Assembly (NCBI GenBank): GCA_012270065.1
Contig: JAAXJB010000092.1
Location: 22,322-86,321 of the forward strand
DNA from: Rubripirellula sp.
GTDB lineage: Bacteria > Planctomycetota > Planctomycetia > Pirellulales > Pirellulaceae
DNA length: 64,000 bases
Direction: 5' to 3'
This document shows positions 1 to 64,000 of this stretch, in pieces (position 1 is the first letter of the stretch; each line of letters opens with the position of its first letter). The notes below the pieces were generated by a model, which was given only the letters and a program-made list of their open reading frames with translations, made no database searches and had not been told where the DNA came from. The translations under genes and the position numbers were made by a program.

Positions 1-36
1 ACAGAGATTCAGGGTTTCACAGAGATTCAGGGTTTC
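1..36. repeat. Perfect tandem duplication of an 18-bp unit
   Basis: Positions 1-18 and 19-36 are identical copies of ACAGAGATTCAGGGTTTC. The array begins at the window edge, so more copies may lie to the left. It sits downstream of the EF-hand gene that ends at 165. No protein reading of it is convincing. Confidence 0.9.
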
Positions 37-164
37 ACCGTGGATTGTTGGTTTCTGCACGTATCGAAGTCTCATGTTCATGATTCAAGTTGATTCTGGG
101 ATTCGACTGCCTGCATGAAATCGGATACGTTCGCCCCGTTTGCTCAGGCCATTGCCCATCCGGC

Positions 165-953
165 TCATTTTCGTTTTTTTCTGTCTTTCTCTTTTCCGTG
201 CGTGACACTGCGAATGTACGCCGTCGTTTCACGCGGAGTAAGACTGCCAGAGTTGTCCCGGTCCACCCTTCCGAAATGGTTTTCCATGTGATTGCCGCTC
301 GAGCAGATCGAGGCAAACTCTTTCATATCAAGCAGGCCGTTCTTGTTCTCATCTGCTTTGAGGAACCATTCATCAGGGCTTTGGCGAGACAGCTTCCACC
401 AGGACACCTTGCTCAGAGCGACGGCAAATTCAGCCACATCGAGCACCCCGTTGCTGTCCTTGTCGACTTTGCGAAAGGAGTCCGGACCATGCTTTGGCGA
501 ATGGTAAATGTACCTGCTGAACTCTACGTAACTGATGGAGTTGCTTGAGTCTTTGTCGACCTCGTTGAACAACTGCTGTTCTGTCATCTTGAGTCGCTGT
601 TCGCCAAGCATTTCCGGCTCACCAACCGAAGGCGTGAAAGTGATCGATTTGATGCTATCGTCTTTCTCGCAGGTCGCCTTGACTTCCATGCCCACTCTGG
701 GCTTGCGTTCGCCCTCAGCGGTCAAGCCCACGAACTGGACCACCGACTTGGCGTTCACGTGTAACTGTCGCAGTTGCTCGCCGTTCTGCAGAACGTCAAA
801 CTTTTTGCCCGAGGCATCAACGCTCTTCAGCGTACCAACGACAATACGACTGGTTTTTCCCTTGCTGTTACTCTGCGCCTGAACCACTGGCAGGAGCAAC
901 GACAAGACACTGGTGATGAATGTGAGCGTGCAGATTGTCTGTTTTAAATTCAC
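165..953 (-). CDS. Secreted EF-hand calcium-binding protein
   Basis: The protein has 262 residues. An N-terminal signal peptide ends near residue 26 (VQA|QS). A short beta-rich segment (about 35-108) follows, then four EF-hand loops with the DxDxxG-type pattern at about 133-144, 164-175, 201-212 and 231-242. The tail is very basic (KDRKKRK). Such proteins bind Ca2+ and are common among planctomycete secreted proteins; the partner is unknown. It is the last gene of the sigma/FecR/DUF1549/DUF1501 operon. The start is GTG and overlaps the upstream DUF1501 stop by four bases (GTGA), which suggests translational coupling. The calcium-binding role is well supported; any regulatory or structural role is inference. 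Confidence 0.88.
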   Translation of the reverse strand: MNLKQTICTLTFITSVLSLLLPVVQAQSNSKGKTSRIVVGTLKSVDASGKKFDVLQNGEQLRQLHVNAKSVVQFVGLTAEGERKPRVGMEVKATCEKDDSIKSITFTPSVGEPEMLGEQRLKMTEQQLFNEVDKDSSNSISYVEFSRYIYHSPKHGPDSFRKVDKDSNGVLDVAEFAVALSKVSWWKLSRQSPDEWFLKADENKNGLLDMKEFASICSSGNHMENHFGRVDRDNSGSLTPRETTAYIRSVTHGKEKDRKKRK

Positions 954-2224
954 GAGAATAACTCCAGTACAGGCTTTTCGCCGTCACCGACGGTCATGGG
1001 ACGACCAGAAGGCGAGATGGCTGGTTTTTCGATTTCCATGCCAGCCGCATGTGCAATGCTGGCGTGAAAAGCTCCGACGGAAACGGCATTTTCATCCACA
1101 TAGTATCCATCATCGTCGCTCTTGCCGTAGACAAACCCAGCCTTTGCTCCGCCACCCGCAAGAACCGTCGAAAAGCAGACCGGGTGATGACTGCGCCCAT
1201 CACCATCGAAGTCCGGTTTACGCCCGAATTCCGTTGCCACGACAACCAGCGTTGAATCCAGCATCCCACGCTGTTCAAGGTCGGTGATCAGTGTTGCAAA
1301 AGCCTGATCAAACACGGGCGCTACGTCACCCATTTCGTCCGCAAGCGCTTTGTGGTGATCCCAGCCATCGTGCATGACCTCAACGAACCGAACACCGGAA
1401 CCAACAAGCCGGCGGGCCAGCAAACAGCCCTGACCAAACGGGTTGTTACCATAAGCTTCACGTTGTGCTTCTGATTCACCAGACAAGTCAAAAGCTTTCA
1501 GCTCTTTGCTCTTCATCAGGGCGAGTGCATCGTCATAAAAACCGTTGTAGGCATTGACACCCTTGTCATTGAATTTCCTTCGGAATTCGGCATCAACCCC
1601 GTTCAACAGGGTCAGTCGCTTCGTCGCAATTGACTTGTTTCCAATTGATTTGACGTCATTGATTCCCCGATTGGGATCTCCAATCGCAAGAGGCGCGTAA
1701 CTCGACGGGAAGAAACCATTGCCCTGATCGGAACGTCGATTGACGCATACACTGGATGGCAATGTCTTGCTGCTGCGTCCAAGGTAGTGAGAACCCCAGG
1801 CTCCCAGATTCGGGTGGATAATCGTGCCACGAGGTTCATAAGCGGTGCGCATGAAGTATTTGGCAGGCTTATGCACGCCAATCTTTGCTTCCATCGAACG
1901 AATCACACAGACACGATCTGCAATGGATGCGAATTTCGGAAAGAAATCAGTGACTTGAAAATCGGCTGCCGTGTTGATCGCTTTGGCTGGGCCTTTGGAC
2001 TTTCCGCGTTTGGGGTCCAACGAGTCGATATGACTCAAGCCACCGCCGAGCATCAACCAGATAACGCTTTTCGCTTTACCAAAAGTGGCAAGCTGCTGTT
2101 CTGCCGATTCAGCTGCAACAAGCCTCGTCGCTGGAACGATACTCAGGCCGAACGAAGTCGCGGCACAACGTTCTACGAATTGTCGGCGCGTCGGTGTGTC
2201 TAAAGAGTTGAGAAGTTGCTTCAT
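950..2224 (-). CDS. DUF1501 family Tat-exported protein
   Basis: This 424-residue protein begins with a twin-arginine-like leader (RRQFVERCAATSFGLS, about residues 13-28). The body is typical of DUF1501: an early GGGLSHIDSLDPK segment, a central FGQGCLLARRLVGSGVRFVEV block, and a late VVVATEFGRKP segment followed by H-H-P. DUF1501 belongs to the alkaline-phosphatase/sulfatase-like superfamily and in planctomycetes is nearly always paired with a DUF1549/DUF1553 protein, as here. The biochemical activity of the family is not established. The gene lies 51 bases downstream of the DUF1549 gene and overlaps the EF-hand gene by four bases. Confidence 0.93.
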   Translation of the reverse strand: MKQLLNSLDTPTRRQFVERCAATSFGLSIVPATRLVAAESAEQQLATFGKAKSVIWLMLGGGLSHIDSLDPKRGKSKGPAKAINTAADFQVTDFFPKFASIADRVCVIRSMEAKIGVHKPAKYFMRTAYEPRGTIIHPNLGAWGSHYLGRSSKTLPSSVCVNRRSDQGNGFFPSSYAPLAIGDPNRGINDVKSIGNKSIATKRLTLLNGVDAEFRRKFNDKGVNAYNGFYDDALALMKSKELKAFDLSGESEAQREAYGNNPFGQGCLLARRLVGSGVRFVEVMHDGWDHHKALADEMGDVAPVFDQAFATLITDLEQRGMLDSTLVVVATEFGRKPDFDGDGRSHHPVCFSTVLAGGGAKAGFVYGKSDDDGYYVDENAVSVGAFHASIAHAAGMEIEKPAISPSGRPMTVGDGEKPVLELFS

Positions 2225-2275
2225 GTCGCTTCAAACCGTGAAATGGTCAGGTAGTGAATGGCAGGTAAGGGATTT

Positions 2276-4120
2276 CTATTGGATAAAAATGAACTCGCGG
2301 GAATTCAGGAGCACCCAGAGGATATCACCGAGATCAAGTCCCTGATCGAGAGCAGCGATACACCGTTTTGCATCCCGATCGGTCGGCAGCCGCGACAGGC
2401 ACGACCGGTAAAGCAAGGCAACCTGTTCAGCCCTGGTGTTTTGTCGTTGTACTGCCTTGATGACCATTGAACTGGTCATGAGGTTTTCTGTTACATCTCC
2501 GTTCATCATCGCCAAGGACTCTGTGATACCGCCTTCGGTCGATCCATCGTCAGCAACTTCGCGAGCAGATTGACCGGCAATTCTCAGGAAGTGAGTTGGC
2601 GGCATCGGTTGTGGGAGCTCTGAGGCCCGCAGCCATTCGCCCTTGCCGCGTCGTTCGCCGCCCCGCCGATTCTTGGACTGCAGAAACAGGCCCCGTCCTC
2701 CTTCCCCATTGGAAGCTTTTCCATCTGGAGTCAACGTCATTGCAAATTCGATGATCCTCTCACGATCTGCTGCGATGTCTTTCCTGTCATGGTTGAATTC
2801 GAACGGAAACACCAACCGTTCCATCAAGTGAGCCTTATCCGTCTTCAGCTGGTCGATCTCATTGCCCCGTACAAGTACGACCAGGGAGTCCCAGGTCTGT
2901 TCAGCAGTCATGCGACGTAACAAAGGACCAGGGAATCGAAATTCCTCACCCTCCGGCGGAGTCACGCTGACCTGCTGCTGATATGTTTTTGTATTCAGGA
3001 TCACGCGCTGGAAATTCCGGAGATCAAAATCTACGTTCCGCATGAGTTGGGCAAGATAGTTCAGAAGCTGAGGGTTCGTGGCGTCTTCCAGAACGTCAAG
3101 GTCGGTTACCGGTTCCTTCACCGCAACACCAAAAAACTTCTTCCATAGACGATTGGCAATTGCCTCGGCAAAGCGTGGATTTCTGGGTGATGTCAACCAT
3201 CGAGCAAACAGATTCCGCATTTGGCGAGGGTCGTTTGTAGTGACGTTTGCCCGTCTCGCCCCCTCCCACGTAATGAACTTTGGAACCACTTTCTCGCCCG
3301 GCTTGGCATCGTCATACGCATAATCTTCCGGGAATGTGGTCGAACGGGTGCTATCAAAAACAACGCGTTCCATATTCGGCTGAAGCAGAGTGACAAGATT
3401 CGCTTTCGAAAAATTCTTGTCACGGAGCGTTATCGCTGGCTTTCTTGTGTCAACACGCTCAAAAGCAGTTGAACCAAAGAAGGACGCCATTTCATAGAAG
3501 TCTTTTTGAGTCCATTCGGCGAAGGGATGATCATGGCACTGGGCACAGGCAACATTGGCTCCAAGAAAAGTCGTCAGCGTATTGGAAAGACTGTCCAGTG
3601 GCATGCTCGCATCACGCAGAAGGTACGCGGTCGCTCCGTTCTCTCCGAGCCGACCATCAGCCGTGAGCATGTCGTGAACCAGTTCATCCCATGGTCGATT
3701 CTCCCGAAGCTGTGTCTTCAACCAGGTGTGAAAGGTCCACGTCTTGCCAATGCGGTAGTAGTCATCCTTGACACGAAGCATGTCTGCCAGCCAGTTGAAC
3801 ATATGCGACTCGTGTCCCGGCGAATCCAAAAGCTCATCAATCAATCTGGCTCGACGATCTCGACCCTTGTCAGCGAAGAAGCTTGCAAGCTCCTGATCCG
3901 TCGGAATCCGGCCAATCACATCCAGATAGACACGGCGAACGAATTGAATATCACCAATGAGCTGATTGGGTTGCAAGTCGTGCTTCTGTAAATCAAATCG
4001 AATGATCGCGTCAATTCGAGAAGAAGCACTGTCGCGATCGTCAGCACTCGCATTCGTTGTTGCGAGCATGAGCCCGAGCAGCAGGCCGCAATTTCTGATT
4101 GGTCTTGGAATCATTGACAT
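2276..4120 (-). CDS. DUF1549/DUF1553 protein with c-type haem motif
   Basis: The protein has 614 residues. A signal peptide ends near residue 26 (NASA|DD). A DUF1549 region follows (about 33-240) with the family hallmark FVRRVYLDVIGRIPT at about 60-74 and LLDSPGHE at about 97-104. A CAQCHDHPF haem-binding CxxCH motif has C192, C195 and H196. DUF1553 covers about 300-560 (ANRLWKKFFG, QRVILNTKTYQQ). These periplasmic proteins are expanded in Planctomycetes and are presumed to be redox or cytochrome-like; their substrate is unknown. The gene sits 72 bases after the FecR gene and directly before DUF1501, so both belong to the ECF-sigma operon. There is no clear Shine-Dalgarno sequence. Confidence 0.93.
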   Translation of the reverse strand: MSMIPRPIRNCGLLLGLMLATTNASADDRDSASSRIDAIIRFDLQKHDLQPNQLIGDIQFVRRVYLDVIGRIPTDQELASFFADKGRDRRARLIDELLDSPGHESHMFNWLADMLRVKDDYYRIGKTWTFHTWLKTQLRENRPWDELVHDMLTADGRLGENGATAYLLRDASMPLDSLSNTLTTFLGANVACAQCHDHPFAEWTQKDFYEMASFFGSTAFERVDTRKPAITLRDKNFSKANLVTLLQPNMERVVFDSTRSTTFPEDYAYDDAKPGEKVVPKFITWEGARRANVTTNDPRQMRNLFARWLTSPRNPRFAEAIANRLWKKFFGVAVKEPVTDLDVLEDATNPQLLNYLAQLMRNVDFDLRNFQRVILNTKTYQQQVSVTPPEGEEFRFPGPLLRRMTAEQTWDSLVVLVRGNEIDQLKTDKAHLMERLVFPFEFNHDRKDIAADRERIIEFAMTLTPDGKASNGEGGRGLFLQSKNRRGGERRGKGEWLRASELPQPMPPTHFLRIAGQSAREVADDGSTEGGITESLAMMNGDVTENLMTSSMVIKAVQRQNTRAEQVALLYRSCLSRLPTDRDAKRCIAALDQGLDLGDILWVLLNSREFIFIQ

Positions 4121-4192
4121 GGTTGCAAAAGGGGAGATGGATTTCTCGTTTCAGGAATTTCTCATTGTTTGAATCAGGGACGTGTTCTGTTT

Positions 4193-5626
4193 TTACGGAT
4201 GCTCTGCAACGATGACGCGGATTTGATCGACTGCAGAACTCGCTGAAAGATCAAGTGACAATGTCCGGCGGTCCTGACTGAGGGTCACATTGTCTCGACC
4301 TGAGTCAGGCCGATCATCCGGGCGGGTTGGCTCAATGCCCCGTCGCGTGTCTCCATAATCACCTAGCTGATGCCCGAGGGTTTCGTCTGTTCTGATGAGC
4401 TGGGAAGTTCCACCAATCAGTCCGAGAATGGGTCGATCAAATGTGATTTGTCCGATGACCCTCGCTCCGTCTGCTTCTTCCCGGGTGAACTCACCAATCG
4501 GATTGAGTTGCAACAGATAACTACGAACCAACTGGCCCGCAGCAATCACCTGTTGATTCTGGCGGCGAACACGAATGTACTGCCCGGGTTTTGTCACATT
4601 GACTTCGAGATCCGATGTCAGCCGAACTTGCGCGCGTTCCGGAAATACGAGAATGTGGTCACTGTCTTCGTATCTCCCCGGAACAAAGGCGGGCCCGGGT
4701 GAAACGAACTTCATCAACCCCGTTGCCTGCAAAACACCGGACGTGACCGGCCATGCATCTTCGTAACGCTCTGTCGAGTAGTCCACGGTATCGATCGTGT
4801 CAGCTTCCGGTCTGGACCGGACGGCGTTGCCTTCGCTGACGAGCTGTGGAGCATCTTGACCGTCAGCAAGACTGACCTCTACTTCTCCCTCAAAAACACA
4901 GACATCCGTTTCACCATTTCCTCCCACCGAAACACCAAAGGCTGTTCCCAGATCAACGACATCCATCGTTGGCGTGATCACTTCAAAACCCACGGCTGAC
5001 TCTGGTATGAATGCAGTGAGTATGCCACTGTTGAGAATTGTTTTATCTGTCGACAAAATCTCGAATTTGGCAGGACCCTGAAGAGTAACCGTGGCACCAT
5101 TGCGGAAATCCAATCGGGCCAAACCAGTCTCCAGATGCAGCTTGCCTAGACCGATCTGGTCTCCCAGTTTTCGTGCATTGCTTTCCCACCTCGCATTGGA
5201 TGTGTACTCAAGTGTGGCAATCGCCGACGCGTTCGCCTCACGGATGGAGTCCGAACCAGACCAATTCAGGAACAGCAACAGCGATGCAGCGGTAGCCAGC
5301 ACTGCCATGGTGACCACCGTGGCGCGCCGCGACGCCTTGAACCGTACCCATTTGAACTGTGACGTTGCACTCGACTTGGAGACAACCTCAGCAGACTCAA
5401 GGTCCGGAGCATCCGTTGGAAGGCTACTTCCAGTTCCAGACATATTTCCTGATTCGTTTGTACGGCCATGTTCATTGATCAACCCGGTCAGCAGACGCAG
5501 ATCATTGAATTGCCTTACACGATCAGGTGAGTTTGCGAGCTCACGATTCAGCACTTCCAGATCAACGCCAGTAATCGCATCTTCCAGATACAACGTGATC
5601 AAACGAAGGAAATCTTCATCATTCAT
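4193..5626 (-). CDS. FecR-domain transmembrane anti-sigma regulator
   Basis: I place the start at 5626, not further upstream, because MNDEDFLRLI there overlaps the sigma-factor stop as ATGA and a GGAG lies about 11 bases before it. The result is a 477-residue protein. The N-terminal cytoplasmic segment (about 1-90) resembles the anti-sigma part of FecR proteins. A single membrane helix lies near 110-130 (AVLATAASLLLFL). The periplasmic FecR domain covers about 165-265 (TGLARLDFRNGATVTLQGPA, VVDLGTAFGVSV). The C-terminal 200 residues form a beta-rich extension. FecR-type proteins hold or transmit signals to their cognate ECF sigma factor, and the adjacent, overlapping sigma gene fits this. The sensed signal is unknown. 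Confidence 0.9.
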   Translation of the reverse strand: MNDEDFLRLITLYLEDAITGVDLEVLNRELANSPDRVRQFNDLRLLTGLINEHGRTNESGNMSGTGSSLPTDAPDLESAEVVSKSSATSQFKWVRFKASRRATVVTMAVLATAASLLLFLNWSGSDSIREANASAIATLEYTSNARWESNARKLGDQIGLGKLHLETGLARLDFRNGATVTLQGPAKFEILSTDKTILNSGILTAFIPESAVGFEVITPTMDVVDLGTAFGVSVGGNGETDVCVFEGEVEVSLADGQDAPQLVSEGNAVRSRPEADTIDTVDYSTERYEDAWPVTSGVLQATGLMKFVSPGPAFVPGRYEDSDHILVFPERAQVRLTSDLEVNVTKPGQYIRVRRQNQQVIAAGQLVRSYLLQLNPIGEFTREEADGARVIGQITFDRPILGLIGGTSQLIRTDETLGHQLGDYGDTRRGIEPTRPDDRPDSGRDNVTLSQDRRTLSLDLSASSAVDQIRVIVAEHP

Positions 5627-6153
5627 GAGAAAGAATCTCCTGGATCGAGTGCTGCCATCTTCTTTTGTATGCACTGCGCCAGCGTGACATAAATGCGCTG
5701 CAAAGCCTTGTACACAGCCTCGGGTTTCCGCCCAAGTTTCTCAGCTACCCGATTGCCGCGCAACCCTTCAAAATAACGCATCCTTATCGTCTGACGCGCA
5801 TTCTCGCTCAATCGATCCAGACACTCGTGCAGTGCATCCGCTCGCAAAGACATGTCAGTGGTGTCACGATGTTCCAGCTCCGCGTCGACAAGATTCAGGA
5901 TCGATTCGTCAAGCAGTGCCACTTGATACTTGCGTTGACGAATCAACTCGTAGCATCGGTTACGTAGCACCTTCCACGACCAATCTCGCAGATGCTGAGG
6001 CCCCTCAAAACTGTCATGGTTCTGAAAAACCAGGGTCAACATGTCCTGATAGGCATCCTCTGACAAGTCGGATTGACGCAGAATCGACCACGCCAAAGCA
6101 ATCTGCTTCGTCCGCTCGGGCATCAGAACTTTGAGGATTTCAGTACGGTCCAT
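5623..6153 (-). CDS. ECF-type RNA polymerase sigma factor
   Basis: This 176-residue protein contains sigma region 2 (about residues 10-75, including a W-S-W-K-V-L-R-N-R-C-Y-E-L-I-R run) and region 4 (about 112-165, with a helix-turn-helix GLRGNRVAEKLGRKPEAVYKALQRI). Its length and lack of regions 1 and 3 match extracytoplasmic-function sigma factors of the planctomycete/verrucomicrobial type. It directs RNA polymerase to a small regulon, probably including its own operon. It is the first gene of the operon and overlaps the FecR gene by four bases, the usual sigma/anti-sigma arrangement. I could not identify a matching promoter by eye. Confidence 0.94.
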   Translation of the reverse strand: MDRTEILKVLMPERTKQIALAWSILRQSDLSEDAYQDMLTLVFQNHDSFEGPQHLRDWSWKVLRNRCYELIRQRKYQVALLDESILNLVDAELEHRDTTDMSLRADALHECLDRLSENARQTIRMRYFEGLRGNRVAEKLGRKPEAVYKALQRIYVTLAQCIQKKMAALDPGDSFS

Positions 6154-6471
6154 GACTTACATCATGCGCGAGACGAGAAAGTGTGGACATGCTTTTTGAA
6201 AAACATTCACATAATCCTGCAGAAACCGGAAAAACGCGGTGGGATTAAGCAGTCAGGGACCACGTGCTCCAAAAGAACTTCCGTGTCATTTCCGCCAAAT
6301 TAAGAACCGCGCCGAGCCGGATCAACACGCTGAATGATCCACAATCGATCCATTTACGCTTCGACCATTCCACGGTCTCAAACAAAACCCTGCACTCTGG
6401 ACCTGGAATGACACCCCCACAGATTCATCTTTTGCCTTCCATTGAACGAGTAAACTGGACAAGAAAAGCTG
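6154..6471. other. Intergenic region upstream of the sigma operon
   Basis: These 318 bases separate the end of the sialidase operon (right) from the start of the sigma operon (left); both are on the minus strand. The operon promoter must lie here, but I see no convincing -35/-10 pair or terminator hairpin. Short reading frames crossing it have no recognisable content. Confidence 0.6.
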
Positions 6472-7698
6472 TCATGGGGCAATCTTGAGCTTGCCAAAAT
6501 GAATGTGTGTTCTCGTCTTGTCAGCCGTTCCACTATCCCACACGCACCGGAAATCGCCCGGCGCGACCTCACACAGGGTTGGATATGAGTTCTTGATTCC
6601 TGCGTGGTAGAACGTTTTTTGTCCACTCCAGTCTCCGCCAGAGGGTTTGATTTTATAGCGCAATGACGTTCGTCCCCCGTTTGGAAAATCTGGCGTTTTG
6701 TCTCGCTGTGCCGGCCCATCGTTGTAGACGTAAATGTGTGTTCCGTTTGTCGAACGACCAAAGAATCCCTTGGATTTGGCATTATGCAAGTCAGGTTCAG
6801 CGCGAGCGATGGACCATGTTTTCCCGCCATCGCTGCTGACACTGGAATATGCTCGTGGAGGGTTGGTGGTGAGATCCGTCCTGTCGTAGTTGGCAGTCCG
6901 CATCACAATCTTCAATTCACCGTCTTCATCACCAGGAGCCAAATTGCCCTCGTGAAGAAACACGCGCGCGTCAGCAGGCTGCGGTATGAAGGATTGCAAT
7001 TTCCATTCCAGCAGGCTTGTGCTGGTCAGAAGAAAGTGATCGCGTGAGCCACGTGGATCAGCAGCCAGTGTGTTTCGGTGCGCCGGCAGAAGAAAATGAG
7101 TCTGTCCGCCGATCATGGTCTTTACTGGTGCAGCGTTCAGAATCAGCGGCCCAGTGTAATGCATGGCCAACTCAACCGCTGTCCATGATCGCCCGTTGTC
7201 AGCCGTGAAGGCTGCCGCCAGCCCGGACTCTTCGCTGTTGCGTTGGGCAATCGAACACCGCATTGCAAAACACCAAATCACAGCTTGCCCAGGGACACGA
7301 TACAAAACCGGGTTGGCGTACGCGAACTGGATCGCTCCCTGACGTCGTGTGTGATCGAATACAGCGACTGGTTCATCCCACGTATCCCCGTCATCTGTTG
7401 AAAGTGTTGCGAAAATATCTCCCATATCTTTCTTTCCATTTCGCATGGCACCGAAAGCAACGAGCAGATGATTTTTTTTGTCTCCCTGAATGATGAATGG
7501 CTGCCAAACGCGCCAAGCCTGCGGATGCTGTTCGACACGCCGGATTGTACGAACGTCTGTCACATCACCCGAATACTCGGGTTCTTCATGCTCGGGTTTT
7601 GGATACTCCGGTTCCTGCCCATTCGCAGAGACCGCCACAAGCAGCAAGGCAATGAAAACGGAGTGGCCAAGATGGAATGGATTTGCGAAAACTGTCAT
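6472..7698 (-). CDS. Secreted sialidase-fold (BNR repeat) protein
   Basis: The protein has 408 residues. A signal peptide ends near residue 28 (ANG|QE), followed by a proline/glutamate-rich stretch (YPKPEHEEPEYSG). Asp-box/BNR repeats of the S-x-D-x-G-x-T-W type are visible as STDDGDTWDE, TADNGRSWTA and SSDGGKTWSI, marking a six-bladed sialidase-type propeller. Such proteins are exo-alpha-sialidases or other glycoside hydrolases or binding proteins; the substrate cannot be fixed from sequence alone. It is the last gene of the operon that begins near 15908 and lies 119 bases after a sulfatase, suggesting joint action on a sulfated glycan. There is no clear ribosome binding site. Confidence 0.85.
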   Translation of the reverse strand: MTVFANPFHLGHSVFIALLLVAVSANGQEPEYPKPEHEEPEYSGDVTDVRTIRRVEQHPQAWRVWQPFIIQGDKKNHLLVAFGAMRNGKKDMGDIFATLSTDDGDTWDEPVAVFDHTRRQGAIQFAYANPVLYRVPGQAVIWCFAMRCSIAQRNSEESGLAAAFTADNGRSWTAVELAMHYTGPLILNAAPVKTMIGGQTHFLLPAHRNTLAADPRGSRDHFLLTSTSLLEWKLQSFIPQPADARVFLHEGNLAPGDEDGELKIVMRTANYDRTDLTTNPPRAYSSVSSDGGKTWSIARAEPDLHNAKSKGFFGRSTNGTHIYVYNDGPAQRDKTPDFPNGGRTSLRYKIKPSGGDWSGQKTFYHAGIKNSYPTLCEVAPGDFRCVWDSGTADKTRTHIHFGKLKIAP

Positions 7699-7817
7699 GG
7701 CAGGCGCAGGTGTGCAAAAGTGTCGTTATCGATGGGTAAATCAATCAGCGGCGTGCTGATTTTTTTGCAAATCGTCATGAATTGGAATCTGTAGTGTCTT
7801 TGTGCAGTCGTTTTTCG

Positions 7818-9314
7818 TCACTCACTGACTGCCTCCAGAAAATAGTCGGGATATTTCCATGCATGTTTCTTGCCAATGGACTTCTTCTTTACCGAGCGGA
7901 CTTCTTTCGTCAACTTGCGGAGTTTTTGTGGATCAAGGAGGGGGTCGTTGGTTTCGCGTCGCCACTGATCAAGGCGTTTCTGCAAATCTGACAATACATC
8001 TGCGTAACGTGGGTCTCCAGCAAGATTGCGGAATTCGTGAGGATCTTCCTCCAAGTCATAGAGCTGGTAACGTGGCGGTTTTCGCATCAAAGCATAGGCC
8101 GATCGAACTTCTGAACGGGCGGCTGCAATCACCGCATCGAGGTCCAGATTCGCGGCATGATTCTCCCCACCCTTGTTTGCCTGCAATTTCTCAAGGGTGA
8201 TGTCGTAATCAGGGTGAATTGTATTGGGCAGCAGACTTTCGATGAGTTTGTAGCGATCACCGCGAATACATCGCTGCGGAAAATAGTTCGGTGCGGCTGC
8301 GTGCATATGATATTCGGCGCAATAATGGGTGCGCCATGAGTCAACGCCCGGTTGAAACAGAGGCTGGAGTTTCGCTCCTGGCAACCCCACAACATCAACC
8401 GCTCCTGCTGCATCAAGCAATGTCGGCATCAGATCCAGCGTCGAAACGAGCTCATCACAGATCTGAGGGGTAATGTGCCCGGGCCAACGGATCAACATCG
8501 GAATGCGTAATCCACCCTCGTAGCATGTTCGCTTCCCACGCAGCATGTCAGCCCCGTGGTCCCCGATGTAGATGACGATCGTACTGTCAGATTTCCCTGA
8601 TTGATCAAGTACTGCAAGTAGATCACCAACAAGTGAATCAAGACGACTCATGCAATTGTAATGATCTGCAACCCTCTCGCGAAAAGCTGGTGAGTCGATG
8701 CCCATGTATTCCATTACCTTCACATCTTCTCTGGTCTGCGGCTTATCCGGCAACCCTTCCACCTGCGCGATCCACGGTCGGTGCGCATCCGGATAGTTCA
8801 CGCTGAGAAAAAACGGTTTTTCGCTGGCGTTAATAAACTTCTCTGCCTGCGATGCGTATTCACTCAGCTCAGTCCGTTGAAAGTTGGCACTGTCGATCTC
8901 GTGCATGTCAAATGGAAATGCTGAAGCAGGGTTGATGTGCAACTTGCCGATGATCCCCGTTCGATAGTCAACCTCTTTCAAACTGCGAGGCAAGTTGGGA
9001 GTATCGTCGCGATACAGCCGAAAGCCCCAGGTCGCGAGCCCAATCTGACCATTTTGATGCGGATACAACCCAGTCAAAAAGCTGGCTCGGGACTGACTGC
9101 AACCAGCCTGAGGTACAAACGCTCTGCGAAACAGAATGCCAGTGGCTGCCAACTGGTCGAGATGCGGCGTTCTGGCAAACCGATCGCCATAACAGCCCAA
9201 TTCCGGGCCGTTATCCTCGGACACAATCAACAGTATGTTCGGTTTTGCTTCCGCCAATCGGGCATCAGTTACAAACAGGCATACCAGAATCAGAATTGGT
9301 TTCGCGTATCTCAT
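7818..9314 (-). CDS. Sulfatase with non-canonical C-S-Q-S-R active-site motif
   Basis: I prefer the ATG at 9314 (498 residues) over a GTG at 9353, because the protein then opens directly with a signal peptide (KPILILVCLFVTDARLAEA). The sulfatase core begins with NILLIVSEDNGPELGCYGD. The expected formylglycine site is C72-S-Q-S-R (followed by ASFLTG), with Gln where the consensus has Pro or Ala. A GDHG metal-site segment (IYIGDHGADML) is intact. Overall it resembles heparan N-sulfatase/sulfamidase-like planctomycete sulfatases (the SEDNGP opening). It would hydrolyse sulfate esters or sulfamates outside the cytoplasm. It lies between the unknown paralogues and the sialidase-fold gene. Confidence 0.92.
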   Translation of the reverse strand: MRYAKPILILVCLFVTDARLAEAKPNILLIVSEDNGPELGCYGDRFARTPHLDQLAATGILFRRAFVPQAGCSQSRASFLTGLYPHQNGQIGLATWGFRLYRDDTPNLPRSLKEVDYRTGIIGKLHINPASAFPFDMHEIDSANFQRTELSEYASQAEKFINASEKPFFLSVNYPDAHRPWIAQVEGLPDKPQTREDVKVMEYMGIDSPAFRERVADHYNCMSRLDSLVGDLLAVLDQSGKSDSTIVIYIGDHGADMLRGKRTCYEGGLRIPMLIRWPGHITPQICDELVSTLDLMPTLLDAAGAVDVVGLPGAKLQPLFQPGVDSWRTHYCAEYHMHAAAPNYFPQRCIRGDRYKLIESLLPNTIHPDYDITLEKLQANKGGENHAANLDLDAVIAAARSEVRSAYALMRKPPRYQLYDLEEDPHEFRNLAGDPRYADVLSDLQKRLDQWRRETNDPLLDPQKLRKLTKEVRSVKKKSIGKKHAWKYPDYFLEAVSE

Positions 9315-9410
9315 GTGGCAATGAAACGTGGTTTGGATGGTCGAGACTCCCACAGCATGATCCCGATTTTTACATCAAGACACTGGCAGCACAGTGCCTG
9401 AAGCAGCAAC

Positions 9411-10682
9411 TTAATACTTGGGAAACATTTCCGGTGTCGGAAAACGATGCTTTGGGTCGCTTCCATCACCGATAAATTCTTCACGGGGCAGGTTCACCTG
9501 TGGCCAACTGCTGGGACAAACACGAACCACTCTGGTCGGACGAATCCCCTCAACAATCAGGTCAGTTTCAAAACGGATCTGGATTCCGCTGCTCCCCATC
9601 GGAATATCTCCGTCGACCTTCGTTACCGCGAGAATGCGGCCTCTGGAGGCCATGTGAGAAGGCCCATAGTTACCGCCTGTATGCTTCAGGTTACTTTCAA
9701 CTCCATTCATCATGGCCGAGGTATCTTTCCTGAAGTCGGCGTAGAGTGATTCGTCCATCCCACCGAACAACGTGGCCGTCACGATAGCGCGACCAAACTT
9801 GCCGTATTCAACGGCATCGACCCAGGCAGGCATCCATCTGCTACGGATGAAGGCCTTGTGAGTTTCGGTCTGACTGCGGGCCGCCCGCTGCATTGAAGTC
9901 TCATCCAGCCAGATGTCCGAGACGTGGAATCGCGTGAATACGCCACTCGGTGTGGGCTTCCATGCAATGCCCAGTAGAACTTCCTTGTCTTCAAGCGATG
10001 TCTTTCCGCTGCCTGGCCAGATGCCCGCACCAACCAGATCCTCAACTGCGAGGCACTCACGGCCTCGCCAGATGCGCGTAGCAGCATCAAAGGTCATCGA
10101 TTCCACACTGGCCTTGCCCTCGCTACCGCCCTTGGGTTCGCGACTCGCGAGGATCATTCCCGCGTTGTCTTTGATCTCCAATTCCTTCAGTTTCCAGATT
10201 CTGTTCTCACGCAGGCAGTAGCTGGGTTCGTCTTCGAGAAGCAATACATGGTTTTCAGCCGGGTAAATCCCGGCGCCGCTGTAACCAGAATTTTTCTTCC
10301 GGCTGTCAACCGCAAACACCGGTACTGCAGAGTTCTGCGGATCAGGTGGAAGAAAAGCCCGGATATGGAGGACGGAGTTGAGTGGAATGTCTCGAAGATC
10401 TGCCGGTGCGCCGTGATAACGGATGACACCGTAAGGAAGCATCGCAAAAGGATGCGGCGCATTTCGGAAATAGGTTCCCTGCCCCTGAATGCGGAGACTA
10501 CCGCGACGGTTGGCATGATCAACAAACACCAACTCACCTCGATAGGAGAGCGCTTCTTCCAATGAGGGAAATTCACCCGCCACTGGCCGAAAGGGTTCAT
10601 CCTGAGCGTTGACAGAACCTGCGGTCAACGACATGCCAAGGCATAACGCGGTGCCCCAAAACATGGATTCAAATCGTTTCAT
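9411..10682 (-). CDS. Secreted protein of unknown function, paralogue A
   Basis: I do not recognise this family. It has about 423 residues from the ATG at 10682; an alternative TTG at 10703 would overlap the upstream stop by four bases. A signal peptide ends near VNA|QD. The protein is clearly a tandem paralogue of the next gene: both contain the E-P-F-R-P start, [36 protein letters not shown], the block around [65 protein letters not shown] and the terminal F-P-T-P-x-x-F-P-K-Y. The first half suggests a beta-barrel or OB-like fold, but that is only an impression. Its place inside the DUF1552/sulfatase operon points to a secreted role. Confidence 0.85.
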
Positions 10683-10699
10683 CACTCGATCTCGCGGTG

Positions 10700-11983
10700 T
10701 CAATATTTTGGGAAAATATCAGGCGTCGGAAAACGATCCTCAGGACTATTATTGAACAGGTACTCCTCCCGGGGAATCTGCATCTTGGGCCAGCTTTCTG
10801 GTCTTACACGGACGACTCTGCCAGTACGTATCCCTTCGATGATCAGGTCGGTTTCAAACCGGATTTGGATGCCGCTGCTGCCGACTGATACGTCTCCTGA
10901 TAATCGCGTCACATCAAGGATTGTTCCGTTTGATGCAAGGTGCCCGGGACCATAGTGACCAGCTGCATGCTTCAACGTGTTCTCGGCCCCATTCATTTGT
11001 GCACCGAGGCCCTTACGGAAGTCGCTGTAAAGAGAAGGATCCATCCCACCAAAAAGTGTTGCAGTAACGGTGGCCCGGCCAAACTTGCCATACTCAACTG
11101 CATCAATCCATGCGGGCATCCAGCGGCTGCGGATAAAAGACTTGTGCGTCTCCCTCTGGAACGCCGCCGCTTGCTGGATCGCTTCGTCGTTCAGCCAGAT
11201 ATCCGAAATATGGAATTGCGTGAAAGAACCGCTAAGCCCGTCCCCTGCTGCAGGCTTCCAAGTGATCCCAAGCAGGACAGGCTGGCCGGCAAGTTGTTTC
11301 TTTCCAGCCTTGGGCCAGACTTCTTCAGCAATCAGGTCCGCCACATGGATGCGCTCTCGGCCCCGCCAAATACGAGTCGCAGCATCAAAGGTCAACTCTT
11401 CTGCCGGCTCCTTCGCCTCACCACCGTCTCTCGACTCGCGACTGGCAATGATCTTGCCAACGTTGCCGTCAACTTCCACTTCCTGAAGCTTCCAGACCTT
11501 ATTCTCGCGAAGGCAGTGACTCGGCTCGTCTTCCAATAGCAGCACGTGGTTCTCAGCAGGCGCCGTTCCGGTACCACGATAATGCCCCACATCTTTATCC
11601 TTGTTGTTGACCGGCAACACGGGCACAGTGGAAAGCTTTGGGTCAGGAGGCAGAAAGGCCCGGACATGCATCACGGTACCGAGCGGAATATCTCGCAGCT
11701 CCGCAGGAGCGCCGTGATACCGGATCACACCGTACGGAAGCATGGCAAATGGCTGAGGATCGTTTCGGTAAAACTTTCCCGTCCCCGCCACACGGATGCT
11801 GCCGCGACGGTTGGCATGATCCACAAAGATCAGCTCTCCCCGGTACGCATGTGCACTTTTCAAAGGAGGGAACTTACCCGGCTCGGGACGGAACGGTTCG
11901 TCATCAGCATTGGCGATACCCGTGAGCAGCAAGACACCGGAGTATAACGCCGTGATCCAACATCCAGCTTTGAGAAACGTCAT
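10700..11983 (-). CDS. Secreted protein of unknown function, paralogue B
   Basis: This 427-residue protein has a signal peptide ([13 protein letters not shown]). It is not recognised, but it is a diverged full-length copy of the neighbouring downstream gene, sharing most blocks in the same order with no large gaps. Its ATG overlaps the DUF1552 stop by four bases (ATGA), so it is probably translationally coupled to it. Conserved W, R, D and G residues ([18 protein letters not shown]) suggest a folded enzyme or binding domain, not a repeat protein. No nucleotide-binding or haem motif is visible. Confidence 0.87.
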
Positions 11984-13338
11984 ACGTCGATCACTTTGTT
12001 GCTATCACCAAACGCATCAATTTCTACTCCCATCTTTTGAGCCATCAGCAGCAACAAGTTGCTCATGTGTGCGTCCGCGTTGGCGGGTCGACTGCAAAGC
12101 CCGTAATGCTCACTGGGCTTATCAAGTTGATAACCGCCGAAATGCCCCTGATTGAAGTCGAGATGGCTACCGTGTTTGAGACCGAGATCCGAACCACCAG
12201 CAAGCACGAGCGGAAGGTTGGCGTTCCCGTGGCTATGACCGTAGGACATACCGCTGCCAAAGAGCGCCATTGTCGATCCCAGCAGCGGTTTTCCGTTGAG
12301 ATCTCTGGTCTCTTCAAGCCGTGAAAGGAAGTAGCCGAATTGCTCGATCGCAAACGTGTCGTAATTCGTAAGCTTCTCCATATAGCCTTCATCACCACCG
12401 TGATGACTGAGCTGGTGGCGTGATTCGGTGATGCCAATTTCCGGGATGGCAAAGGCATCGCCCTCACCGCCAAGGCTGAACGTGGCCACACGGGTAACGT
12501 CCGTCTGAAACGCGAGCACCATGAGATCATAAACGGTACGGAAATAGTCGCCCGCCTGCGTTTTTGGAATGTCACGATTGGTGCGTTTACGATCGGCGTC
12601 GGCAATCTCTGGCAAGGGCGTATCGAGCCACTTGTCCGCCCGCCGCGTACGGATCTCTGCTTCACGTACCGAGGTCAGGTACTGGTCGAGGCGTCCTTTG
12701 TCAGCCGCTCCGATCTTCTGCTCAAGCCGACGAACTTCAGCAAGATTGTCATCAAGCACACTTGCTTTACGCCGCAGAGCTCTCCGCTGGGCAGCGATAC
12801 CACCTTTGGGTTCCTCAAACAGAGATGCAAAAATCTCTCTGCAACGGCGCATGGCGGGAAGTTGCACGCCGTCCGCTGTCCAGGCAAGAGATCCCTGCGT
12901 CAGGGCAATCTCCATGGACGGGTAACGCGTGTGTTGCGCCGTCACTTCGGCCATCTTCTGATCCACGGAGATGGAATTCCGTTCCGACGCTCCAATCTTG
13001 CCACCAGTCAACCAGATGTCGATGCAGTTGTGATGGTGTCCGAGGCTTCCTGGATGATGCAGACCACTCACTGGAGTAATTGACTGACGATACTTTTCCA
13101 GTGGCTTCAACGACCGTGAGAATTCATAGTCTTTGCCCGGTGTTGTGACCTGATAATTCAGTGAATGCACTCCATTGGCCAAATAGACAAATGCGCTCCG
13201 CCGCGGAGCTTCCGCATGCTGTTCCGCCGCGTTGAGGGGGACCATGCATTCAAGGAATGGAAGCGAGATGCAAGTTCCCATCGCGCGAAGGGCATGACGT
13301 CGGTCGATCAGCCACGATTGAGTCCGAATGTTGGTCAT
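11980..13338 (-). CDS. DUF1552 family secreted protein
   Basis: The start at 13338 ([21 protein letters not shown]) is chosen because AAGGA lies about eight bases upstream and the protein then begins with a Tat-like leader ([18 protein letters not shown]). That gives 452 residues. Family hallmarks include the [10 protein letters not shown] segment near the N-terminus, [24 protein letters not shown] in the middle, and the C-terminal [24 protein letters not shown] block. DUF1552 proteins in Planctomycetes usually follow a DUF1592/DUF1588 cytochrome gene, as here (53 bases apart). They are exported and their activity is unknown. The stop overlaps the next gene by four bases. Confidence 0.93.
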
Positions 13339-13391
13339 TCTGTTTTTCCTTCGTTTTATGTTTTCTGGAATGGCAAAAAACTTGCCACCAC

Positions 13392-15908
13392 TCAACGTTT
13401 TTGGATCAGGTCAGACAGAGCCACTGCGCGAACAATCGATCTGACTCCGTATTGGTTCTTCTTTGCCTGCTCTTGAATTGCTTTGAGATCATCGCGGTCA
13501 TCCACGGTGAGCACACGCCGCAGGGCATAAGTGCAGAGGTGTTCGATGAATGCTCGCGCCACCTTGTCACGATCCTCGATCATCAGTCGTTTGAATTCGA
13601 CAGCACCCGTGAACGGGCGGCCATCCGACATGACTCCGGAAGCATCCACCAATGGATCCTCACCTTTACCCGTCGTGACTTGTTCATGAGTGCGCCACTG
13701 ACCAATGGCATCGTACTGGTCGAATGCCAGGCCCAGCGGATCAATGTTGCGATGACACGCCGCGCAACTCGCGTTTTTGGCATGTGCCTCGATTCTCTGG
13801 CGGATCGTTATTTTGGTTCCCTCAGGAGGAATGGGCTCAATCGGATCGACGTTCGCCGGCGGTGCTGGGGGTGTCCTGTTGAAAATTGTTTCGCTGAGCC
13901 AGACGCCACGATGGACTGGTCGATGACGAGTTCCATCAGACGTCAAGCCAAGCACCGCTCCCATGGTGAGCAGACCACCGCGGTGGTCCTCCGGCTTGAA
14001 CGTGACGCGTTGAAAACCACCTGCCGTCGGCTCGGACAACCCATAAAAATCACACAACCGAGCATTGGCCATCGTCCAGTCGGAATCCAGGAAGCTGTCG
14101 ATAGGCAAATTTCCTTTGAGCATTTCACGGAAGTACTCCACCGGCTCCTGACGCATGCTTGCCTCGAGCCAGTCGTCGTAGACAGGATAAAGTTTCTTGT
14201 CTGGAGGGAACATGCCAACACGATGAAGCTGTAACCACTGACGCGCGAAGTCGTCAATAAAACGGTTGATCCGGTCGTCGTTCAGCATCCGCTCCACTTC
14301 CTGCTCCAACGACTCACCAGCCAGATCACCACTCGAGGCCCGTTTGAAGAGAGCATCGTCCGGCATGGAACTCCACAGAAAATAGGACAGCCGCGAAGCA
14401 AGCTCCCAAGGCGTCAGCCGTTCACGGGCTTCGGGGTCTCCTTGCACCAGGTAGATGAAGTTTCGGGAGGTCAAGACGCTCTGCAAAGCAATGCGATAGG
14501 CGTCACCCGCCTTCTCACCTGCCTCGCGCTCAGCACGATAAGTTTCCAGATAACCATCCAATTCTTCCTGTCTTACCGGTCGACGCCAGGCGCGTTCAGC
14601 AAACCGCCCAAGATGCTCCGCAACTTGTTTGGGAGTTGCATCCTCGGGTGGCAACACACCATCACGCTGGGATATTTCTTCTGCTGTGACCAGCGGCCCT
14701 TCCCACTCGACCCAATCAATGATCACCGTCGAAAAGATGCCATTCCCGTCACCGTCGAACATTTGTGGAGCATTGGGATTGAGCAACAAGGTCTCACTGC
14801 TGTGCGTGAAGATGTATCCACCCCGGCTGGCAAGAGCGTTGCGGAACGCAGCACCACCTCTCCTGTCCACGACATCAGTGGCCACCACGGCGAAATGCAG
14901 CGTGGCGGGCATTTCAAGAAACACTTCAAACTCGTAAACCTGCGGACTGTCTTCCGCCGCCGTGATGTCAAATTCAATGAGTCCATCAACGGTCTCCTCA
15001 CTGGTCCTCTTGCCGATACTAAGATGGGCTGGCTGCCCGCCGGGTGGACGGATGCCACTGGCCTGCAGGCGAACTCTATAAAGACCACTATGCTCGGGAC
15101 CCGTCTTTCCAAACCAGTTGGACGACAACGCGTTCTGGACTCGACCGGGAAACAGGAGATAACGCAGGGGACGTTTGATACCGAACCGGTCCAGTGCCTC
15201 CTGCTGCTCTTTGCCACCGCCATAACGCAACTCGGCTGCGGTCTTCCGGACTTTGCGAGTCTCACTGGAGGTTGCGGGAAAAGCGCGGTCGAGAACTATG
15301 TCTGCCGCGCGGTAGTAACGATCAACATGCGAAGGTGAAAGCGAAAGCTGCGACCCAATGCGTTCATAACCATGCCACAACGTATCTTCGTTCAACTCCC
15401 CTGGCTTGGCCGGATCGTAGCGCACACCCAGCAGATCATAAACCGTATTCTGATACTCTTTTCGACTCAGCCGATAATGTGCGACGGCAGGCCGGGCCGC
15501 CATCCGGGCAGCACGACCCTTCTTGATGAGTGAATTGAGGTTCAGGACAAATTCCGCAAGTTCATTTTGAGTCGGCTCAGGCTGATCTCGCGGAGGCATC
15601 TCGCCGCTATTCACCTTGTCAAGCGCTTCGGACCAATGGTGTGAATCCACACCTGCATTGAAATCACGGGAAAGAAGGTCAAAACGGATATCCCCTTCTT
15701 CCCGCTCGGGTCCATGACAGGAAACACAATGCTTCTGCAAAAACCCCTCAAACGGCTCCGCAGAAAAAGCCGGAACAACGTCAGCATGAAGCGTCAACAG
15801 AACAGAACAGAGACTGACTGCAGCAATCGATTCGATCGGGTGATAACACCTGTTCCGGACGCGAACGAGAATGTGATGGGCACAAGTATGAATCAGATCA
15901 ATCAACAT
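13392..15908 (-). CDS. Planctomycete cytochrome C-like protein (DUF1587/1595/1592/1588/1585)
   Basis: The protein has 838 residues from the ATG at 15908. An uncleaved or late signal region ends near residue 50. An N-terminal PSCyt haem motif H-C-V-S-C-H-G lies near 60-66. DUF1587 covers about 125-190 ([18 protein letters not shown]), DUF1595 about 430-490, DUF1592 about 495-625 ([20 protein letters not shown]), and DUF1588 about 640-735, which contains a second CxxCH motif ([12 protein letters not shown]). DUF1585 covers about 755-835. This modular periplasmic protein is presumed to be a haem-dependent dehydrogenase or electron carrier. It is the first gene of the operon that continues to the sulfatase and sialidase. 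Confidence 0.94.
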
Positions 15909-16510
15909 CACTCGTGGCGTTATTCATTTGGAAAGAAATTCATCCGCTGCAGGCGAATTCAAGCACAGGCTACTCTGGCCCGCGCCGGAAACTGCAACTT
16001 GCAAACTGCACAGCGTTCTGATGCTGGCCTTGAATCCCTCCATGATAATCAATCAGCAAGTTAATATCACGCGTTTGAAAACCCTAAAAAGACAGGCAAT
16101 CGGACCACTCGTGCAGAAACCACTGAAAGCCCGGCTTGCCTCCACTCTGTCAAAACCGGCTCAAACAGAACAGCTCGTACAGCTACCTTCGCCAGGGTTG
16201 GCTGAAAAGAAAACATCCATCGCGGAATGGCCCCTCGATCATTGCCCCGGACTTTTCGAGTCTACTGCCTGTGATTGCGGATGACTGGAGTTTGAATGCA
16301 TCGTTCAAAATGCGACACACGTGCCTGAATCTGGATGCAATGCTGCTGGAACGCGGATATGCTTTTCCATCAGTTTGCCAGATGGGAACCACATACCCCC
16401 AAAGCCAGAACGAGCCTGGATCGGAAATGGAAGTCCCTGATGCTGATACTTCTCTCTGGAATTCTGCCATCCGCATGACCATCAAGCCATACCCGTAACA
16501 CGGAATTCGA
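15909..16510. other. Divergent intergenic region
   Basis: These roughly 600 bases separate the leftward cytochrome operon from the rightward CRTAC1-like gene, so promoters for both should lie here. Short open frames exist on both strands, but none has a start, composition or motif that suggests a real gene. I see no clear hairpin or repeat. Confidence 0.6.
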
Positions 16511-17968
16511 ATGTTTCCCGCAAGAACGATTTTCTGTTTGCTGATTTCCCATTTGATGACCACAGCCTCACCAGGCCAGTTCTCCGATGTATCGGATCAG
16601 TACGGGTTCGGCGGAGGCGGAAAAGCAGCCTTCGGTGATTTCAATAACGATGGGTTCGTCGACTTGTACACAGGCAGCCTGTGGCGAAACGAAAACGGAC
16701 TGAAATTCGTGAACGTTGATAACTCAGGCATCGGCTCTGGCGAGGGCATCTGGGGTGACTATGACAACGATGGCAAGCTTGACCTGTTCACTTTCACGGG
16801 TACAGGCGCTCTGTACAGGAACAAGGGGGACGAAACGTTTGAGAAGATACCTTTTCCTGAACTGCCAACCGTCAATTCACGAGGTGCGGTATGGATCGAT
16901 ATCAACAATGACAGCATGATTGATTTGTACGTGGGAGGATATGAAATTTGGCAAAAGACGGTACACCCGGATGTCGTCTACCTGAATAACGGAAGTGAGG
17001 GCTTCACCGAAGTGTGGCGCTCGCCCGAAAACTTCTCTGCACGGGGTGTTGCTGCAGCCGACTTCGATCAGGATGGATATGTTGATGTCTACGTTTCCAA
17101 TTATCGTCTGCAACCAAACTTTCTGTGGCGAAACAATGGCAAGAACGGGTTCGAGAATGTCGCCGAAAAATCGGCGGCCCACGGAATCCCGGACGGGATG
17201 ATCAACTATACAGGCGGAATCAGATATCCAGTCTGCGGCCATACAATCGGCTCCTGTTTCAGTGATCTGGATAATGATGGTTTGATTGATCTGTTCGTTG
17301 GCAATTTCAGTCATCCAAGAGCCGGTCAGGACCATCCACAATTCCTGCAGAATGGTGGTCCGAAGAATGATCACGTGTTTGTTGACAAATCCGCCTCAGC
17401 CGGCTTGGCATGGCAGGAATCCTATGCGTCTCCGACCTGTGGTGATTTCAACAACGATGGTCATCAAGATCTCTTTTTGACGACTGTTTATGCCGTGGGC
17501 AGCGGAAACATCAAAAACCACTCTGTCCTGTATCAAGGAAAAGGCAACTGGAAGTTTGAAGATGTGACCTCTCTGCAGAATGTGAACGCCTTGCCCCCGA
17601 CTTATCAGGCTGCATGGGCAGACATCGATAACGATGGGGATCTCGATCTGTGTACCGCGGGAAAACTGTTCCGCAACGATAACCAACTCACTGGCAAATG
17701 GTTGAAACTGAAATTGTCAGGGGATGGAGCAAGAGTCAACAAATCCGGCATTGGAACCACAGTCCACATCAAATTGGGTGACGATGTCTTTACCCGGCAT
17801 ATCGAAAGCGGAACAGGTGAAGGCAATCAAAACGACTTGACCCTTCATTTCGGCTTTGGGGACGTGGACGCTGAAACGGTTGCGGTTGAAATTCTCTGGC
17901 CTGGAAATTACAAGCAACACAGCGAAGGGTTGAAACTGAACGCGACACATTCCATTGAATTGAAATGA
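16511..17968 (+). CDS. Secreted FG-GAP/VCBS repeat protein with ASPIC/UnbV domain (CRTAC1-like)
   Basis: The protein has 485 residues. A signal peptide ends near residue 22 (SPG|QF). Seven or so FG-GAP/VCBS blades carry DxNxDGxxD calcium loops (DFNNDGFVDLY, DYDNDGKLDLF, DINNDSMIDLY, DFDQDGYVDVY, DLDNDGLIDLF, DFNNDGHQDLF, DIDNDGDLDLC). A C-terminal ASPIC/UnbV domain follows at about 395-480 (NKSGIGTTVHIK ... VAVEILWPG). The fold is a Ca2+-bound integrin-like propeller, probably surface-exposed and binding glycan or protein; no catalytic site is visible. It is followed by the repeat lipoprotein gene. Confidence 0.92.
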   Translation: MFPARTIFCLLISHLMTTASPGQFSDVSDQYGFGGGGKAAFGDFNNDGFVDLYTGSLWRNENGLKFVNVDNSGIGSGEGIWGDYDNDGKLDLFTFTGTGALYRNKGDETFEKIPFPELPTVNSRGAVWIDINNDSMIDLYVGGYEIWQKTVHPDVVYLNNGSEGFTEVWRSPENFSARGVAAADFDQDGYVDVYVSNYRLQPNFLWRNNGKNGFENVAEKSAAHGIPDGMINYTGGIRYPVCGHTIGSCFSDLDNDGLIDLFVGNFSHPRAGQDHPQFLQNGGPKNDHVFVDKSASAGLAWQESYASPTCGDFNNDGHQDLFLTTVYAVGSGNIKNHSVLYQGKGNWKFEDVTSLQNVNALPPTYQAAWADIDNDGDLDLCTAGKLFRNDNQLTGKWLKLKLSGDGARVNKSGIGTTVHIKLGDDVFTRHIESGTGEGNQNDLTLHFGFGDVDAETVAVEILWPGNYKQHSEGLKLNATHSIELK

Positions 17969-18060
17969 GACGCTTGCCGATTCCACTGGTTTTGATTTGT
18001 GTGAGTCGAAATGGTAATCTGAACAATCCGGAAACAGCACGAAAACAGAACCGAAACACC

Positions 18061-18714
18061 ATGAAAAAATGTCTGGCAATGATGATTGTTCTTCTGGCAG
18101 GGTGCGGAAGTATCGGCGAGGAGTCACGAAAGAAGCTTGAGCTTGAACAGCAAAGGAAGATGGATCAGGTAAAGCTGGAAAAAATCCAGGCAAAGCTCAA
18201 AGCCAGTGGTGAATTCAGCGATGAAGATGCTGAATTTCTCAGCAGACGTTTCAGTCAGGAGTTGTATGTAGTAGGCGATCTGAAAACCATCACAGACCGG
18301 CAGGCTGAAATACTCAGCAAAATAAAATCAATACGCCTGAATGGACTGACCTCGCTCACGGATGCACAGGCAGAAAGTCTGGGGAAAGTCGATGGCCTTT
18401 ATCTCGACGGATTGACAACAATCAACGATCAGCAGGCGGAAAGTCTGAGTCAGGTCAAAGTTCTCAATTTAAGCGGACTCACATCCATTACCGACAAGCA
18501 GGTAAAGTCACTCAGCAATGTCAAGACTCTCAACTTGAACAGGTTGAAGTCCATCACGGATGCACAGGCGGAAGAATTGAGCAAGGTATTCTGGCTTGAA
18601 CTCAAGGGGGTCGAATCCATCAATGAGTCACAGGCTGAAAGCCTGAGCAAGGTAAAATACCTCTACGTCATTCGACCCTGCCTGGAAATGGTCAACCAAT
18701 ACAAGTCTCCGTGA
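18061..18714 (+). CDS. Lipoprotein with 22-residue leucine-rich-type repeats
   Basis: The start at 18061 is preferred because it gives a short lipoprotein signal (MKKCLAMMIVLLAGCGS) with lipobox L-A-G-C. Upstream in-frame Met codons would bury it. The mature protein has about 200 residues: a charged coiled-coil-like segment (about 30-60), then about six repeats of 22 residues with consensus L-x-L-x-G-L-x-S-I-T-D-x-Q-A-E-S-L-S-K-V-K. The spacing resembles leucine-rich repeats with a helical T-D-x-Q-A-E half. The function is unknown; such solenoids usually bind proteins. It lies 92 bases after the CRTAC1-like gene and probably shares its transcript. Confidence 0.85.
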   Translation: MKKCLAMMIVLLAGCGSIGEESRKKLELEQQRKMDQVKLEKIQAKLKASGEFSDEDAEFLSRRFSQELYVVGDLKTITDRQAEILSKIKSIRLNGLTSLTDAQAESLGKVDGLYLDGLTTINDQQAESLSQVKVLNLSGLTSITDKQVKSLSNVKTLNLNRLKSITDAQAEELSKVFWLELKGVESINESQAESLSKVKYLYVIRPCLEMVNQYKSP

Positions 18715-18862
18715 CTGAAGGTGTAGAATTGGTTTCCCAATCGACTGGATGTGGATCAGTACCCAATTCATTTGCAGACGGTACCAATTCGACCAGTTGA
18801 TGCCATCTTTTCGATTCATCGGCCGGTGACTCAACAGCGCGACGTCAAACCCAAAAAGTCCG

Positions 18863-20398
18863 ATGATGAAGGTAATCACTTTGTGCAACAGTAAGCCTGA
18901 TCAACATTCAAATGCCCACAACGATGCCAAATCCTGTTCTCCACCACTGGCAGGAAACAGATGGATAGGAATCGCCATCATCGCAACGCTGTTGACTGGA
19001 TCATTGGCACCGGAAGCCAGCAGTGCAGAATCAGAAAACCAGCGCAACGTACTGTTCATCGCCATCGATGATTTGAACGATTGGGTTGGATTTCTCGACG
19101 GCAACTTGCGTGCATCCACCCCACAGATGAATGAACTGGCAAAGCACGGTTGCAATTTCACAAATGCCCACTGCGATGTTCCAGTCTGCTCACCCTCACG
19201 AGTGAGCGTCATGTCGGGAGTCACAGCAACAAAACACGGCAGTTATGAGCTGGGGCCCGGCTACGGGCAACTACCGGCTTTGGAACACGTTCCAACGATC
19301 CAACGGTATTTCAAGAACCATGGTTACCGCACATTTTCTGGTGGGAAAGTACTGCATCATGGTTTCCCGGGACGACTGGCCACTGACATTGACCATTCAC
19401 TGGGGAGACCAAGAAATCCCAAGCCACCGGAAACCATGAATCGTGCTCCGAACTGGAGTCGCGCATGGGATTGGGGTAAATACCCTGAAGACAACGCGCA
19501 GATGGGTGACTTTCAACTTGCCAACAAGGCAGGCGAGCTTTTGAAGAAAGAATTTGACCAGCCTTTTTTCATGTCGATAGGATTTTTTCGCCCACACGTT
19601 CCGTTGCACGTTCCGGCAAGCTGGTTCGAAATCTACGATCAGCAATCATTGATTCTTCCCAATAATCCCAAATCCGACCTCGATGATCTCCCCGAGAATT
19701 TTCTTAACATCAACACCTATGCGGCAGCACCCACTCATGCCGAAGTCGTTTCGCAGAATGCACAACGCAGTTTGACGTTGGCCTATCTGGCATCCACCAG
19801 TTTCGTTGACCACTGCGTTGGTATCCTCTTGAATGCGTTACAGAACGGCCCGCATGCGGACAATACCCTGATCGTGCTTTGGAGCGATCATGGCTTTCAC
19901 CTCGGTGAAAAACAGCATTGGGCGAAACGGACCTTATGGGAAGAATCCACACGCGTTCCCCTGCTGATGGCTGGCCCCGGTATCAAACCCGGAATGACTT
20001 GCCAACAGCCGGCGAGTCTGCTCGACATCTATCCCACTCTGGTGGAACTCTGTGGGCTTCCGACAAACCGGCATTTAGACGGTACTTCGCTCGTCCCACA
20101 ACTAATCAATCCGGCAACTCCGAGAAAACAGCCTGCGATCACCTCGTCGTATCATGGCAACCATGCCATCCGCAATCGGGACTGGCGTTTGATCGTTTAC
20201 AAAGACGGATCGGAGGAGTTGTATGATCACCGCAATGACCCCGATGAATTCCACAACCTGGCCGCTGATCCCAAATACAAAACAATCCGTGATGAACTAG
20301 CCAGCTGGCTGCCTGAAAACCCGGTGCCCGAAGTCAAAGCGAGGTCAGAACGCTTTCGCTCCAACACCCGCAATGAAACGCGTAAACAAACCCGTTGA
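18863..20398 (+). CDS. Sulfatase, iduronate-2-sulfatase-like
   Basis: The 511-residue protein has a polar 30-residue N-terminus, then a hydrophobic export segment (about 33-54, ending near ASSA). The sulfatase core opens with NVLFIAIDDLNDWVG (Asp-Asp metal ligands near 69-70), typical of iduronate-2-sulfatase-like enzymes. The active-site Cys, matured to formylglycine, is C109 in C-S-P-S-R followed by VSVMSG. A metal-site segment WSDHGFHLGEKQHWAK lies near 340. The C-terminal domain has the usual RYKLI-like block (NRDWRLIVYKDGSEELYD). It removes sulfate from uronic-acid-type glycans by family analogy; the exact substrate is not determined. A start further in is possible. Confidence 0.94.
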   Translation: MMKVITLCNSKPDQHSNAHNDAKSCSPPLAGNRWIGIAIIATLLTGSLAPEASSAESENQRNVLFIAIDDLNDWVGFLDGNLRASTPQMNELAKHGCNFTNAHCDVPVCSPSRVSVMSGVTATKHGSYELGPGYGQLPALEHVPTIQRYFKNHGYRTFSGGKVLHHGFPGRLATDIDHSLGRPRNPKPPETMNRAPNWSRAWDWGKYPEDNAQMGDFQLANKAGELLKKEFDQPFFMSIGFFRPHVPLHVPASWFEIYDQQSLILPNNPKSDLDDLPENFLNINTYAAAPTHAEVVSQNAQRSLTLAYLASTSFVDHCVGILLNALQNGPHADNTLIVLWSDHGFHLGEKQHWAKRTLWEESTRVPLLMAGPGIKPGMTCQQPASLLDIYPTLVELCGLPTNRHLDGTSLVPQLINPATPRKQPAITSSYHGNHAIRNRDWRLIVYKDGSEELYDHRNDPDEFHNLAADPKYKTIRDELASWLPENPVPEVKARSERFRSNTRNETRKQTR

Positions 20399-20490
20399 GA
20401 CTCCATGACAGCACAGCGATCAGCAATGAATCACCTGGCTGTGGACATTTGAGTCAATTTACCGCTGAGGCCTTTGAATCCGAGTACCAG

Positions 20491-21624
20491 TTAAATTACG
20501 AGTTCAAAGTTCACCGAAGCCAGCACCTCATCGAATGCGTTGGGCAGATCATACAAAGTGTCAAACCCCGGACCGCCATCAAAAAACGGATTCAGTGCAG
20601 ATGAATTGGAAATCCGTAACACATCGTTACCGAATCCCATTTTCACGTGCAGGTCATTTACCGCATTGATGTTATCCAAGTTCATATTGTCGTTACCATC
20701 AGCGGCCAAGGCATAAAAATTACCGGCGAATGCGTTTTTCACTCGTGCTTTGTCATCGCCACTGCCAAGCTCCACGAAGAAATCATCAACCGCTGCCGTA
20801 TCACGCATGCTCAATCGGTCATTTCCGGAATCCATCGAAACCTTGACATGACGCCCTGCCTTCGTGCGGTACATCCAGGCAGAGTCATCACCTGATGACG
20901 CTCCTACGATTACATCCCGGTTCGCTTCCAGTCCATAAGTCGAAATCACGTCATTGCCACTCTCGCTGCGGACGTCGATGTCACGACCGGTTTTCAAAGC
21001 TGAGAGACGAATGAAGTCCATATCCTGACCAGTGTCGACTGCAATATCATTCAAGGCTTTTGCCCGATACATGCCCACCCGATCAACACCGTCATGTGTT
21101 TCAACCTTCAAGTCCCGTGCTTTTACCCAGGAAAGGTGCACACGATCATCGCCGCTGTCCGTGTTGACCAGGAAAAGGCCATCAGTGCCGGTTTGTCGTG
21201 CACTGACCCGATCATCATCCAACCCCGCATCGACCCGGATCTGATTGGTTGTGTTGACATTGAGCAACTTCACCTCATCACTTCCGTTGGATGTGAAAAT
21301 GCCAAGGAAACCATTGGGGGTATCCGTCAGACTCAGGTTCTCGACCTTGACGTGATCATGCCCATCACCAGTTCGAACAATGACGGTTTCAATCAGGTTC
21401 GATGCGAACACCTGCGAAGCTGCGCCATTGATGGTCGTGCCAGACAAACCTGTGACCTGAATCTGGTTGGGTGCGATTTCCGAAACGACAAGCTGATTGT
21501 CTGCCGCATCACCACCCAAGGCCAACGTTGTGCCTACCAGATTGCCAATGATGTTGCCCGCAAGCGGGTTACGTGATTCAAGAGATTGCAATTGAAGGGA
21601 ACGTTGGTTTGCCTTGCGCATCAT
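20491..21624 (-). CDS. Secreted 22-residue repeat (beta-solenoid-like) protein
   Basis: The start at 21624 (double Met, with AAGG upstream) gives about 377 residues. Near the N-terminus, LQLQSLESRNPLAGN resembles the planctomycete LEPR-XLL-type export/sorting motif. From about residue 110 to the end there are roughly ten repeats of 21-24 residues, each with S/D-G-x-D at the turn (for example SGNDRLSMRDTAAVDDFFV, then SGDDKARVKNAFAGNFYAL). This suggests a right-handed parallel beta-solenoid or beta-roll, possibly calcium-binding. No catalytic motif is seen. It stands alone on the minus strand between two plus-strand genes. The function is unknown; adhesin or matrix roles are plausible. Confidence 0.85.
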   Translation of the reverse strand: MMRKANQRSLQLQSLESRNPLAGNIIGNLVGTTLALGGDAADNQLVVSEIAPNQIQVTGLSGTTINGAASQVFASNLIETVIVRTGDGHDHVKVENLSLTDTPNGFLGIFTSNGSDEVKLLNVNTTNQIRVDAGLDDDRVSARQTGTDGLFLVNTDSGDDRVHLSWVKARDLKVETHDGVDRVGMYRAKALNDIAVDTGQDMDFIRLSALKTGRDIDVRSESGNDVISTYGLEANRDVIVGASSGDDSAWMYRTKAGRHVKVSMDSGNDRLSMRDTAAVDDFFVELGSGDDKARVKNAFAGNFYALAADGNDNMNLDNINAVNDLHVKMGFGNDVLRISNSSALNPFFDGGPGFDTLYDLPNAFDEVLASVNFELVI

Positions 21625-22151
21625 GAGACCTTTTGGAAGCGAGAAGAGGCTGAGAAGAGGTGACCTGCGGTATGCCGCATTGCTGGGTTTCAACGCATAG
21701 CACATGCCAAACTGGAAAAAATCGATTCCATACCGTGCGTGAAAGATGGTTTTTCACCGTGATTTAGCCGTTTTTTCGCGAGCAGAACTGTTTCATTGCC
21801 TCTGTCGGGGCAAACACCCACAAGAGTTTGCAACAGTCAATCCAGTCTCAGAATGAGTCTTGGGTCCAAGCTTGAAATGCTAGCCACGGTTGCCAGCATG
21901 TTTTTCACAGGACCTTGCCCTGTCAATTTCGGTGACATGCTCCTGCTGTCAGCGATGCCAAATCACTGCAGGTTTCCATCTCAAATCAGATCTCTGCTTT
22001 CAATGATGATCCAGCCATGGGAGCAGCCCACTGCCTCGTCTATACTCATGGGCCCCAATGTATGACCGCGCCAATTCCGGATCTGGCAGCGTGTCAGAAC
22101 AAGCACCTGAAGATTTTCAATCGACACAACAAGACGCGAGAAACAACCACC
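21625..22151. other. Divergent intergenic region
   Basis: These 527 bases lie between the solenoid gene (left) and the DUF1080 gene (right). Upstream of the solenoid gene, at 21811-21819, is CAAACACCC, a 9-mer also found at a similar distance upstream of the dockerin giant gene. There is otherwise no convincing gene, hairpin or promoter. Confidence 0.55.
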
Positions 22152-22946
22152 ATGAAAATCCCATCGAGTCGACAAATCACTGGCCTGATCATTGTCTTGG
22201 CCATCAGTTTCAGCACAGCATTCGCTGCAGACGAAAATGCTCCCGAAAACAAACCGGGTTATGCAAAATCCAAAGACGTTGGTGCCCCGGCACCTGCCAA
22301 CGCAGATGTACCTTTTGATGGAACCATGAAGTCAATCAAGAAGAACTGGGAAATGTGGCCCAAGCCGGACATGAAGATCACGTGGTCCATCGTTGATAAT
22401 CCTTCAGGTGATGGCAATACACTGATGACCAACGGTGGCAAGCGCTGGGGCACTCATGACCTGGTCACCAAGAAAAAATACACCGATTTCGAGGGACACG
22501 TTGACTTCATGTTGATGGGTAACCGTAACGATGACAAAGTTGAAGGTTACAGCAACAGTGGCGTTTATCTGCAGAACCGATACGAACTTCAGATTGAATC
22601 TCCCAAGGGCAAGGACGTTGATGATCCATACAATTGGAAGATCGGTCCCCATGGCATTGGGGCATTTTGCATGGAACGTGTTCCCGATGTGAATGCCTGG
22701 CGACCCAACGGCCAGTGGCAATCTTTCCATTTCATCTTCAAAGCCGCGAAATGGGATGGTGATAAAGCCGTCGAACCTGCTCGTGCAACGGTTTGGTGGA
22801 ATGGGATCAAAGTACACGACAATGTCCCAATCAAGCATGCAAACGGCGGTGTCAGTGTCAGTCCCTCAGCTGAGGGTCTCAAGCTTCAAGAACATGGTCA
22901 GGATGTTCGATTCAAAAATGTATGGATCATGGACCAGAGCAAATAG
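22152..22946 (+). CDS. DUF1080 (3-keto-disaccharide hydrolase-like) secreted protein
   Basis: The start at 22152 places a clean signal peptide at the N-terminus (MKIPSSRQITGLIIVLAISF, cleavage near AFA|AD), giving 264 residues. The DUF1080 domain spans about 60-262, with FEGHVDFMLMGNRND, the NSGVYLQNRYELQI core, and the late VWWNGIKVHDNV and FKNVWI strands. This jelly-roll family is related to concanavalin-like lectins and glucanases; some members hydrolyse 3-keto-disaccharides. Planctomycetes have many copies, usually secreted. The gene stands alone and is followed by a strong hairpin at 22986-23021. Confidence 0.92.
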   Translation: MKIPSSRQITGLIIVLAISFSTAFAADENAPENKPGYAKSKDVGAPAPANADVPFDGTMKSIKKNWEMWPKPDMKITWSIVDNPSGDGNTLMTNGGKRWGTHDLVTKKKYTDFEGHVDFMLMGNRNDDKVEGYSNSGVYLQNRYELQIESPKGKDVDDPYNWKIGPHGIGAFCMERVPDVNAWRPNGQWQSFHFIFKAAKWDGDKAVEPARATVWWNGIKVHDNVPIKHANGGVSVSPSAEGLKLQEHGQDVRFKNVWIMDQSK

Positions 22947-23589
22947 CCGCATTGCCCGAAACAGCCAATGCACCAGCTTTCAAGCGGCTGCCAGAATTAT
23001 TTCGTCGGGTTTCTGGCAGCCTCATATAGATCGACCGGATGGATCTGTCCGGATACGTTTGATTGATATGCTGAACTGCAGCTACTGGTCGGTGTTGTGT
23101 CCACATGCATCTTCTCATCCGTCCGTTCTCGATGGACCAGCATTGCAAACACTTGACCACTTCGGTTTCAGCTAATGAAGAAACTGCAAAACGTCTGGCA
23201 ACTTGACAGGCAACTTTTCAACGGCGCGAGTCTTCCATGCCCCCGCTGGCGCGGACCTCATCACATGCATCCACCAAAACGGATCATTCCATGTGGCAAG
23301 CATCGCTGCCTGCATGAAGATCCATCTCACCAACCAAACCCGATGTTCACCGGGTAAAACCCGGACATGCAATTGAATTTGCGCTTGATTTGTTTGGAAA
23401 AGCGATCTCCATCCCCGGGATCAACAAGCATCAGCCAGAGCGTGGGCATCCCCACGATTAAAATGCCACAAAAACTTCTCACGAATATCTTTTCACCATT
23501 GAGTATGCGCGGCTGTAAATACACTAGATCTTCCTATCACGTGCTCCCGTGCGTTTTGCCGAATCGATGAAGATTGAAATTCCTCAGTC
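22947..23589. other. Long intergenic region
   Basis: This 643-base gap lies between the DUF1080 gene and the glycosyltransferase gene, both on the plus strand. Apart from the hairpin at 22986-23021 I see no coding sequence with support. Several short frames lack starts or motifs. Confidence 0.55.
22986..23021 (+). terminator. Hairpin downstream of the DUF1080 gene
   Basis: A perfect 11-bp stem (GGCTGCCAGAA pairing with TTCTGGCAGCC) has a 14-base loop and lies 40 bases after the DUF1080 stop. There is no T-run after it, so it may be a terminator of low strength or an mRNA-stabilising structure. Confidence 0.5.
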
Positions 23590-24717
23590 ATGAAACCAAA
23601 TATCAAAGTAATGCAGTTCATCTGCCCGACCGGATTTTACGGTGCGGAGAGATGGATCCTCGCCTTGGCGAAACATCTTGATCGGGCACAGGTACGCTGT
23701 GATCTGGCGGTTTCTTCTGAGCCAACCAATCAGGATCTTGAACTGACCCGCCAATACAAACTGCTTGATCTGGAAACGCATGAGATCCCGATGCGAGGGA
23801 AGTTTGATCTGTCAGCGATTTCAAAATTGGCAAATCTGTTGCGAGATGAGGGTTTCGATCTCATACACACACATGGTTATAAATCTGACATTCTGGGTCT
23901 GTTAGCCGCGAGAAAAGCCGGTATTCCCTGTGTCATCACCCCACATGGGTTCTCGACCCACATGGATCTGAAACTCCGCTTTTTCAGTTGGCTCGGTGGG
24001 AAAGCCCTTCGCCGGGCTACAAAAGTAGTGCCACTTTCGAGGCAGCTCATGAAAGACTGCGAACTACTCGGTGTGCCGGCGCACAAAATGCTGTACATCC
24101 AGAATGGAGTCGATTTATCGGAAGTGGAGGCTCAGGAAAAACCGCAACGTGATCCCACTGCTCCCAAACGCATTGGATTTGTAGGGCAACTGATCAGTCG
24201 CAAAAACGTTCGTGACCTGTTGCATGTGTTCGATGAATTGCATGCCCGACATCCAGAAACCGAACTCATAATATTGGGAGATGGAGACCAGCGTTCTGAT
24301 CTGGAGGCACATGCCCTTACACTTGCCAGCAAGGACAGCATCGAGTTTCTCGGTTTTCGAAATGACCGCCTGGAACTCCTGAAGTCGTTTGATCTGTTCG
24401 CAATGACCTCCACTCTTGAAGGCATCCCACGGTGTCTCATGGAAGCAACTGCAGCAGAAATACCTGTCGCTGCCTATGACATACCCGGAATCGATCAACT
24501 GGTTACCCATGAAGAGACTGGTCTTTTAGCGCCACTGGGAGACAGGCAGCAGCTATTGCAGCACTGGGAATCGATCCTGTTTGACTCTGACAAAGCAAAC
24601 GGGTTGGCGGCGGCTGCAAAACAGTTTGTCTACGAAAACTACTCCGCACAACGTATGGCGAGGGAGTACACAAGTCTGTTCAAGGAACTTGCGGACCATT
24701 CCGTGGATAGAAAATGA
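23590..24717 (+). CDS. Glycosyltransferase family 4
   Basis: The 375-residue protein has two Rossmann-like halves. The N-terminal domain (about 5-180) begins with VMQFICPTGFYGAERWILALA and contains FDLIHTHGYKSDILG. The C-terminal domain begins at KRIGFVGQLISRKNVRDLL (about 194) and includes ILGDGDQRSDLE and the nucleotide-sugar site EGIPRCLMEATAAEIPVAA with the E-x7-E pattern. It transfers a sugar from a nucleotide-sugar donor in the cytoplasm, probably to a lipid or polysaccharide acceptor. There is no signal peptide. No other glycan-assembly genes are adjacent, so the product is unknown. Confidence 0.94.
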   Translation: MKPNIKVMQFICPTGFYGAERWILALAKHLDRAQVRCDLAVSSEPTNQDLELTRQYKLLDLETHEIPMRGKFDLSAISKLANLLRDEGFDLIHTHGYKSDILGLLAARKAGIPCVITPHGFSTHMDLKLRFFSWLGGKALRRATKVVPLSRQLMKDCELLGVPAHKMLYIQNGVDLSEVEAQEKPQRDPTAPKRIGFVGQLISRKNVRDLLHVFDELHARHPETELIILGDGDQRSDLEAHALTLASKDSIEFLGFRNDRLELLKSFDLFAMTSTLEGIPRCLMEATAAEIPVAAYDIPGIDQLVTHEETGLLAPLGDRQQLLQHWESILFDSDKANGLAAAAKQFVYENYSAQRMAREYTSLFKELADHSVDRK

Positions 24718-24860
24718 TTCGGATTGGTAACTGCCACTCGCGGCAAGATAAAAAGCCGGGCTGGATGTCGATCTTAATCAAATCAAGGTACCGCCATCGT
24801 TGAACAACTTTGGACAACACTCGATCATCCCGCTTCAATGGAAAACGCGGTAGATTTAAA

Positions 24861-24952
24861 ATCCCGGACCAAGTGTGGAAAAAATCCCGGAACAGGTGTG
24901 GAAAAGATCCCGGACGAAGTCTGGAAAAGATCGCGGAACAGGTGTGGCAATC
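24861..24952. repeat. Four tandem copies of a 23-bp repeat
   Basis: Copies lie at 24861-24883, 24884-24906, 24907-24929 and 24930-24952. The consensus begins ATCCCGGAACAGGTGTGG and ends in a purine run (AAAAG). Copies differ at a few positions, and copies 2 and 4 (GGAACAGGTGTGG) resemble each other most. The unit is not a multiple of three and lies in the leader of the following sulfatase gene, about 30 bases before its start, so it is probably non-coding. Confidence 0.9.
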
Positions 24953-24981
24953 ACACACACGGCGACCAGGAGGAGCATTCG

Positions 24982-26457
24982 ATGCAGTGCAAACACCATC
25001 ATCATCGTGTAGCGGCGATCATCAAATCAACCACTTTGGCATTCATGCTGGTATCCATCCCATTGCACGCCTGCCGTGCATCGGCAGAAGAAAAGAAGAC
25101 CGAGCGTCCCAACATCATCTTTCTACTGGCAGATGATCTGGGTTGGACAGGTTTGACTTGCTTTGGAAGCGACCTGTATGAAACACCCCACTTGGATCAG
25201 CTTGCCAAAAGCGGGTTGAAATTGACCAGTGCCTACTCAGCCTGCACTGTCTGTTCGCCGACGCGTGCATCGATCATGACAGGGATGTACCCTGCGAGGC
25301 TTCGTTTGACAGATTTTATTTCAGGTCAAAACCGGCCGTTTGCCAAATTACAGATTCCAGACTGGAATCCGGGATTGGATCACTCCCTTTTCACCATCGC
25401 TGAAGCACTCCGAGAGCAGGGCTATCGGACAGCGCAGGTGGGTAAATGGCATTTGCTGCACCCATCAAACAACATTGCACGGGATGGCCCAAGGGCTCAC
25501 GGATTTGATCTGGCAATCGACAAACCCAAAGGCACACGAGGGTATCGTCTGCCAAAGGGGAGCAACCGCAATGGAGAATCCGGAAGTGATTATCTGACAG
25601 ACTATCTCACCGATCGGGCATTGCAGTTCATTGACCAGGCCCATGAAGATCCTTTTTTTCTTTACTTCGCCTATCACGTTCCTCACACACCAATTGATGG
25701 CCGCGATGATCTTGTTGCGGAATACCGGAAAAAGGTGCGCGACAACTCAAAGCACAAAAACCCGGAATACGCAGCAATGGTCAACAGCATGGACAGCAGC
25801 GCCGGGCGACTCCTGAAAAGACTGGAACACCATGGTATCGCCGACAAAACGCTGGTGATCTTTACTTCTGACAATGGAGGCCTGACGCAACGGTACGGCA
25901 AACACGATGGCTTCACGGACAATTTCCCGCTGAGACGAGGCAAGGGCTCAGCCTACGAGGGAGGAGTCAGAGTACCCGCAATCGTGCGGTGGCCGGGTGT
26001 CACAAAGCCAGGTACCGAAAGCAGCGAACCCGTAAGTACGATCGACTATTTTCCAACACTTCTTGATGCCGCCAATTGCACAGAAAACAAAGTCGGCTCC
26101 CAGCCAGTCGACGGCAAAAGTCTGGTGGACCTGTTCAGGAATCCGTCAAAATCACTGCAGCGCGACCTGTTTTGGCATTACCCGCATTATCATGCGGGAG
26201 GTGACAGTCCCTACGGTGCCATTCGTTCGGGCAAATGGCGACTCATCGAGTTTTATGAGAACGGAGGAATCGAACTTTATGATCTGCATCATGACCCGGG
26301 TGAAACCGATAATCTGGTTTCAAAACACCCCAACGTCACCCGAAAACTTCTTGGGAAATTGCATTCATGGCGTAAGAGCGTGGACGCCCAAATGACAACT
26401 CCCAATCCGGATCACGATCCGACCAAGGCATTGCAAGTCACGAAAAAACGAAAGTGA
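24982..26457 (+). CDS. Sulfatase (arylsulfatase type)
   Basis: The start at 24982 is chosen for the strong AGGAGGAG Shine-Dalgarno about six bases upstream; the open frame extends further left through the 23-bp repeats, but that part looks non-coding. The protein has 491 residues. A His-rich N-terminus and signal peptide end near ASA|EE. The core begins NIIFLLADDLGWTGLTCFGSD (metal Asp pair near 51-52). The active-site Cys is C91 in C-S-P-T-R followed by ASIMTG. A metal-site segment, FTSDNGG, lies near 300. The Lys site is G-K-W-H near residue 150. It hydrolyses sulfate esters outside the cytoplasm. It is a single gene followed by a convergent gene. Confidence 0.94.
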   Translation: MQCKHHHHRVAAIIKSTTLAFMLVSIPLHACRASAEEKKTERPNIIFLLADDLGWTGLTCFGSDLYETPHLDQLAKSGLKLTSAYSACTVCSPTRASIMTGMYPARLRLTDFISGQNRPFAKLQIPDWNPGLDHSLFTIAEALREQGYRTAQVGKWHLLHPSNNIARDGPRAHGFDLAIDKPKGTRGYRLPKGSNRNGESGSDYLTDYLTDRALQFIDQAHEDPFFLYFAYHVPHTPIDGRDDLVAEYRKKVRDNSKHKNPEYAAMVNSMDSSAGRLLKRLEHHGIADKTLVIFTSDNGGLTQRYGKHDGFTDNFPLRRGKGSAYEGGVRVPAIVRWPGVTKPGTESSEPVSTIDYFPTLLDAANCTENKVGSQPVDGKSLVDLFRNPSKSLQRDLFWHYPHYHAGGDSPYGAIRSGKWRLIEFYENGGIELYDLHHDPGETDNLVSKHPNVTRKLLGKLHSWRKSVDAQMTTPNPDHDPTKALQVTKKRK

Positions 26458-26731
26458 CAGCAGATTTGGTATCAACTGCTTGCAACGCCAGCAAGATTTC
26501 CGGAGCTTCCGTGATGCGAATCCGAGTCAGGGACAGACAATTTCAATCCGTGCTTCGCTGTATCAGCATTACACGGATCGAACGTCATCGACTCGACTCT
26601 GGCTGCGATCGTTCTGGATCCCATTCCGATGATGGAATCGCAATTCGCGATCATCATCATGGCATCCATCTTTACCCAAGAACGAAGCCAGACAGCACTG
26701 TCGCGGAAAACGACACCAAAACATGAAGCGC

Positions 26732-29700
26732 TTATTCCTGCTTCAGTACAAACCAGGCAGACTTCCAATCCGGCTTCTGACGGGTACTGAATCCACCAAC
26801 TTCGATGAACAGGTAGTTTTCATTACCAATCCGATTCACCTGCATTTTCAATGCCTGATAGCGGTCAAGATCCATCAAAGTATCGCCTGACCATGCCAGA
26901 AGCGGATCATTGGTCCTACCATCGGGTTTGAAGATGATGTCTGTAAACGGTACATTCCCCGGTTTGCCATTCCGACCGGCAGGATCAAAGTCGGCGATTC
27001 CATCCACCCGGGCAATGACTTTCCAGGAACCATTGATATCGGGATGCGCGACAAACTGCCCGTCCCAGCGGAACAGGTACTCGCTGGGATCAAGTGAGGC
27101 ATCTTCGGGATCAAGCCTGCTTTGCCAGTGGGATGAGAGCATCGGCACTGTCGACGCCGATTGAAAGACGAGTTCATCATTCATGGGTGGCAGTTTTTGT
27201 TCAGCGAGATGAACACTGATTTTTCCCTGTGGAAGGCGACTTTTGGGTTTGGTGCTGTACTTGTCGTTGTATCTGATGAATGCCTTGACAGCGATTGTGA
27301 CCTGACCGCTTTCAAACTCCTGTCGAAAATCCTGAGTGATGTAAGCTCCCTTGGGCAGGCCACCGGAACCACGTCCGCCACCTTGCCGGGTCTCAATCAG
27401 TTTTTTGCCGTTGATATAAATCAAATGCCCTCCACCCGAGCCCACATGATCACCGGAATTGACCCGCAAGCGGTATCGGTGACCATCTTTCAACGGTGGT
27501 ATTTTGAATGTTCCCCTCATCAGCAAGACCTCTTTGTCCCACAACGTATTGACTGGGGTAGCACCATAACAACCAGGTCCAACGCAACCCGCTGAACACT
27601 TGGTGATTGGACGATCGGGGATTTCACCGTTGTAATTTCCAAAGGGGCTTTGACCTTTTTTCCAACCGGCATTCGTGGCATCAAAACCGGGCTGGAACCA
27701 CTGCTCCATTCCATCAGGCAACGTGACCTCACGGTAGCGCGAAATCAACTGATCAAACGGAACCTGTTCGGCAGCAATCGGATCGAAACTGTGATAGGAC
27801 CACTCAGCGTCACGCAGATCAACGAACATTTTCCAGTCGTATTGGTCATCGCCAGCACGCTTGTACAGACTTGCCAGTTCATCAACCGGTTCACCCCGTC
27901 CGCCTGGTCGCGGCGACTGCACTTCACTGGCGGCCAGGGGTCTGAGTCGCCTCCGGTTTCTGCCGACAAACTCCGGGATCAGCTCATCCATGATGATGGG
28001 GACTATTGCCCGCTTCAATTCCGGCCCGAAACGGTCCGGGTCTGCGTTGAGAAACAGATTTTTGTAAGGCAGGATTTCACCCGGATACTTCTTGCGGGCA
28101 ATTTCATAAACCACATCAAGACCGCCAGGCACATCAGCCAACGATGCGGCAATCGCCTCGAGGTGATAATCGTAAGTCGAAGTGGTATTCAATCCTCCCG
28201 GTGCCGTTCTCGCACCTGCGTAATCGACGAACGTGTCCTGCAGAGTTTCCCTTGCCAATGCCTGCACCGCAGGAGATGCATTCCTGATCTTTGCACGAAT
28301 CGCTGGCGCGAATCCAAGAGTCACTGATACCCGCTGGTTGTTTCGGACCAATTCACCCATCGCGGGCAGAACTTTCTGGTAACAGCGGTCATCGGCTGCC
28401 ACAGGAGTCAAAGCCGTAAGTGCTGCATTGCGAAGCCACGCCTCTTCATGTTTCAAGTATGGAAGCAGCAGGTCAACAAGCGAAACGAGCTCATCGGTGG
28501 AACGGTGTCCCAAAATCTGGATCGCTGCGTCTTTCACCCACCATGACTCTTCTGGATTGCGGACGGCCCGGACAGCAAGTTCCTGTATTTCCGGATTGAG
28601 AACTTCTGTTCGATTCAATAAAGCGCCAAACATCGCACGCCGAATACGGGGGTCTTCATCCTGCAGGAACTCCATGACCAGTTTCATGCGGACCTTTCCA
28701 CCAGGTGCCCGCCAACCGATGTACCCACTGTTGATGCCCAAGGCCTTGAAAGCAGCAATGTGTCTTATATTGAAGTCCTGATGGTGCATGTACCGACGGA
28801 TCTCGTCGTCGCTTGGCTGCTGCTGGCCATGAAATCTTCGGATGAAAGGTCCACTGGAATCTCTGGCCAGAGTCTCCCCGGAAAGATCCTGTTGGACTCC
28901 ATCTTCTGCAGGAACAGCATCGAGTGAAAGAAACGCCTCATCAGCATCATTTCCCCAAGGTTGCCCAGGAAGCTCATAACGCTTGGAAAACCGTGTGGGC
29001 GGCGCTCCTGTGATACGGAGCGTCTTTCGTGGAATCGTGTAAGCGAGAGGATAGGCAACACCCCACAATTCCTTGTCGTATCCTGCTCCACCTAGAATCC
29101 CGAAAGAACCATCAAATCGTCGCGACAAGTCATAGTGCCATTTCCGGCTGTCCATGAAGTCCCGATACTGCTTTGGTTTTCGTTCATGCAACAAGCCCAT
29201 TGCTGCGCTTCGCCAGATTTCACCGATGCCGCCACCGGTATGACCATGCAACATGAAGGTCGTGGTATAGAAGCTCTGCATTGCACAGGCATCACGTGCT
29301 CTGGCATAGACCGATGCTTCACCCTCAGGAGTGAGTGCAGCAGCGGCTGCCATTGCAAATGCAAGCTTGCCATTTTTTCCATTGTCCACAAAACCCGTGA
29401 ATGGCCGATCATCACCGTAAGGATTGTTGCCTCGACCAGCGTAACGATAAAAGTGTCGTAACGCCCGCTCCAGAGTGTGATAGGGAACTTCCGCACCACA
29501 TTCTCTTGCCAGAAGAAGAAACGTCAGCACATGGGTACCCGCCGCATTCAAGTGCCCATTGCCATATCCGGTCAGAGCTGATCCACGACCGGCCCACGCA
29601 TCGTTGTGCTGCGACTTCGAAGCATTATCCACCCACTCCTGGATATTGGCGAGAATCTCTGGATCACCTGTCCGAAGATAACACTCTGCCAAAGGGATGC

Positions 29701-30322
29701 CACCATAACCGATATACCACGGATAGGTGTGCGCCGGAGCTTTCCTTGCCCACTCGCGGACCACTGCCAAATCCTTGTCTTCACCTGTTGAAAGCAGGAA
29801 CAGCATTCCGATGCCACCGAGACCCTCGGTAGCGTCAGGTTGAGAAAGATAGTCAGCAACCTGGCGAACAATCTTGTCGCTTTTGGGACAGTCCAGGGGC
29901 CACGTACTGCTGTACTCTCCTAACACAGGAATCGTCACGACCACAGGCTCGGCCTCACCCTTGATGGCAAATACCACTCGCCCATCACCCGCTTCTGCCT
30001 GCGCAAGAATCTGGCCCAATTGGATGCGTGGATCGATATCCTTGAGACTTTGGCCATTGATTGACTCGATAATCTGACCCTTCTTGAGCCTGCCTGCGGC
30101 AGCTGCGGGTGAACCTTCCTCAACATTGGAAATCCGCATGACGAAAGCAGGCTGCAGCAAATCGATTCCCAGACCCACCGGACCAAAACGTTTGATCGTC
30201 TGAAGTGACTTCGTTTCACTTGGCCTCGTTGAGAACAGCGCCGGTCCCTGATAATAAGAACCATCCTGCGCTAGCGCTGAACCACCCAGCAAAACCAATG
30301 CAATCAGATAAGAAAATCTCAT
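26732..30322 (-). CDS. Large secreted PDZ / DUF6288-like / HEAT-repeat protein
   Basis: This 1196-residue protein starts with a signal peptide (ALVLLGGSALA|QD). A PDZ-like domain lies at about 50-135 (VEEGSPAAAAGRLKKGQIIESINGQSL). An alpha/alpha-barrel-like region of the DUF6288 type covers about 155-440 (AYPWY-like aromatic turns, HGHTGGGIGEIWRSAAMGLL). HEAT-like helical repeats lie at about 500-720 (RRAMFGALL, WLRNAALTALTP). The C-terminus (about 880-1196) is beta-rich (YRLRVNSGDHVGSGGGHLIYINGK). Such proteins are seen in Planctomycetes and Verrucomicrobia; the barrel suggests glycan or protein processing, but no activity is established. It is coupled to the upstream YdjY gene by an ATGA overlap. 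Confidence 0.88.
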   Translation of the reverse strand: MRFSYLIALVLLGGSALAQDGSYYQGPALFSTRPSETKSLQTIKRFGPVGLGIDLLQPAFVMRISNVEEGSPAAAAGRLKKGQIIESINGQSLKDIDPRIQLGQILAQAEAGDGRVVFAIKGEAEPVVVTIPVLGEYSSTWPLDCPKSDKIVRQVADYLSQPDATEGLGGIGMLFLLSTGEDKDLAVVREWARKAPAHTYPWYIGYGGIPLAECYLRTGDPEILANIQEWVDNASKSQHNDAWAGRGSALTGYGNGHLNAAGTHVLTFLLLARECGAEVPYHTLERALRHFYRYAGRGNNPYGDDRPFTGFVDNGKNGKLAFAMAAAAALTPEGEASVYARARDACAMQSFYTTTFMLHGHTGGGIGEIWRSAAMGLLHERKPKQYRDFMDSRKWHYDLSRRFDGSFGILGGAGYDKELWGVAYPLAYTIPRKTLRITGAPPTRFSKRYELPGQPWGNDADEAFLSLDAVPAEDGVQQDLSGETLARDSSGPFIRRFHGQQQPSDDEIRRYMHHQDFNIRHIAAFKALGINSGYIGWRAPGGKVRMKLVMEFLQDEDPRIRRAMFGALLNRTEVLNPEIQELAVRAVRNPEESWWVKDAAIQILGHRSTDELVSLVDLLLPYLKHEEAWLRNAALTALTPVAADDRCYQKVLPAMGELVRNNQRVSVTLGFAPAIRAKIRNASPAVQALARETLQDTFVDYAGARTAPGGLNTTSTYDYHLEAIAASLADVPGGLDVVYEIARKKYPGEILPYKNLFLNADPDRFGPELKRAIVPIIMDELIPEFVGRNRRRLRPLAASEVQSPRPGGRGEPVDELASLYKRAGDDQYDWKMFVDLRDAEWSYHSFDPIAAEQVPFDQLISRYREVTLPDGMEQWFQPGFDATNAGWKKGQSPFGNYNGEIPDRPITKCSAGCVGPGCYGATPVNTLWDKEVLLMRGTFKIPPLKDGHRYRLRVNSGDHVGSGGGHLIYINGKKLIETRQGGGRGSGGLPKGAYITQDFRQEFESGQVTIAVKAFIRYNDKYSTKPKSRLPQGKISVHLAEQKLPPMNDELVFQSASTVPMLSSHWQSRLDPEDASLDPSEYLFRWDGQFVAHPDINGSWKVIARVDGIADFDPAGRNGKPGNVPFTDIIFKPDGRTNDPLLAWSGDTLMDLDRYQALKMQVNRIGNENYLFIEVGGFSTRQKPDWKSAWFVLKQE

Positions 30323-31134
30323 TTCCTGTTCACTTCCAGACGAGGTGTTGATTCCTTGACACGAAGACGGAGCGTAACGGCGGTACCAACCTCAGGTACA
30401 ACACCTGGTTTTACCTGCCACATCAGCGCACTGTTTTGTTGTGTCTGATGCGTGGGCAAACACAGTACTTCATCACCAAAAGTTGCAATCGAAATGACGT
30501 TGCCACTCAAATCTGCCAGATACTGCTTCGGACCTGCACCCGCATCGCGCAAGCGTGAACCAGCAAAAAGAAAAGTCTTCGACAATTCAGCAGGATTTGC
30601 ATCCACTTGCCTGTTTTTTCCTTTTCCATCAGGTGCCGACAGAATCTGACCATCCACTTCGTCCAGTCGGCTTTTCGAGTGCTGTACGAAATCACTGATC
30701 GGCTTCTCAACCATTTTTCCTTCGTTACTACCCAGGACAAGCATCACCTCAACGGGATCGCCGCGAGGAGCAAGGTTGACCCAACGCTGCGTCTTTTCAT
30801 CGACCAGCTTGCGCATTTCGGGATGGCCACTGTCAGCACCCAATAAAAGAAGCGCGGTGTGGATATGCAATGCCTTACTGGAAACCGAGACGATTGACTC
30901 GTGTTCCTTGGTGCCCTGTGTACAGGCAATCAATTCGAGGTAGCCCGCATCGAGACAAACCCTGGCTTCAAGATCAACACACCGTTTCTCGAAATTTACA
31001 ATCAAACCCGGCAAGGCAACGGGTTTACGAACCGATTTGACTTCAACGGCGTCTGTTTCCTCCGCACCGACTGTGCGCATGGCAATCATCTGAAGGAAAA
31101 CGAAAGCTGCAGTCAGGCGGAAAATGGTTTTCAT
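30319..31134 (-). CDS. YdjY domain secreted protein
   Basis: The start at 31134 gives a signal peptide right at the N-terminus (KTIFRLTAAFVFLQMIAMRTVGA); the longer frame adds a polar 31-residue stretch without support. The protein has 271 residues. The YdjY region is recognised by LPGLIVNFEKRCVDLEARVCLD and LELIACTQGTKEHESIVSV, then HTALLLLGADSGHPE. YdjY domains are found in ferredoxin-like and secreted proteins of planctomycetes; their role is unknown. The stop overlaps the start of the 1196-residue protein by four bases, so the two are probably made together. Confidence 0.85.
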   Translation of the reverse strand: MKTIFRLTAAFVFLQMIAMRTVGAEETDAVEVKSVRKPVALPGLIVNFEKRCVDLEARVCLDAGYLELIACTQGTKEHESIVSVSSKALHIHTALLLLGADSGHPEMRKLVDEKTQRWVNLAPRGDPVEVMLVLGSNEGKMVEKPISDFVQHSKSRLDEVDGQILSAPDGKGKNRQVDANPAELSKTFLFAGSRLRDAGAGPKQYLADLSGNVISIATFGDEVLCLPTHQTQQNSALMWQVKPGVVPEVGTAVTLRLRVKESTPRLEVNRK

Positions 31135-31646
31135 CCATCTGCTGGTGAACAAATCGCAATGCTCCCGAGGTGCTTCATGGGCTGCTTTGAATGACGCGAC
31201 ATCAGCTGTAAAGTCTAGCTCGCACAATTCCTGTTTTTGCGCAAATTACTCACGATTACGGGATTGCACAAGGTCCACGACTCCCCATTCGTGCATCGTG
31301 TTGATCGATGCAGGGCATCATGACATTCGATTGCATGCAGGTTTGCAGTTGGCTCAGGGTTGACCACTCGTGGCGACGGAACCACTTAAGCAAGGCGTCC
31401 TCGAAGAGACTAAAATTCTGGGGATCGGATTGCAGCTTCAGGGCATGACGCTGACTGACAAGCCATTCTCTTTGCCCAAGGTTGTAACCCATGAGTCAAG
31501 CCATGATTTCAGTGCGATGGTGGAGCAGTGAGGTGACCCTTGTTGAACCGTACCCGGCACTTCCTGAAAATCCATCCGGAAACACCATCACCTTGTACAC
31601 AAGGCAACACCGAACTCCAAAGTTCTGAATCGAAAACAAAAGCAGC
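31135..31646. other. Divergent intergenic region
   Basis: These 512 bases lie between the YdjY operon (left) and the sialidase/sulfatase operon (right), so promoters for both should lie here. I see no supported gene or clear regulatory motif. Confidence 0.55.
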
Positions 31647-32831
31647 ATGATGAAAAACCGTAACACGATTTTGCTCACATTGACGTTCGCCTGTAGCCAA
31701 ATTGTGAGCGTTGGCTCCAACAAACTGGCTGCCGAAGATACATCCACGTCTCCCACAAGAATTGATCTGAATCATGACACGCAACGACAAGTTGTGGTCG
31801 ATCGGGAGCCGGGCCAATATCTTGGTCACCCTACGACATGCCTTCTGGAAGACGGCAAAACGATGCTGTGTGTGTACCCGAAAGGTCATGGTCGTGGAGC
31901 AATCGTGTACAAGCGAAGTCAGGATGGCGGCTTAACGTGGAGTGAGCGTTTGCCAACACCAGCCAGCTGGTCGACGTCAAAAGAAGTGCCAACACTTCAC
32001 CGGGTGGTTGATGCCTCTGGCAAGAAACGCATCATCCTGTGGTCAGGTTTGTATCCTGCCCGGCTGGCGGTCACCGAGGATGACGGCTTCAACTGGAGTG
32101 AGCTGCAGCCAGCGGGTGATTGGGGTGGCATTGTTGTGATGGGCTTCGTCGAGCCACTAAAAACCGGGCAGGGTCATTATCTGGCGATGTTTCATGATGA
32201 TGGCAGATTTTTTTCCAAAGACGGAAAACGGTCAAACAGGTTCCAGTTGTTCAAAACCAAATCTACCGATGGTGGGCTGACCTGGGCGAAGCCAACCGTC
32301 GTCTATGAATCGTCCGAGATTCATCTTTGTGAGCCTGGCTGCATTCGATCTCCCGATGGGAACAAGCTGGCTGTTCTTCTTCGGGAAAACTCAAGACGAA
32401 AGAACTCACACGTCATCTTTTCAGAGGATGAAGGCAAGACATGGACTGCACCTCGAGAGTTACCACTGTCACTCACTGGAGACCGTCACACAGGGAAATA
32501 CGCAGCAGATGGAAGATTGCTGATCAGCTTTCGCTGCAATTCGCCAACCTCCAAACGCAAGGAGCGGCCATTCGAGGGAGATTGGGTCGCATGGGTAGGA
32601 ACCTGGGATGACATAGTGCAAGGTCGCAGTGGCCAGTATGCAGTCCGTTTCAAGGACAACACCAAAGGATACGACACAACTTATCCCGGTGTCGAAGTCC
32701 TGCCGGATGATACATTTGTTGTCACGACTTATGGTCACTGGATCAAGGACGAAGCACCGTACATTCTGAGCGTTCGTCTCAAGCTCGATGAACTCGATGA
32801 CATCGCAGGTAAAGCTGATGGCCGGGACTGA
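31647..32831 (+). CDS. Secreted sialidase-fold (BNR repeat) protein
   Basis: The protein has 394 residues. A signal peptide ends near residue 29 (KLA|AED). Four or more Asp-boxes are visible: SQDGGLTWSE, TEDDGFNWSE, STDGGLTWAK and SEDEGKTWTA, the mark of a sialidase-type propeller. The middle part (IHLCEPGCIRSPDGNKLAVLLREN) contains Glu and Arg residues that could be catalytic, but the assignment is uncertain. It is the first gene of a plus-strand run with two sulfatases and PhoD. It is a different protein from the sialidase-fold gene at 6472-7698, not a close copy. Confidence 0.87.
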   Translation: MMKNRNTILLTLTFACSQIVSVGSNKLAAEDTSTSPTRIDLNHDTQRQVVVDREPGQYLGHPTTCLLEDGKTMLCVYPKGHGRGAIVYKRSQDGGLTWSERLPTPASWSTSKEVPTLHRVVDASGKKRIILWSGLYPARLAVTEDDGFNWSELQPAGDWGGIVVMGFVEPLKTGQGHYLAMFHDDGRFFSKDGKRSNRFQLFKTKSTDGGLTWAKPTVVYESSEIHLCEPGCIRSPDGNKLAVLLRENSRRKNSHVIFSEDEGKTWTAPRELPLSLTGDRHTGKYAADGRLLISFRCNSPTSKRKERPFEGDWVAWVGTWDDIVQGRSGQYAVRFKDNTKGYDTTYPGVEVLPDDTFVVTTYGHWIKDEAPYILSVRLKLDELDDIAGKADGRD

Positions 32832-33066
32832 CCCAGCTCAACGCTTTTTGTAAAGCAAAATCGGCCAACAGCATTTTCATGCGTTCCTGTTTGGATTTCA
32901 TTCAATGAGCTCCGAGCAAGTGGACGGCAAGAATCTTGCCGGAACTACTTCATCGACACTGCATGACTCACCCTTTCATTCCCCAGTTTCGATTCGCTCC
33001 CAAAGAAGAGCAACACGACTATACTGGGAACCGCCAAACGTATCCCCACCACTCAAAAACCCGATC

Positions 33067-34623
33067 ATGACCACAAGAATTCTGATTTGCATCTTCTGTC
33101 TCGGAAGTCTCGATCTTTCACTGCAGGCTGCAGAGACAAAACAATCACCCAACGTCATCTTTGTCATGGCGGATGATTTGGGCATTGGAGACCTGGAACC
33201 GACCAATCCCGAATGCAAAATCAAAACCCCGAACTTGCTGAAAATGGCGAACGAGGGAATCACTTTTCTGGATGCCCATTCGCCAAGCGCTGTTTGTACC
33301 CCAACACGCTATGGAGTGCTTACGGGTCGTTACAACTGGCGATCTCGCCTCGCACGAGGAGTACTCAGTGGTACCAGTGAGCATCTGATCCCGGCTGATC
33401 GTGCCACGGTTGCCCATTTGCTGCGTGCCGCCGGTTACCACACGCAGATGATTGGCAAATGGCATCTCGGCTGGGACTGGGCCAAAGTCCCACAAGCGAA
33501 TGGGAAAAACAACAGAATTGATTTCACCAAACCGGTCACCAATGGTCCTGACATCAATGGATTTGATGGTTACTACGGGCACTGCGGATCACTCGACATG
33601 CCCCCTTACGTATGGGTCGACACCGGAAGAATTACGGCGGTCCCTGAACGCGAAGAAGGCGTCACCAGCAAAGAGGACGCTTATGGCTGGTATCGCAAAG
33701 GACCGATCAGTCCGGATTTCAACATCGACGAGGTTTTACCCCATCTATTTCAGAAAAGTATCGATCACATCAAAAGCCGCAGCAAAGAGAAAAACCCTTT
33801 CTTTCTCTATCTGCCGCTGCCAGCACCCCACACTCCTATCGTCCCCGTCGAACCTTTCAAAGACGCAAGCGGCATGAATCCCTATGCTGATTTTGTGATG
33901 CAAGTTGACCACCATATGGGTGAATTACTGGAGACACTGAAACAATCAGGTATCGACAAGAATACTTTGGTCTTCTTCACCAGTGACAATGGTTGCTCGC
34001 CTCAGGGAAATTTCAAAGTTCTTGCGACTCACGGTCACGACCCGAGTGCAGGCTATCGAGGACACAAGGCAGACATCTACGAAGGCGGGCACCGGGTTCC
34101 GTTGATTGTCCGCTGGCCCGATGGTATCCGAGCCGGTCAAACCACCAGTGCGCTCGCCTGCCTGACAGATCTTTTTGCGACCATGCGAGAACTGACCAAT
34201 CAGCCTCTTGATCAGCATGGTGGTGAAGACTCTTTCAGTCTGATGCCAGCTTTTCAAGGCAAACCTACCGGCAGAGACACACTTATCAGCCACTCCATCG
34301 GTGGATCTTTTTCGATCCGTCAAGGGAATTGGAAATTGTGTCTGTCAGCCGGAAGTGGTGGCTGGAGTGCACCCCGCGAAGCAGATGCCAGGAAACAGGG
34401 ATTGCCCGCGATGCAATTGTTCAACCTGAGCAAGGATCGAGGTGAACAGACAAATCTGGTGAATGAAGAAAAAGAGCAGGTCGCCTCGCTTCTTTCCCTG
34501 TTGAATACGCAAGTCGTTCAAGGACGCTGTACACCCGGCAAACCGGTATCCAATGATCGGGAAGTCTCCTTTCTACCCAAAGGCGTTTCACTTCCCTCAA
34601 CAGACGTGAATACGACCAAATAA
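33067..34623 (+). CDS. Sulfatase (arylsulfatase A-like)
   Basis: The start at 33067 gives a short signal peptide (TTRILICIFCLGSLDLSLQA); the in-frame extension upstream lacks the look of a protein. The length is 518 residues. The core begins NVIFVMADDLGIGDLE (metal Asp pair at 36-37). The formylglycine site is C77 in C-T-P-T-R followed by YGVLTGRY. The segments GKWHLGWDW (near 134) and FFTSDNGCSPQG (near 305) match other catalytic and metal positions. The YGHCGSLDMPPY insert is seen in galactose- or GalNAc-type sulfatases, but substrate assignment remains a guess. It lies 235 bases after the sialidase-fold gene and 42 bases before the next gene. Confidence 0.94.
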   Translation: MTTRILICIFCLGSLDLSLQAAETKQSPNVIFVMADDLGIGDLEPTNPECKIKTPNLLKMANEGITFLDAHSPSAVCTPTRYGVLTGRYNWRSRLARGVLSGTSEHLIPADRATVAHLLRAAGYHTQMIGKWHLGWDWAKVPQANGKNNRIDFTKPVTNGPDINGFDGYYGHCGSLDMPPYVWVDTGRITAVPEREEGVTSKEDAYGWYRKGPISPDFNIDEVLPHLFQKSIDHIKSRSKEKNPFFLYLPLPAPHTPIVPVEPFKDASGMNPYADFVMQVDHHMGELLETLKQSGIDKNTLVFFTSDNGCSPQGNFKVLATHGHDPSAGYRGHKADIYEGGHRVPLIVRWPDGIRAGQTTSALACLTDLFATMRELTNQPLDQHGGEDSFSLMPAFQGKPTGRDTLISHSIGGSFSIRQGNWKLCLSAGSGGWSAPREADARKQGLPAMQLFNLSKDRGEQTNLVNEEKEQVASLLSLLNTQVVQGRCTPGKPVSNDREVSFLPKGVSLPSTDVNTTK

Positions 34624-34665
34624 CATTTCACCCGAAAAGCCCTCCGAACGTATTCGAGCCGACAG

Positions 34666-35538
34666 ATGGAAATCAGCTGCCCATGCTCATGGAAACCTCT
34701 GTTTCTGGGCATTCTTTGCATCTGTTCCGCACTTGAAACCGAATTGATTCAGTGTCGCGCAGCCGATTCACCGGAACAGGCCAATGCCAACACCAGTGCG
34801 ATTGATCTCCTGCTTGCCAGGCGTGGCAACCTCATTCTTGATGACAATGGATCATTGCAGCGGGATGGCAAAACGGCTGCCAGATTGAACCAAGCAATCA
34901 GGTTACGAACCTCTGCAGGCAAGTGGGCAAGAACGGAACAACCGAACATATGGCGTTCAACCTGGGAACCGGGTTCGGGTCATACTCCTGTTGCCTCGTA
35001 TCAGGGTATCGCAACGAATCACCTGATCATTGAGGTCACCTTCCGATATGGTGTCATGACCAAACCGTGGCATCATCAGTGCTTCCGTATCGCCGTGGAC
35101 AACCGCCCCGATATCACCGGTCACATCATTTCGGCCTGGGCAAATCCGAACAACAACTTCATCGAACGCGGCTTTCTCCTGCAACATATCCGAAAACAGA
35201 AAAACAAAACTGTCATCGAGGATCTGTTACTGGATCAACAGCCACTCCAGATACAGCCAGAGCAGTGGTACACCGCAGTCCTGGAAGTCGTTGATGACGA
35301 GGCACTTTTCCGCATGGGCGATCACATTGCTTACGCCAAAGCAGACCAGATCAAAATGCCCAAGAATCTGGTATCACTGACGATGGGCACGACGTGGCAT
35401 GAAATCAAACGGGTACGTATTTGGGAAGCCAGCAAGAATCCCTCGTGGCCGTCTCACAAACAACAACACCTCAAAACACGAAACAGCTTCGTCCCACGCG
35501 TCCACAATCACGAACGCCGTGAACAGACGAAACCGTGA
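34666..35538 (+). CDS. Secreted protein, probable DUF1080/lectin-like fold
   Basis: The protein has 290 residues. The hydrophobic N-terminus (WKPLFLGILCICSALE) serves as signal, with a lipobox-like Cys not clearly placed. The central part (about 85-255) has strands typical of a jelly-roll: NHLIIEVTFRYGVM, HQCFRIAVDNR, WYTAVLEVVDDEALFRMGDHIAYA, and a final IKRVRIWEA, the usual end of DUF1080-like domains. The last 35 residues are basic and probably disordered. I assign the fold only tentatively. It sits between two sulfatase genes and 25 bases before the second, so it is almost certainly in their operon and may bind the same glycan. Confidence 0.75.
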   Translation: MEISCPCSWKPLFLGILCICSALETELIQCRAADSPEQANANTSAIDLLLARRGNLILDDNGSLQRDGKTAARLNQAIRLRTSAGKWARTEQPNIWRSTWEPGSGHTPVASYQGIATNHLIIEVTFRYGVMTKPWHHQCFRIAVDNRPDITGHIISAWANPNNNFIERGFLLQHIRKQKNKTVIEDLLLDQQPLQIQPEQWYTAVLEVVDDEALFRMGDHIAYAKADQIKMPKNLVSLTMGTTWHEIKRVRIWEASKNPSWPSHKQQHLKTRNSFVPRVHNHERREQTKP

Positions 35539-35563
35539 CAACTCTCTCCACTCTTCCAATCAA

Positions 35564-36940
35564 ATGAATGCACAAACAAATCAACTCAAGAAGCAACGGA
35601 ACGTCAGGGTTTTCCATATCACCAGTCGACTGATCCTATCATTGCTTTCTGTTGAAATGCTTCTTTCACTGCCGGCAGCCAAAGCAGTTGACTGCCCCAA
35701 CATACTCATCATTTTCACCGATGATCAGGGATATGGAGACCTGGGTTGTTACGGCAGCACACTGAACAAGACCCCGAGACTGGATCAGCTTGCTGCCGAA
35801 GGAACACGATTCACCTCTTTTTATTCCCAGACTGTATGCGGACCCTCCCGTTCGGCGTTGCTCACTGGCCGACATCCAATTCGCAGCAAAGGCTGGGGCA
35901 TGCCGGCCACTGAAATCACTTTCGCTGAAAAACTGAAGACAAGCGGTTACCAGACTGCATGCATTGGCAAGTGGGACGTTTCGAATCGAAAACCGATCAT
36001 TGAAAGGATGCCCAATGCTCAAGGTTTTGATTACTACTTTGGTACTCTCGGAGCCAACGATGGAGGAAAAGTAACATTTCACGAAAACAACCAGCTGGCT
36101 GGTACAACACGTGATATGGGGAGCCTGACCACTTTGTATACAAACAAGGCTATCGAATATCTCAAAAATCGACGGGACCCCAGTCAGCCATTCGTGCTGT
36201 ATTTGGCACACACCATGATGCACACCATCATCGATGCGTCGGATCGCTTTCGCGGTAAATCAGAAGGTGATCTGTATGGTGATGTCGTGGAAGAATTTGA
36301 TTATGAAACAGGTCGCCTGCTGGATGTGGTTGATGAGCTTGGACTCCGGGATAGCACACTCGTTATCTACACCAGTGACAATGGCCCCTGGAACCAGGAC
36401 AAGTACATCAAGAAGAAAAAAGGGCATCCCGCCGATTCTGTTTTCTGGGGCGATGCAGGTCCACTCCGCAATGGAAAAGGTTCTCCCTACGAGGGTGGTT
36501 ACCGGTTGCCATGCATCGTGCGATGGCCCGGCAAAGTTCCCGCAGGAAGGACCTCCGATGCCATCTTTGCCACAATTGACTTCCTGCCAACCTTCGCCGC
36601 GCTCGCCGGTTACAGTCTGCCAGAGGATCGTCAAATCGATGGTATCAACCAGACGCAGCTGCTCCTTGGCAAACACAATACAGGACGCAGGCAGTTTTAT
36701 TTTCACAATGCGGGAATCCGTGTGGGCAAATGGAAGTACCTGAAACCTGACGCGTTTTTTCATGGCTATGCCGTCGAAGACGGTCGCAAGAAGGTCGCGG
36801 AACTTTTTGACCTGGAAAACGATCTTGAGGAAACCACAAATCTGGCACTACGGAACCCTGAAAAGGTGGCAGAACTCAAAAGTCTGATGGAGGCGGTGGA
36901 GGGACAGGATCGACTTCGCCCCGAAGACAGCAGACGATGA
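35564..36940 (+). CDS. Sulfatase
   Basis: The start at 35564 avoids a long overlap with the previous gene and leaves a basic N-terminus plus export helix (LILSLLSVEMLLSLPAAKA). The length is 458 residues. The core is NILIIFTDDQGYGDLGCYGS with metal Asp pair at 53-54. The formylglycine site is C92 in C-G-P-S-R followed by SALLTGRH. GKWDV (about 139-143) takes the place of the usual GKWH. YTSDNGPW gives the second metal site. The C-terminus carries RVGKWKYLK, typical of the family. It acts on sulfate esters in the periplasm or outside; the substrate is unknown. It is followed 43 bases later by the PhoD gene. Confidence 0.94.
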   Translation: MNAQTNQLKKQRNVRVFHITSRLILSLLSVEMLLSLPAAKAVDCPNILIIFTDDQGYGDLGCYGSTLNKTPRLDQLAAEGTRFTSFYSQTVCGPSRSALLTGRHPIRSKGWGMPATEITFAEKLKTSGYQTACIGKWDVSNRKPIIERMPNAQGFDYYFGTLGANDGGKVTFHENNQLAGTTRDMGSLTTLYTNKAIEYLKNRRDPSQPFVLYLAHTMMHTIIDASDRFRGKSEGDLYGDVVEEFDYETGRLLDVVDELGLRDSTLVIYTSDNGPWNQDKYIKKKKGHPADSVFWGDAGPLRNGKGSPYEGGYRLPCIVRWPGKVPAGRTSDAIFATIDFLPTFAALAGYSLPEDRQIDGINQTQLLLGKHNTGRRQFYFHNAGIRVGKWKYLKPDAFFHGYAVEDGRKKVAELFDLENDLEETTNLALRNPEKVAELKSLMEAVEGQDRLRPEDSRR

Positions 36941-36983
36941 AACAGAAACGGTATTGGCATCAAACAGAATTCACTGACTGAAA

Positions 36984-38573
36984 ATGATATCCATGGCACA
37001 ACAAGCAAAATCAATCACACAAAAGTATTACGGTGTTGATCGCCGTAGCTTCCTTCAGTACATGGCTGCAGTATCAGCAATCCCCACCATTGCTGCCTCC
37101 GCTGATGAAATCAGTGGAAAGCAACACGAATTCCAGGACTACCCGTTCACATTGGGCGTTGCATCGGGAGACCCGGAACCCGACGGTGTTGTCATCTGGA
37201 CTCGGCTCTCCCCATCACCGTTGAGCGGGGATAGCCTGCCCGAAATACCAATCGCAACCACTTGGGAGATTGCAACCGACGAATCCTTTCAACACATCGT
37301 GAGACGTGGGAACACTAACGCAATGCCCCAACTCGGTCACTCCGTACACGTTGAAGTGAAAGGCCTGAAACCATCTCATTGGTACTTCTACCGGTTTCAT
37401 GTGGGTAAACAGACCAGCCCAACGGGTCGAACCCGGACGGCACCCCGACTCACAGATCTGCCACCTCTGATCCGATTTGCATTCACGAGTTGTCAGCATT
37501 ACGAAAGCGGATACTTCAATGGTTATCCCCACATGCAAAAGGAAGATCTCGATCTGGTCGTGCATCTGGGTGACTACATTTACGAATACGGCGGGCAAAA
37601 CAATCGGCCACGAAAGCACCTCGGAAAAGAAATCGAAACACTGCAGGAGTACCGTGTCCGGTACTCGCAATACCGACTGGACAGCATGCTGCAGGAAACC
37701 CATCGGCTGTTTCCATGGATCGTGACATGGGACGACCATGAGTTCGACAACAATTACGCCAACCTGGTATCGGAAGAGCAGGGTATTTCGCCAGAATCAT
37801 TTCTGATGCGTCGCAAAAATGCCTATCAGGCTTATTACGAGTTCATGCCACTGCGACGCCGCTCATTTCCTCAAGGTCCAAACATGACCCTGTATCGAGG
37901 TTGCCAATATGGGCGTTTGGCAAACTTCCACGTACTGGACACACGACAGTATCGAACGGATCAACCCAATGGGGACAACCAGAAACCGATGACGGGCAAA
38001 GTGTTCGACAGCAATGCGACCATGCTGGGCGAAGCTCAGGAAAACTGGCTGATGTCAAATCTGTCGTCATCACCGGCAACATGGAACGTACTCGCCCAGC
38101 AGGTCATGATGGCTCCACTGAATCGTGGCGAGGGAAATGACCGGCGATACAGCATGGACCAATGGCCAGGATATGAACTCAGTCGCCGTCGCATATTGAA
38201 GTTCTTTCACGAACGGAAAATCGCCAATCCGGTTGTTCTGACAGGCGATATCCATGTGAATTGGGTCAATGACCTGCAACTGGATTTCGAAAAATCTGAT
38301 TCTCCGATCGTCGGTACCGAATTGGTTGGGACCTCAATGACATCCGGTGGCAATGGCGGTAAACCTATTCGTGAATACGAACGTGCAGCAGCCCAAAATG
38401 ATTTTGTCAAATGGCATAACACAAACCGCGGCTACGTATCATGCGAAGTCACACCGGCAAAGTGGACAACCCACTTCCGGGCAACACCCCAGGTTGTGGA
38501 ACCAGGCTCTACCCTCACGACTCCCGGTTCCTTTGTAATCGAAGCAGGAATTCCCGGTGCCCAACGTGCGTGA
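36984..38573 (+). CDS. phoD: PhoD-type alkaline phosphatase/phosphodiesterase (Tat-exported)
   Basis: The 529-residue protein has a Tat leader with R20-R21-S-F-L-Q. PhoD hallmarks are FTLGVASGDPEPDGVVIWTRL near 55, the metal-site segments FTSCQHYESGYFNG and VHLGDYIYEYGG, WDDHEFDNNYAN near 250, and LTGDIHVNW near 420. PhoD enzymes hydrolyse phosphate mono- and diesters using Ca2+/Fe3+. Its place at the end of a sulfatase operon is unusual for a Pho-regulon gene and suggests the operon target carries both phosphate and sulfate, or that it acts as an ester hydrolase of another kind. No Pho box is evident. Confidence 0.93.
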   Translation: MISMAQQAKSITQKYYGVDRRSFLQYMAAVSAIPTIAASADEISGKQHEFQDYPFTLGVASGDPEPDGVVIWTRLSPSPLSGDSLPEIPIATTWEIATDESFQHIVRRGNTNAMPQLGHSVHVEVKGLKPSHWYFYRFHVGKQTSPTGRTRTAPRLTDLPPLIRFAFTSCQHYESGYFNGYPHMQKEDLDLVVHLGDYIYEYGGQNNRPRKHLGKEIETLQEYRVRYSQYRLDSMLQETHRLFPWIVTWDDHEFDNNYANLVSEEQGISPESFLMRRKNAYQAYYEFMPLRRRSFPQGPNMTLYRGCQYGRLANFHVLDTRQYRTDQPNGDNQKPMTGKVFDSNATMLGEAQENWLMSNLSSSPATWNVLAQQVMMAPLNRGEGNDRRYSMDQWPGYELSRRRILKFFHERKIANPVVLTGDIHVNWVNDLQLDFEKSDSPIVGTELVGTSMTSGGNGGKPIREYERAAAQNDFVKWHNTNRGYVSCEVTPAKWTTHFRATPQVVEPGSTLTTPGSFVIEAGIPGAQRA

Positions 38574-38611
38574 CTGAAAATCCCAACACAAGGCATATCA
38601 GAAATTCAACC

Positions 38612-39058
38612 TCAATCCATGCGGACACCGATCTGGAGCAGAATATTGGCATAGCGCTGCTGATCGGCAGTCTGGATGGTCAAAACGTGATCCGGAGTGC
38701 TGACGGCATCATAAAACTTCCACTTGTCAATCGATTCCAGTTCCAAATCAATTCCAGCATCTTTGATGGTTTTCCGGTAATCATCCCAGACTGGTGGATC
38801 ACCATCTAAAGCATAGGGCCCAGTCGTTTCGGTCTGCATGGTTTGAATTGTTTCCACTGGAACGGCAGACAGGACTGCTTCCAGAACTTGATTGCAGGTA
38901 GGAATCCCCGGCATGAGATTCAAGCTGATCAGCTCGGCACGCGGACCCCGCTTGCTGGCTGCGGGATAGTTTCCATCAGCAATCAGCACAGTACTGTGAT
39001 GGCCTGAGGCTGCCAGAATGGCGTTGATTTGAGGATGAATCAGTTTGTGTCGTAGCAT
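38612..39058 (-). CDS. RbsD/FucU family sugar mutarotase
   Basis: The protein has 148 residues, the usual length for this family. The N-terminus carries HPQINAILAASGHHSTVLIADGNYPAAS, including the conserved G-H-x-D/T-x-I-x-I-D/A-D-x-N/G pattern with the catalytic His; the C-terminal half ends with the QTADQQRYANILLQIGV block. These decameric cytoplasmic enzymes interconvert alpha and beta anomers of sugars such as fucose or ribose. Fucose is a likely substrate given the surrounding sulfated-glycan genes, but this is inference. It converges with the PhoD gene with a 38-base gap. Confidence 0.88.
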   Translation of the reverse strand: MLRHKLIHPQINAILAASGHHSTVLIADGNYPAASKRGPRAELISLNLMPGIPTCNQVLEAVLSAVPVETIQTMQTETTGPYALDGDPPVWDDYRKTIKDAGIDLELESIDKWKFYDAVSTPDHVLTIQTADQQRYANILLQIGVRMD

Positions 39059-39211
39059 TTCAGGAACACTCTCGGTGAGGTCAATTGGAGAGAAGAAAAG
39101 GCCGCATCTCGTTTCATTTGCCGTTTTCGCTACGATAGTAGTGATTGGCGTCCCTTTGCGGTCAACCGTTCGGCAACCGTATTGTGACGGAGACGCGTAT
39201 TATCGGGAAGT

Positions 39212-40483
39212 GTGTTGAATCGAAGACTAAAACTTGGCACGTTCTTTGGGATCGGACTCTATATCCACTGGTCCTTCGGCTTGATGATCGCCTGGATCGC
39301 ACTGAGTGCTTCCGGCGATGGTCCAGCTGACGTTCTGTATGCCGTTGCGCAACTGCTGGGCGTCTATCTATGCGTGACTCTGCACGAATACGGGCACGTT
39401 CTCGCCGCCAGACGATTCGGTATCGGTGCCGTCGATATCACCTTGCTGCCCATTGGTGGGGTTGCCCGACTCAAAGCGATGCCACGCATTCCGTGGCAGG
39501 AACTTGTGGTAGCCGTGGCTGGACCTGCTGTGAATGTGGTGATTGTAGCTCTACTGCTGGCAGGTTTTTTCGCATTCTCCAACGAAGCCGTGCTGTACGC
39601 ATTCAAGGGAGCTATCACGTCGGCAATTGTTGGGAACGGAATGGATCAGCAAATGGTTGAAACGATGGAATCCGTTCTGTTAAACCCTTCTTTGACGGGA
39701 TATGCCATGATGCTGGTTGGCGTCAATCTGATGCTGGTTCTGTTCAACATGCTACCTGCATTTCCCATGGATGGCGGACGTGTCTTCCGGAGCCTGCTTG
39801 CGATGTTCCTGAATTACGGCAAAGCAACTTGGATTGCCTCACGCGTGGGTCTTCTTTGTGCTGCCGGCATGGCATTTTTCGCTCTTAATTCCGGACTCTA
39901 CATCCCGGTACTGATCGCGATCTTCATCGGATACGCAGGTCTGGCCGAAGCCAAACAGGTCGATACGATGGAATCCGTTCGGGGGCTGAATGTCAAACAG
40001 GCAATGATACCATCCAAGGCTTGCATTCTGATGGAAACGCCCCTGTCACAGATCATGCGAAGTTGGCAATCCAATCCGGTGCCAGTTCTGCCTGTCGTCA
40101 CCGAGCACGGCATGATTACAGGCATGCTCCACCTTCGGGATGTGCACGAGGCAATCGCCAAAGGAAAAGATGCACATACCCCAGCCAGTGAGCTGACTGA
40201 TCCCAAAAATTATCTTGGTCCGGCCTTCATCGACGAACCACTTGAAAATGCAATCCAGCGAGGAAGCCGGCAGATACGACAGATTCCCGTTGCAGATCAA
40301 AGTGGTTGTCTGATGGGCATCCTCGATCTGGATTCAATGGTGGTGCGAGCACAACTGGCTGCCAGCCAGCAGGAATTCCAACGAATCACATCCTCGATGG
40401 AATCCGGTGACATGCTGCAATCGCAAATGGTGGGAACACAGAATTTGCAAAACAATCCCAATCATTTTGATCAAACCAACTGA
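39212..40483 (+). CDS. Site-2 protease-like M50 metalloprotease with CBS domains
   Basis: The 423-residue polytopic membrane protein has the zinc motif H58-E-Y-G-H62 in a helix and the second site NMLPAFPMDGGR near 180-190, with about six hydrophobic segments in residues 10-240. Two CBS domains cover about 255-375 (VKQAMIPS ... GMITGMLHLRDVHEAI ... QIPVADQSGCLMGILDLDSM). M50-CBS proteins cleave membrane-bound substrates, and the CBS part may sense nucleotides. The start is non-ATG: GTG at 39212 or TTG at 39215, just after a GGGAAG. No ATG lies nearby. It diverges from the mutarotase gene. Confidence 0.92.
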   Translation: MLNRRLKLGTFFGIGLYIHWSFGLMIAWIALSASGDGPADVLYAVAQLLGVYLCVTLHEYGHVLAARRFGIGAVDITLLPIGGVARLKAMPRIPWQELVVAVAGPAVNVVIVALLLAGFFAFSNEAVLYAFKGAITSAIVGNGMDQQMVETMESVLLNPSLTGYAMMLVGVNLMLVLFNMLPAFPMDGGRVFRSLLAMFLNYGKATWIASRVGLLCAAGMAFFALNSGLYIPVLIAIFIGYAGLAEAKQVDTMESVRGLNVKQAMIPSKACILMETPLSQIMRSWQSNPVPVLPVVTEHGMITGMLHLRDVHEAIAKGKDAHTPASELTDPKNYLGPAFIDEPLENAIQRGSRQIRQIPVADQSGCLMGILDLDSMVVRAQLAASQQEFQRITSSMESGDMLQSQMVGTQNLQNNPNHFDQTN

Positions 40484-40738
40484 CCACAACCTGGCTTTGA
40501 TCATTCGTCTCCTGAGGTCGCTGAAACCCGAACCGCTCGCTGGTGTCCACACTTTCGCCAGCAAGAAGGGCCCGAGACAGGTCATGCAGGCATCCCGGCC
40601 CGGTGGATGCTGCAAGCCCAGTCGTTGAATTGCAACATAACCAGCCGCTCATTCAACGCAACACAAGGAAGGCGGCGATTGACGGTGCGTGAGGCATTCA
40701 GTCCATGATGAACACACTCAAACGGAGAAACAGGAAGT

Positions 40739-41761
40739 TCAAATGGGTTCGAATGCTTCCTGATAAAAACCGAATACAACCGACATGATACGGAATATCA
40801 CGTACAGCACGAACAAGACAACCGAGATGGCAACCACGCCTGATATGATGCGTGAAATGATCTTCATTGCGGTCTGTGCACGCTCGTCATAATCTTCGGC
40901 CAGAAATGCGATTGACTCAGAATCGGTTCCGGAATGTTCTGCAATCTCGATTTTGCCGATGAAATCGTCGGGAAAAATATTGGTCTTCTCCAAGGCAGAC
41001 GCAAGCGTCGCACCATTAAGAATGGCACTTTCTGTCTCGTCCTGCACAGCCCGATAGTAGTCACTATCAGTGGCATCCAGCGCTAATGCAATTGAGGGAA
41101 TTGGCTCCAGACCAGCGCCCAGTCCCACCGACAAAACCCGACAGAATCTTGCAATGGTGATCGTCTGAATGGCATCCCCGAGCCGGGGTATCAGATAAAT
41201 CAGAGGCACGATGTTCTGTACACCAGCGACGTTTCTGAAAAAGCAGAAAACCGCTCCAGCTGCGATAGCGAAGAAAAAGAGCAAATAGGTCCAGAAAATC
41301 AAAACTCCACTTCCACCACGCAGCCCCCAACCAAGCAGATCAGTCATCTGTCCACCACCTGCGGGTGTTAAAATCCCCATCAGATAAATCAGCAAGGAAA
41401 CGACACCTATCGAAAACGTAAGCATGAATGCCGGATAGGCAATGGCTCCCAGAAATTTACGTCGCAACTGTTGTTGCCGGGTGTAATGCTCAGTGAGGAT
41501 GGAAAACAGGTATTCCAACTTGCCGGCTGATTCTCCAACTCTCACCATGGTTGTCATCAATCTGGGAAAAAACTTGTTCTGCCCCATCAGGACATGCAAC
41601 TGTTCTCCCTGCTTGACGCCGGCAACGAGTTGTTTGATGGCATCTTTTTGTTGGCTGGACCCTATTCTGCATTCACTCTCCAACAACTTCACCATGTCTG
41701 CACCAGCATGCAGTCCGGTACCGAATCGATGGCAGAATGAGGCAGCAGCAGAAAAGGACAT
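40739..41761 (-). CDS. Type II secretion/type IV pilus F-family inner-membrane protein
   Basis: The protein has about 340 residues from the ATG at 41761 (a GTG at 41776 is possible). A first T2SS-F domain (about 1-115) includes FGTGLHAGADMVKLLE and MTTMVRVGESAGKLEYLFSIL. Membrane segments follow near 120-145, 150-180 and 315-335. A second F domain covers about 200-320, with IARFCRVLSVGLGAGLEPIPSIALAL. GspF/PilC proteins form the inner-membrane platform of secretion or pilus machines. No other machine parts are adjacent, so this is either a dispersed platform or a paralogue with another use. Confidence 0.88.
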   Translation of the reverse strand: MSFSAAASFCHRFGTGLHAGADMVKLLESECRIGSSQQKDAIKQLVAGVKQGEQLHVLMGQNKFFPRLMTTMVRVGESAGKLEYLFSILTEHYTRQQQLRRKFLGAIAYPAFMLTFSIGVVSLLIYLMGILTPAGGGQMTDLLGWGLRGGSGVLIFWTYLLFFFAIAAGAVFCFFRNVAGVQNIVPLIYLIPRLGDAIQTITIARFCRVLSVGLGAGLEPIPSIALALDATDSDYYRAVQDETESAILNGATLASALEKTNIFPDDFIGKIEIAEHSGTDSESIAFLAEDYDERAQTAMKIISRIISGVVAISVVLFVLYVIFRIMSVVFGFYQEAFEPI

Positions 41762-41866
41762 TCGACTGGAAAACACGCTAGAATCGCCTCACCAGACTCT
41801 GGGATGAACGGAACTCAACTTTCATTGTGGCCATTATATTCGGCCAAGTGCAGTAGGGCGGCTGTT

Positions 41867-42196
41867 TCACGCCGCCCGTTTCCCGAGATCATCCTGCGGC
41901 AGGCCAAGGCTGACTTTCTGGTCTGTATTCTGTGACAACCCGCTTTGATATCCGTTCAGCGTTTCTTCCACTTGCCGTAATTGCTCTGCAGCTGTCTGCG
42001 ACAGATCGACAAACAACGTGAGAACTCCGGCAATCACACACCAGGATGCCTGCTCGTCCTCAAGGACTTCCATTCTGACCTTGAAGCCTCTTGCCCGGGC
42101 GTCCTGAAGCCTCTGTCTCAACCTTGCAACTACATGATCTGTGGTGAAATCGGTGTTTTCCGATTCTCGACAGGTAAATTTCCTCTTTGCAATCAT
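41867..42196 (-). CDS. Small conserved-looking protein of unknown function
   Basis: The 109-residue protein has a basic, Arg-rich first half (KRKFTCRESEN ... RLRQRLQDARARGFKVRMEVLED) then a hydrophobic strand (SWCVIAGVLTLFVDLSQT) and a helical tail (AAEQLRQVEETLNGYQ). It has no signal peptide or membrane span. It is transcribed divergently from the histidine kinase gene and upstream of the T2SS-F gene on the same strand (105 bases apart). I do not recognise the family. Support comes from its start, composition and neat fit between genes. Confidence 0.65.
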   Translation of the reverse strand: MIAKRKFTCRESENTDFTTDHVVARLRQRLQDARARGFKVRMEVLEDEQASWCVIAGVLTLFVDLSQTAAEQLRQVEETLNGYQSGLSQNTDQKVSLGLPQDDLGKRAA

Positions 42197-42408
42197 CGGA
42201 CTTCCCCTGATTTGGTGAACAGGCAGCGCAGCCGCTGTAAGCGAAACAGATTACCCACCCTTCTGGACCACACGGCTGGTTGGCAATCTGTACGGCGCTG
42301 ACCGGTCGTTCTGTAGCAAATGCTCCGGCTTCGACGATAGATCAGGTGAGGAACAGGGCCATTGCGTGCTGTTGTTATCTTTCCTTCATTCCGGTCCGGC
42401 CGAGTCAC

Positions 42409-43239
42409 ATGCAGTCGCAGCATTCCAGCAACACAAGTCCCTCGGCAGCCAGTCCCGTCCCGTCCGCAGCTGCGGCCGAAGATCTGGTTGAACAGGAAGA
42501 ACAGATCCAGTTTCTCAAAAATGAGCTGAAGAAAACCCAAGCTCTGGCTGCACTCGGAGAGTTGACGAGTACTGCGACGCACGAATTCAACAACGTGCTG
42601 ATGACCATCATCAATTACGCCCGGTTGGGCATCAGAAATCGTGAAGATGCCACTCGCGACAAGGCACTGACGAAGATTCTGGAAGCCTCTGAACGGGCAG
42701 CAAAAATCACTGCAACCATCCTGGCGCAGGCCAAAAACCGCAGTGAAAGCATGGAGCCGACTGATCTCGCCGGAATCATTGAGGATTCCATGGTTTTGCT
42801 TGAACGTGAAATGCGGAAATACAGGATCTCAGTTGAAACGCAGCTGGATCCTCAATGCCCGAAGGTGCTCGCCAGCGGAAATCAGATTCAACGCGTCTTA
42901 TTGAACCTGCTGATCAATGGGCGGCAGTCAATGCCGGAGGGTGGGACAATTCTGATCCGGCTGAATCCAAGTGGCGATGGCAAATACGCCGAATTGACGG
43001 TTCGTGATTCAGGTTCCGGCATCCCACGTGAAACCTTGCCACATATCTTTGATGCTTTTTACACAACCAAAGATGGTCCCGACGAATCTGGAAAGGGAGG
43101 CACGGGCCTGGGTTTGGCAGCCTGCAAGGAAATCATCGACAACCACCAGGGACGCATTCGTGTTGAAAGCACGGTGGGGCGTGGAACTGCGTTCATCATC
43201 CGTCTGCCGATCAACGCTGATCCACCGTCAAAAAGCTGA
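42409..43239 (+). CDS. Soluble sensor histidine kinase (orphan)
   Basis: The start at 42409 gives 276 residues. An Ala/Ser/Pro-rich N-terminus leads to a coiled coil (EDLVEQEEQIQFLKNELKK), then the H-box ALGELTSTATHEFNNVLM with the phospho-acceptor His near residue 63. The ATPase domain has N-box LLNLLINGRQSM, G1 DSGSGIP, F-box HIFDAFYTTK and G2 GTGLGLAACKEII, all intact. There is no membrane segment and no recognised sensor domain, so input probably comes through a partner. No response regulator is adjacent. Members of this class often belong to NtrB-like kinases. Confidence 0.92.
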   Translation: MQSQHSSNTSPSAASPVPSAAAAEDLVEQEEQIQFLKNELKKTQALAALGELTSTATHEFNNVLMTIINYARLGIRNREDATRDKALTKILEASERAAKITATILAQAKNRSESMEPTDLAGIIEDSMVLLEREMRKYRISVETQLDPQCPKVLASGNQIQRVLLNLLINGRQSMPEGGTILIRLNPSGDGKYAELTVRDSGSGIPRETLPHIFDAFYTTKDGPDESGKGGTGLGLAACKEIIDNHQGRIRVESTVGRGTAFIIRLPINADPPSKS

Positions 43240-43280
43240 AGGCTACCATCCGAATCAAGGTGCCTGACCCAGCACCTCCA

Positions 43281-43316
43281 TTCATGGCGTCAACTCTGTT
43301 CATGGCATCAACAGGG
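43281..43316. repeat. Imperfect 18-bp tandem repeat
   Basis: TTCATGGCGTCAACTCTG (43281-43298) is followed directly by TTCATGGCATCAACAGGG (43299-43316). It lies in the gap between the convergent kinase and dehydrogenase genes. No function is evident. Confidence 0.7.
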
Positions 43317-43359
43317 TGATTTCACGGGAATTGCACTGTACTTCTCATCTGACCACGCT

Positions 43360-44583
43360 TCAGTTCGCTGATTGGCTGAAACGGTAGATTCTTCCGCCGC
43401 CTGACATCGTACTCATCAAGACCTCTCCGTCATCAGTTTGGCCGAAAGTAAAGACGGGAAGATTGTCCCAGATAACAGGCCGGTTTTCTGTCACGGTTGC
43501 CGTCTCACGATCATACTTCAGTGCCCAGAGTCGCCCGCTGATGTAATCTCCGTACAGATAGTAACCATCCAGGGCAGGGGTCCGGCTTCCTCGATAGACG
43601 GCTCCACCCGTGATGGACTTTCCCCAGGCTTCCGTGTGGGGATACTCAACAAGAGGATCAGTCAACTCATCACTCGGCCCGCCCGCAAGCGTTAATTTGT
43701 GCGCTGCCTCACGCAGATTCCAGCCATAATTGCCCCCAGCAGAAATCAGGTTGATTTCCTCCCAATCATTCTGACCAACGTCCGCAGCCCATAGATCACC
43801 TGTTTTGGTGTCGAATGCCATGCGCCAGATATTACGGATCCCGAAGGCGTAAATCTCTGAACGTGCCCCCGATTTTTCCGCAAAAGGATTACTGGCTGGA
43901 ATGGTGTAGGGTTGATTCGCCGAAGCTTGATTGACATCCAGCCTCAAAATTGAGCCAAGCAGGGTACTGACATCCTGACCACTGCCAAGTGGGTCGTTTG
44001 CTTTTCCGCCATCGCCCAACGCAACATACAAATAGCCATCGGGTCCAAATTGGATTGTACCGCCGTTGTGATTCCAGAAGGGTTGTTGAATTTCAAGCAG
44101 CTTCAGTTCGCTGCCCAGATCAGCTTCATTACCATCCTTTGATGAGAAGCGACTGATGACTGACACATGCGGGCGTTCTCTCGTTGTGTAGTAAACGAAA
44201 AAATATCCATTGGTTTTGAATGCAGGGTGAAAGGCCAGACCCAACAGTCCTTCCTCGTTCTCGCGATCTTTATAAGACACACGACCCGTCAGATCAGCGA
44301 ACAAGGTTGGTTGTTCAACCTGCGAATCGTTCGCATCGACAAAGAATATTTTACCTCTTTGTCCCGCGATAAAGAGACGACCGCTGCCATCTCCTGCACC
44401 CGTCAGTACGATCGGACGTGCAAGACGCAATCGCGGATACGCATCGACAACCTTCACCGGCATTGGTTCCGTGTTGAGTGTCGGCGGGGGATCGGCCAGA
44501 TTGATCGTGGACTGTGCCCGCAATTCTGCACAAGCCAGGAAAATGACACTGAAGATCAGCAGACGGGAAATTGTTCTATTCAT
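43360..44583 (-). CDS. Secreted PQQ-dependent sugar dehydrogenase-like protein (GSDH family)
   Basis: The 407-residue protein has a signal peptide (FSVIFLACAELRA|QS). The glucose/sorbosone dehydrogenase beta-propeller is recognised by NEEGLLGLAFHPAFKTNGYFFVYYTT, HNGGTIQFGPDGYLYVALGDGG, ILRLDVN, EIYAFGIRNIWRMAFD, and DVGQNDWEEINLISAGGNYGWN. The family oxidises aldoses using PQQ and Ca2+ or acts as a soluble sugar-binding propeller. It may oxidise sugars released by neighbouring glycan hydrolases; that link is inference. It is a single gene, convergent with the kinase gene. Confidence 0.92.
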   Translation of the reverse strand: MNRTISRLLIFSVIFLACAELRAQSTINLADPPPTLNTEPMPVKVVDAYPRLRLARPIVLTGAGDGSGRLFIAGQRGKIFFVDANDSQVEQPTLFADLTGRVSYKDRENEEGLLGLAFHPAFKTNGYFFVYYTTRERPHVSVISRFSSKDGNEADLGSELKLLEIQQPFWNHNGGTIQFGPDGYLYVALGDGGKANDPLGSGQDVSTLLGSILRLDVNQASANQPYTIPASNPFAEKSGARSEIYAFGIRNIWRMAFDTKTGDLWAADVGQNDWEEINLISAGGNYGWNLREAAHKLTLAGGPSDELTDPLVEYPHTEAWGKSITGGAVYRGSRTPALDGYYLYGDYISGRLWALKYDRETATVTENRPVIWDNLPVFTFGQTDDGEVLMSTMSGGGRIYRFSQSAN

Positions 44584-44681
44584 GAATACTCTTGATCAAA
44601 CAGAGGAATGGCGTGGCTGTTGACTGAACTGAACCCGATCCTCTGCACAAAGCTCGAAGGTTTCAGTTCACTCTGGCAAAA

Positions 44682-46745
44682 TCACTTTGCAGCGAATTCC
44701 GGCATGACGGTGGGCAACTGGCGAACGATGAATCGTGGCAACAACAACAACGCGCGGTTGCTGACCTCGTCAATTGCCATTCGATATTTGAACGTTGAGA
44801 CACCTGCCATCACCTGGTTCATTCGCTCAACGAAATCTTCGCGCGTCTGATTCAATGGTGGTGTCCAGACAAAAATCGGCAAGCGGTCATAGGTTGCTTC
44901 TGTACCAACCCACCAATGTTCCGAATCAACCTGTCTGACCTGCAAACCCGATGGGGCTAAAGTATGTTGAAGGGTTTTTCCGGCATCTTCCTGTTTATGA
45001 GGCAGAAGCAGAAACTCCGGCGGTGCTCCACGGCGAACAGCATCATGCCAGTTGAAAACACATGTCGCCTGATTAAGCCTTGCTGTTCTCCGCAACAGTC
45101 CCGCGACACTGACAGGTGTATCCCAGGCTGGCCCGAATTTGCCTCCGGACAAAACATCCCAATCGGCATCCGGATCACTGACCTGACAAGCCCAACGTCG
45201 AAACCTCGCTTCCTCCATTTTTGGATCGACACCTCGCATTCTTCTCAACGCCTCAGTAGCAAAGCAAGCCAACTGTCTGAGTTGCCTTGGATTGGCGTCA
45301 CCCTGATCACCGGCAAGGAATCGCGTCAGAAAATCCCGAGCCGTATCGCCGCCGGCACCAAAATCGTCAACCGATGTCAACATGCTGGCCGCTTCTTCAA
45401 AAACATCATCCCTCAGCGTCAACAACAACAGAGTCGGCTGTTCCTGAATTTCAGAGTTCAAAAGCCCAGCTGCTTCATCCAGTAATTCTCTGGCAGAACG
45501 CCATTGCTTCGTGGTAGGAATTGTCTGCTGCATATCTGCACCAGCCAAATCGTAAGACGGCCAATCCATTTGAATCGGGACACCCGTTACCTGACTTATC
45601 AACAACATCAGATCACTGGCGGGGTATCCATCTGATGCAAGAGCAAGTTTGATTGCAAGATCCGCTCGTAGATCAAGTTCCTTTGGCACGACTTGGATCA
45701 GCAGGTCTTCATCTTCTTCCACAGCAGCTTCGTCCAGCTTGACCTGCTCCATGGTCGGTGGTGCCTGCAAGGTCGGTTTCGATTGCGCTCCATCGTCAAG
45801 CAGAAACTGTGTGTACTGCGCAAGCTCCGGAGGTAGATCCTGCATTCCCCCAGCATCGTCGACGGCTTCATTCGGCTCTGGGGCCAACAGATCGCCCTCA
45901 TCGGCTTGCACGGCAGCTGCATTTTCGTTGTCGGTGGACACTGTAGAATCCTGACCGTCCACTGAACCCAACACCGGTGGCTGCAACAGGTCACTCGGGA
46001 TTTCTGACGCTGTTCCGGTATCACTCACTGCCACGTCAGATGAGCTTGCTGCCGAAGTGCCCCCTGGCTCGGCTTCCATACGTGGATCGGTTCCAGGAGG
46101 GTTTTCCAGGTCAGAATCGGGTTCAGCCGATCCTGCATTATCTGGCACGCTGGATTCCAAAACATCGGACTCCTGTGGCGCGGTCTGATTCTGGGTCACT
46201 TCCATGTCTGACACTTCAGAGTTCGCCGGGTTTGTCTGCTGATTGCCCCCATCTGAATTCTGTGTTGACGAATCTCCGCCTTTGAACGCGACTCCGTCTG
46301 TCGGCTTCACTTCGCGTTGTCCCCACGACGACACAAACCAGCCGAAGAACAGAACTGCCGTAATCAACCCGGTTGCAGCCAACGCAACCACCAGTGCGAT
46401 CTGGCGAGATTTTTGGGTCTTTGCACTTTGCCAATCCGGATGCATTGCACCCGCAAGCCCGTCCGTACTTTCTGGTGGAACAGAATCCGTCCCCAAGAAC
46501 CCTTCTACACCAGGAGGCAAGGAACTCTCTTCGGCGATACCGGAATCGGCAGCAATTGCCTCTTCGGTAATGGCTTGACTGTCGACACCCGAGTGCCCGA
46601 TTTCGACTTTCCCGTCAGGTCGATTGATCTCCACCATCGAACCACACTTGGGGCATGCCGTGATCGTGCCAACAATCGCCGGGTCGGATACCCTGAGTTG
46701 ACTGGCACAGGTCAGACATCGGACTGCGAATGGCTGAAAAGACAA
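44682..46745 (-). CDS. Membrane protein with N-terminal zinc ribbon, unknown function
   Basis: The 687-residue protein starts with a TTG codon at 46745, preceded by GAGAA. The N-terminus has a zinc-ribbon pattern: C10, C13 and C31, C34 (RCLTC ... CPKCG). One membrane helix lies at about 115-138 (IALVVALAATGLITAVLFFGWF). A long acidic Ser/Pro/Gln-rich linker (about 145-345) has low complexity. The C-terminal 330 residues form a folded extracytoplasmic domain with Leu-rich helices and LLLLTLRDDVFEEAASMLTSVDDF. Zinc-ribbon plus one helix plus linker is a common planctomycete arrangement. The function is unknown. Confidence 0.85.
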   Translation of the reverse strand: MSFQPFAVRCLTCASQLRVSDPAIVGTITACPKCGSMVEINRPDGKVEIGHSGVDSQAITEEAIAADSGIAEESSLPPGVEGFLGTDSVPPESTDGLAGAMHPDWQSAKTQKSRQIALVVALAATGLITAVLFFGWFVSSWGQREVKPTDGVAFKGGDSSTQNSDGGNQQTNPANSEVSDMEVTQNQTAPQESDVLESSVPDNAGSAEPDSDLENPPGTDPRMEAEPGGTSAASSSDVAVSDTGTASEIPSDLLQPPVLGSVDGQDSTVSTDNENAAAVQADEGDLLAPEPNEAVDDAGGMQDLPPELAQYTQFLLDDGAQSKPTLQAPPTMEQVKLDEAAVEEDEDLLIQVVPKELDLRADLAIKLALASDGYPASDLMLLISQVTGVPIQMDWPSYDLAGADMQQTIPTTKQWRSARELLDEAAGLLNSEIQEQPTLLLLTLRDDVFEEAASMLTSVDDFGAGGDTARDFLTRFLAGDQGDANPRQLRQLACFATEALRRMRGVDPKMEEARFRRWACQVSDPDADWDVLSGGKFGPAWDTPVSVAGLLRRTARLNQATCVFNWHDAVRRGAPPEFLLLPHKQEDAGKTLQHTLAPSGLQVRQVDSEHWWVGTEATYDRLPIFVWTPPLNQTREDFVERMNQVMAGVSTFKYRMAIDEVSNRALLLLPRFIVRQLPTVMPEFAAK

Positions 46746-47078
46746 AGGATTCTCAGGGGAAAGAGTTGCGGAACTGTGAGCAACATCAAACTTTTCTAAA
46801 GTGGCGAAAACGATGCAACGAGGTGAGGAAATGCATCCTTCTGCTTTTTACCGCAATCGTCCACGATGAGCTACCAACTGCAATTCTACGACTCTCGGTG
46901 ATTCATTGCACCAAAATCTTCCTGACTCACAGAAAGGAATGACAAACACGACAGCCAGAGATTCACCAGATTAACACGCCCGGAGGTGGGAGGAGCCAGT
47001 TTTCAACACGCGCAAGAAATCGGGCCGGCCCAATGAGACCAGCCCGATGTCAATCAATTGAATTCAAACGAACGGTGA
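46746..47078. other. Intergenic region with a terminator-like hairpin
   Basis: These 333 bases lie between the giant dockerin gene (upstream on the minus strand) and the zinc-ribbon gene. They contain the hairpin at 47019-47048 and presumably the promoter of the zinc-ribbon gene. No gene is supported. Confidence 0.55.
47019..47048 (-). terminator. Candidate terminator hairpin of the dockerin giant gene
   Basis: Read on the minus strand, ATCGGGCTGG pairs with CCGGCCCGAT (one U-G pair), with a 10-base loop, 30 bases after the stop at 47079. The tail (TTTCTTGCG) is only a short T-run, so termination strength is uncertain. Confidence 0.55.
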
Positions 47079-50000
47079 TCAGCTCCAGACTTGATCCACG
47101 TCACCAGCCAGAATGTCAAGCAAACCGTTGTCCTCTTCCTCATCGCGAACGTCCTGGCCCACGACCGATTCGACCGATTCGACCGAGGCGATCTCCTCCG
47201 GTGCCAGTGGGCAGTCGGTGATCGCGATTTTGTCCACTTCATTGAGAAGATCAGATCCGAGATCCATGAATACAGCATCTGTTGACTGCGAGTTCGTTGC
47301 ATCCCGTTCAACGTTTTGGGCTACAACCTGCTCGCCTTCACCACTGTTTGCCATCCCACTCAGGCCATTCAGTACCAGCATCGCGTCAACGGCCGTCACC
47401 TTGTAGTCACCATTGACGTCAGGATAAATCTTCGAGGAAGAGTCATTACCGCTCCCTGATTCACCCTCACCTACGACAGCCATCTGATTCACAATCAAGA
47501 GTGCATCGATCGGAGAGACAAAACCATCATTGTTGACGTCAAGATTATCACCCTGATTCTGCTGTTGAGAACCGGCCGCACCAATCGTGATTGTGAGAAC
47601 GTCGTGCTTGATGTTCTCGATTGGAACAGGATTGTTATCCAGGAACAGAAGTGTGTCATGCTGTGGCATCAGGTCCGCTGGAGACCCTTTGAACTGCATT
47701 GTGCCTGGACCTGTCACATCGAAGAAGACGGTCGCAAGCTCTTTTGGATCGTCATTGGTGTAGGGGAAGGTGAAACTCGTGTTCTGTCGCAAACTTCCCA
47801 GCTCGTCAATGATCCCCGGAATTGCCGCGGTGCCCGATCCCGCGTTTGCACGGAAAGCCGGATCGAACTCGACATCGAAATTGTATTCGCCAGATGTCGG
47901 CGCGACGGGAGTCAGATTATCAGCAGAGTAGAGAACGTCGAGGTATCCTGCATAAACCAGAGTCGCAAGACCGAGAGCGCGCGTATCATCGACGGTGATC
48001 TGCAATCCGATTTCATCACCCACGGTGACCGCGGCAGGATCCAGAAGACTGCCTGATCTGTCCACCAGAGCGAAGTCAAAAGCGACATCAGCCTCACTGT
48101 TCTGGTTTCCAAGTGCAAGAGTTACTGTCGCCGAAGTCATCACACCTTCGGTCGTCACGACAAAGTAACTGAATTCCTCAAGGCCCGAAGCTCCCGCGTT
48201 AGGCCGATAACTCAGGTAATCATCCTCAAGGTCATTTGGCGTACCGTTATCTTCCACCAGGACAATCCCTTTGGAAGCACCGGTCAGCACGTCGAACTCG
48301 GTGATGGTTCCGTTCATGCCAAGATTGTCGTTGTCCAGAACATCCAAGACGCTCCGTTGAGGAGACGAGTTGACGATCACGTCTCCGTTGGAATCAAGAC
48401 CATCGGGGAACGAATCATCCACCGCCGCAGTAATGAACTCGGAGTCTGGCAAAATCGTCAGTTGCGTGGAATTGAATCGCAACTGGGCCAAATCGAGAGC
48501 TGTATTTTCATCGAACAGGACGCACTCAGCTTCAAGCGTGTTCGCTGGATCACCTGCAAACACCGCGATGCCGGCAGCGTTGGCCCGCATCGTTGCCTCA
48601 AACAGAACAGCAGGGCCGGCGTGTTGCTGAAGATTTCCGAGATCCTGAGTGCTGCCAACCTCATCCAGAACACCCGGTGTCTGAGCACTTCCCAGCCTGA
48701 AAGCGCCGCCACCACTGAAGAGAGGACCGAATTCCACATCGAAGTCGAATCCGTCATTCGGGTTCGTATCGACGGTTGATACCAAAGCTGAGGTGTAGAG
48801 CAAATCGAAGAACGCCGAAGTGACACCGTTCGTCAGACCGGGACGCAAATCGTCAACCGTTACACGAACCGTGAATTCCTGACCAACCGTGACATGTTCT
48901 ATCGCACCACCGTTGGTGGCATCCATGATCTCGATGTCGAATTCCAGCAGGTCGTCGTCCAATGACTCAGGCAACATGTTCACGGTGACTGTTGCCTGAC
49001 TTACCAGACCAGCACCATCCTGAATGGTATAGAGGAACTGTTCTGTGCCAGAGAAATTCTCTTGTGGAGTGTATCGGATGGATTGACCACCAGCGACCAC
49101 TGAGATGATGCCACCCTCTGTACCGGCACTCACGCTGGTAATGGCCAGCCCACCGTTGATACTTGAGATGTCGTTATCAAGAACAGCCAACGGACGATTG
49201 GTCGAGTTGGTTGGTACCGAGAAAATATCATCCAATGCGATCGGCACGTTCGATTGGAATTTGACATTCACCACAACGCTGGCCGTTGCCGTGTTGCCAA
49301 ACTGGTCACGTACCGTGTAACTGAAAGAGTCAAAACCAATGAAGCCGTTGGGCGGCGTGTAAGTGATCTGGTTGTTGGTTGGCGGCGGCACAATACCAAG
49401 AGTGCCGATGGTATTGAGGCTGTCAATGATGAGGGAATTACCCGCCAACTGGAAGTCGTTTGCAAGTACATCCAATGGCACACTGACGGAGTTTCTTGCG
49501 ACTTCAAAGTAGTCATCGTTAGCGATGTCGGAACCACTCAGAACCGTGACCTGGTGATCCTGAACTTCACCCGTGCCAGCAAACCCGCCTGAATCGAGAT
49601 TGCCGGTCTTGCTCAACCGGAAACGCATGAAGGTGTCACCCGTCGGAGCATCCGACGGCACTGGAACCGAAACGCTGTAAACAACGTTGGTGACTCCACT
49701 GTTCACGGTCTGATTGCTCAGGAACTTTTCCCCTGCATCATCGAAATCACCATCCTGATTGAAATCCATGAAACCCTGAAGGTAAGCTGTGGATCCAGTG
49801 GTGTTGGTGAGTGTCACTTCAAAGCTGGCCGTATCACCTGGCGACAGAGGTGTGGCTTGAAGTACACCATCTTCATCATTGATCGCCATGTTCACGTCAT
49901 CACCCGTGGCATCAATGGACGGAATCCCGTCAACATCGCGGTCAGGTGCGGTGCCAATCGACAACCCTTCGACGATTCCGTGCCGGGCTCCATCCGGAAG

Positions 50001-52121
50001 CGTTGTTCCATAAGAAGCCGGAGCATCTCCAAAATCCAGAGTGGAGCGGAAGCCGAAGTTGTATTCGTTTGAGGTAGCAACTCCATCGAAGAAGATGTTG
50101 TGCTCACCGCTTGCCGGACTGGAAACCTGATAGCCGGGAGCCGGCACGGCGCGAATGGTGTAGTTTCCGGCCCCTTGGAAGTTGAAGAAGTAACTACCGT
50201 CCGCATCAGTGACCGTGTTGGCTTCGCCGAGGTCAGGGCGGTTGTCCCCATCAGTGTCCAGATAAACGTAAATGCCTTCCAGTGGAGCCTCATTGTTGTC
50301 CATGACGCCATCCCCATCGGCATCATCAAATGCAACACCCGTTTTCACACCACTCACAATACCGAAGCCGAATTCGACCCCACTAACCGCTCCGCCGTTG
50401 GGAACATTGACAGAGACAACGGTCGGGGTAGATGCCAGATAAGGAGCAGGTGCGGATGCATAGAGTTGGACGACACCAGCACTCACACTCAATGCAAAAT
50501 TACCGTCCAGATCAGTGATGTCGATAGGCTCGCCCGCCGTATGTTCACCATCGCCGTTGACGTCAGCAAACACCGTCACTCCGGCCAGGCCGCCGTCTCC
50601 GATGCCGCTGCCGTTGAGGTTCTCATCGAAGAACACACGACCGCTGACATTACCGCCACCCTGTGTTCCGGCAGACAACAGGTGGGCCAGCGTATTCGTG
50701 ATCTCATTTGTTCCCAGGAAACCCTCGTTGGCACTGTAGAAGTCGTCGGCAAATACTGGGGCAACGTCATCCGATGTTCCGTAAATGCCGTCCGGCCCAA
50801 GCCCCTGAAAATAGGGAATCGAGTTGGCAGCACCCTCGTCCGAAAGCGTACCAGTGAAGTTGTCACCGTTGGTATGAGCCATGCCCAGCGTGTGGCCGGC
50901 TTCGTGGGCAACCACTGCTGCCAAAAAGTCACCGATGAAGTCAACCTGACTGTTATTGGGACTGATGCCTCCATCGATTGCATCCTGAGCATCCGCACCA
51001 AACAAATCGAGAGCGAAGAACCCATAACCTGACAAATCGAAGTTCCCCAAGTCAACGCTTTGCGCGTATCCATAGGCACCATCACGATTAATATCAACTC
51101 CGCTTCCCCCGATCATCATCCGGGTCAAACGCGGGTCGTTGAGGGAAATCTGGCCGCCATGGTCGCGGCTGTTGAGTATTCGAACAGCGTATTCGCCTGG
51201 AACCGAAGAGTCGCTGTAATCACCGTTCTCACCTGTTTGAACCAGATCCTCAAAAATGCGGACGGTTCCGGTGATCACCTTTTCCATGATGTTGTTGGCG
51301 GCATTGATGTTGTCCGCCTCAATCCCGAGCAAGGGAAGAGATTCAATCAGACTCGGGATTCTTACAAACCCTGGTAAACCAACCAGGTTTCCATCGATTA
51401 CGTCCCCATCAAAGTCCAAGTAAATGATCTGGGCGTCACCAACCTCCAATTCTTCGGTCACCGGGCGATAAGCTCTCAGGCCGATCGTGTAATTGTTGAG
51501 CGGACCCAAGACATCGGGAGCAACTGTCAGGTAGTACGTGCCATCTCTGGGAACAACATACGTCCCGGTCGAATTTCCGACGGTCTGACGAGGTGCATGG
51601 GGGTATTGGTCAGAAAATAGACTGGTCGTGCTGCCATAAACGGTCTGACCAGAAATGTCACGAATGATGAATTGATTTGCAGCACCCAACACAGCAATAT
51701 CGAGGATATCGCCACCCCGCAGCGTCATGCCAAAGGTATCCAAGTCGGCCGTGAAGCCAGTTCCTGACCCGGGCAAGGCGGACTCAAGCGGCAAAGTACC
51801 AAAGATATCGACCGTATCCTGTTGGCCGAAGCCGGTTCCGATCGGCACCACGTCTGCGTTATTGATCGAATCGTTCGCGCCAGACTCCACAAAGGACTCC
51901 GACTCATTGAAGGTGAACGATTGAACTGCACCCACATTACGATTCGTCGTGTACTCGGTCAGCTCCGGGGCAGGCGCAGTGGGCAAATCCGTCAGCACAG
52001 CGAGTAATCGTCGCTCCTCCAATCCCTCCATATTCAAACGACGCTGCTTCTTCTGCAGTCGGTTCGAACGCTTGGTGTTCTTGTCGGGTCTTCTACGTTT
52101 GGCTTGATTTCGTTTGATCAT
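47079..52121 (-). CDS. Giant secreted protein: metalloprotease, SdrD-B, GEVED, cadherin-like and dockerin domains
   Basis: The protein has 1680 residues. A basic N-terminus leads to GLEERRLLA (33-41), an LEPR-XLL-type motif. Then come a PPC-like region (about 95-215), a matrixin-like metalloprotease with H-E-A-G-H-T-L-G-M-A-H at 406-416 (three zinc His and the Glu base present), two SdrD-B-like domains (about 490-590 and 592-690), and a GEVED domain (about 780-862). Bacterial Ig/cadherin-like domains follow (about 868-955, 957-1048, 1230-1338), alternating with two cohesin-like regions (about 1060-1225 and 1345-1515). A type I dockerin lies at about 1525-1590 (DVNNDGFVSPIDALLIVN, then DVNGDYKVTAVDAMLVLN). 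It is surface or secreted. Confidence 0.92.
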   Translation of the reverse strand: MIKRNQAKRRRPDKNTKRSNRLQKKQRRLNMEGLEERRLLAVLTDLPTAPAPELTEYTTNRNVGAVQSFTFNESESFVESGANDSINNADVVPIGTGFGQQDTVDIFGTLPLESALPGSGTGFTADLDTFGMTLRGGDILDIAVLGAANQFIIRDISGQTVYGSTTSLFSDQYPHAPRQTVGNSTGTYVVPRDGTYYLTVAPDVLGPLNNYTIGLRAYRPVTEELEVGDAQIIYLDFDGDVIDGNLVGLPGFVRIPSLIESLPLLGIEADNINAANNIMEKVITGTVRIFEDLVQTGENGDYSDSSVPGEYAVRILNSRDHGGQISLNDPRLTRMMIGGSGVDINRDGAYGYAQSVDLGNFDLSGYGFFALDLFGADAQDAIDGGISPNNSQVDFIGDFLAAVVAHEAGHTLGMAHTNGDNFTGTLSDEGAANSIPYFQGLGPDGIYGTSDDVAPVFADDFYSANEGFLGTNEITNTLAHLLSAGTQGGGNVSGRVFFDENLNGSGIGDGGLAGVTVFADVNGDGEHTAGEPIDITDLDGNFALSVSAGVVQLYASAPAPYLASTPTVVSVNVPNGGAVSGVEFGFGIVSGVKTGVAFDDADGDGVMDNNEAPLEGIYVYLDTDGDNRPDLGEANTVTDADGSYFFNFQGAGNYTIRAVPAPGYQVSSPASGEHNIFFDGVATSNEYNFGFRSTLDFGDAPASYGTTLPDGARHGIVEGLSIGTAPDRDVDGIPSIDATGDDVNMAINDEDGVLQATPLSPGDTASFEVTLTNTTGSTAYLQGFMDFNQDGDFDDAGEKFLSNQTVNSGVTNVVYSVSVPVPSDAPTGDTFMRFRLSKTGNLDSGGFAGTGEVQDHQVTVLSGSDIANDDYFEVARNSVSVPLDVLANDFQLAGNSLIIDSLNTIGTLGIVPPPTNNQITYTPPNGFIGFDSFSYTVRDQFGNTATASVVVNVKFQSNVPIALDDIFSVPTNSTNRPLAVLDNDISSINGGLAITSVSAGTEGGIISVVAGGQSIRYTPQENFSGTEQFLYTIQDGAGLVSQATVTVNMLPESLDDDLLEFDIEIMDATNGGAIEHVTVGQEFTVRVTVDDLRPGLTNGVTSAFFDLLYTSALVSTVDTNPNDGFDFDVEFGPLFSGGGAFRLGSAQTPGVLDEVGSTQDLGNLQQHAGPAVLFEATMRANAAGIAVFAGDPANTLEAECVLFDENTALDLAQLRFNSTQLTILPDSEFITAAVDDSFPDGLDSNGDVIVNSSPQRSVLDVLDNDNLGMNGTITEFDVLTGASKGIVLVEDNGTPNDLEDDYLSYRPNAGASGLEEFSYFVVTTEGVMTSATVTLALGNQNSEADVAFDFALVDRSGSLLDPAAVTVGDEIGLQITVDDTRALGLATLVYAGYLDVLYSADNLTPVAPTSGEYNFDVEFDPAFRANAGSGTAAIPGIIDELGSLRQNTSFTFPYTNDDPKELATVFFDVTGPGTMQFKGSPADLMPQHDTLLFLDNNPVPIENIKHDVLTITIGAAGSQQQNQGDNLDVNNDGFVSPIDALLIVNQMAVVGEGESGSGNDSSSKIYPDVNGDYKVTAVDAMLVLNGLSGMANSGEGEQVVAQNVERDATNSQSTDAVFMDLGSDLLNEVDKIAITDCPLAPEEIASVESVESVVGQDVRDEEEDNGLLDILAGDVDQVWS

Positions 52122-52643
52122 CGAGTGTCTCTACCAAATTCACGACTCACGACGTTTCGCCGTCATGATTCGGAACGGTTTATAAGGATGAACAGGGTCA
52201 CAGATCGGTTGGCGATGGTGTTCGGAATGGAATTTTCCCATTCTCGAGGCATTTGCCAACTCGCGCATTGTCTAGCATCGGTCAAAAGTTTCGCTATCGT
52301 TTGCCAAACACCCGGTAGCTCCCCATTCACCTATTAGGGGCTTTGGGTATTCTGGGTAATCCGGGCAAACCGAGTCTGCGATTCTAATTACACCCGTTAA
52401 GGTGTCAACGAAACGCATGTTATCGGATGCATTGCGGGTGCCAAAGTTCCATCGTGTCTCCCAGAATCCTATTAATCGGACCAACCGGATTCTCAGCACA
52501 CTCGCCAGAGCAAGTGTTCATTTGTTCACAATGAGACCCATTGAGTAGATATTGTAGGCGTAATGGCACAAAAAAACCCGCCTCGCCGTAGCGAAGCGGG
52601 ATGAAGGATTGGGTCGATCACGTGCCTCGTGGCACGATCTGAT
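52122..52643. other. Leader/intergenic region upstream of the dockerin giant gene
   Basis: These 522 bases lie between the giant gene start and the BBP7 gene stop. They contain the terminator at 52570-52600 and an 11-base palindrome GTTTGCCAAAC at 52299-52309, flanked by GCTA/TAGC, about 180 bases before the giant gene start. CAAACACCC (52305-52313) recurs upstream of the solenoid gene. No coding sequence is supported. Confidence 0.55.
52570..52600 (-). terminator. Rho-independent terminator of the BBP7 gene
   Basis: On the minus strand, CCCGCTTCGC pairs with GCGAGGCGGG (one U-G pair) around a four-base loop and is followed by seven T. It lies 44 bases after the BBP7 stop at 52644. This is a textbook intrinsic terminator. 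Confidence 0.88.
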
Positions 52644-54071
52644 CTACCAGTTGTATTCGGCTCCAAACGAGAAACCTTGAACGACCAGGTCGTCGAATAC
52701 ATAGGCCGGGTCGACGGGGCTTCCTCCGGGAGCAAGGCTGAGAACGGAATTCTTGTCGATTGACGCGAAGGCAATGTCTTCTGCGGCGATCGCGTAATAT
52801 GCCGAGCGGAATTTCCAAGAGTGATTGAGTTGCCAGATGAATTTGAGCTCAAACTCGCACATCAGGTCATTGCCTCGATGAGTGTCATTGATCACTGCGT
52901 TTGCAATCGAGTTCGAATTGACGGTGAATGAACGCTTGGCTTCGTTTTGCACCCAGGCGGTTTTCAGCCCCATCCCGAGTCGTACCCCGGAGTGGATATT
53001 CCACCAAACATCACCACCCACCTGAGCTCCAAACATGTGGTTCCTGACTCGATCACTTGAATCGAAGAACCGTGTGGGGCTGCGATAAGCGGAGTACTGC
53101 ATTTCATTCCGGAATTGCAGGTACCGCAAACCGAACAGCCATGATCCCTGGAAGCGGCAGTAAGGGCCCATCGTGCGGCGACGGTAATTCAATTCGATCG
53201 TGTGGAATTCACTTTCAACACCGATGCTTTGAGACGACGATTCGTCAACATCATCAAGTACAACGGCTGTGCCAAAGTCGGTAATGAAAGAGTAGAGGTT
53301 GTTGGTCGCAGAGTTAGCAACGGCTCGTGCATCCCACTCATTGCCACCCATGTAGTTGGCTTCAATGTTTCCCCCAACGCCGCAGATCAATGCACCTGAG
53401 AGCCTTACGCCGGCCGCCAATTCGTCACCGTCTTTCGCATCATTGAGCGATAAAGCAACATCAGTCGGGGGATTCACTGACCCCACGCCGGTCACTGGCA
53501 TGTTATTCAGCCCCTGCGTGTGACCCAGAAAAACAGCCTCGACCGAAAGATCATACCAACGCAGGCCACAAATCTCTCCGTAAGGTCGTAAACCGTTGCC
53601 CAAGCCTCGCAAGTTACTGCCCAAATAGCGAGGATCGATCGACCAGTAATTACAAAAGGCGTCAAAGCAACTACCCCCGCTCAAGAGACCTGAACCACTT
53701 TCGCGACACCCCATTAACCCTCCTCGTAAAAGACCGTTGCCAAAAGCGGTCGCACGAGGGTCACAAGAGCCGCAATTCTCATCACACTGACCACCAGACA
53801 TGAAACCGACAGGCATGATGCCTCCGGGAAAAGCGGCAGCACCGTTGTTCATCATCCCCGCCGAAAATGCCATCCCAGCCGGCACAACGCCTCCTTGATA
53901 CATCGACGGGTGAGTCATTCCTGCTGGAGTGACATACCCGCTGGCATCGTAATCCGCATTGGCGATTGGCATCTGTGCGGTGGCCGGCAGTGCGATAAGT
54001 GCTGCACAAACAGCAATCGCCCTGAGGCTCCAAGAACGTGAAAGTATTCGGTATTGAGTCATTCGGTGCAT
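52644..54071 (-). CDS. BBP7 family outer-membrane beta-barrel protein
   Basis: The 475-residue protein has a signal peptide (LRAIAVCAALIALPATA|QM). A Gly/Met/Pro-rich segment (about 40-95: MTHPSMYQGGVVPAGMAFS...) precedes a Cys-rich stretch (QCDENCGSCDP). The barrel part (about 165-475) has alternating aromatic beta strands such as WYDLSVEAVFLG, VRLSGALICGVGGNIEANYMGG, CRFQGSWLFGLRYLQF and a terminal FSFGAEYNW, ending in an aromatic residue as outer-membrane barrels do. BBP7 proteins are abundant in Planctomycetes; transport role unknown. A start at 54062 (MTQYRI) is possible. Confidence 0.87.
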   Translation of the reverse strand: MHRMTQYRILSRSWSLRAIAVCAALIALPATAQMPIANADYDASGYVTPAGMTHPSMYQGGVVPAGMAFSAGMMNNGAAAFPGGIMPVGFMSGGQCDENCGSCDPRATAFGNGLLRGGLMGCRESGSGLLSGGSCFDAFCNYWSIDPRYLGSNLRGLGNGLRPYGEICGLRWYDLSVEAVFLGHTQGLNNMPVTGVGSVNPPTDVALSLNDAKDGDELAAGVRLSGALICGVGGNIEANYMGGNEWDARAVANSATNNLYSFITDFGTAVVLDDVDESSSQSIGVESEFHTIELNYRRRTMGPYCRFQGSWLFGLRYLQFRNEMQYSAYRSPTRFFDSSDRVRNHMFGAQVGGDVWWNIHSGVRLGMGLKTAWVQNEAKRSFTVNSNSIANAVINDTHRGNDLMCEFELKFIWQLNHSWKFRSAYYAIAAEDIAFASIDKNSVLSLAPGGSPVDPAYVFDDLVVQGFSFGAEYNW

Positions 54072-54771
54072 CGCAAACGTCTCCGCGGCATCCGCCGCAT
54101 GGCTATAGGCCGATCATTCATTTGCGGGGCAACATGTCCAAAACCCAGAATCGCTTCGGACACGCAATCGAAGCCGGTAAACAGATCACGCTTACTCAAC
54201 TTCACGACTTTGCACGCGGCAAACAACAACAGCGCTGCTGCTTTGGCGAACAAAGACATTCCCCCCCTGATTGTTTTGCTTTGAAGCAGTTGGCCACTGA
54301 ATGCTCGTGAAAAGGACGATGCCCAATCAACCAGCGTCTACAGAACAACCGCGACATGCGGAGTTATCGGCACAACTGGCCACCGGCATTTGGTTATTCC
54401 ACTCGATCAGAGTAGGAAAACTTTGCCGACCACCGAAATCGACGACCAAAGACATACCCGATTCGCAAGCATCATCCGCGCAAGACCCCTCATTTCGCTG
54501 GTATTTTCCCATGCACCCATGCTTCCAACCAGCATTTTCAACCATCTCGAAATTCAGACAAAATCAGTCCTCCACCATTCTTGGGGCGATGCATGGCGGT
54601 GGAGTTTGACCACTTTTCAATGCTAGCAACGACACAGCGCTAGCAACGACACAGCCTGATCACTCAGAAAGACAAAGACATTCGCATCAAGCTGAGCATT
54701 TGACGCAGACAAAACAGAACATCGCAACATCGCGTCAACCGTTGGGCCATGCCACCCACCTGACCGGTCGG
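54072..54771. other. Long intergenic region
   Basis: These 700 bases lie between the BBP7 gene start and the phosphopantetheinyl transferase stop (both minus strand). The BBP7 promoter should be here. The 17-bp duplication at 54622-54655 is the only clear structure. Several frames of 60-100 codons overlap but none has motif or start support. Confidence 0.55.
54622..54655. repeat. Perfect tandem duplication of a 17-bp unit
   Basis: GCTAGCAACGACACAGC occurs at 54622-54638 and again at 54639-54655 without a mismatch. It lies in a long non-coding gap. No function is evident. Confidence 0.9.
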
Positions 54772-55500
54772 TCAAAGCACATCTTCGAAACGTTGAAGCT
54801 TCAAGTCAGGCTGCTGCGCGGCGGAATCGGCTCCAAATGCAACAGCCCCGATGTACCCGGGGCGTGGTTCCATCAAGAAGAAACTCCAATGTGCGATTGA
54901 TTCAAGATCCGGATTGAGCATACGGATGACTGGGTTCCTGGAATCGATTCTCTCAAAAGCGAATTCTGCAAGCGGTGTTCGCAAGCCCGTTCCAATTGCT
55001 TTGATGAATGCCTCTTTGAGTGTCCAGATTTTCAGGAATGTGTTTCTGCGAACGTTTTCGGAACCACATCGACGCAGAATCTCGATTTCCGGCTGGGAGA
55101 AGTACCGATCGGCCAGAGCGGGGTCGGTTCTGCGACTGGTTTTTTCCACATCAACCCCGAGGAGTCCCTGACATTCGGTCCCGATACCGCACATTACCAA
55201 GCCATCGGTATGCGCAATATTGAACGGACAACGTGCCCATGATGGTTGGGTGACATAGGGTTTCCCGTTTTTTTCGATCGCAAAACAGATTTCTTCCGGC
55301 TCTACCTGCCCACGCCCAAGCAGTCGCCGCGCCATGCCACGACCAACGACATGCTGATTCCGGCTGGTCGGCACACGAAATTGATTTGCGCGCAGAAGCT
55401 CCTCATCGCTGAGCAAACTTTCACAGCAGCGTTCGAGTAAACCCGGCTCATCGGATGATGAACCGGCGTGCCAGAGTTGAATGGCGGGAATATCTTTCAT
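54772..55500 (-). CDS. 4'-phosphopantetheinyl transferase (Sfp/AcpT superfamily)
   Basis: The 242-residue protein (ATG at 55500; a GTG at 55503 also fits) has the transferase hallmarks: the P-F-N-I-A-H segment near 90-96, GVDVEKTSRR near 115-125 with the Mg2+-binding Asp and Glu, and the W-T-L-K-E-A-F-I-K-A-I-G block near 160-170. It transfers the phosphopantetheine arm of coenzyme A to carrier proteins of fatty-acid, polyketide or peptide synthases. Its length matches the Sfp class, which has broad carrier-protein range. No synthase gene is in the window. It diverges from the small membrane protein gene. Confidence 0.93.
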   Translation of the reverse strand: MKDIPAIQLWHAGSSSDEPGLLERCCESLLSDEELLRANQFRVPTSRNQHVVGRGMARRLLGRGQVEPEEICFAIEKNGKPYVTQPSWARCPFNIAHTDGLVMCGIGTECQGLLGVDVEKTSRRTDPALADRYFSQPEIEILRRCGSENVRRNTFLKIWTLKEAFIKAIGTGLRTPLAEFAFERIDSRNPVIRMLNPDLESIAHWSFFLMEPRPGYIGAVAFGADSAAQQPDLKLQRFEDVL

Positions 55501-55770
55501 CACGTATCAAGGATTCAGAATGGATTCAAACCGCTCGCAACCTGATGAAGTATTCAGGGAGCGCGCGATCAGACAACCGAGGTTCAACGTCAGATTCCAG
55601 ATAGAAGCTGCACACTCGTGATAAGCGTGCTTACCGTCAGAGCCAACACAGCTGTAATAAAAACAGGGCCGTTCTCGAAATCATACCCATTTGTTCGATC
55701 AATAGTGAGTCGGTCCGTCTTCAAACAGGCAGCTCCAAGAACTCCATTTCTCCACAGAACGAACGATTCC

Positions 55771-56271
55771 ATGCCCGCGCCTATGGTCGCTGATGCCTTT
55801 TTGGGTTCAAACATGCAAGCCGCCCAATTCCTGATGGTTGGTGGATTTGTGATGTTGGCGTGGGTTCTGGCTCGCCGCAAGATCCGGGCGGGGAAACGTA
55901 TCAATGCGGACACCAAACGTGCCAATCGGTTGATCAAGGAACTCAGGGAAAATAAAGAACCGTCCGTTCCACTCAGTGGTGCACCTGTCGAAACACAACG
56001 ATGGCAGGCAGCCATGTTTGATTTGCAACGGGAATTGAAAGCAGAACTCGACACGAGAATCGTGATTGTTCAAACACTTCTGAAGCAGGTCGATCACAAA
56101 ATCGAAGCATTGAGTACGCTGCAGGCGAATACTGTTGAAACCGACACGTCAGACGCATCCTCGCATTCAAGAATCAAGGAACTGATGCAGAGGGGTCTCA
56201 ACGCACGGGAGATAGCGATCAAATTGGGTCTTTCGCTCAATGAAGTAGAAATTACGATCGCCAAACTGTAG
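55771..56271 (+). CDS. Small membrane protein with C-terminal helix-turn-helix-like motif
   Basis: The start at 55771 gives 166 residues. A membrane helix lies at about 16-35 (AAQFLMVGGFVMLAWVLA), followed by a basic stop and a helical, coiled-coil-like cytoplasmic part (RANRLIKELREN ... AELDTRIVIVQTLLKQVDHKIEAL). The C-terminus, RIKELMQRGLNAREIAIKLGLSLNEVEITIAKL minus its ends, looks like the helix-turn-helix end of DUF6115/DUF2802-type proteins. Whether it binds DNA is not known. It stands alone between the transferase and folC genes. Confidence 0.75.
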   Translation: MPAPMVADAFLGSNMQAAQFLMVGGFVMLAWVLARRKIRAGKRINADTKRANRLIKELRENKEPSVPLSGAPVETQRWQAAMFDLQRELKAELDTRIVIVQTLLKQVDHKIEALSTLQANTVETDTSDASSHSRIKELMQRGLNAREIAIKLGLSLNEVEITIAKL

Positions 56272-56413
56272 CCTTCTTCCTCGCAGTCAAGGCATGCAAT
56301 CGTCAAACAGATCACGAACATTGGGTAGTCGGAAATTTCTGACCGAATGCACGATCAGGCTGGCCGCGTCGATAACACGTGATGTCCAGCCCGCTGATCC
56401 GCACGAAACTTCT

Positions 56414-57814
56414 CTACTTCGACTTTGAAACAATCCAAGGTCGGGTTTCGGCAGCGAGAAAAAACGATCCGCAAACCACAAGCACTCCATCCGCCGGGAT
56501 CTTTTCCAAAGCAGTTTCGCATGCGGCAACTGGTTCCGCGATCACTTCCACATTTCCCGACCAATCCTTGGGCAGCATCGGCAATAAATCATCTGGCTCG
56601 ACAAATCGGGGATTTCCATGAAACCGTGTGAGCAGGATTTCATCTCCAATCGCAGTCAGTTGCCTGAGCATGACTTGTGCCGATTTATCAACGCTCGTTC
56701 CGAAAACCACAGTGATATGGCGATCAGAAAAACGGCTCCGCAAACAGTCACACAATGCGGCGACAGAATCTTCATTGTGGGCCACATCCACAACAGCCAA
56801 GACATTATCAGCGAGTAAAAACCGCTCCACTCTGCCGGGACAGGTCAAACCTGTCAGACCATCAACCATGGCTTCTGGGGACAGTGGAATACCCTGCTTC
56901 TCAAGAGCCTGTATAGCAGCAAGGGCGATTGCAGCATTCCGGCACTGGTGTTCACCCTCGAGTGGCAAAACCGTGTCAATCTGCAGGCCTGGTTTACCAG
57001 GTCCGGTATAGGAAAGACGAGAACCCCAATGAGCATCCTGAGCACTCTCAAATCGGAAGTCCCGCCCCAATTGCCAAAACTCACAATGGTTTGCTCGTGC
57101 GGTTGATTCCACCACCGCCTGAGCTCCCCGATCGATGACTCCACTCACCACCGGAACACCATTCTTGATGATCCCCGCCTTTTCCGCCGCAATCTCAACG
57201 AGGTTGTTTCCCAGCACATGCTGATGATCAAGACCGATCGAAGTGACGACCGAGATACTCGGCGAACAGACATTGGTACTATCCAATCGGCCGCCCAAAC
57301 CAACTTCCAGAACAATGGCCTGACAATTCGATCTTTGAAAATGAAGCAGTGCCAACGCAGTCGTGAGTTCGAAAAACGATGGGTTGTCACTTTGGGAGTG
57401 CGAGTCTGTGCTTGATGGCTGGTTTTCTACCACCCGTCTGAGTTCCGCGACCAGGGTCGTCAGGTCTTCTGATGAACATGGCTGACCATCCACCTTGAAC
57501 CGTTCTTCCAGACGATGCAAGTGAGGTGAAGTGTAGAGTCCTGTACGGAACCCACTCGCTGTCAGGATTTCTGACACCATGGCTGCGACAGAACCCTTGC
57601 CCTTTGTTCCGGCGATATGGATCAGTGGAACAGGTGGAGACGGGTTGCACGAATGAAGAAAATGAGCCAATCCCAAATCACTGAGTAGCTCATTCATTCT
57701 CTGAAGGCGAAACCTGTAACGATTCGCATTCGAACCGCTCATTTTTTCATAGTTGATTTGCCCATGCAAAAAGCTGAGAGCACGTTGGTAGGCATCGCCC
57801 GATGGTGTGTGCAT
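56414..57814 (-). CDS. folC: Bifunctional folylpolyglutamate synthase/dihydrofolate synthase
   Basis: I choose ATG 57814 (466 residues); a TTG at 57847 is possible. The N-terminus has YQRALSFLHGQINYE and RMNELLSDLGL, typical of FolC. The ATP-binding loop is HIAGTKGKGSVAAMV near 65-80. Also visible are LYTSPHLHRLEERFKVDG, TALALLHFQRSNCQAIVLEVGLGGRLDSTN, SIGLDHQHVLG and the C-terminal domain (AVVDVAHNEDSVAAL). The enzyme adds glutamate to dihydropteroate and to folates in the cytoplasm. It is a housekeeping gene; length and motifs are normal. Confidence 0.95.
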   Translation of the reverse strand: MHTPSGDAYQRALSFLHGQINYEKMSGSNANRYRFRLQRMNELLSDLGLAHFLHSCNPSPPVPLIHIAGTKGKGSVAAMVSEILTASGFRTGLYTSPHLHRLEERFKVDGQPCSSEDLTTLVAELRRVVENQPSSTDSHSQSDNPSFFELTTALALLHFQRSNCQAIVLEVGLGGRLDSTNVCSPSISVVTSIGLDHQHVLGNNLVEIAAEKAGIIKNGVPVVSGVIDRGAQAVVESTARANHCEFWQLGRDFRFESAQDAHWGSRLSYTGPGKPGLQIDTVLPLEGEHQCRNAAIALAAIQALEKQGIPLSPEAMVDGLTGLTCPGRVERFLLADNVLAVVDVAHNEDSVAALCDCLRSRFSDRHITVVFGTSVDKSAQVMLRQLTAIGDEILLTRFHGNPRFVEPDDLLPMLPKDWSGNVEVIAEPVAACETALEKIPADGVLVVCGSFFLAAETRPWIVSKSK

Positions 57815-58367
57815 GGGGAGAGTCGAATCGTTCAACAGAGCGGGCAATCCGGAAAAAGACTGATGGGAATGAAAGGATGAATGCTGAGTTCACCGGCGTA
57901 GCAAATTGATTGATGATTCAGTCCTGATTTGCAAGCCCCAATCATCAAATAGGCTGGTTTTACCATCAGGCCGGGAATCTGGAAGCCAGATGTGAAAGGA
58001 CTGTTACGGATGACCGTTTCGCCCGAATAATCATCGTTTTTATCGTCCAGAGCAACCATTTCCACTCCTGATGCGTAGGAGACCAGCGGTGGAATGACGG
58101 GAAAAACGTAAGATTACGGATCAGATCCGTTGTGCGGGGTCGTCTACCGCGTCTCCTGCACAAAAATGCGAACACTTTCCGGAGTTGCGGCGTAGCGTAC
58201 GAATCTCTGGTGTAGGGTCTATCAGCATTGCCACAGGGCAATTTGTGGGATCAGCCACCAAAAGCCTTATCGCATCCCGGTGCCTGAGCGGCTCGGTTTC
58301 CCCAGAAATTGCCGACTCTCTGCCATGTTTGCCAAATTTTGCCCTCTCCTTACGGAAGTCTTTTACC
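57815..58367. other. Divergent intergenic region
   Basis: These 553 bases lie between folC (left) and the ABC transporter operon (right), so both promoters should be here. The frame of the ABC gene is open to about 58185, but the extra 61 residues have no domain support. No hairpin or repeat stands out. Confidence 0.55.
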
Positions 58368-59384
58368 GTGGAAAATGATTCAACCGTGGTCGCCGAAACG
58401 GAGCCCGCCGACGCCCCTGAAGCCAAAAACGGCGATTCCGACTCGGGTGTCGTCATCGAGACCCGCAACCTGAGCAAGATTTACAGGGATTTCTGGGGTC
58501 GAAAGAAAGTCAACGCCCTGAAGTCGCTTGATATCGAAGTTCGACAGGGAGAAGTATTCGGCTTGCTTGGACCCAACGGCAGCGGCAAATCGACCACCAT
58601 CAAGTTGATTCTTGGCCTGCTTTTCCCCAGCAGCGGACGTGTTCTGGTGTTCGACAAAGATGCCAGCGAGACCAGTAAGAATGAACGAATCGGCTACTTA
58701 CCGGAGGAATCTTACCTCTACAAATTCCTGACGGCAGAAGAGACCCTTGATTTCTACGGTCGACTGTTCGACATGTCGGGTTCGGCACGGAAACAGCGGG
58801 TAGACGAACTGATCAAACTGGTCGGACTGCAGGGAGCCAAACACCGTCAGCTACGCGAGTACAGCAAGGGAATGACCCGACGCGTTGGCTTGGCACAAGC
58901 CCTCATCAACGATCCCGATCTGGTCCTGCTCGACGAGCCAACCACAGGGCTCGACCCGATCGGCTCACGGGAGATGAAGGACCTGATTCTGTCCCTGAAG
59001 AAACAGGGAAAAACGGTTCTGCTTTGCAGCCATCAGCTGGCAGACGTTCAGGATGTTTGCGACCGGGTCGCCATCCTCGATCAGGGTGAACTCAAAGAAC
59101 TGGGGCGCGTGGCTGACCTTTTGAAGGTTCAGGATGTTACGGAAATCCACACCAAACGTCTCAAGCCGGAAGTCGAAGCAGAGATTCGAGCCATCATCGA
59201 ACGCGAGGGTGGAACGTGCACCATCGATAATCCGACTGCAACCATGGAAGATCTGTTCCTAAACATTGTCCGTGAAAGCGAAGCACGACCAGGTGCAAGA
59301 CGCGTCAGTGGAAGCAACACACCACAGGAAACGACAGATACCGACCAGAAAGCTGAAGACAATCAGGGAGAGGCTGGTCAATGA
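58368..59384 (+). CDS. ABC transporter ATP-binding protein
   Basis: The start is a GTG at 58368 with GGAAG about nine bases upstream; the longer frame has no support. The length is 338 residues. A disordered acidic N-terminus precedes the nucleotide-binding domain: Walker [13 protein letters not shown] near 63-74, Q-loop [14 protein letters not shown], signature [15 protein letters not shown], Walker [14 protein letters not shown], and H-loop [11 protein letters not shown]. The C-terminal tail (about 280-338) is charged. The type matches ABC-2 exporters or gliding/NosF-like systems. Its stop overlaps the permease start by four bases. Confidence 0.95.
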
Positions 59385-61291
59385 TTCTGCAACCTGAAGA
59401 TTTTTGGTCATTCTACGAATGGCTGATGCGGCCCGAGTCTTTTCTGGAGAGCGCACTTTTACAGGGGATCGTTCTCTTTGTCCTTGCGATCGTGATTGGC
59501 TTGATGGTGGGTTACATCATCTCGGCGAATCGCTACGGACCAGGCGAGGGATTTTACGCGGTCGCCCGGGCTATCCGCGATCTTGTACGCTTTGATTTGC
59601 CTGGCACTTCCGCTCACCGCGTGTTTGCTCTCGCTCGATTGGCATTCAAAGAAGCGATCCGACGCAAGGTTCTGTTTGTAGTCGGTTTGTTTGTCGCTCT
59701 GCTTCTTCTGGCCGGTTGGTATCTGAATCCCGAGAGCAGTGACCCGGCGAGACTCTACATCAGCTTCGTGCTGACTGCGACGAACTACCTGATTCTGGCG
59801 CTTGCGTTGTTCATCAGTGCTTTTTCGCTGCCAAACGACATCAAGAGCAAAACGATTTACACCATTGTCACAAAACCTGTCCGGGCAACGGAAATCGTTC
59901 TCGGACGCATGCTCGGTTTCATGGCCGTAGGAACGGTCATGCTTGTGCCGATGGGCCTCGCAAGCTACCTGTTTGTCAGTCGTGGGCTCAGCCATCGACA
60001 CGCGGAAGTCGTCGATGTGGTCAAGGAAGCCGATGGCAGCCTGGTTGGTGAGACCGACTATGTGCAGGACCACAAACACAGCTTCACGATCTATCCCAAC
60101 GAGAGCGATCCCGATGGGGTGGCGCAGGGCCTGACCGACCTGGACCGTGGTCACCGTCACATTGTCACGCGTGATGCCAACGGCAATTTCGAAATCGGAC
60201 CGCCAGAGCCACTTCGGGCAAGAATTCCGTCTTACGGCGAGATCCAGTTTTTCGATCGAGGCGGAAACCTCAAAGACGCGGGTGTTGATATTGGTGCGGA
60301 ACGCCTGGATGCCGGTGGTTACGGCAGCTCCGGAATCTCGCGGGTCATCGGGCTCTCGAGAGGAAGCCGGAAAATCCAACATGGATACGTTGAAGGCGGG
60401 ACTTTGGGAAAAGCCGAATTCACCTTCCAGAATGTCACGCCTGAACGATTCCCCAACGGTCTCGACCTGGATTTGTCCCTGCGGGCCTACCGCTCCTACA
60501 AGGGAGACATCGAATCCGGAATCCGTGGTTCGGTCACGATGAAACATCCCAGCAAGGATATCGAAAGTAATCCGATTTCGTTTGTCATCAATGAATACGA
60601 AGTAGACGAACTCCCCCTGCCACTTTTCACCGAAGGCACCGATAACAACCAAACGCGCGAGTTGAGTGTTTTTGAAGACCTGGTGGACGAGAACGGGCAG
60701 TTGATCCTGATCATCAAATGTCTTGATCGAAGTCAGTATTTGGGTGTCACGCAAAGTGGCATCTACCTGAGAGCGGGTGAAAATCCATTCTGGTGGAACC
60801 TCACCAAGGCGTATGTTTCCATCTGGCTGCAGATGGCAATGGTCATTGCGTTCGGTGTGATGTTCAGCACGTTCCTCAGTGGACCGGTTGCAATGGTGGC
60901 GACGTTCGCTTGCGTCCTGCTCGGATTCTCAGCAGAACAGGTCTACGACACGAGACACTTCATCGACAGTGGAATCGAACGCGGCGGTGGACCAATCGAA
61001 TCCATGGTCCGTCTGCTGAGACAGGATGCGATGACAACGCAGCTGGATGTCGATACTACAGCTGCCAAATTGATCAAGACAACCGACGCAGGGATCGTGT
61101 ACTCCCTTGACGCAATCGCAACAGCTTTGCCCAATCTTCCGAAGATGGTTGGGACGGCCGAATATGCTGCCAGCGGGTTCGATATTTTCGGAGCTCTCCT
61201 GATGCGGCACGCTGCGGCTACGCTTGGCTACTGCCTGCTGGCCTTCATTATCAGTTACTTCTTCCTGAAATCGCGTGAGATCGCGGCATGA
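59381..61291 (+). CDS. ABC-2 type permease with large extracytoplasmic insert
   Basis: The 636-residue protein has a first membrane helix at about 28-48, a cytoplasmic stretch, then helices near 96-114, 125-150 and 175-200. A large, beta-rich insert (about 205-465) contains repeated His-rich motifs ([20 protein letters not shown]) and lies outside the membrane. More helices follow near 475-520 and 605-630. Normal ABC-2 permeases are about 250-400 residues, so the insert is notable. It is overlapped by four bases on both sides, between the ATPase and the 604-residue partner, so the three are one operon. Confidence 0.92.
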
Positions 61292-63102
61292 ATCGTACGA
61301 CAAGCCTTTGGCGAAAACTTACCTACTTGGCAATCCTGCTGGCCATGTTGATCCCGCTGTTCATGCTGGGACAACCGTCCGGGGGCAAGGGTGATCCCGG
61401 TGGACAGTTATCCGTGATGAGACACGAGTACAACATTGCCGAAAGCGATCTCGGTGAAATCAGTCCAGCCAGCGAAACCATGAAACTTGCTTCTCTGGGA
61501 ATGCGTGGTGTAGCAGCAACGCTACTCTGGAATAAGGCGCACACCTACAAGGTGATGCACGAGTGGGACCGCTTGAAGGCCACGCTGAATAATATCGCTC
61601 TGCTGCAACCCCACTTTGACAAAGTCTGGGAGCATCAAGCGCACAATCTCGCTTACAACGTGTCGACTGAGTTTGATGATTACCGGCAACGGTACGAAAT
61701 GGTCCGGGAAGGAACCGAGTTCCTGACACGCGGTGTCCGTCAGAACACGAATGCCCCGAGGCTGGTTTGGTACACCGGTTGGTTCTACGGACAGAAGCTT
61801 GGCATGTCTGATGAAAAGGTACAGTTCCGCCGCCTGTTCTCAGACGACGTGTTGCTGCATGAGGCACTTCAAGCTGAAAACATCGCTGTTGATAGCTTCG
61901 AGGCACGCGGCCCGCTGGGTAAGCCTGACAACTGGCTCGTGGGACGTTTATGGCTGAACCACGGATACGAACTGGTAGACAGTGGTGTCAAAATCCGGCG
62001 GCAGACGCCCCTGAACTTTTATGAAACAGGGCCCAAATGGCGGATCAAGCATGCCGAGTCCATCGAATCAGAGGGAATTTTGGATGCACGGGCGCAGAAC
62101 GCATGGCAATTGGCGAGTGATGATTGGCTTGCATTTGGCACGCGCAGTATTCCAACAACCTCGCCTTTCACAATCAAGCTGAATGAACTGGAAGAACTCG
62201 AAGCCCAGCGGGAAGAGAAAATCGAAGAGTTCCGGCTACTTAATGAAGATGCTTTTGCAACCGCCAGGCAAGCACTCATTGATTCCATGCCAGCAGAGAT
62301 TCTCGAGTTCTGGCAGAAGCCAGAATCAGAACTGACTTTCCAGCAGAAACAACTGATGCCTTCCATCCTCAAGGGACTGGTTCCTGACTTGACTGCTCTC
62401 GCAAAAACATCCGACAAGTCTGTCAGACTGGACTCGGTCAATCTTGCTGCTCAAGTCAAGGATTTGAATGAGAGAATTCTCAAGACAACCGGATACCGGA
62501 CCCAGATCAATTACCCTTACTGGAAAACACTCGCTCAAGCAGAACAGGAAGAACGAACGGTAAAAGCAAGGCGATTGATCTATGAGGCAGAGCAAGCCAA
62601 CGACAATGCCGAACTGGACAAGGCGATTGAACTGTACGAACAGGCATTCGCAGTCTGGGCAGAGATCTTTGATGACTACCCGCTGCTCACCATCGACGAT
62701 ACCGCCGAGGATCTGTTTGAGTCAGTGCGGAGGTACATGGTCGCAATCGATTCGCAGGAAATTCCAGAAGACTTCCCGCTCGCCACTTTCGTGACAATGA
62801 TGGGCGAATTCGGACAAATCGATTCGCAAACTTACGAATCAGTGCGTCAAGAGACGAAAGCTGCCGCTGAGAAGCGAAAACGTGAACTTGAACAAGAGGA
62901 AAAGAAACGCCAGGAAGAAGCAGAACGGGCCGAAGCTGCTGGCACCGATGAGACTGCCGAGGGAAGCGACGACGGCACGCCCGAACCAGAAGTGAGCAAG
63001 ACAGGAGATCCAGCTGCGGACGGCAAGTCGCTTGAGCCTCCTCAAAACCCCAACAATAACGATACAGGTGGCGAGGACAGCAGCGAGACGAAAGACGAGT
63101 AA
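61288..63102 (+). CDS. Membrane-anchored protein of unknown function, ABC operon partner
   Basis: The 604-residue protein has one N-terminal membrane helix (about 10-28, LTYLAILLAMLIPLFMLG). Residues 40-290 are helical and Trp/Tyr-rich (LLWNKAHTYKVMHEWDRLKATLNNIALLQPHFDKVW minus ends resembles a TPR-type helix set). A coiled coil lies near 295-330 and a second TPR-like stretch near 440-480 (AELDKAIELYEQAFAVWAEIF). The last 80 residues are low complexity, charged and Pro-rich. I do not recognise the family. It is coupled to the ABC permease gene by a four-base overlap, so it may be an accessory to that transporter. Confidence 0.87.
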   Translation: MNRTTSLWRKLTYLAILLAMLIPLFMLGQPSGGKGDPGGQLSVMRHEYNIAESDLGEISPASETMKLASLGMRGVAATLLWNKAHTYKVMHEWDRLKATLNNIALLQPHFDKVWEHQAHNLAYNVSTEFDDYRQRYEMVREGTEFLTRGVRQNTNAPRLVWYTGWFYGQKLGMSDEKVQFRRLFSDDVLLHEALQAENIAVDSFEARGPLGKPDNWLVGRLWLNHGYELVDSGVKIRRQTPLNFYETGPKWRIKHAESIESEGILDARAQNAWQLASDDWLAFGTRSIPTTSPFTIKLNELEELEAQREEKIEEFRLLNEDAFATARQALIDSMPAEILEFWQKPESELTFQQKQLMPSILKGLVPDLTALAKTSDKSVRLDSVNLAAQVKDLNERILKTTGYRTQINYPYWKTLAQAEQEERTVKARRLIYEAEQANDNAELDKAIELYEQAFAVWAEIFDDYPLLTIDDTAEDLFESVRRYMVAIDSQEIPEDFPLATFVTMMGEFGQIDSQTYESVRQETKAAAEKRKRELEQEEKKRQEEAERAEAAGTDETAEGSDDGTPEPEVSKTGDPAADGKSLEPPQNPNNNDTGGEDSSETKDE

Positions 63103-63196
63103 TCCCACCCATGCAGGTGAACCTGCATCAAGCCGGGATTCAATCTTCCCATCGCCCGCCTGTTGCAATTCATGACGCGGTCAACCAACAAAAAAA

Positions 63197-63224
63197 CGCG
63201 GCATCACGTTCAAGTGATGCCGCG
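63197..63224. terminator. Bidirectional rho-independent terminator
   Basis: A perfect 11-bp stem (CGCGGCATCAC with GTGATGCCGCG) with a six-base loop has six A before it and six T after it, so it can work on both strands. It lies between the convergent ABC operon (stop 63102) and the FKBP gene (stop 63261). Confidence 0.95.
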
Positions 63225-63260
63225 TTTTTTATTTGATTGCAAGCGTGTTGCCCGTGAAAG

Positions 63261-63971
63261 TTACTGAACGCCCAGCAACTCGACTTCAAAAACGAGAACC
63301 TCGTTTGGTCCGATCGCTCCAGCGCTTCCACGCTCACCATAGGCGAGGTCTGATGGAATGTAGAGCATCCATTTGTCACCAACTTTCATCTTCTGCAGCG
63401 CCATTTGCCAGCCTTGAATCACCTGGTTGACCTGGAAACTGGCCGGTTGACCCCGCTGCACCGAACTGTCAAAGACGGTCCCGTCGATCAGTTTGCCCGT
63501 GTAATGGACGCTCACTGTATCGGTTGGCTTTGGAGTGGCACCGTTGCCGGCTTTCAATACCTTGTATTGAACCCCACCCTCGAGAGTTTTGACGCCCTCT
63601 TTCTTCGCATTGTCGGCGAGAAACTTGGTGCCTTTTGCTTTTTGGGCAGCGGACATTTCGGCTTGGCGTTTTGTAAGCATCGCCTGAATCTTTCCTTGAG
63701 CAGCGGCGAACTGCTCATTTGTCATAGCTGGCTCCTTCAATGCAACGCCTTCCTGAAAACCCTTCAAAAAGGCCTCCATCGTGATATCAGTTGCTTTGAA
63801 GCCGCTCTGGCCCATGTTCTGTCCAACAGAAAAGCCGAGGAAATAACCTATGAGCTCACCATCTGATTTAGCCTCAGCGGCGGCGGGTGGTGTGTCTTGT
63901 GCCATGATGGATTGAACAATTGCAGCTTGGCAAATTGTCATTGCTCCTGCGATCAGGAATGATTTGAACAT
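63261..63971 (-). CDS. FKBP-type peptidyl-prolyl cis-trans isomerase
   Basis: The 236-residue protein has a signal peptide (FLIAGAMTICQAAIVQSIMA|QD). A helical dimerisation domain of the Mip/FkpA type covers about 40-130 (GYFLGFSVGQNMGQSGF, FLKGFQEG). The FKBP catalytic domain covers about 145-236, with VSVHYTGKLIDGTVFDSS, QVIQGWQMALQKMKVGDKWMLYIPSDLAYG and the final VLVFEVELLGV. It speeds prolyl isomerisation during folding of exported proteins. AGGA lies about nine bases before the ATG. It is a single gene followed by the bidirectional terminator. Confidence 0.95.
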   Translation of the reverse strand: MFKSFLIAGAMTICQAAIVQSIMAQDTPPAAAEAKSDGELIGYFLGFSVGQNMGQSGFKATDITMEAFLKGFQEGVALKEPAMTNEQFAAAQGKIQAMLTKRQAEMSAAQKAKGTKFLADNAKKEGVKTLEGGVQYKVLKAGNGATPKPTDTVSVHYTGKLIDGTVFDSSVQRGQPASFQVNQVIQGWQMALQKMKVGDKWMLYIPSDLAYGERGSAGAIGPNEVLVFEVELLGVQ

Positions 63972-64000
63972 CTTGGTTTCCTAAGGAACGCTCGGTCACC

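Follow-up and report, generated by a model that had tools for sequence, protein, structure and literature searches.

Gene Content of the Locus

The window, the 64,000-nucleotide stretch of Rubripirellula sp. DNA analysed here, carries a run of six genes on its minus strand. A cytochrome gene is followed by a DUF1552 gene, by two paralogues referred to as A and B (members of a family called X below), and by genes for a sulfatase and a BNR_2 protein. Its features are:

13392-15911, minus strand: predicted diheme cytochrome c (PSCyt3/DUF1592 type), 839 aa, with Pfam matches over cut-off
11980-13338 (open frame to 13395), minus strand: DUF1552/HXXSHH protein (PF07586, 6.8e-85)
10700-11983, minus strand: family X copy A, 427 aa, ATG start, Sec-type signal peptide (open reading frame, BLASTP)
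10778-11134, minus strand: predicted third barrel of A, residues 284-402, strongest fold match (VIA)
9411-10682 (open frame to 10703), minus strand: family X copy B, 423 aa, Sec-type signal peptide (open reading frame, BLASTP)
7818-9353, minus strand: sulfatase, outside the conserved cassette (PF00884, 3.7e-49)
6472-7698, minus strand: BNR_2/sialidase-fold gene, outside the conserved cassette (PF13088, 6e-19)

The cytochrome is the first gene of the conserved cassette. In Pfam it matches DUF1587, DUF1592, DUF1588, DUF1585, and DUF1595, its domains being PSCyt1, PSD3, PSD5, PSD4, PSCyt3, and PSD2, and it contains two CXXCH motifs, at residues 62 and 716. The DUF1552 protein scores 285.8 bits against PF07586, for which the cut-off is 30. 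Its H-x-x-S-H-H motif reads HQLSHH (residues 327-332); among 50 sequences H327 and H331 are invariant, and S330 and H332 are conserved in at least 90%. Together with D299, H389, and H408, which are conserved as well, H327, H331, and H332 are candidates for a putative metal site. By eye, the protein carries a twin-arginine-like leader (RRHALRAMG...).

Open reading frames were called mechanically, as the longest or profile-scoring open frames, and some starts are misplaced. The DUF1552 frame opens at a TTG (13395) located 19 codons upstream of the starts of its relatives, which begin at its residue 20. The ATG at 13338 is therefore the likelier start judging from these relatives, and it would leave the cytochrome and DUF1552 genes without overlap. 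The start of A and the stop of DUF1552 share 4 nt (ATGA); the initial annotation called these genes translationally coupled. For B, the candidates are a TTG at 10703, which would overlap the end of A (TTGA), and an ATG at 10682, which leaves a spacing of 17 nt; the ATG is likelier. Downstream of the operon and on the same strand lie an ECF sigma factor gene (5623-6153) and then a gene for a FecR-like protein (4193-5674), which scores 23.9 bits, slightly below the Pfam cut-off of 24. These two are a possible regulator pair.

An Unnamed Family of Secreted Proteins

Proteins A and B had been described from the DNA alone as adjacent full-length paralogues with signal peptides and no recognisable family, and each part of this description holds. 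Both genes are present on the minus strand, and their products align over the full length with 270 of 428 positions identical (63%, 567 bits by BLASTP), far above chance. Sec-like leaders are visible by eye on both. Across the family, a simple hydrophobicity rule finds a hydrophobic stretch in 72 of 73 members, and an AXA-like site precedes the mature start in 60 of the 73 members with a usable N-terminus.

Profile searches of Pfam, NCBIfam, PHROGs, and PDB sequences returned no convincing match. Neither A nor B has a match in Pfam or NCBIfam at E<=1 or in PHROGs at E<=0.1. A Pfam scan of the 96 aligned members of X with a limit of E<=0.5 brought up four families, one member matching each (best E 0.072). 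Against PDB sequences, A alone gave one hit (E 1.5) and the X profile four (E 0.16-1.3), all taken as chance. The alignment consists of 94 of 97 representatives (179 sequences clustered) plus the two proteins of the window; it excludes L001, which repeats A, as well as L027 and L104 (shuffled domains). At L104:10544-12112 the X domains occur in shuffled order. The alignment shows a sole near-invariant cysteine, Cys157, and the invariant polar residues R64, E151, D152, Q276, and T309; no heme motif is present and no cofactor motif was recognised. X thus stands as a genuine family with clear limits and no name, and its members A and B belong to the secreted proteins of Planctomycetota and Verrucomicrobiota.

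Family X is found in 22 of 60 genomes comprising the genome of the window and its relatives (protein search), and in 16 of 294 phylum-spread genomes, again with the window's own, where the best six candidates per genome were scored. A genome collection yielded 94 stretches with X, from which 80 loci were kept, titled mainly as Planctomycetota and Verrucomicrobiota; plasmid records gave no match to A. One locus, L095, comes from a metagenome bin whose record is titled Klebsiella pneumoniae; its cassette is of the usual planctomycete/verrucomicrobial type and includes three X genes, and the title should not be trusted.

The genome of the window encodes four X copies: A, B, one on contig C33, and a distant one on contig C14. 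The C33 copy (L005:8242-9522, G000:C33:94250-95512) has no DUF1552 gene beside it. The trees put it with the third X gene of L035, the closest relative locus, which makes it resemble a member of an A-B-C array that has moved elsewhere.

Association With One DUF1552 Subfamily

The link to DUF1552 claimed at the outset was borne out by a neighbourhood survey made from both sides. Counts that start from DUF1552 do not presuppose X. Among the 60 genomes (own included), X adjoins all 24 DUF1552 matches of at least 48% identity (at least 442 bits), 23 of these cases being found by protein search and the 24th by profile. The DUF1552 match that follows in score has 254 bits, and by eye none of the weaker matches listed for these genomes, with at most 27 scored per genome, lies within 5 kb of X. 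Among the 294 genomes (own included), where the best five candidates per genome were scored, X lies within about 350 bases of 24 of the 26 DUF1552 matches at E<=1e-90. In the two exceptions (G278:C76 and G117:C364) the contig stops within 430 bases, on the flank expected to carry X. In both genome sets neighbours were matched by eye on the listed rows.

Starting from X, the 80 loci contain 83 X clusters; five begin at the edge of a locus, leaving 78 that can be evaluated. Of these 78, 74 have a DUF1552 gene upstream in the same orientation, a figure made up of 66 clusters assigned by rule, five with overlapping start calls, and three with an inserted stretch. The clusters that lack it belong to L084, which has two of them, L104, and L111. 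Other departures include L146, where X adjoins a DUF1549/DUF1501 pair and no DUF1552, L148, where X accompanies a cytochrome and no DUF1552 is seen, and an orphan broken X fragment in G341:C1.

The genome of the window encodes 58 DUF1552 genes, only two of which adjoin X. Set against the 24/24 and 24/26 adjacency found from the DUF1552 side, this marks X as the property of one DUF1552 subfamily. With high confidence, X is a near-obligate third component of one subfamily of PSCyt3/DUF1592-DUF1552 cassettes.

Sulfatase and Sialidase-Fold Neighbours

The neighbourhood test proposed in the initial annotation covered sulfatases as well, and here the outcome differed: the DUF1552 link was confirmed, the sulfatase link was not. 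The sulfatase and sialidase-fold genes do lie downstream in the window, but their adjacency is not conserved elsewhere. A same-strand sulfatase-like gene is next to X in two of 73 clusters (L071 and L081), as detected by BLASTP with the window sulfatase, from which distant sulfatases may escape; a further one follows X in L150, outside the 73-cluster set. With the window BNR_2 gene as BLASTP query, 77 loci yielded no BNR-like gene. In the closest relative locus, L035, genes A, B, and C are followed by no sulfatase on a 6.5-kb contig. At least 150 sulfatases are encoded in the genome of the window, so that one next door is unsurprising.

Among 65 first or second downstream genes, a set that excludes those already labelled sulfatase, Pfam most often assigns LRR (12 genes), followed by DUF1549/1553 cytochromes (6). 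The 25 families listed, out of 102, do not include Sulfatase, and hence at most two of the 65 genes carry it. The counts of 2/73, 0/77, and at least 150 led us to reject the sulfatase/sialidase operon as a functional clue pointing to glycan processing. The sulfatase and BNR_2 genes are outside the conserved cassette. The usual active-site signature of sulfatases is C-x-P-S-R; in the window sulfatase the motif reads GCSQSRASFLTG, with Q in place of the usual P.

Copy Number and Age of the Paralogues

X clusters contain one to five X genes, counts that include broken frames (L113 amounts to four fragments and L106 to two). A single X gene is present in 36 of 83 clusters, some of them at contig ends, suggesting that a single X can suffice, without the need for A and B together in every case. 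Distant lineages have two X units encoded in a single open frame, as a chain of 717, 751, or 767 aa. Such double-X chains follow DUF1552 in L147 (noted as L027/L147) and L149 and the cytochrome in L148.

Diverged copies kept side by side, a feature that the initial annotation had pointed out, are the rule in tandem loci. The 44 tandem loci contain 100 copies, of which a single one has its neighbour, and not a copy from elsewhere, as its closer relative. Because there are close relatives among these other loci, this result by itself implies only that the copies predate the splits between loci. An A clade is recovered with 26 rows in a 139-row FastTree (SH-like 100) and with 17 rows in a 90-row tree (SH-aLRT 99); it holds both phyla, and 22 of its 26 rows are first or only copies. 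The 90-row tree also contains a B clade of 13 rows (SH-aLRT 99), with nine second and four first copies, and a third clade of nine rows (SH-aLRT 100), made up of the C33 gene of the window's genome plus four each of third copies and last-of-two copies. A clade of last copies has members from two phyla. The third copies of L071, L095, and L114 fall outside the third clade, so array position and clade do not agree everywhere. The 90-row tree came from a quick search with no bootstrap and omits the tandem loci L040, L055, L080, L084, L087, and L100; copies shorter than 360 aa were left out of both trees and of the sibling test.

A recent duplication giving rise to A and B is rejected by the trees together with the sibling test. 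The A/B split is shown to be older than the divergence of the sampled cassettes. When two hand-picked clades of 24 and 23 rows were compared for A/B specificity residues, only Y72F, I212L, A245T, and a four-residue gap separated these clades at the 80% level, too little to suggest two substrates.

Probable Exchange Between Phyla

The window DUF1552 protein shares 81% identity with its counterparts in L093 (Verrucomicrobium sp. BvORR034), L067, and L057, 83% with that in L081, and 80% with that in L096, and X identity at these five loci is 67-71%. RpoB of the same five verrucomicrobial genomes is 46-56% identical to that of the window organism, in two pieces. Within Planctomycetota (L050 and L082), RpoB identity is 87-88% and DUF1552 identity is 91% and 87%. 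The comparison uses one marker, RpoB, for which L094, among the eight genomes, gave no match. A DUF1552 identity of 80-83% where RpoB stands at 46-56% is most simply explained by transfer of the cassette, and from these sequence identities the cassette probably crossed between Planctomycetota and Verrucomicrobiota. The alternative to transfer is an extreme constraint on the cassette.

Predicted Folds

The AlphaFold2 model of X, built from the 96 rows, is mainly beta (pLDDT 90.7, pTM 0.88). Its strands and the separate matches of its domains predict three small beta barrels. The whole-chain fold has no Foldseek match at E<=0.001 in the PDB or among viral models. Barrel 3 (about residues 283-402) resembles an RNA-helicase 1B barrel (8ftm_B; Z 9.2, rmsd 3.2, 95 aligned) and a flavin-reductase-type barrel (6l2u_A; Z 8.0, rmsd 3.1, 93 aligned) in VIA; barrels 1 and 2 resemble OB folds weakly (Z 5.0 and 5.6). 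The VIA comparison barely probed regions beyond residues 283-399. The absence of a family from its list does not count against that family. Single barrels of X show a weak likeness to OB-fold/split-barrel proteins (SSB, cold-shock, Sen1/SETX 1B, flavin reductase), from which X differs in having no whole-chain match and no detectable sequence relation. Barrels are common shapes, and the matches give no function. No internal repeat among the three barrels was detected by hhalign (probabilities below 1%), which is weak evidence as the profiles are shallow.

The AlphaFold2 model of the DUF1552 protein has a pLDDT of 82.8; the DUF1552 alignment covers 49 of 99 proteins. Its best match is an NPP-type phosphodiesterase (5gz5_A; Z 17.0, rmsd 3.4, 240 residues), and the 50 VIA rows listed all belong by title to the alkaline phosphatase superfamily (Z 15.5-17.0). 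The DUF1552 protein is therefore predicted to have an alkaline-phosphatase/sulfatase fold, the modelled likeness to the alkaline phosphatase/sulfatase/NPP superfamily extending over residues 61-471. It differs from members of this superfamily in sequence, with an identity of 8-14% in the matched rows, and it may be inactive. Searches against PDB sequences gave three hits for DUF1552 (E about 0.5). For the cytochrome, whose alignment holds 21 of 23 proteins chosen from 70 genes, they gave one hit at 0.89 in one search and two, at 0.02 and 0.088, in a profile search. All were taken as chance.

A Possible Role for the Cassette

Tentatively, the cassette may be an exported redox complex with X units as its binding or assembly part, a reading that we consider plausible but short of probable. 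Its electron-transfer character is suggested by Cbp2D, a DUF1587-bearing protein of which one domain can reduce LPMOs. That the cassette products form a physical complex is, on balance, what we infer, although gene linkage can reflect a shared pathway instead. Under the proposed mechanism, the products of the cytochrome, DUF1552, A, and B genes would assemble into one exported complex. The X units, whether combined into A:B hetero-oligomers or fused in one double-X chain, would provide the platform for binding or assembly and keep a substrate in contact with the exported DUF1552 subunit, a possible hydrolase-fold partner, while the diheme cytochrome would move electrons to or from the reaction. 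A two-unit X assembly is favoured by the diverged copies kept together and by the double-X chains. A recalcitrant polymer as the substrate is a guess by analogy with the literature on related cytochromes. The more elaborate picture of a horizontally exchanged, exported redox machine, in which pairs of triple-barrel X subunits (A:B or a double-X chain) would be a new kind of substrate-binding scaffold around an alkaline-phosphatase-fold protein connected to a diheme cytochrome, is doubtful.

Alternatively, X could assist the other components without remaining among them. It is rather unlikely that X proteins are chaperones or maturation factors, acting in heme attachment or folding of the cytochrome or DUF1552 protein and not lasting as subunits. 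The strict pairing with one subfamily only, the variable copy number (1-5), and the lack of any enzyme signature seen in X would suit such factors. General maturation is improbable when 56 of the 58 DUF1552 genes in the genome of the window lack X, and several diverged copies kept together suit subunits better. A catalytic X is unlikely too. Here, the barrels would be a flavin- or metal-binding catalytic unit with DUF1552 and the cytochrome as electron partners, consistent with the likeness of barrel 3 to flavin-reductase-type and riboflavin-synthase barrels (Z about 6-8) and with the five invariant polar residues R64, E151, D152, Q276, and T309. These matches, however, are weak (identity below 18%) and rank below RNA-helicase barrels, norovirus P domains occur in the same match list, sharing a barrel shows no function, and no known cofactor motif was seen.

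The distribution of the genes bears on two further explanations. X could serve as binding proteins in the degradation of a polysaccharide, for example a sulfated glycan, for which the sulfatase and the sialidase-fold enzyme would be catalytic. This agrees with the position of the sulfatase and BNR genes in the window, directly downstream on the same strand, with the sulfatase-like genes after X in L071, L081, and L150, and with the frequent proximity of sulfatases to PSCyt genes in some genomes, as reported in PMC5615132. It is nonetheless distinctly unlikely in view of the 2/73 clusters with a sulfatase-like neighbour, the at least 150 sulfatases of the genome, and the prevalence of LRR and DUF1549/1553 genes downstream, with Sulfatase in at most two of the 65 genes scanned. 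It is highly improbable that the X copies arose by ordinary tandem duplication within single lineages and have no role in common. Single-X clusters are indeed common (36/83), but neighbours are nearest relatives in just one of 100 copies, the A clade and the last-copy clade each span two phyla, and double-X chains exist. The exported redox complex with X as its binding or assembly part remains the best of these readings.

Comparison With Known Systems

Among characterised proteins, Cbp2D of Cellvibrio japonicus bears on the cytochrome. According to PMC8981238, loss of the Cbp2D and Cbp2E genes slowed growth on cellulose, and one Cbp2D cytochrome domain can reduce LPMOs. By the same account, Cbp2D shares with the window cytochrome a DUF1587 domain and two CXXCH motifs. 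Unlike Cbp2D, the window cytochrome has no carbohydrate-binding or YceI-like domain (Pfam, E<=1), and CjX183, the solved Cbp2D domain (7B21), was not among the hits of its profile search at E<=0.1.

The literature on DUF1552, DUF1592, and PSCyt-type domains describes the first two components. In the main text of section 13 of PMC5615132, a third gene like X goes unmentioned. This section reports that sulfatase genes are often near PSCyt genes in some genomes. Nor does such a gene appear in the main-text passages covered of other work on these domains, including PMC2754498, PMC7789669, and PMC6004670.

The first two genes of the window share their Pfam domains with PSCyt3/DUF1592-DUF1552 cassettes. 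The window-type subfamily is distinguished from them by one to five X genes, which 56 of the 58 DUF1552 genes in its own genome lack. What is new is that one subfamily of a known but functionally dark cassette is singled out by a near-obligate third partner, and this X-bearing subfamily combines unusually high sequence conservation with signs of transfer between phyla. With a defined gene set and one clear deletion to make, the function of these cassettes thus becomes testable.
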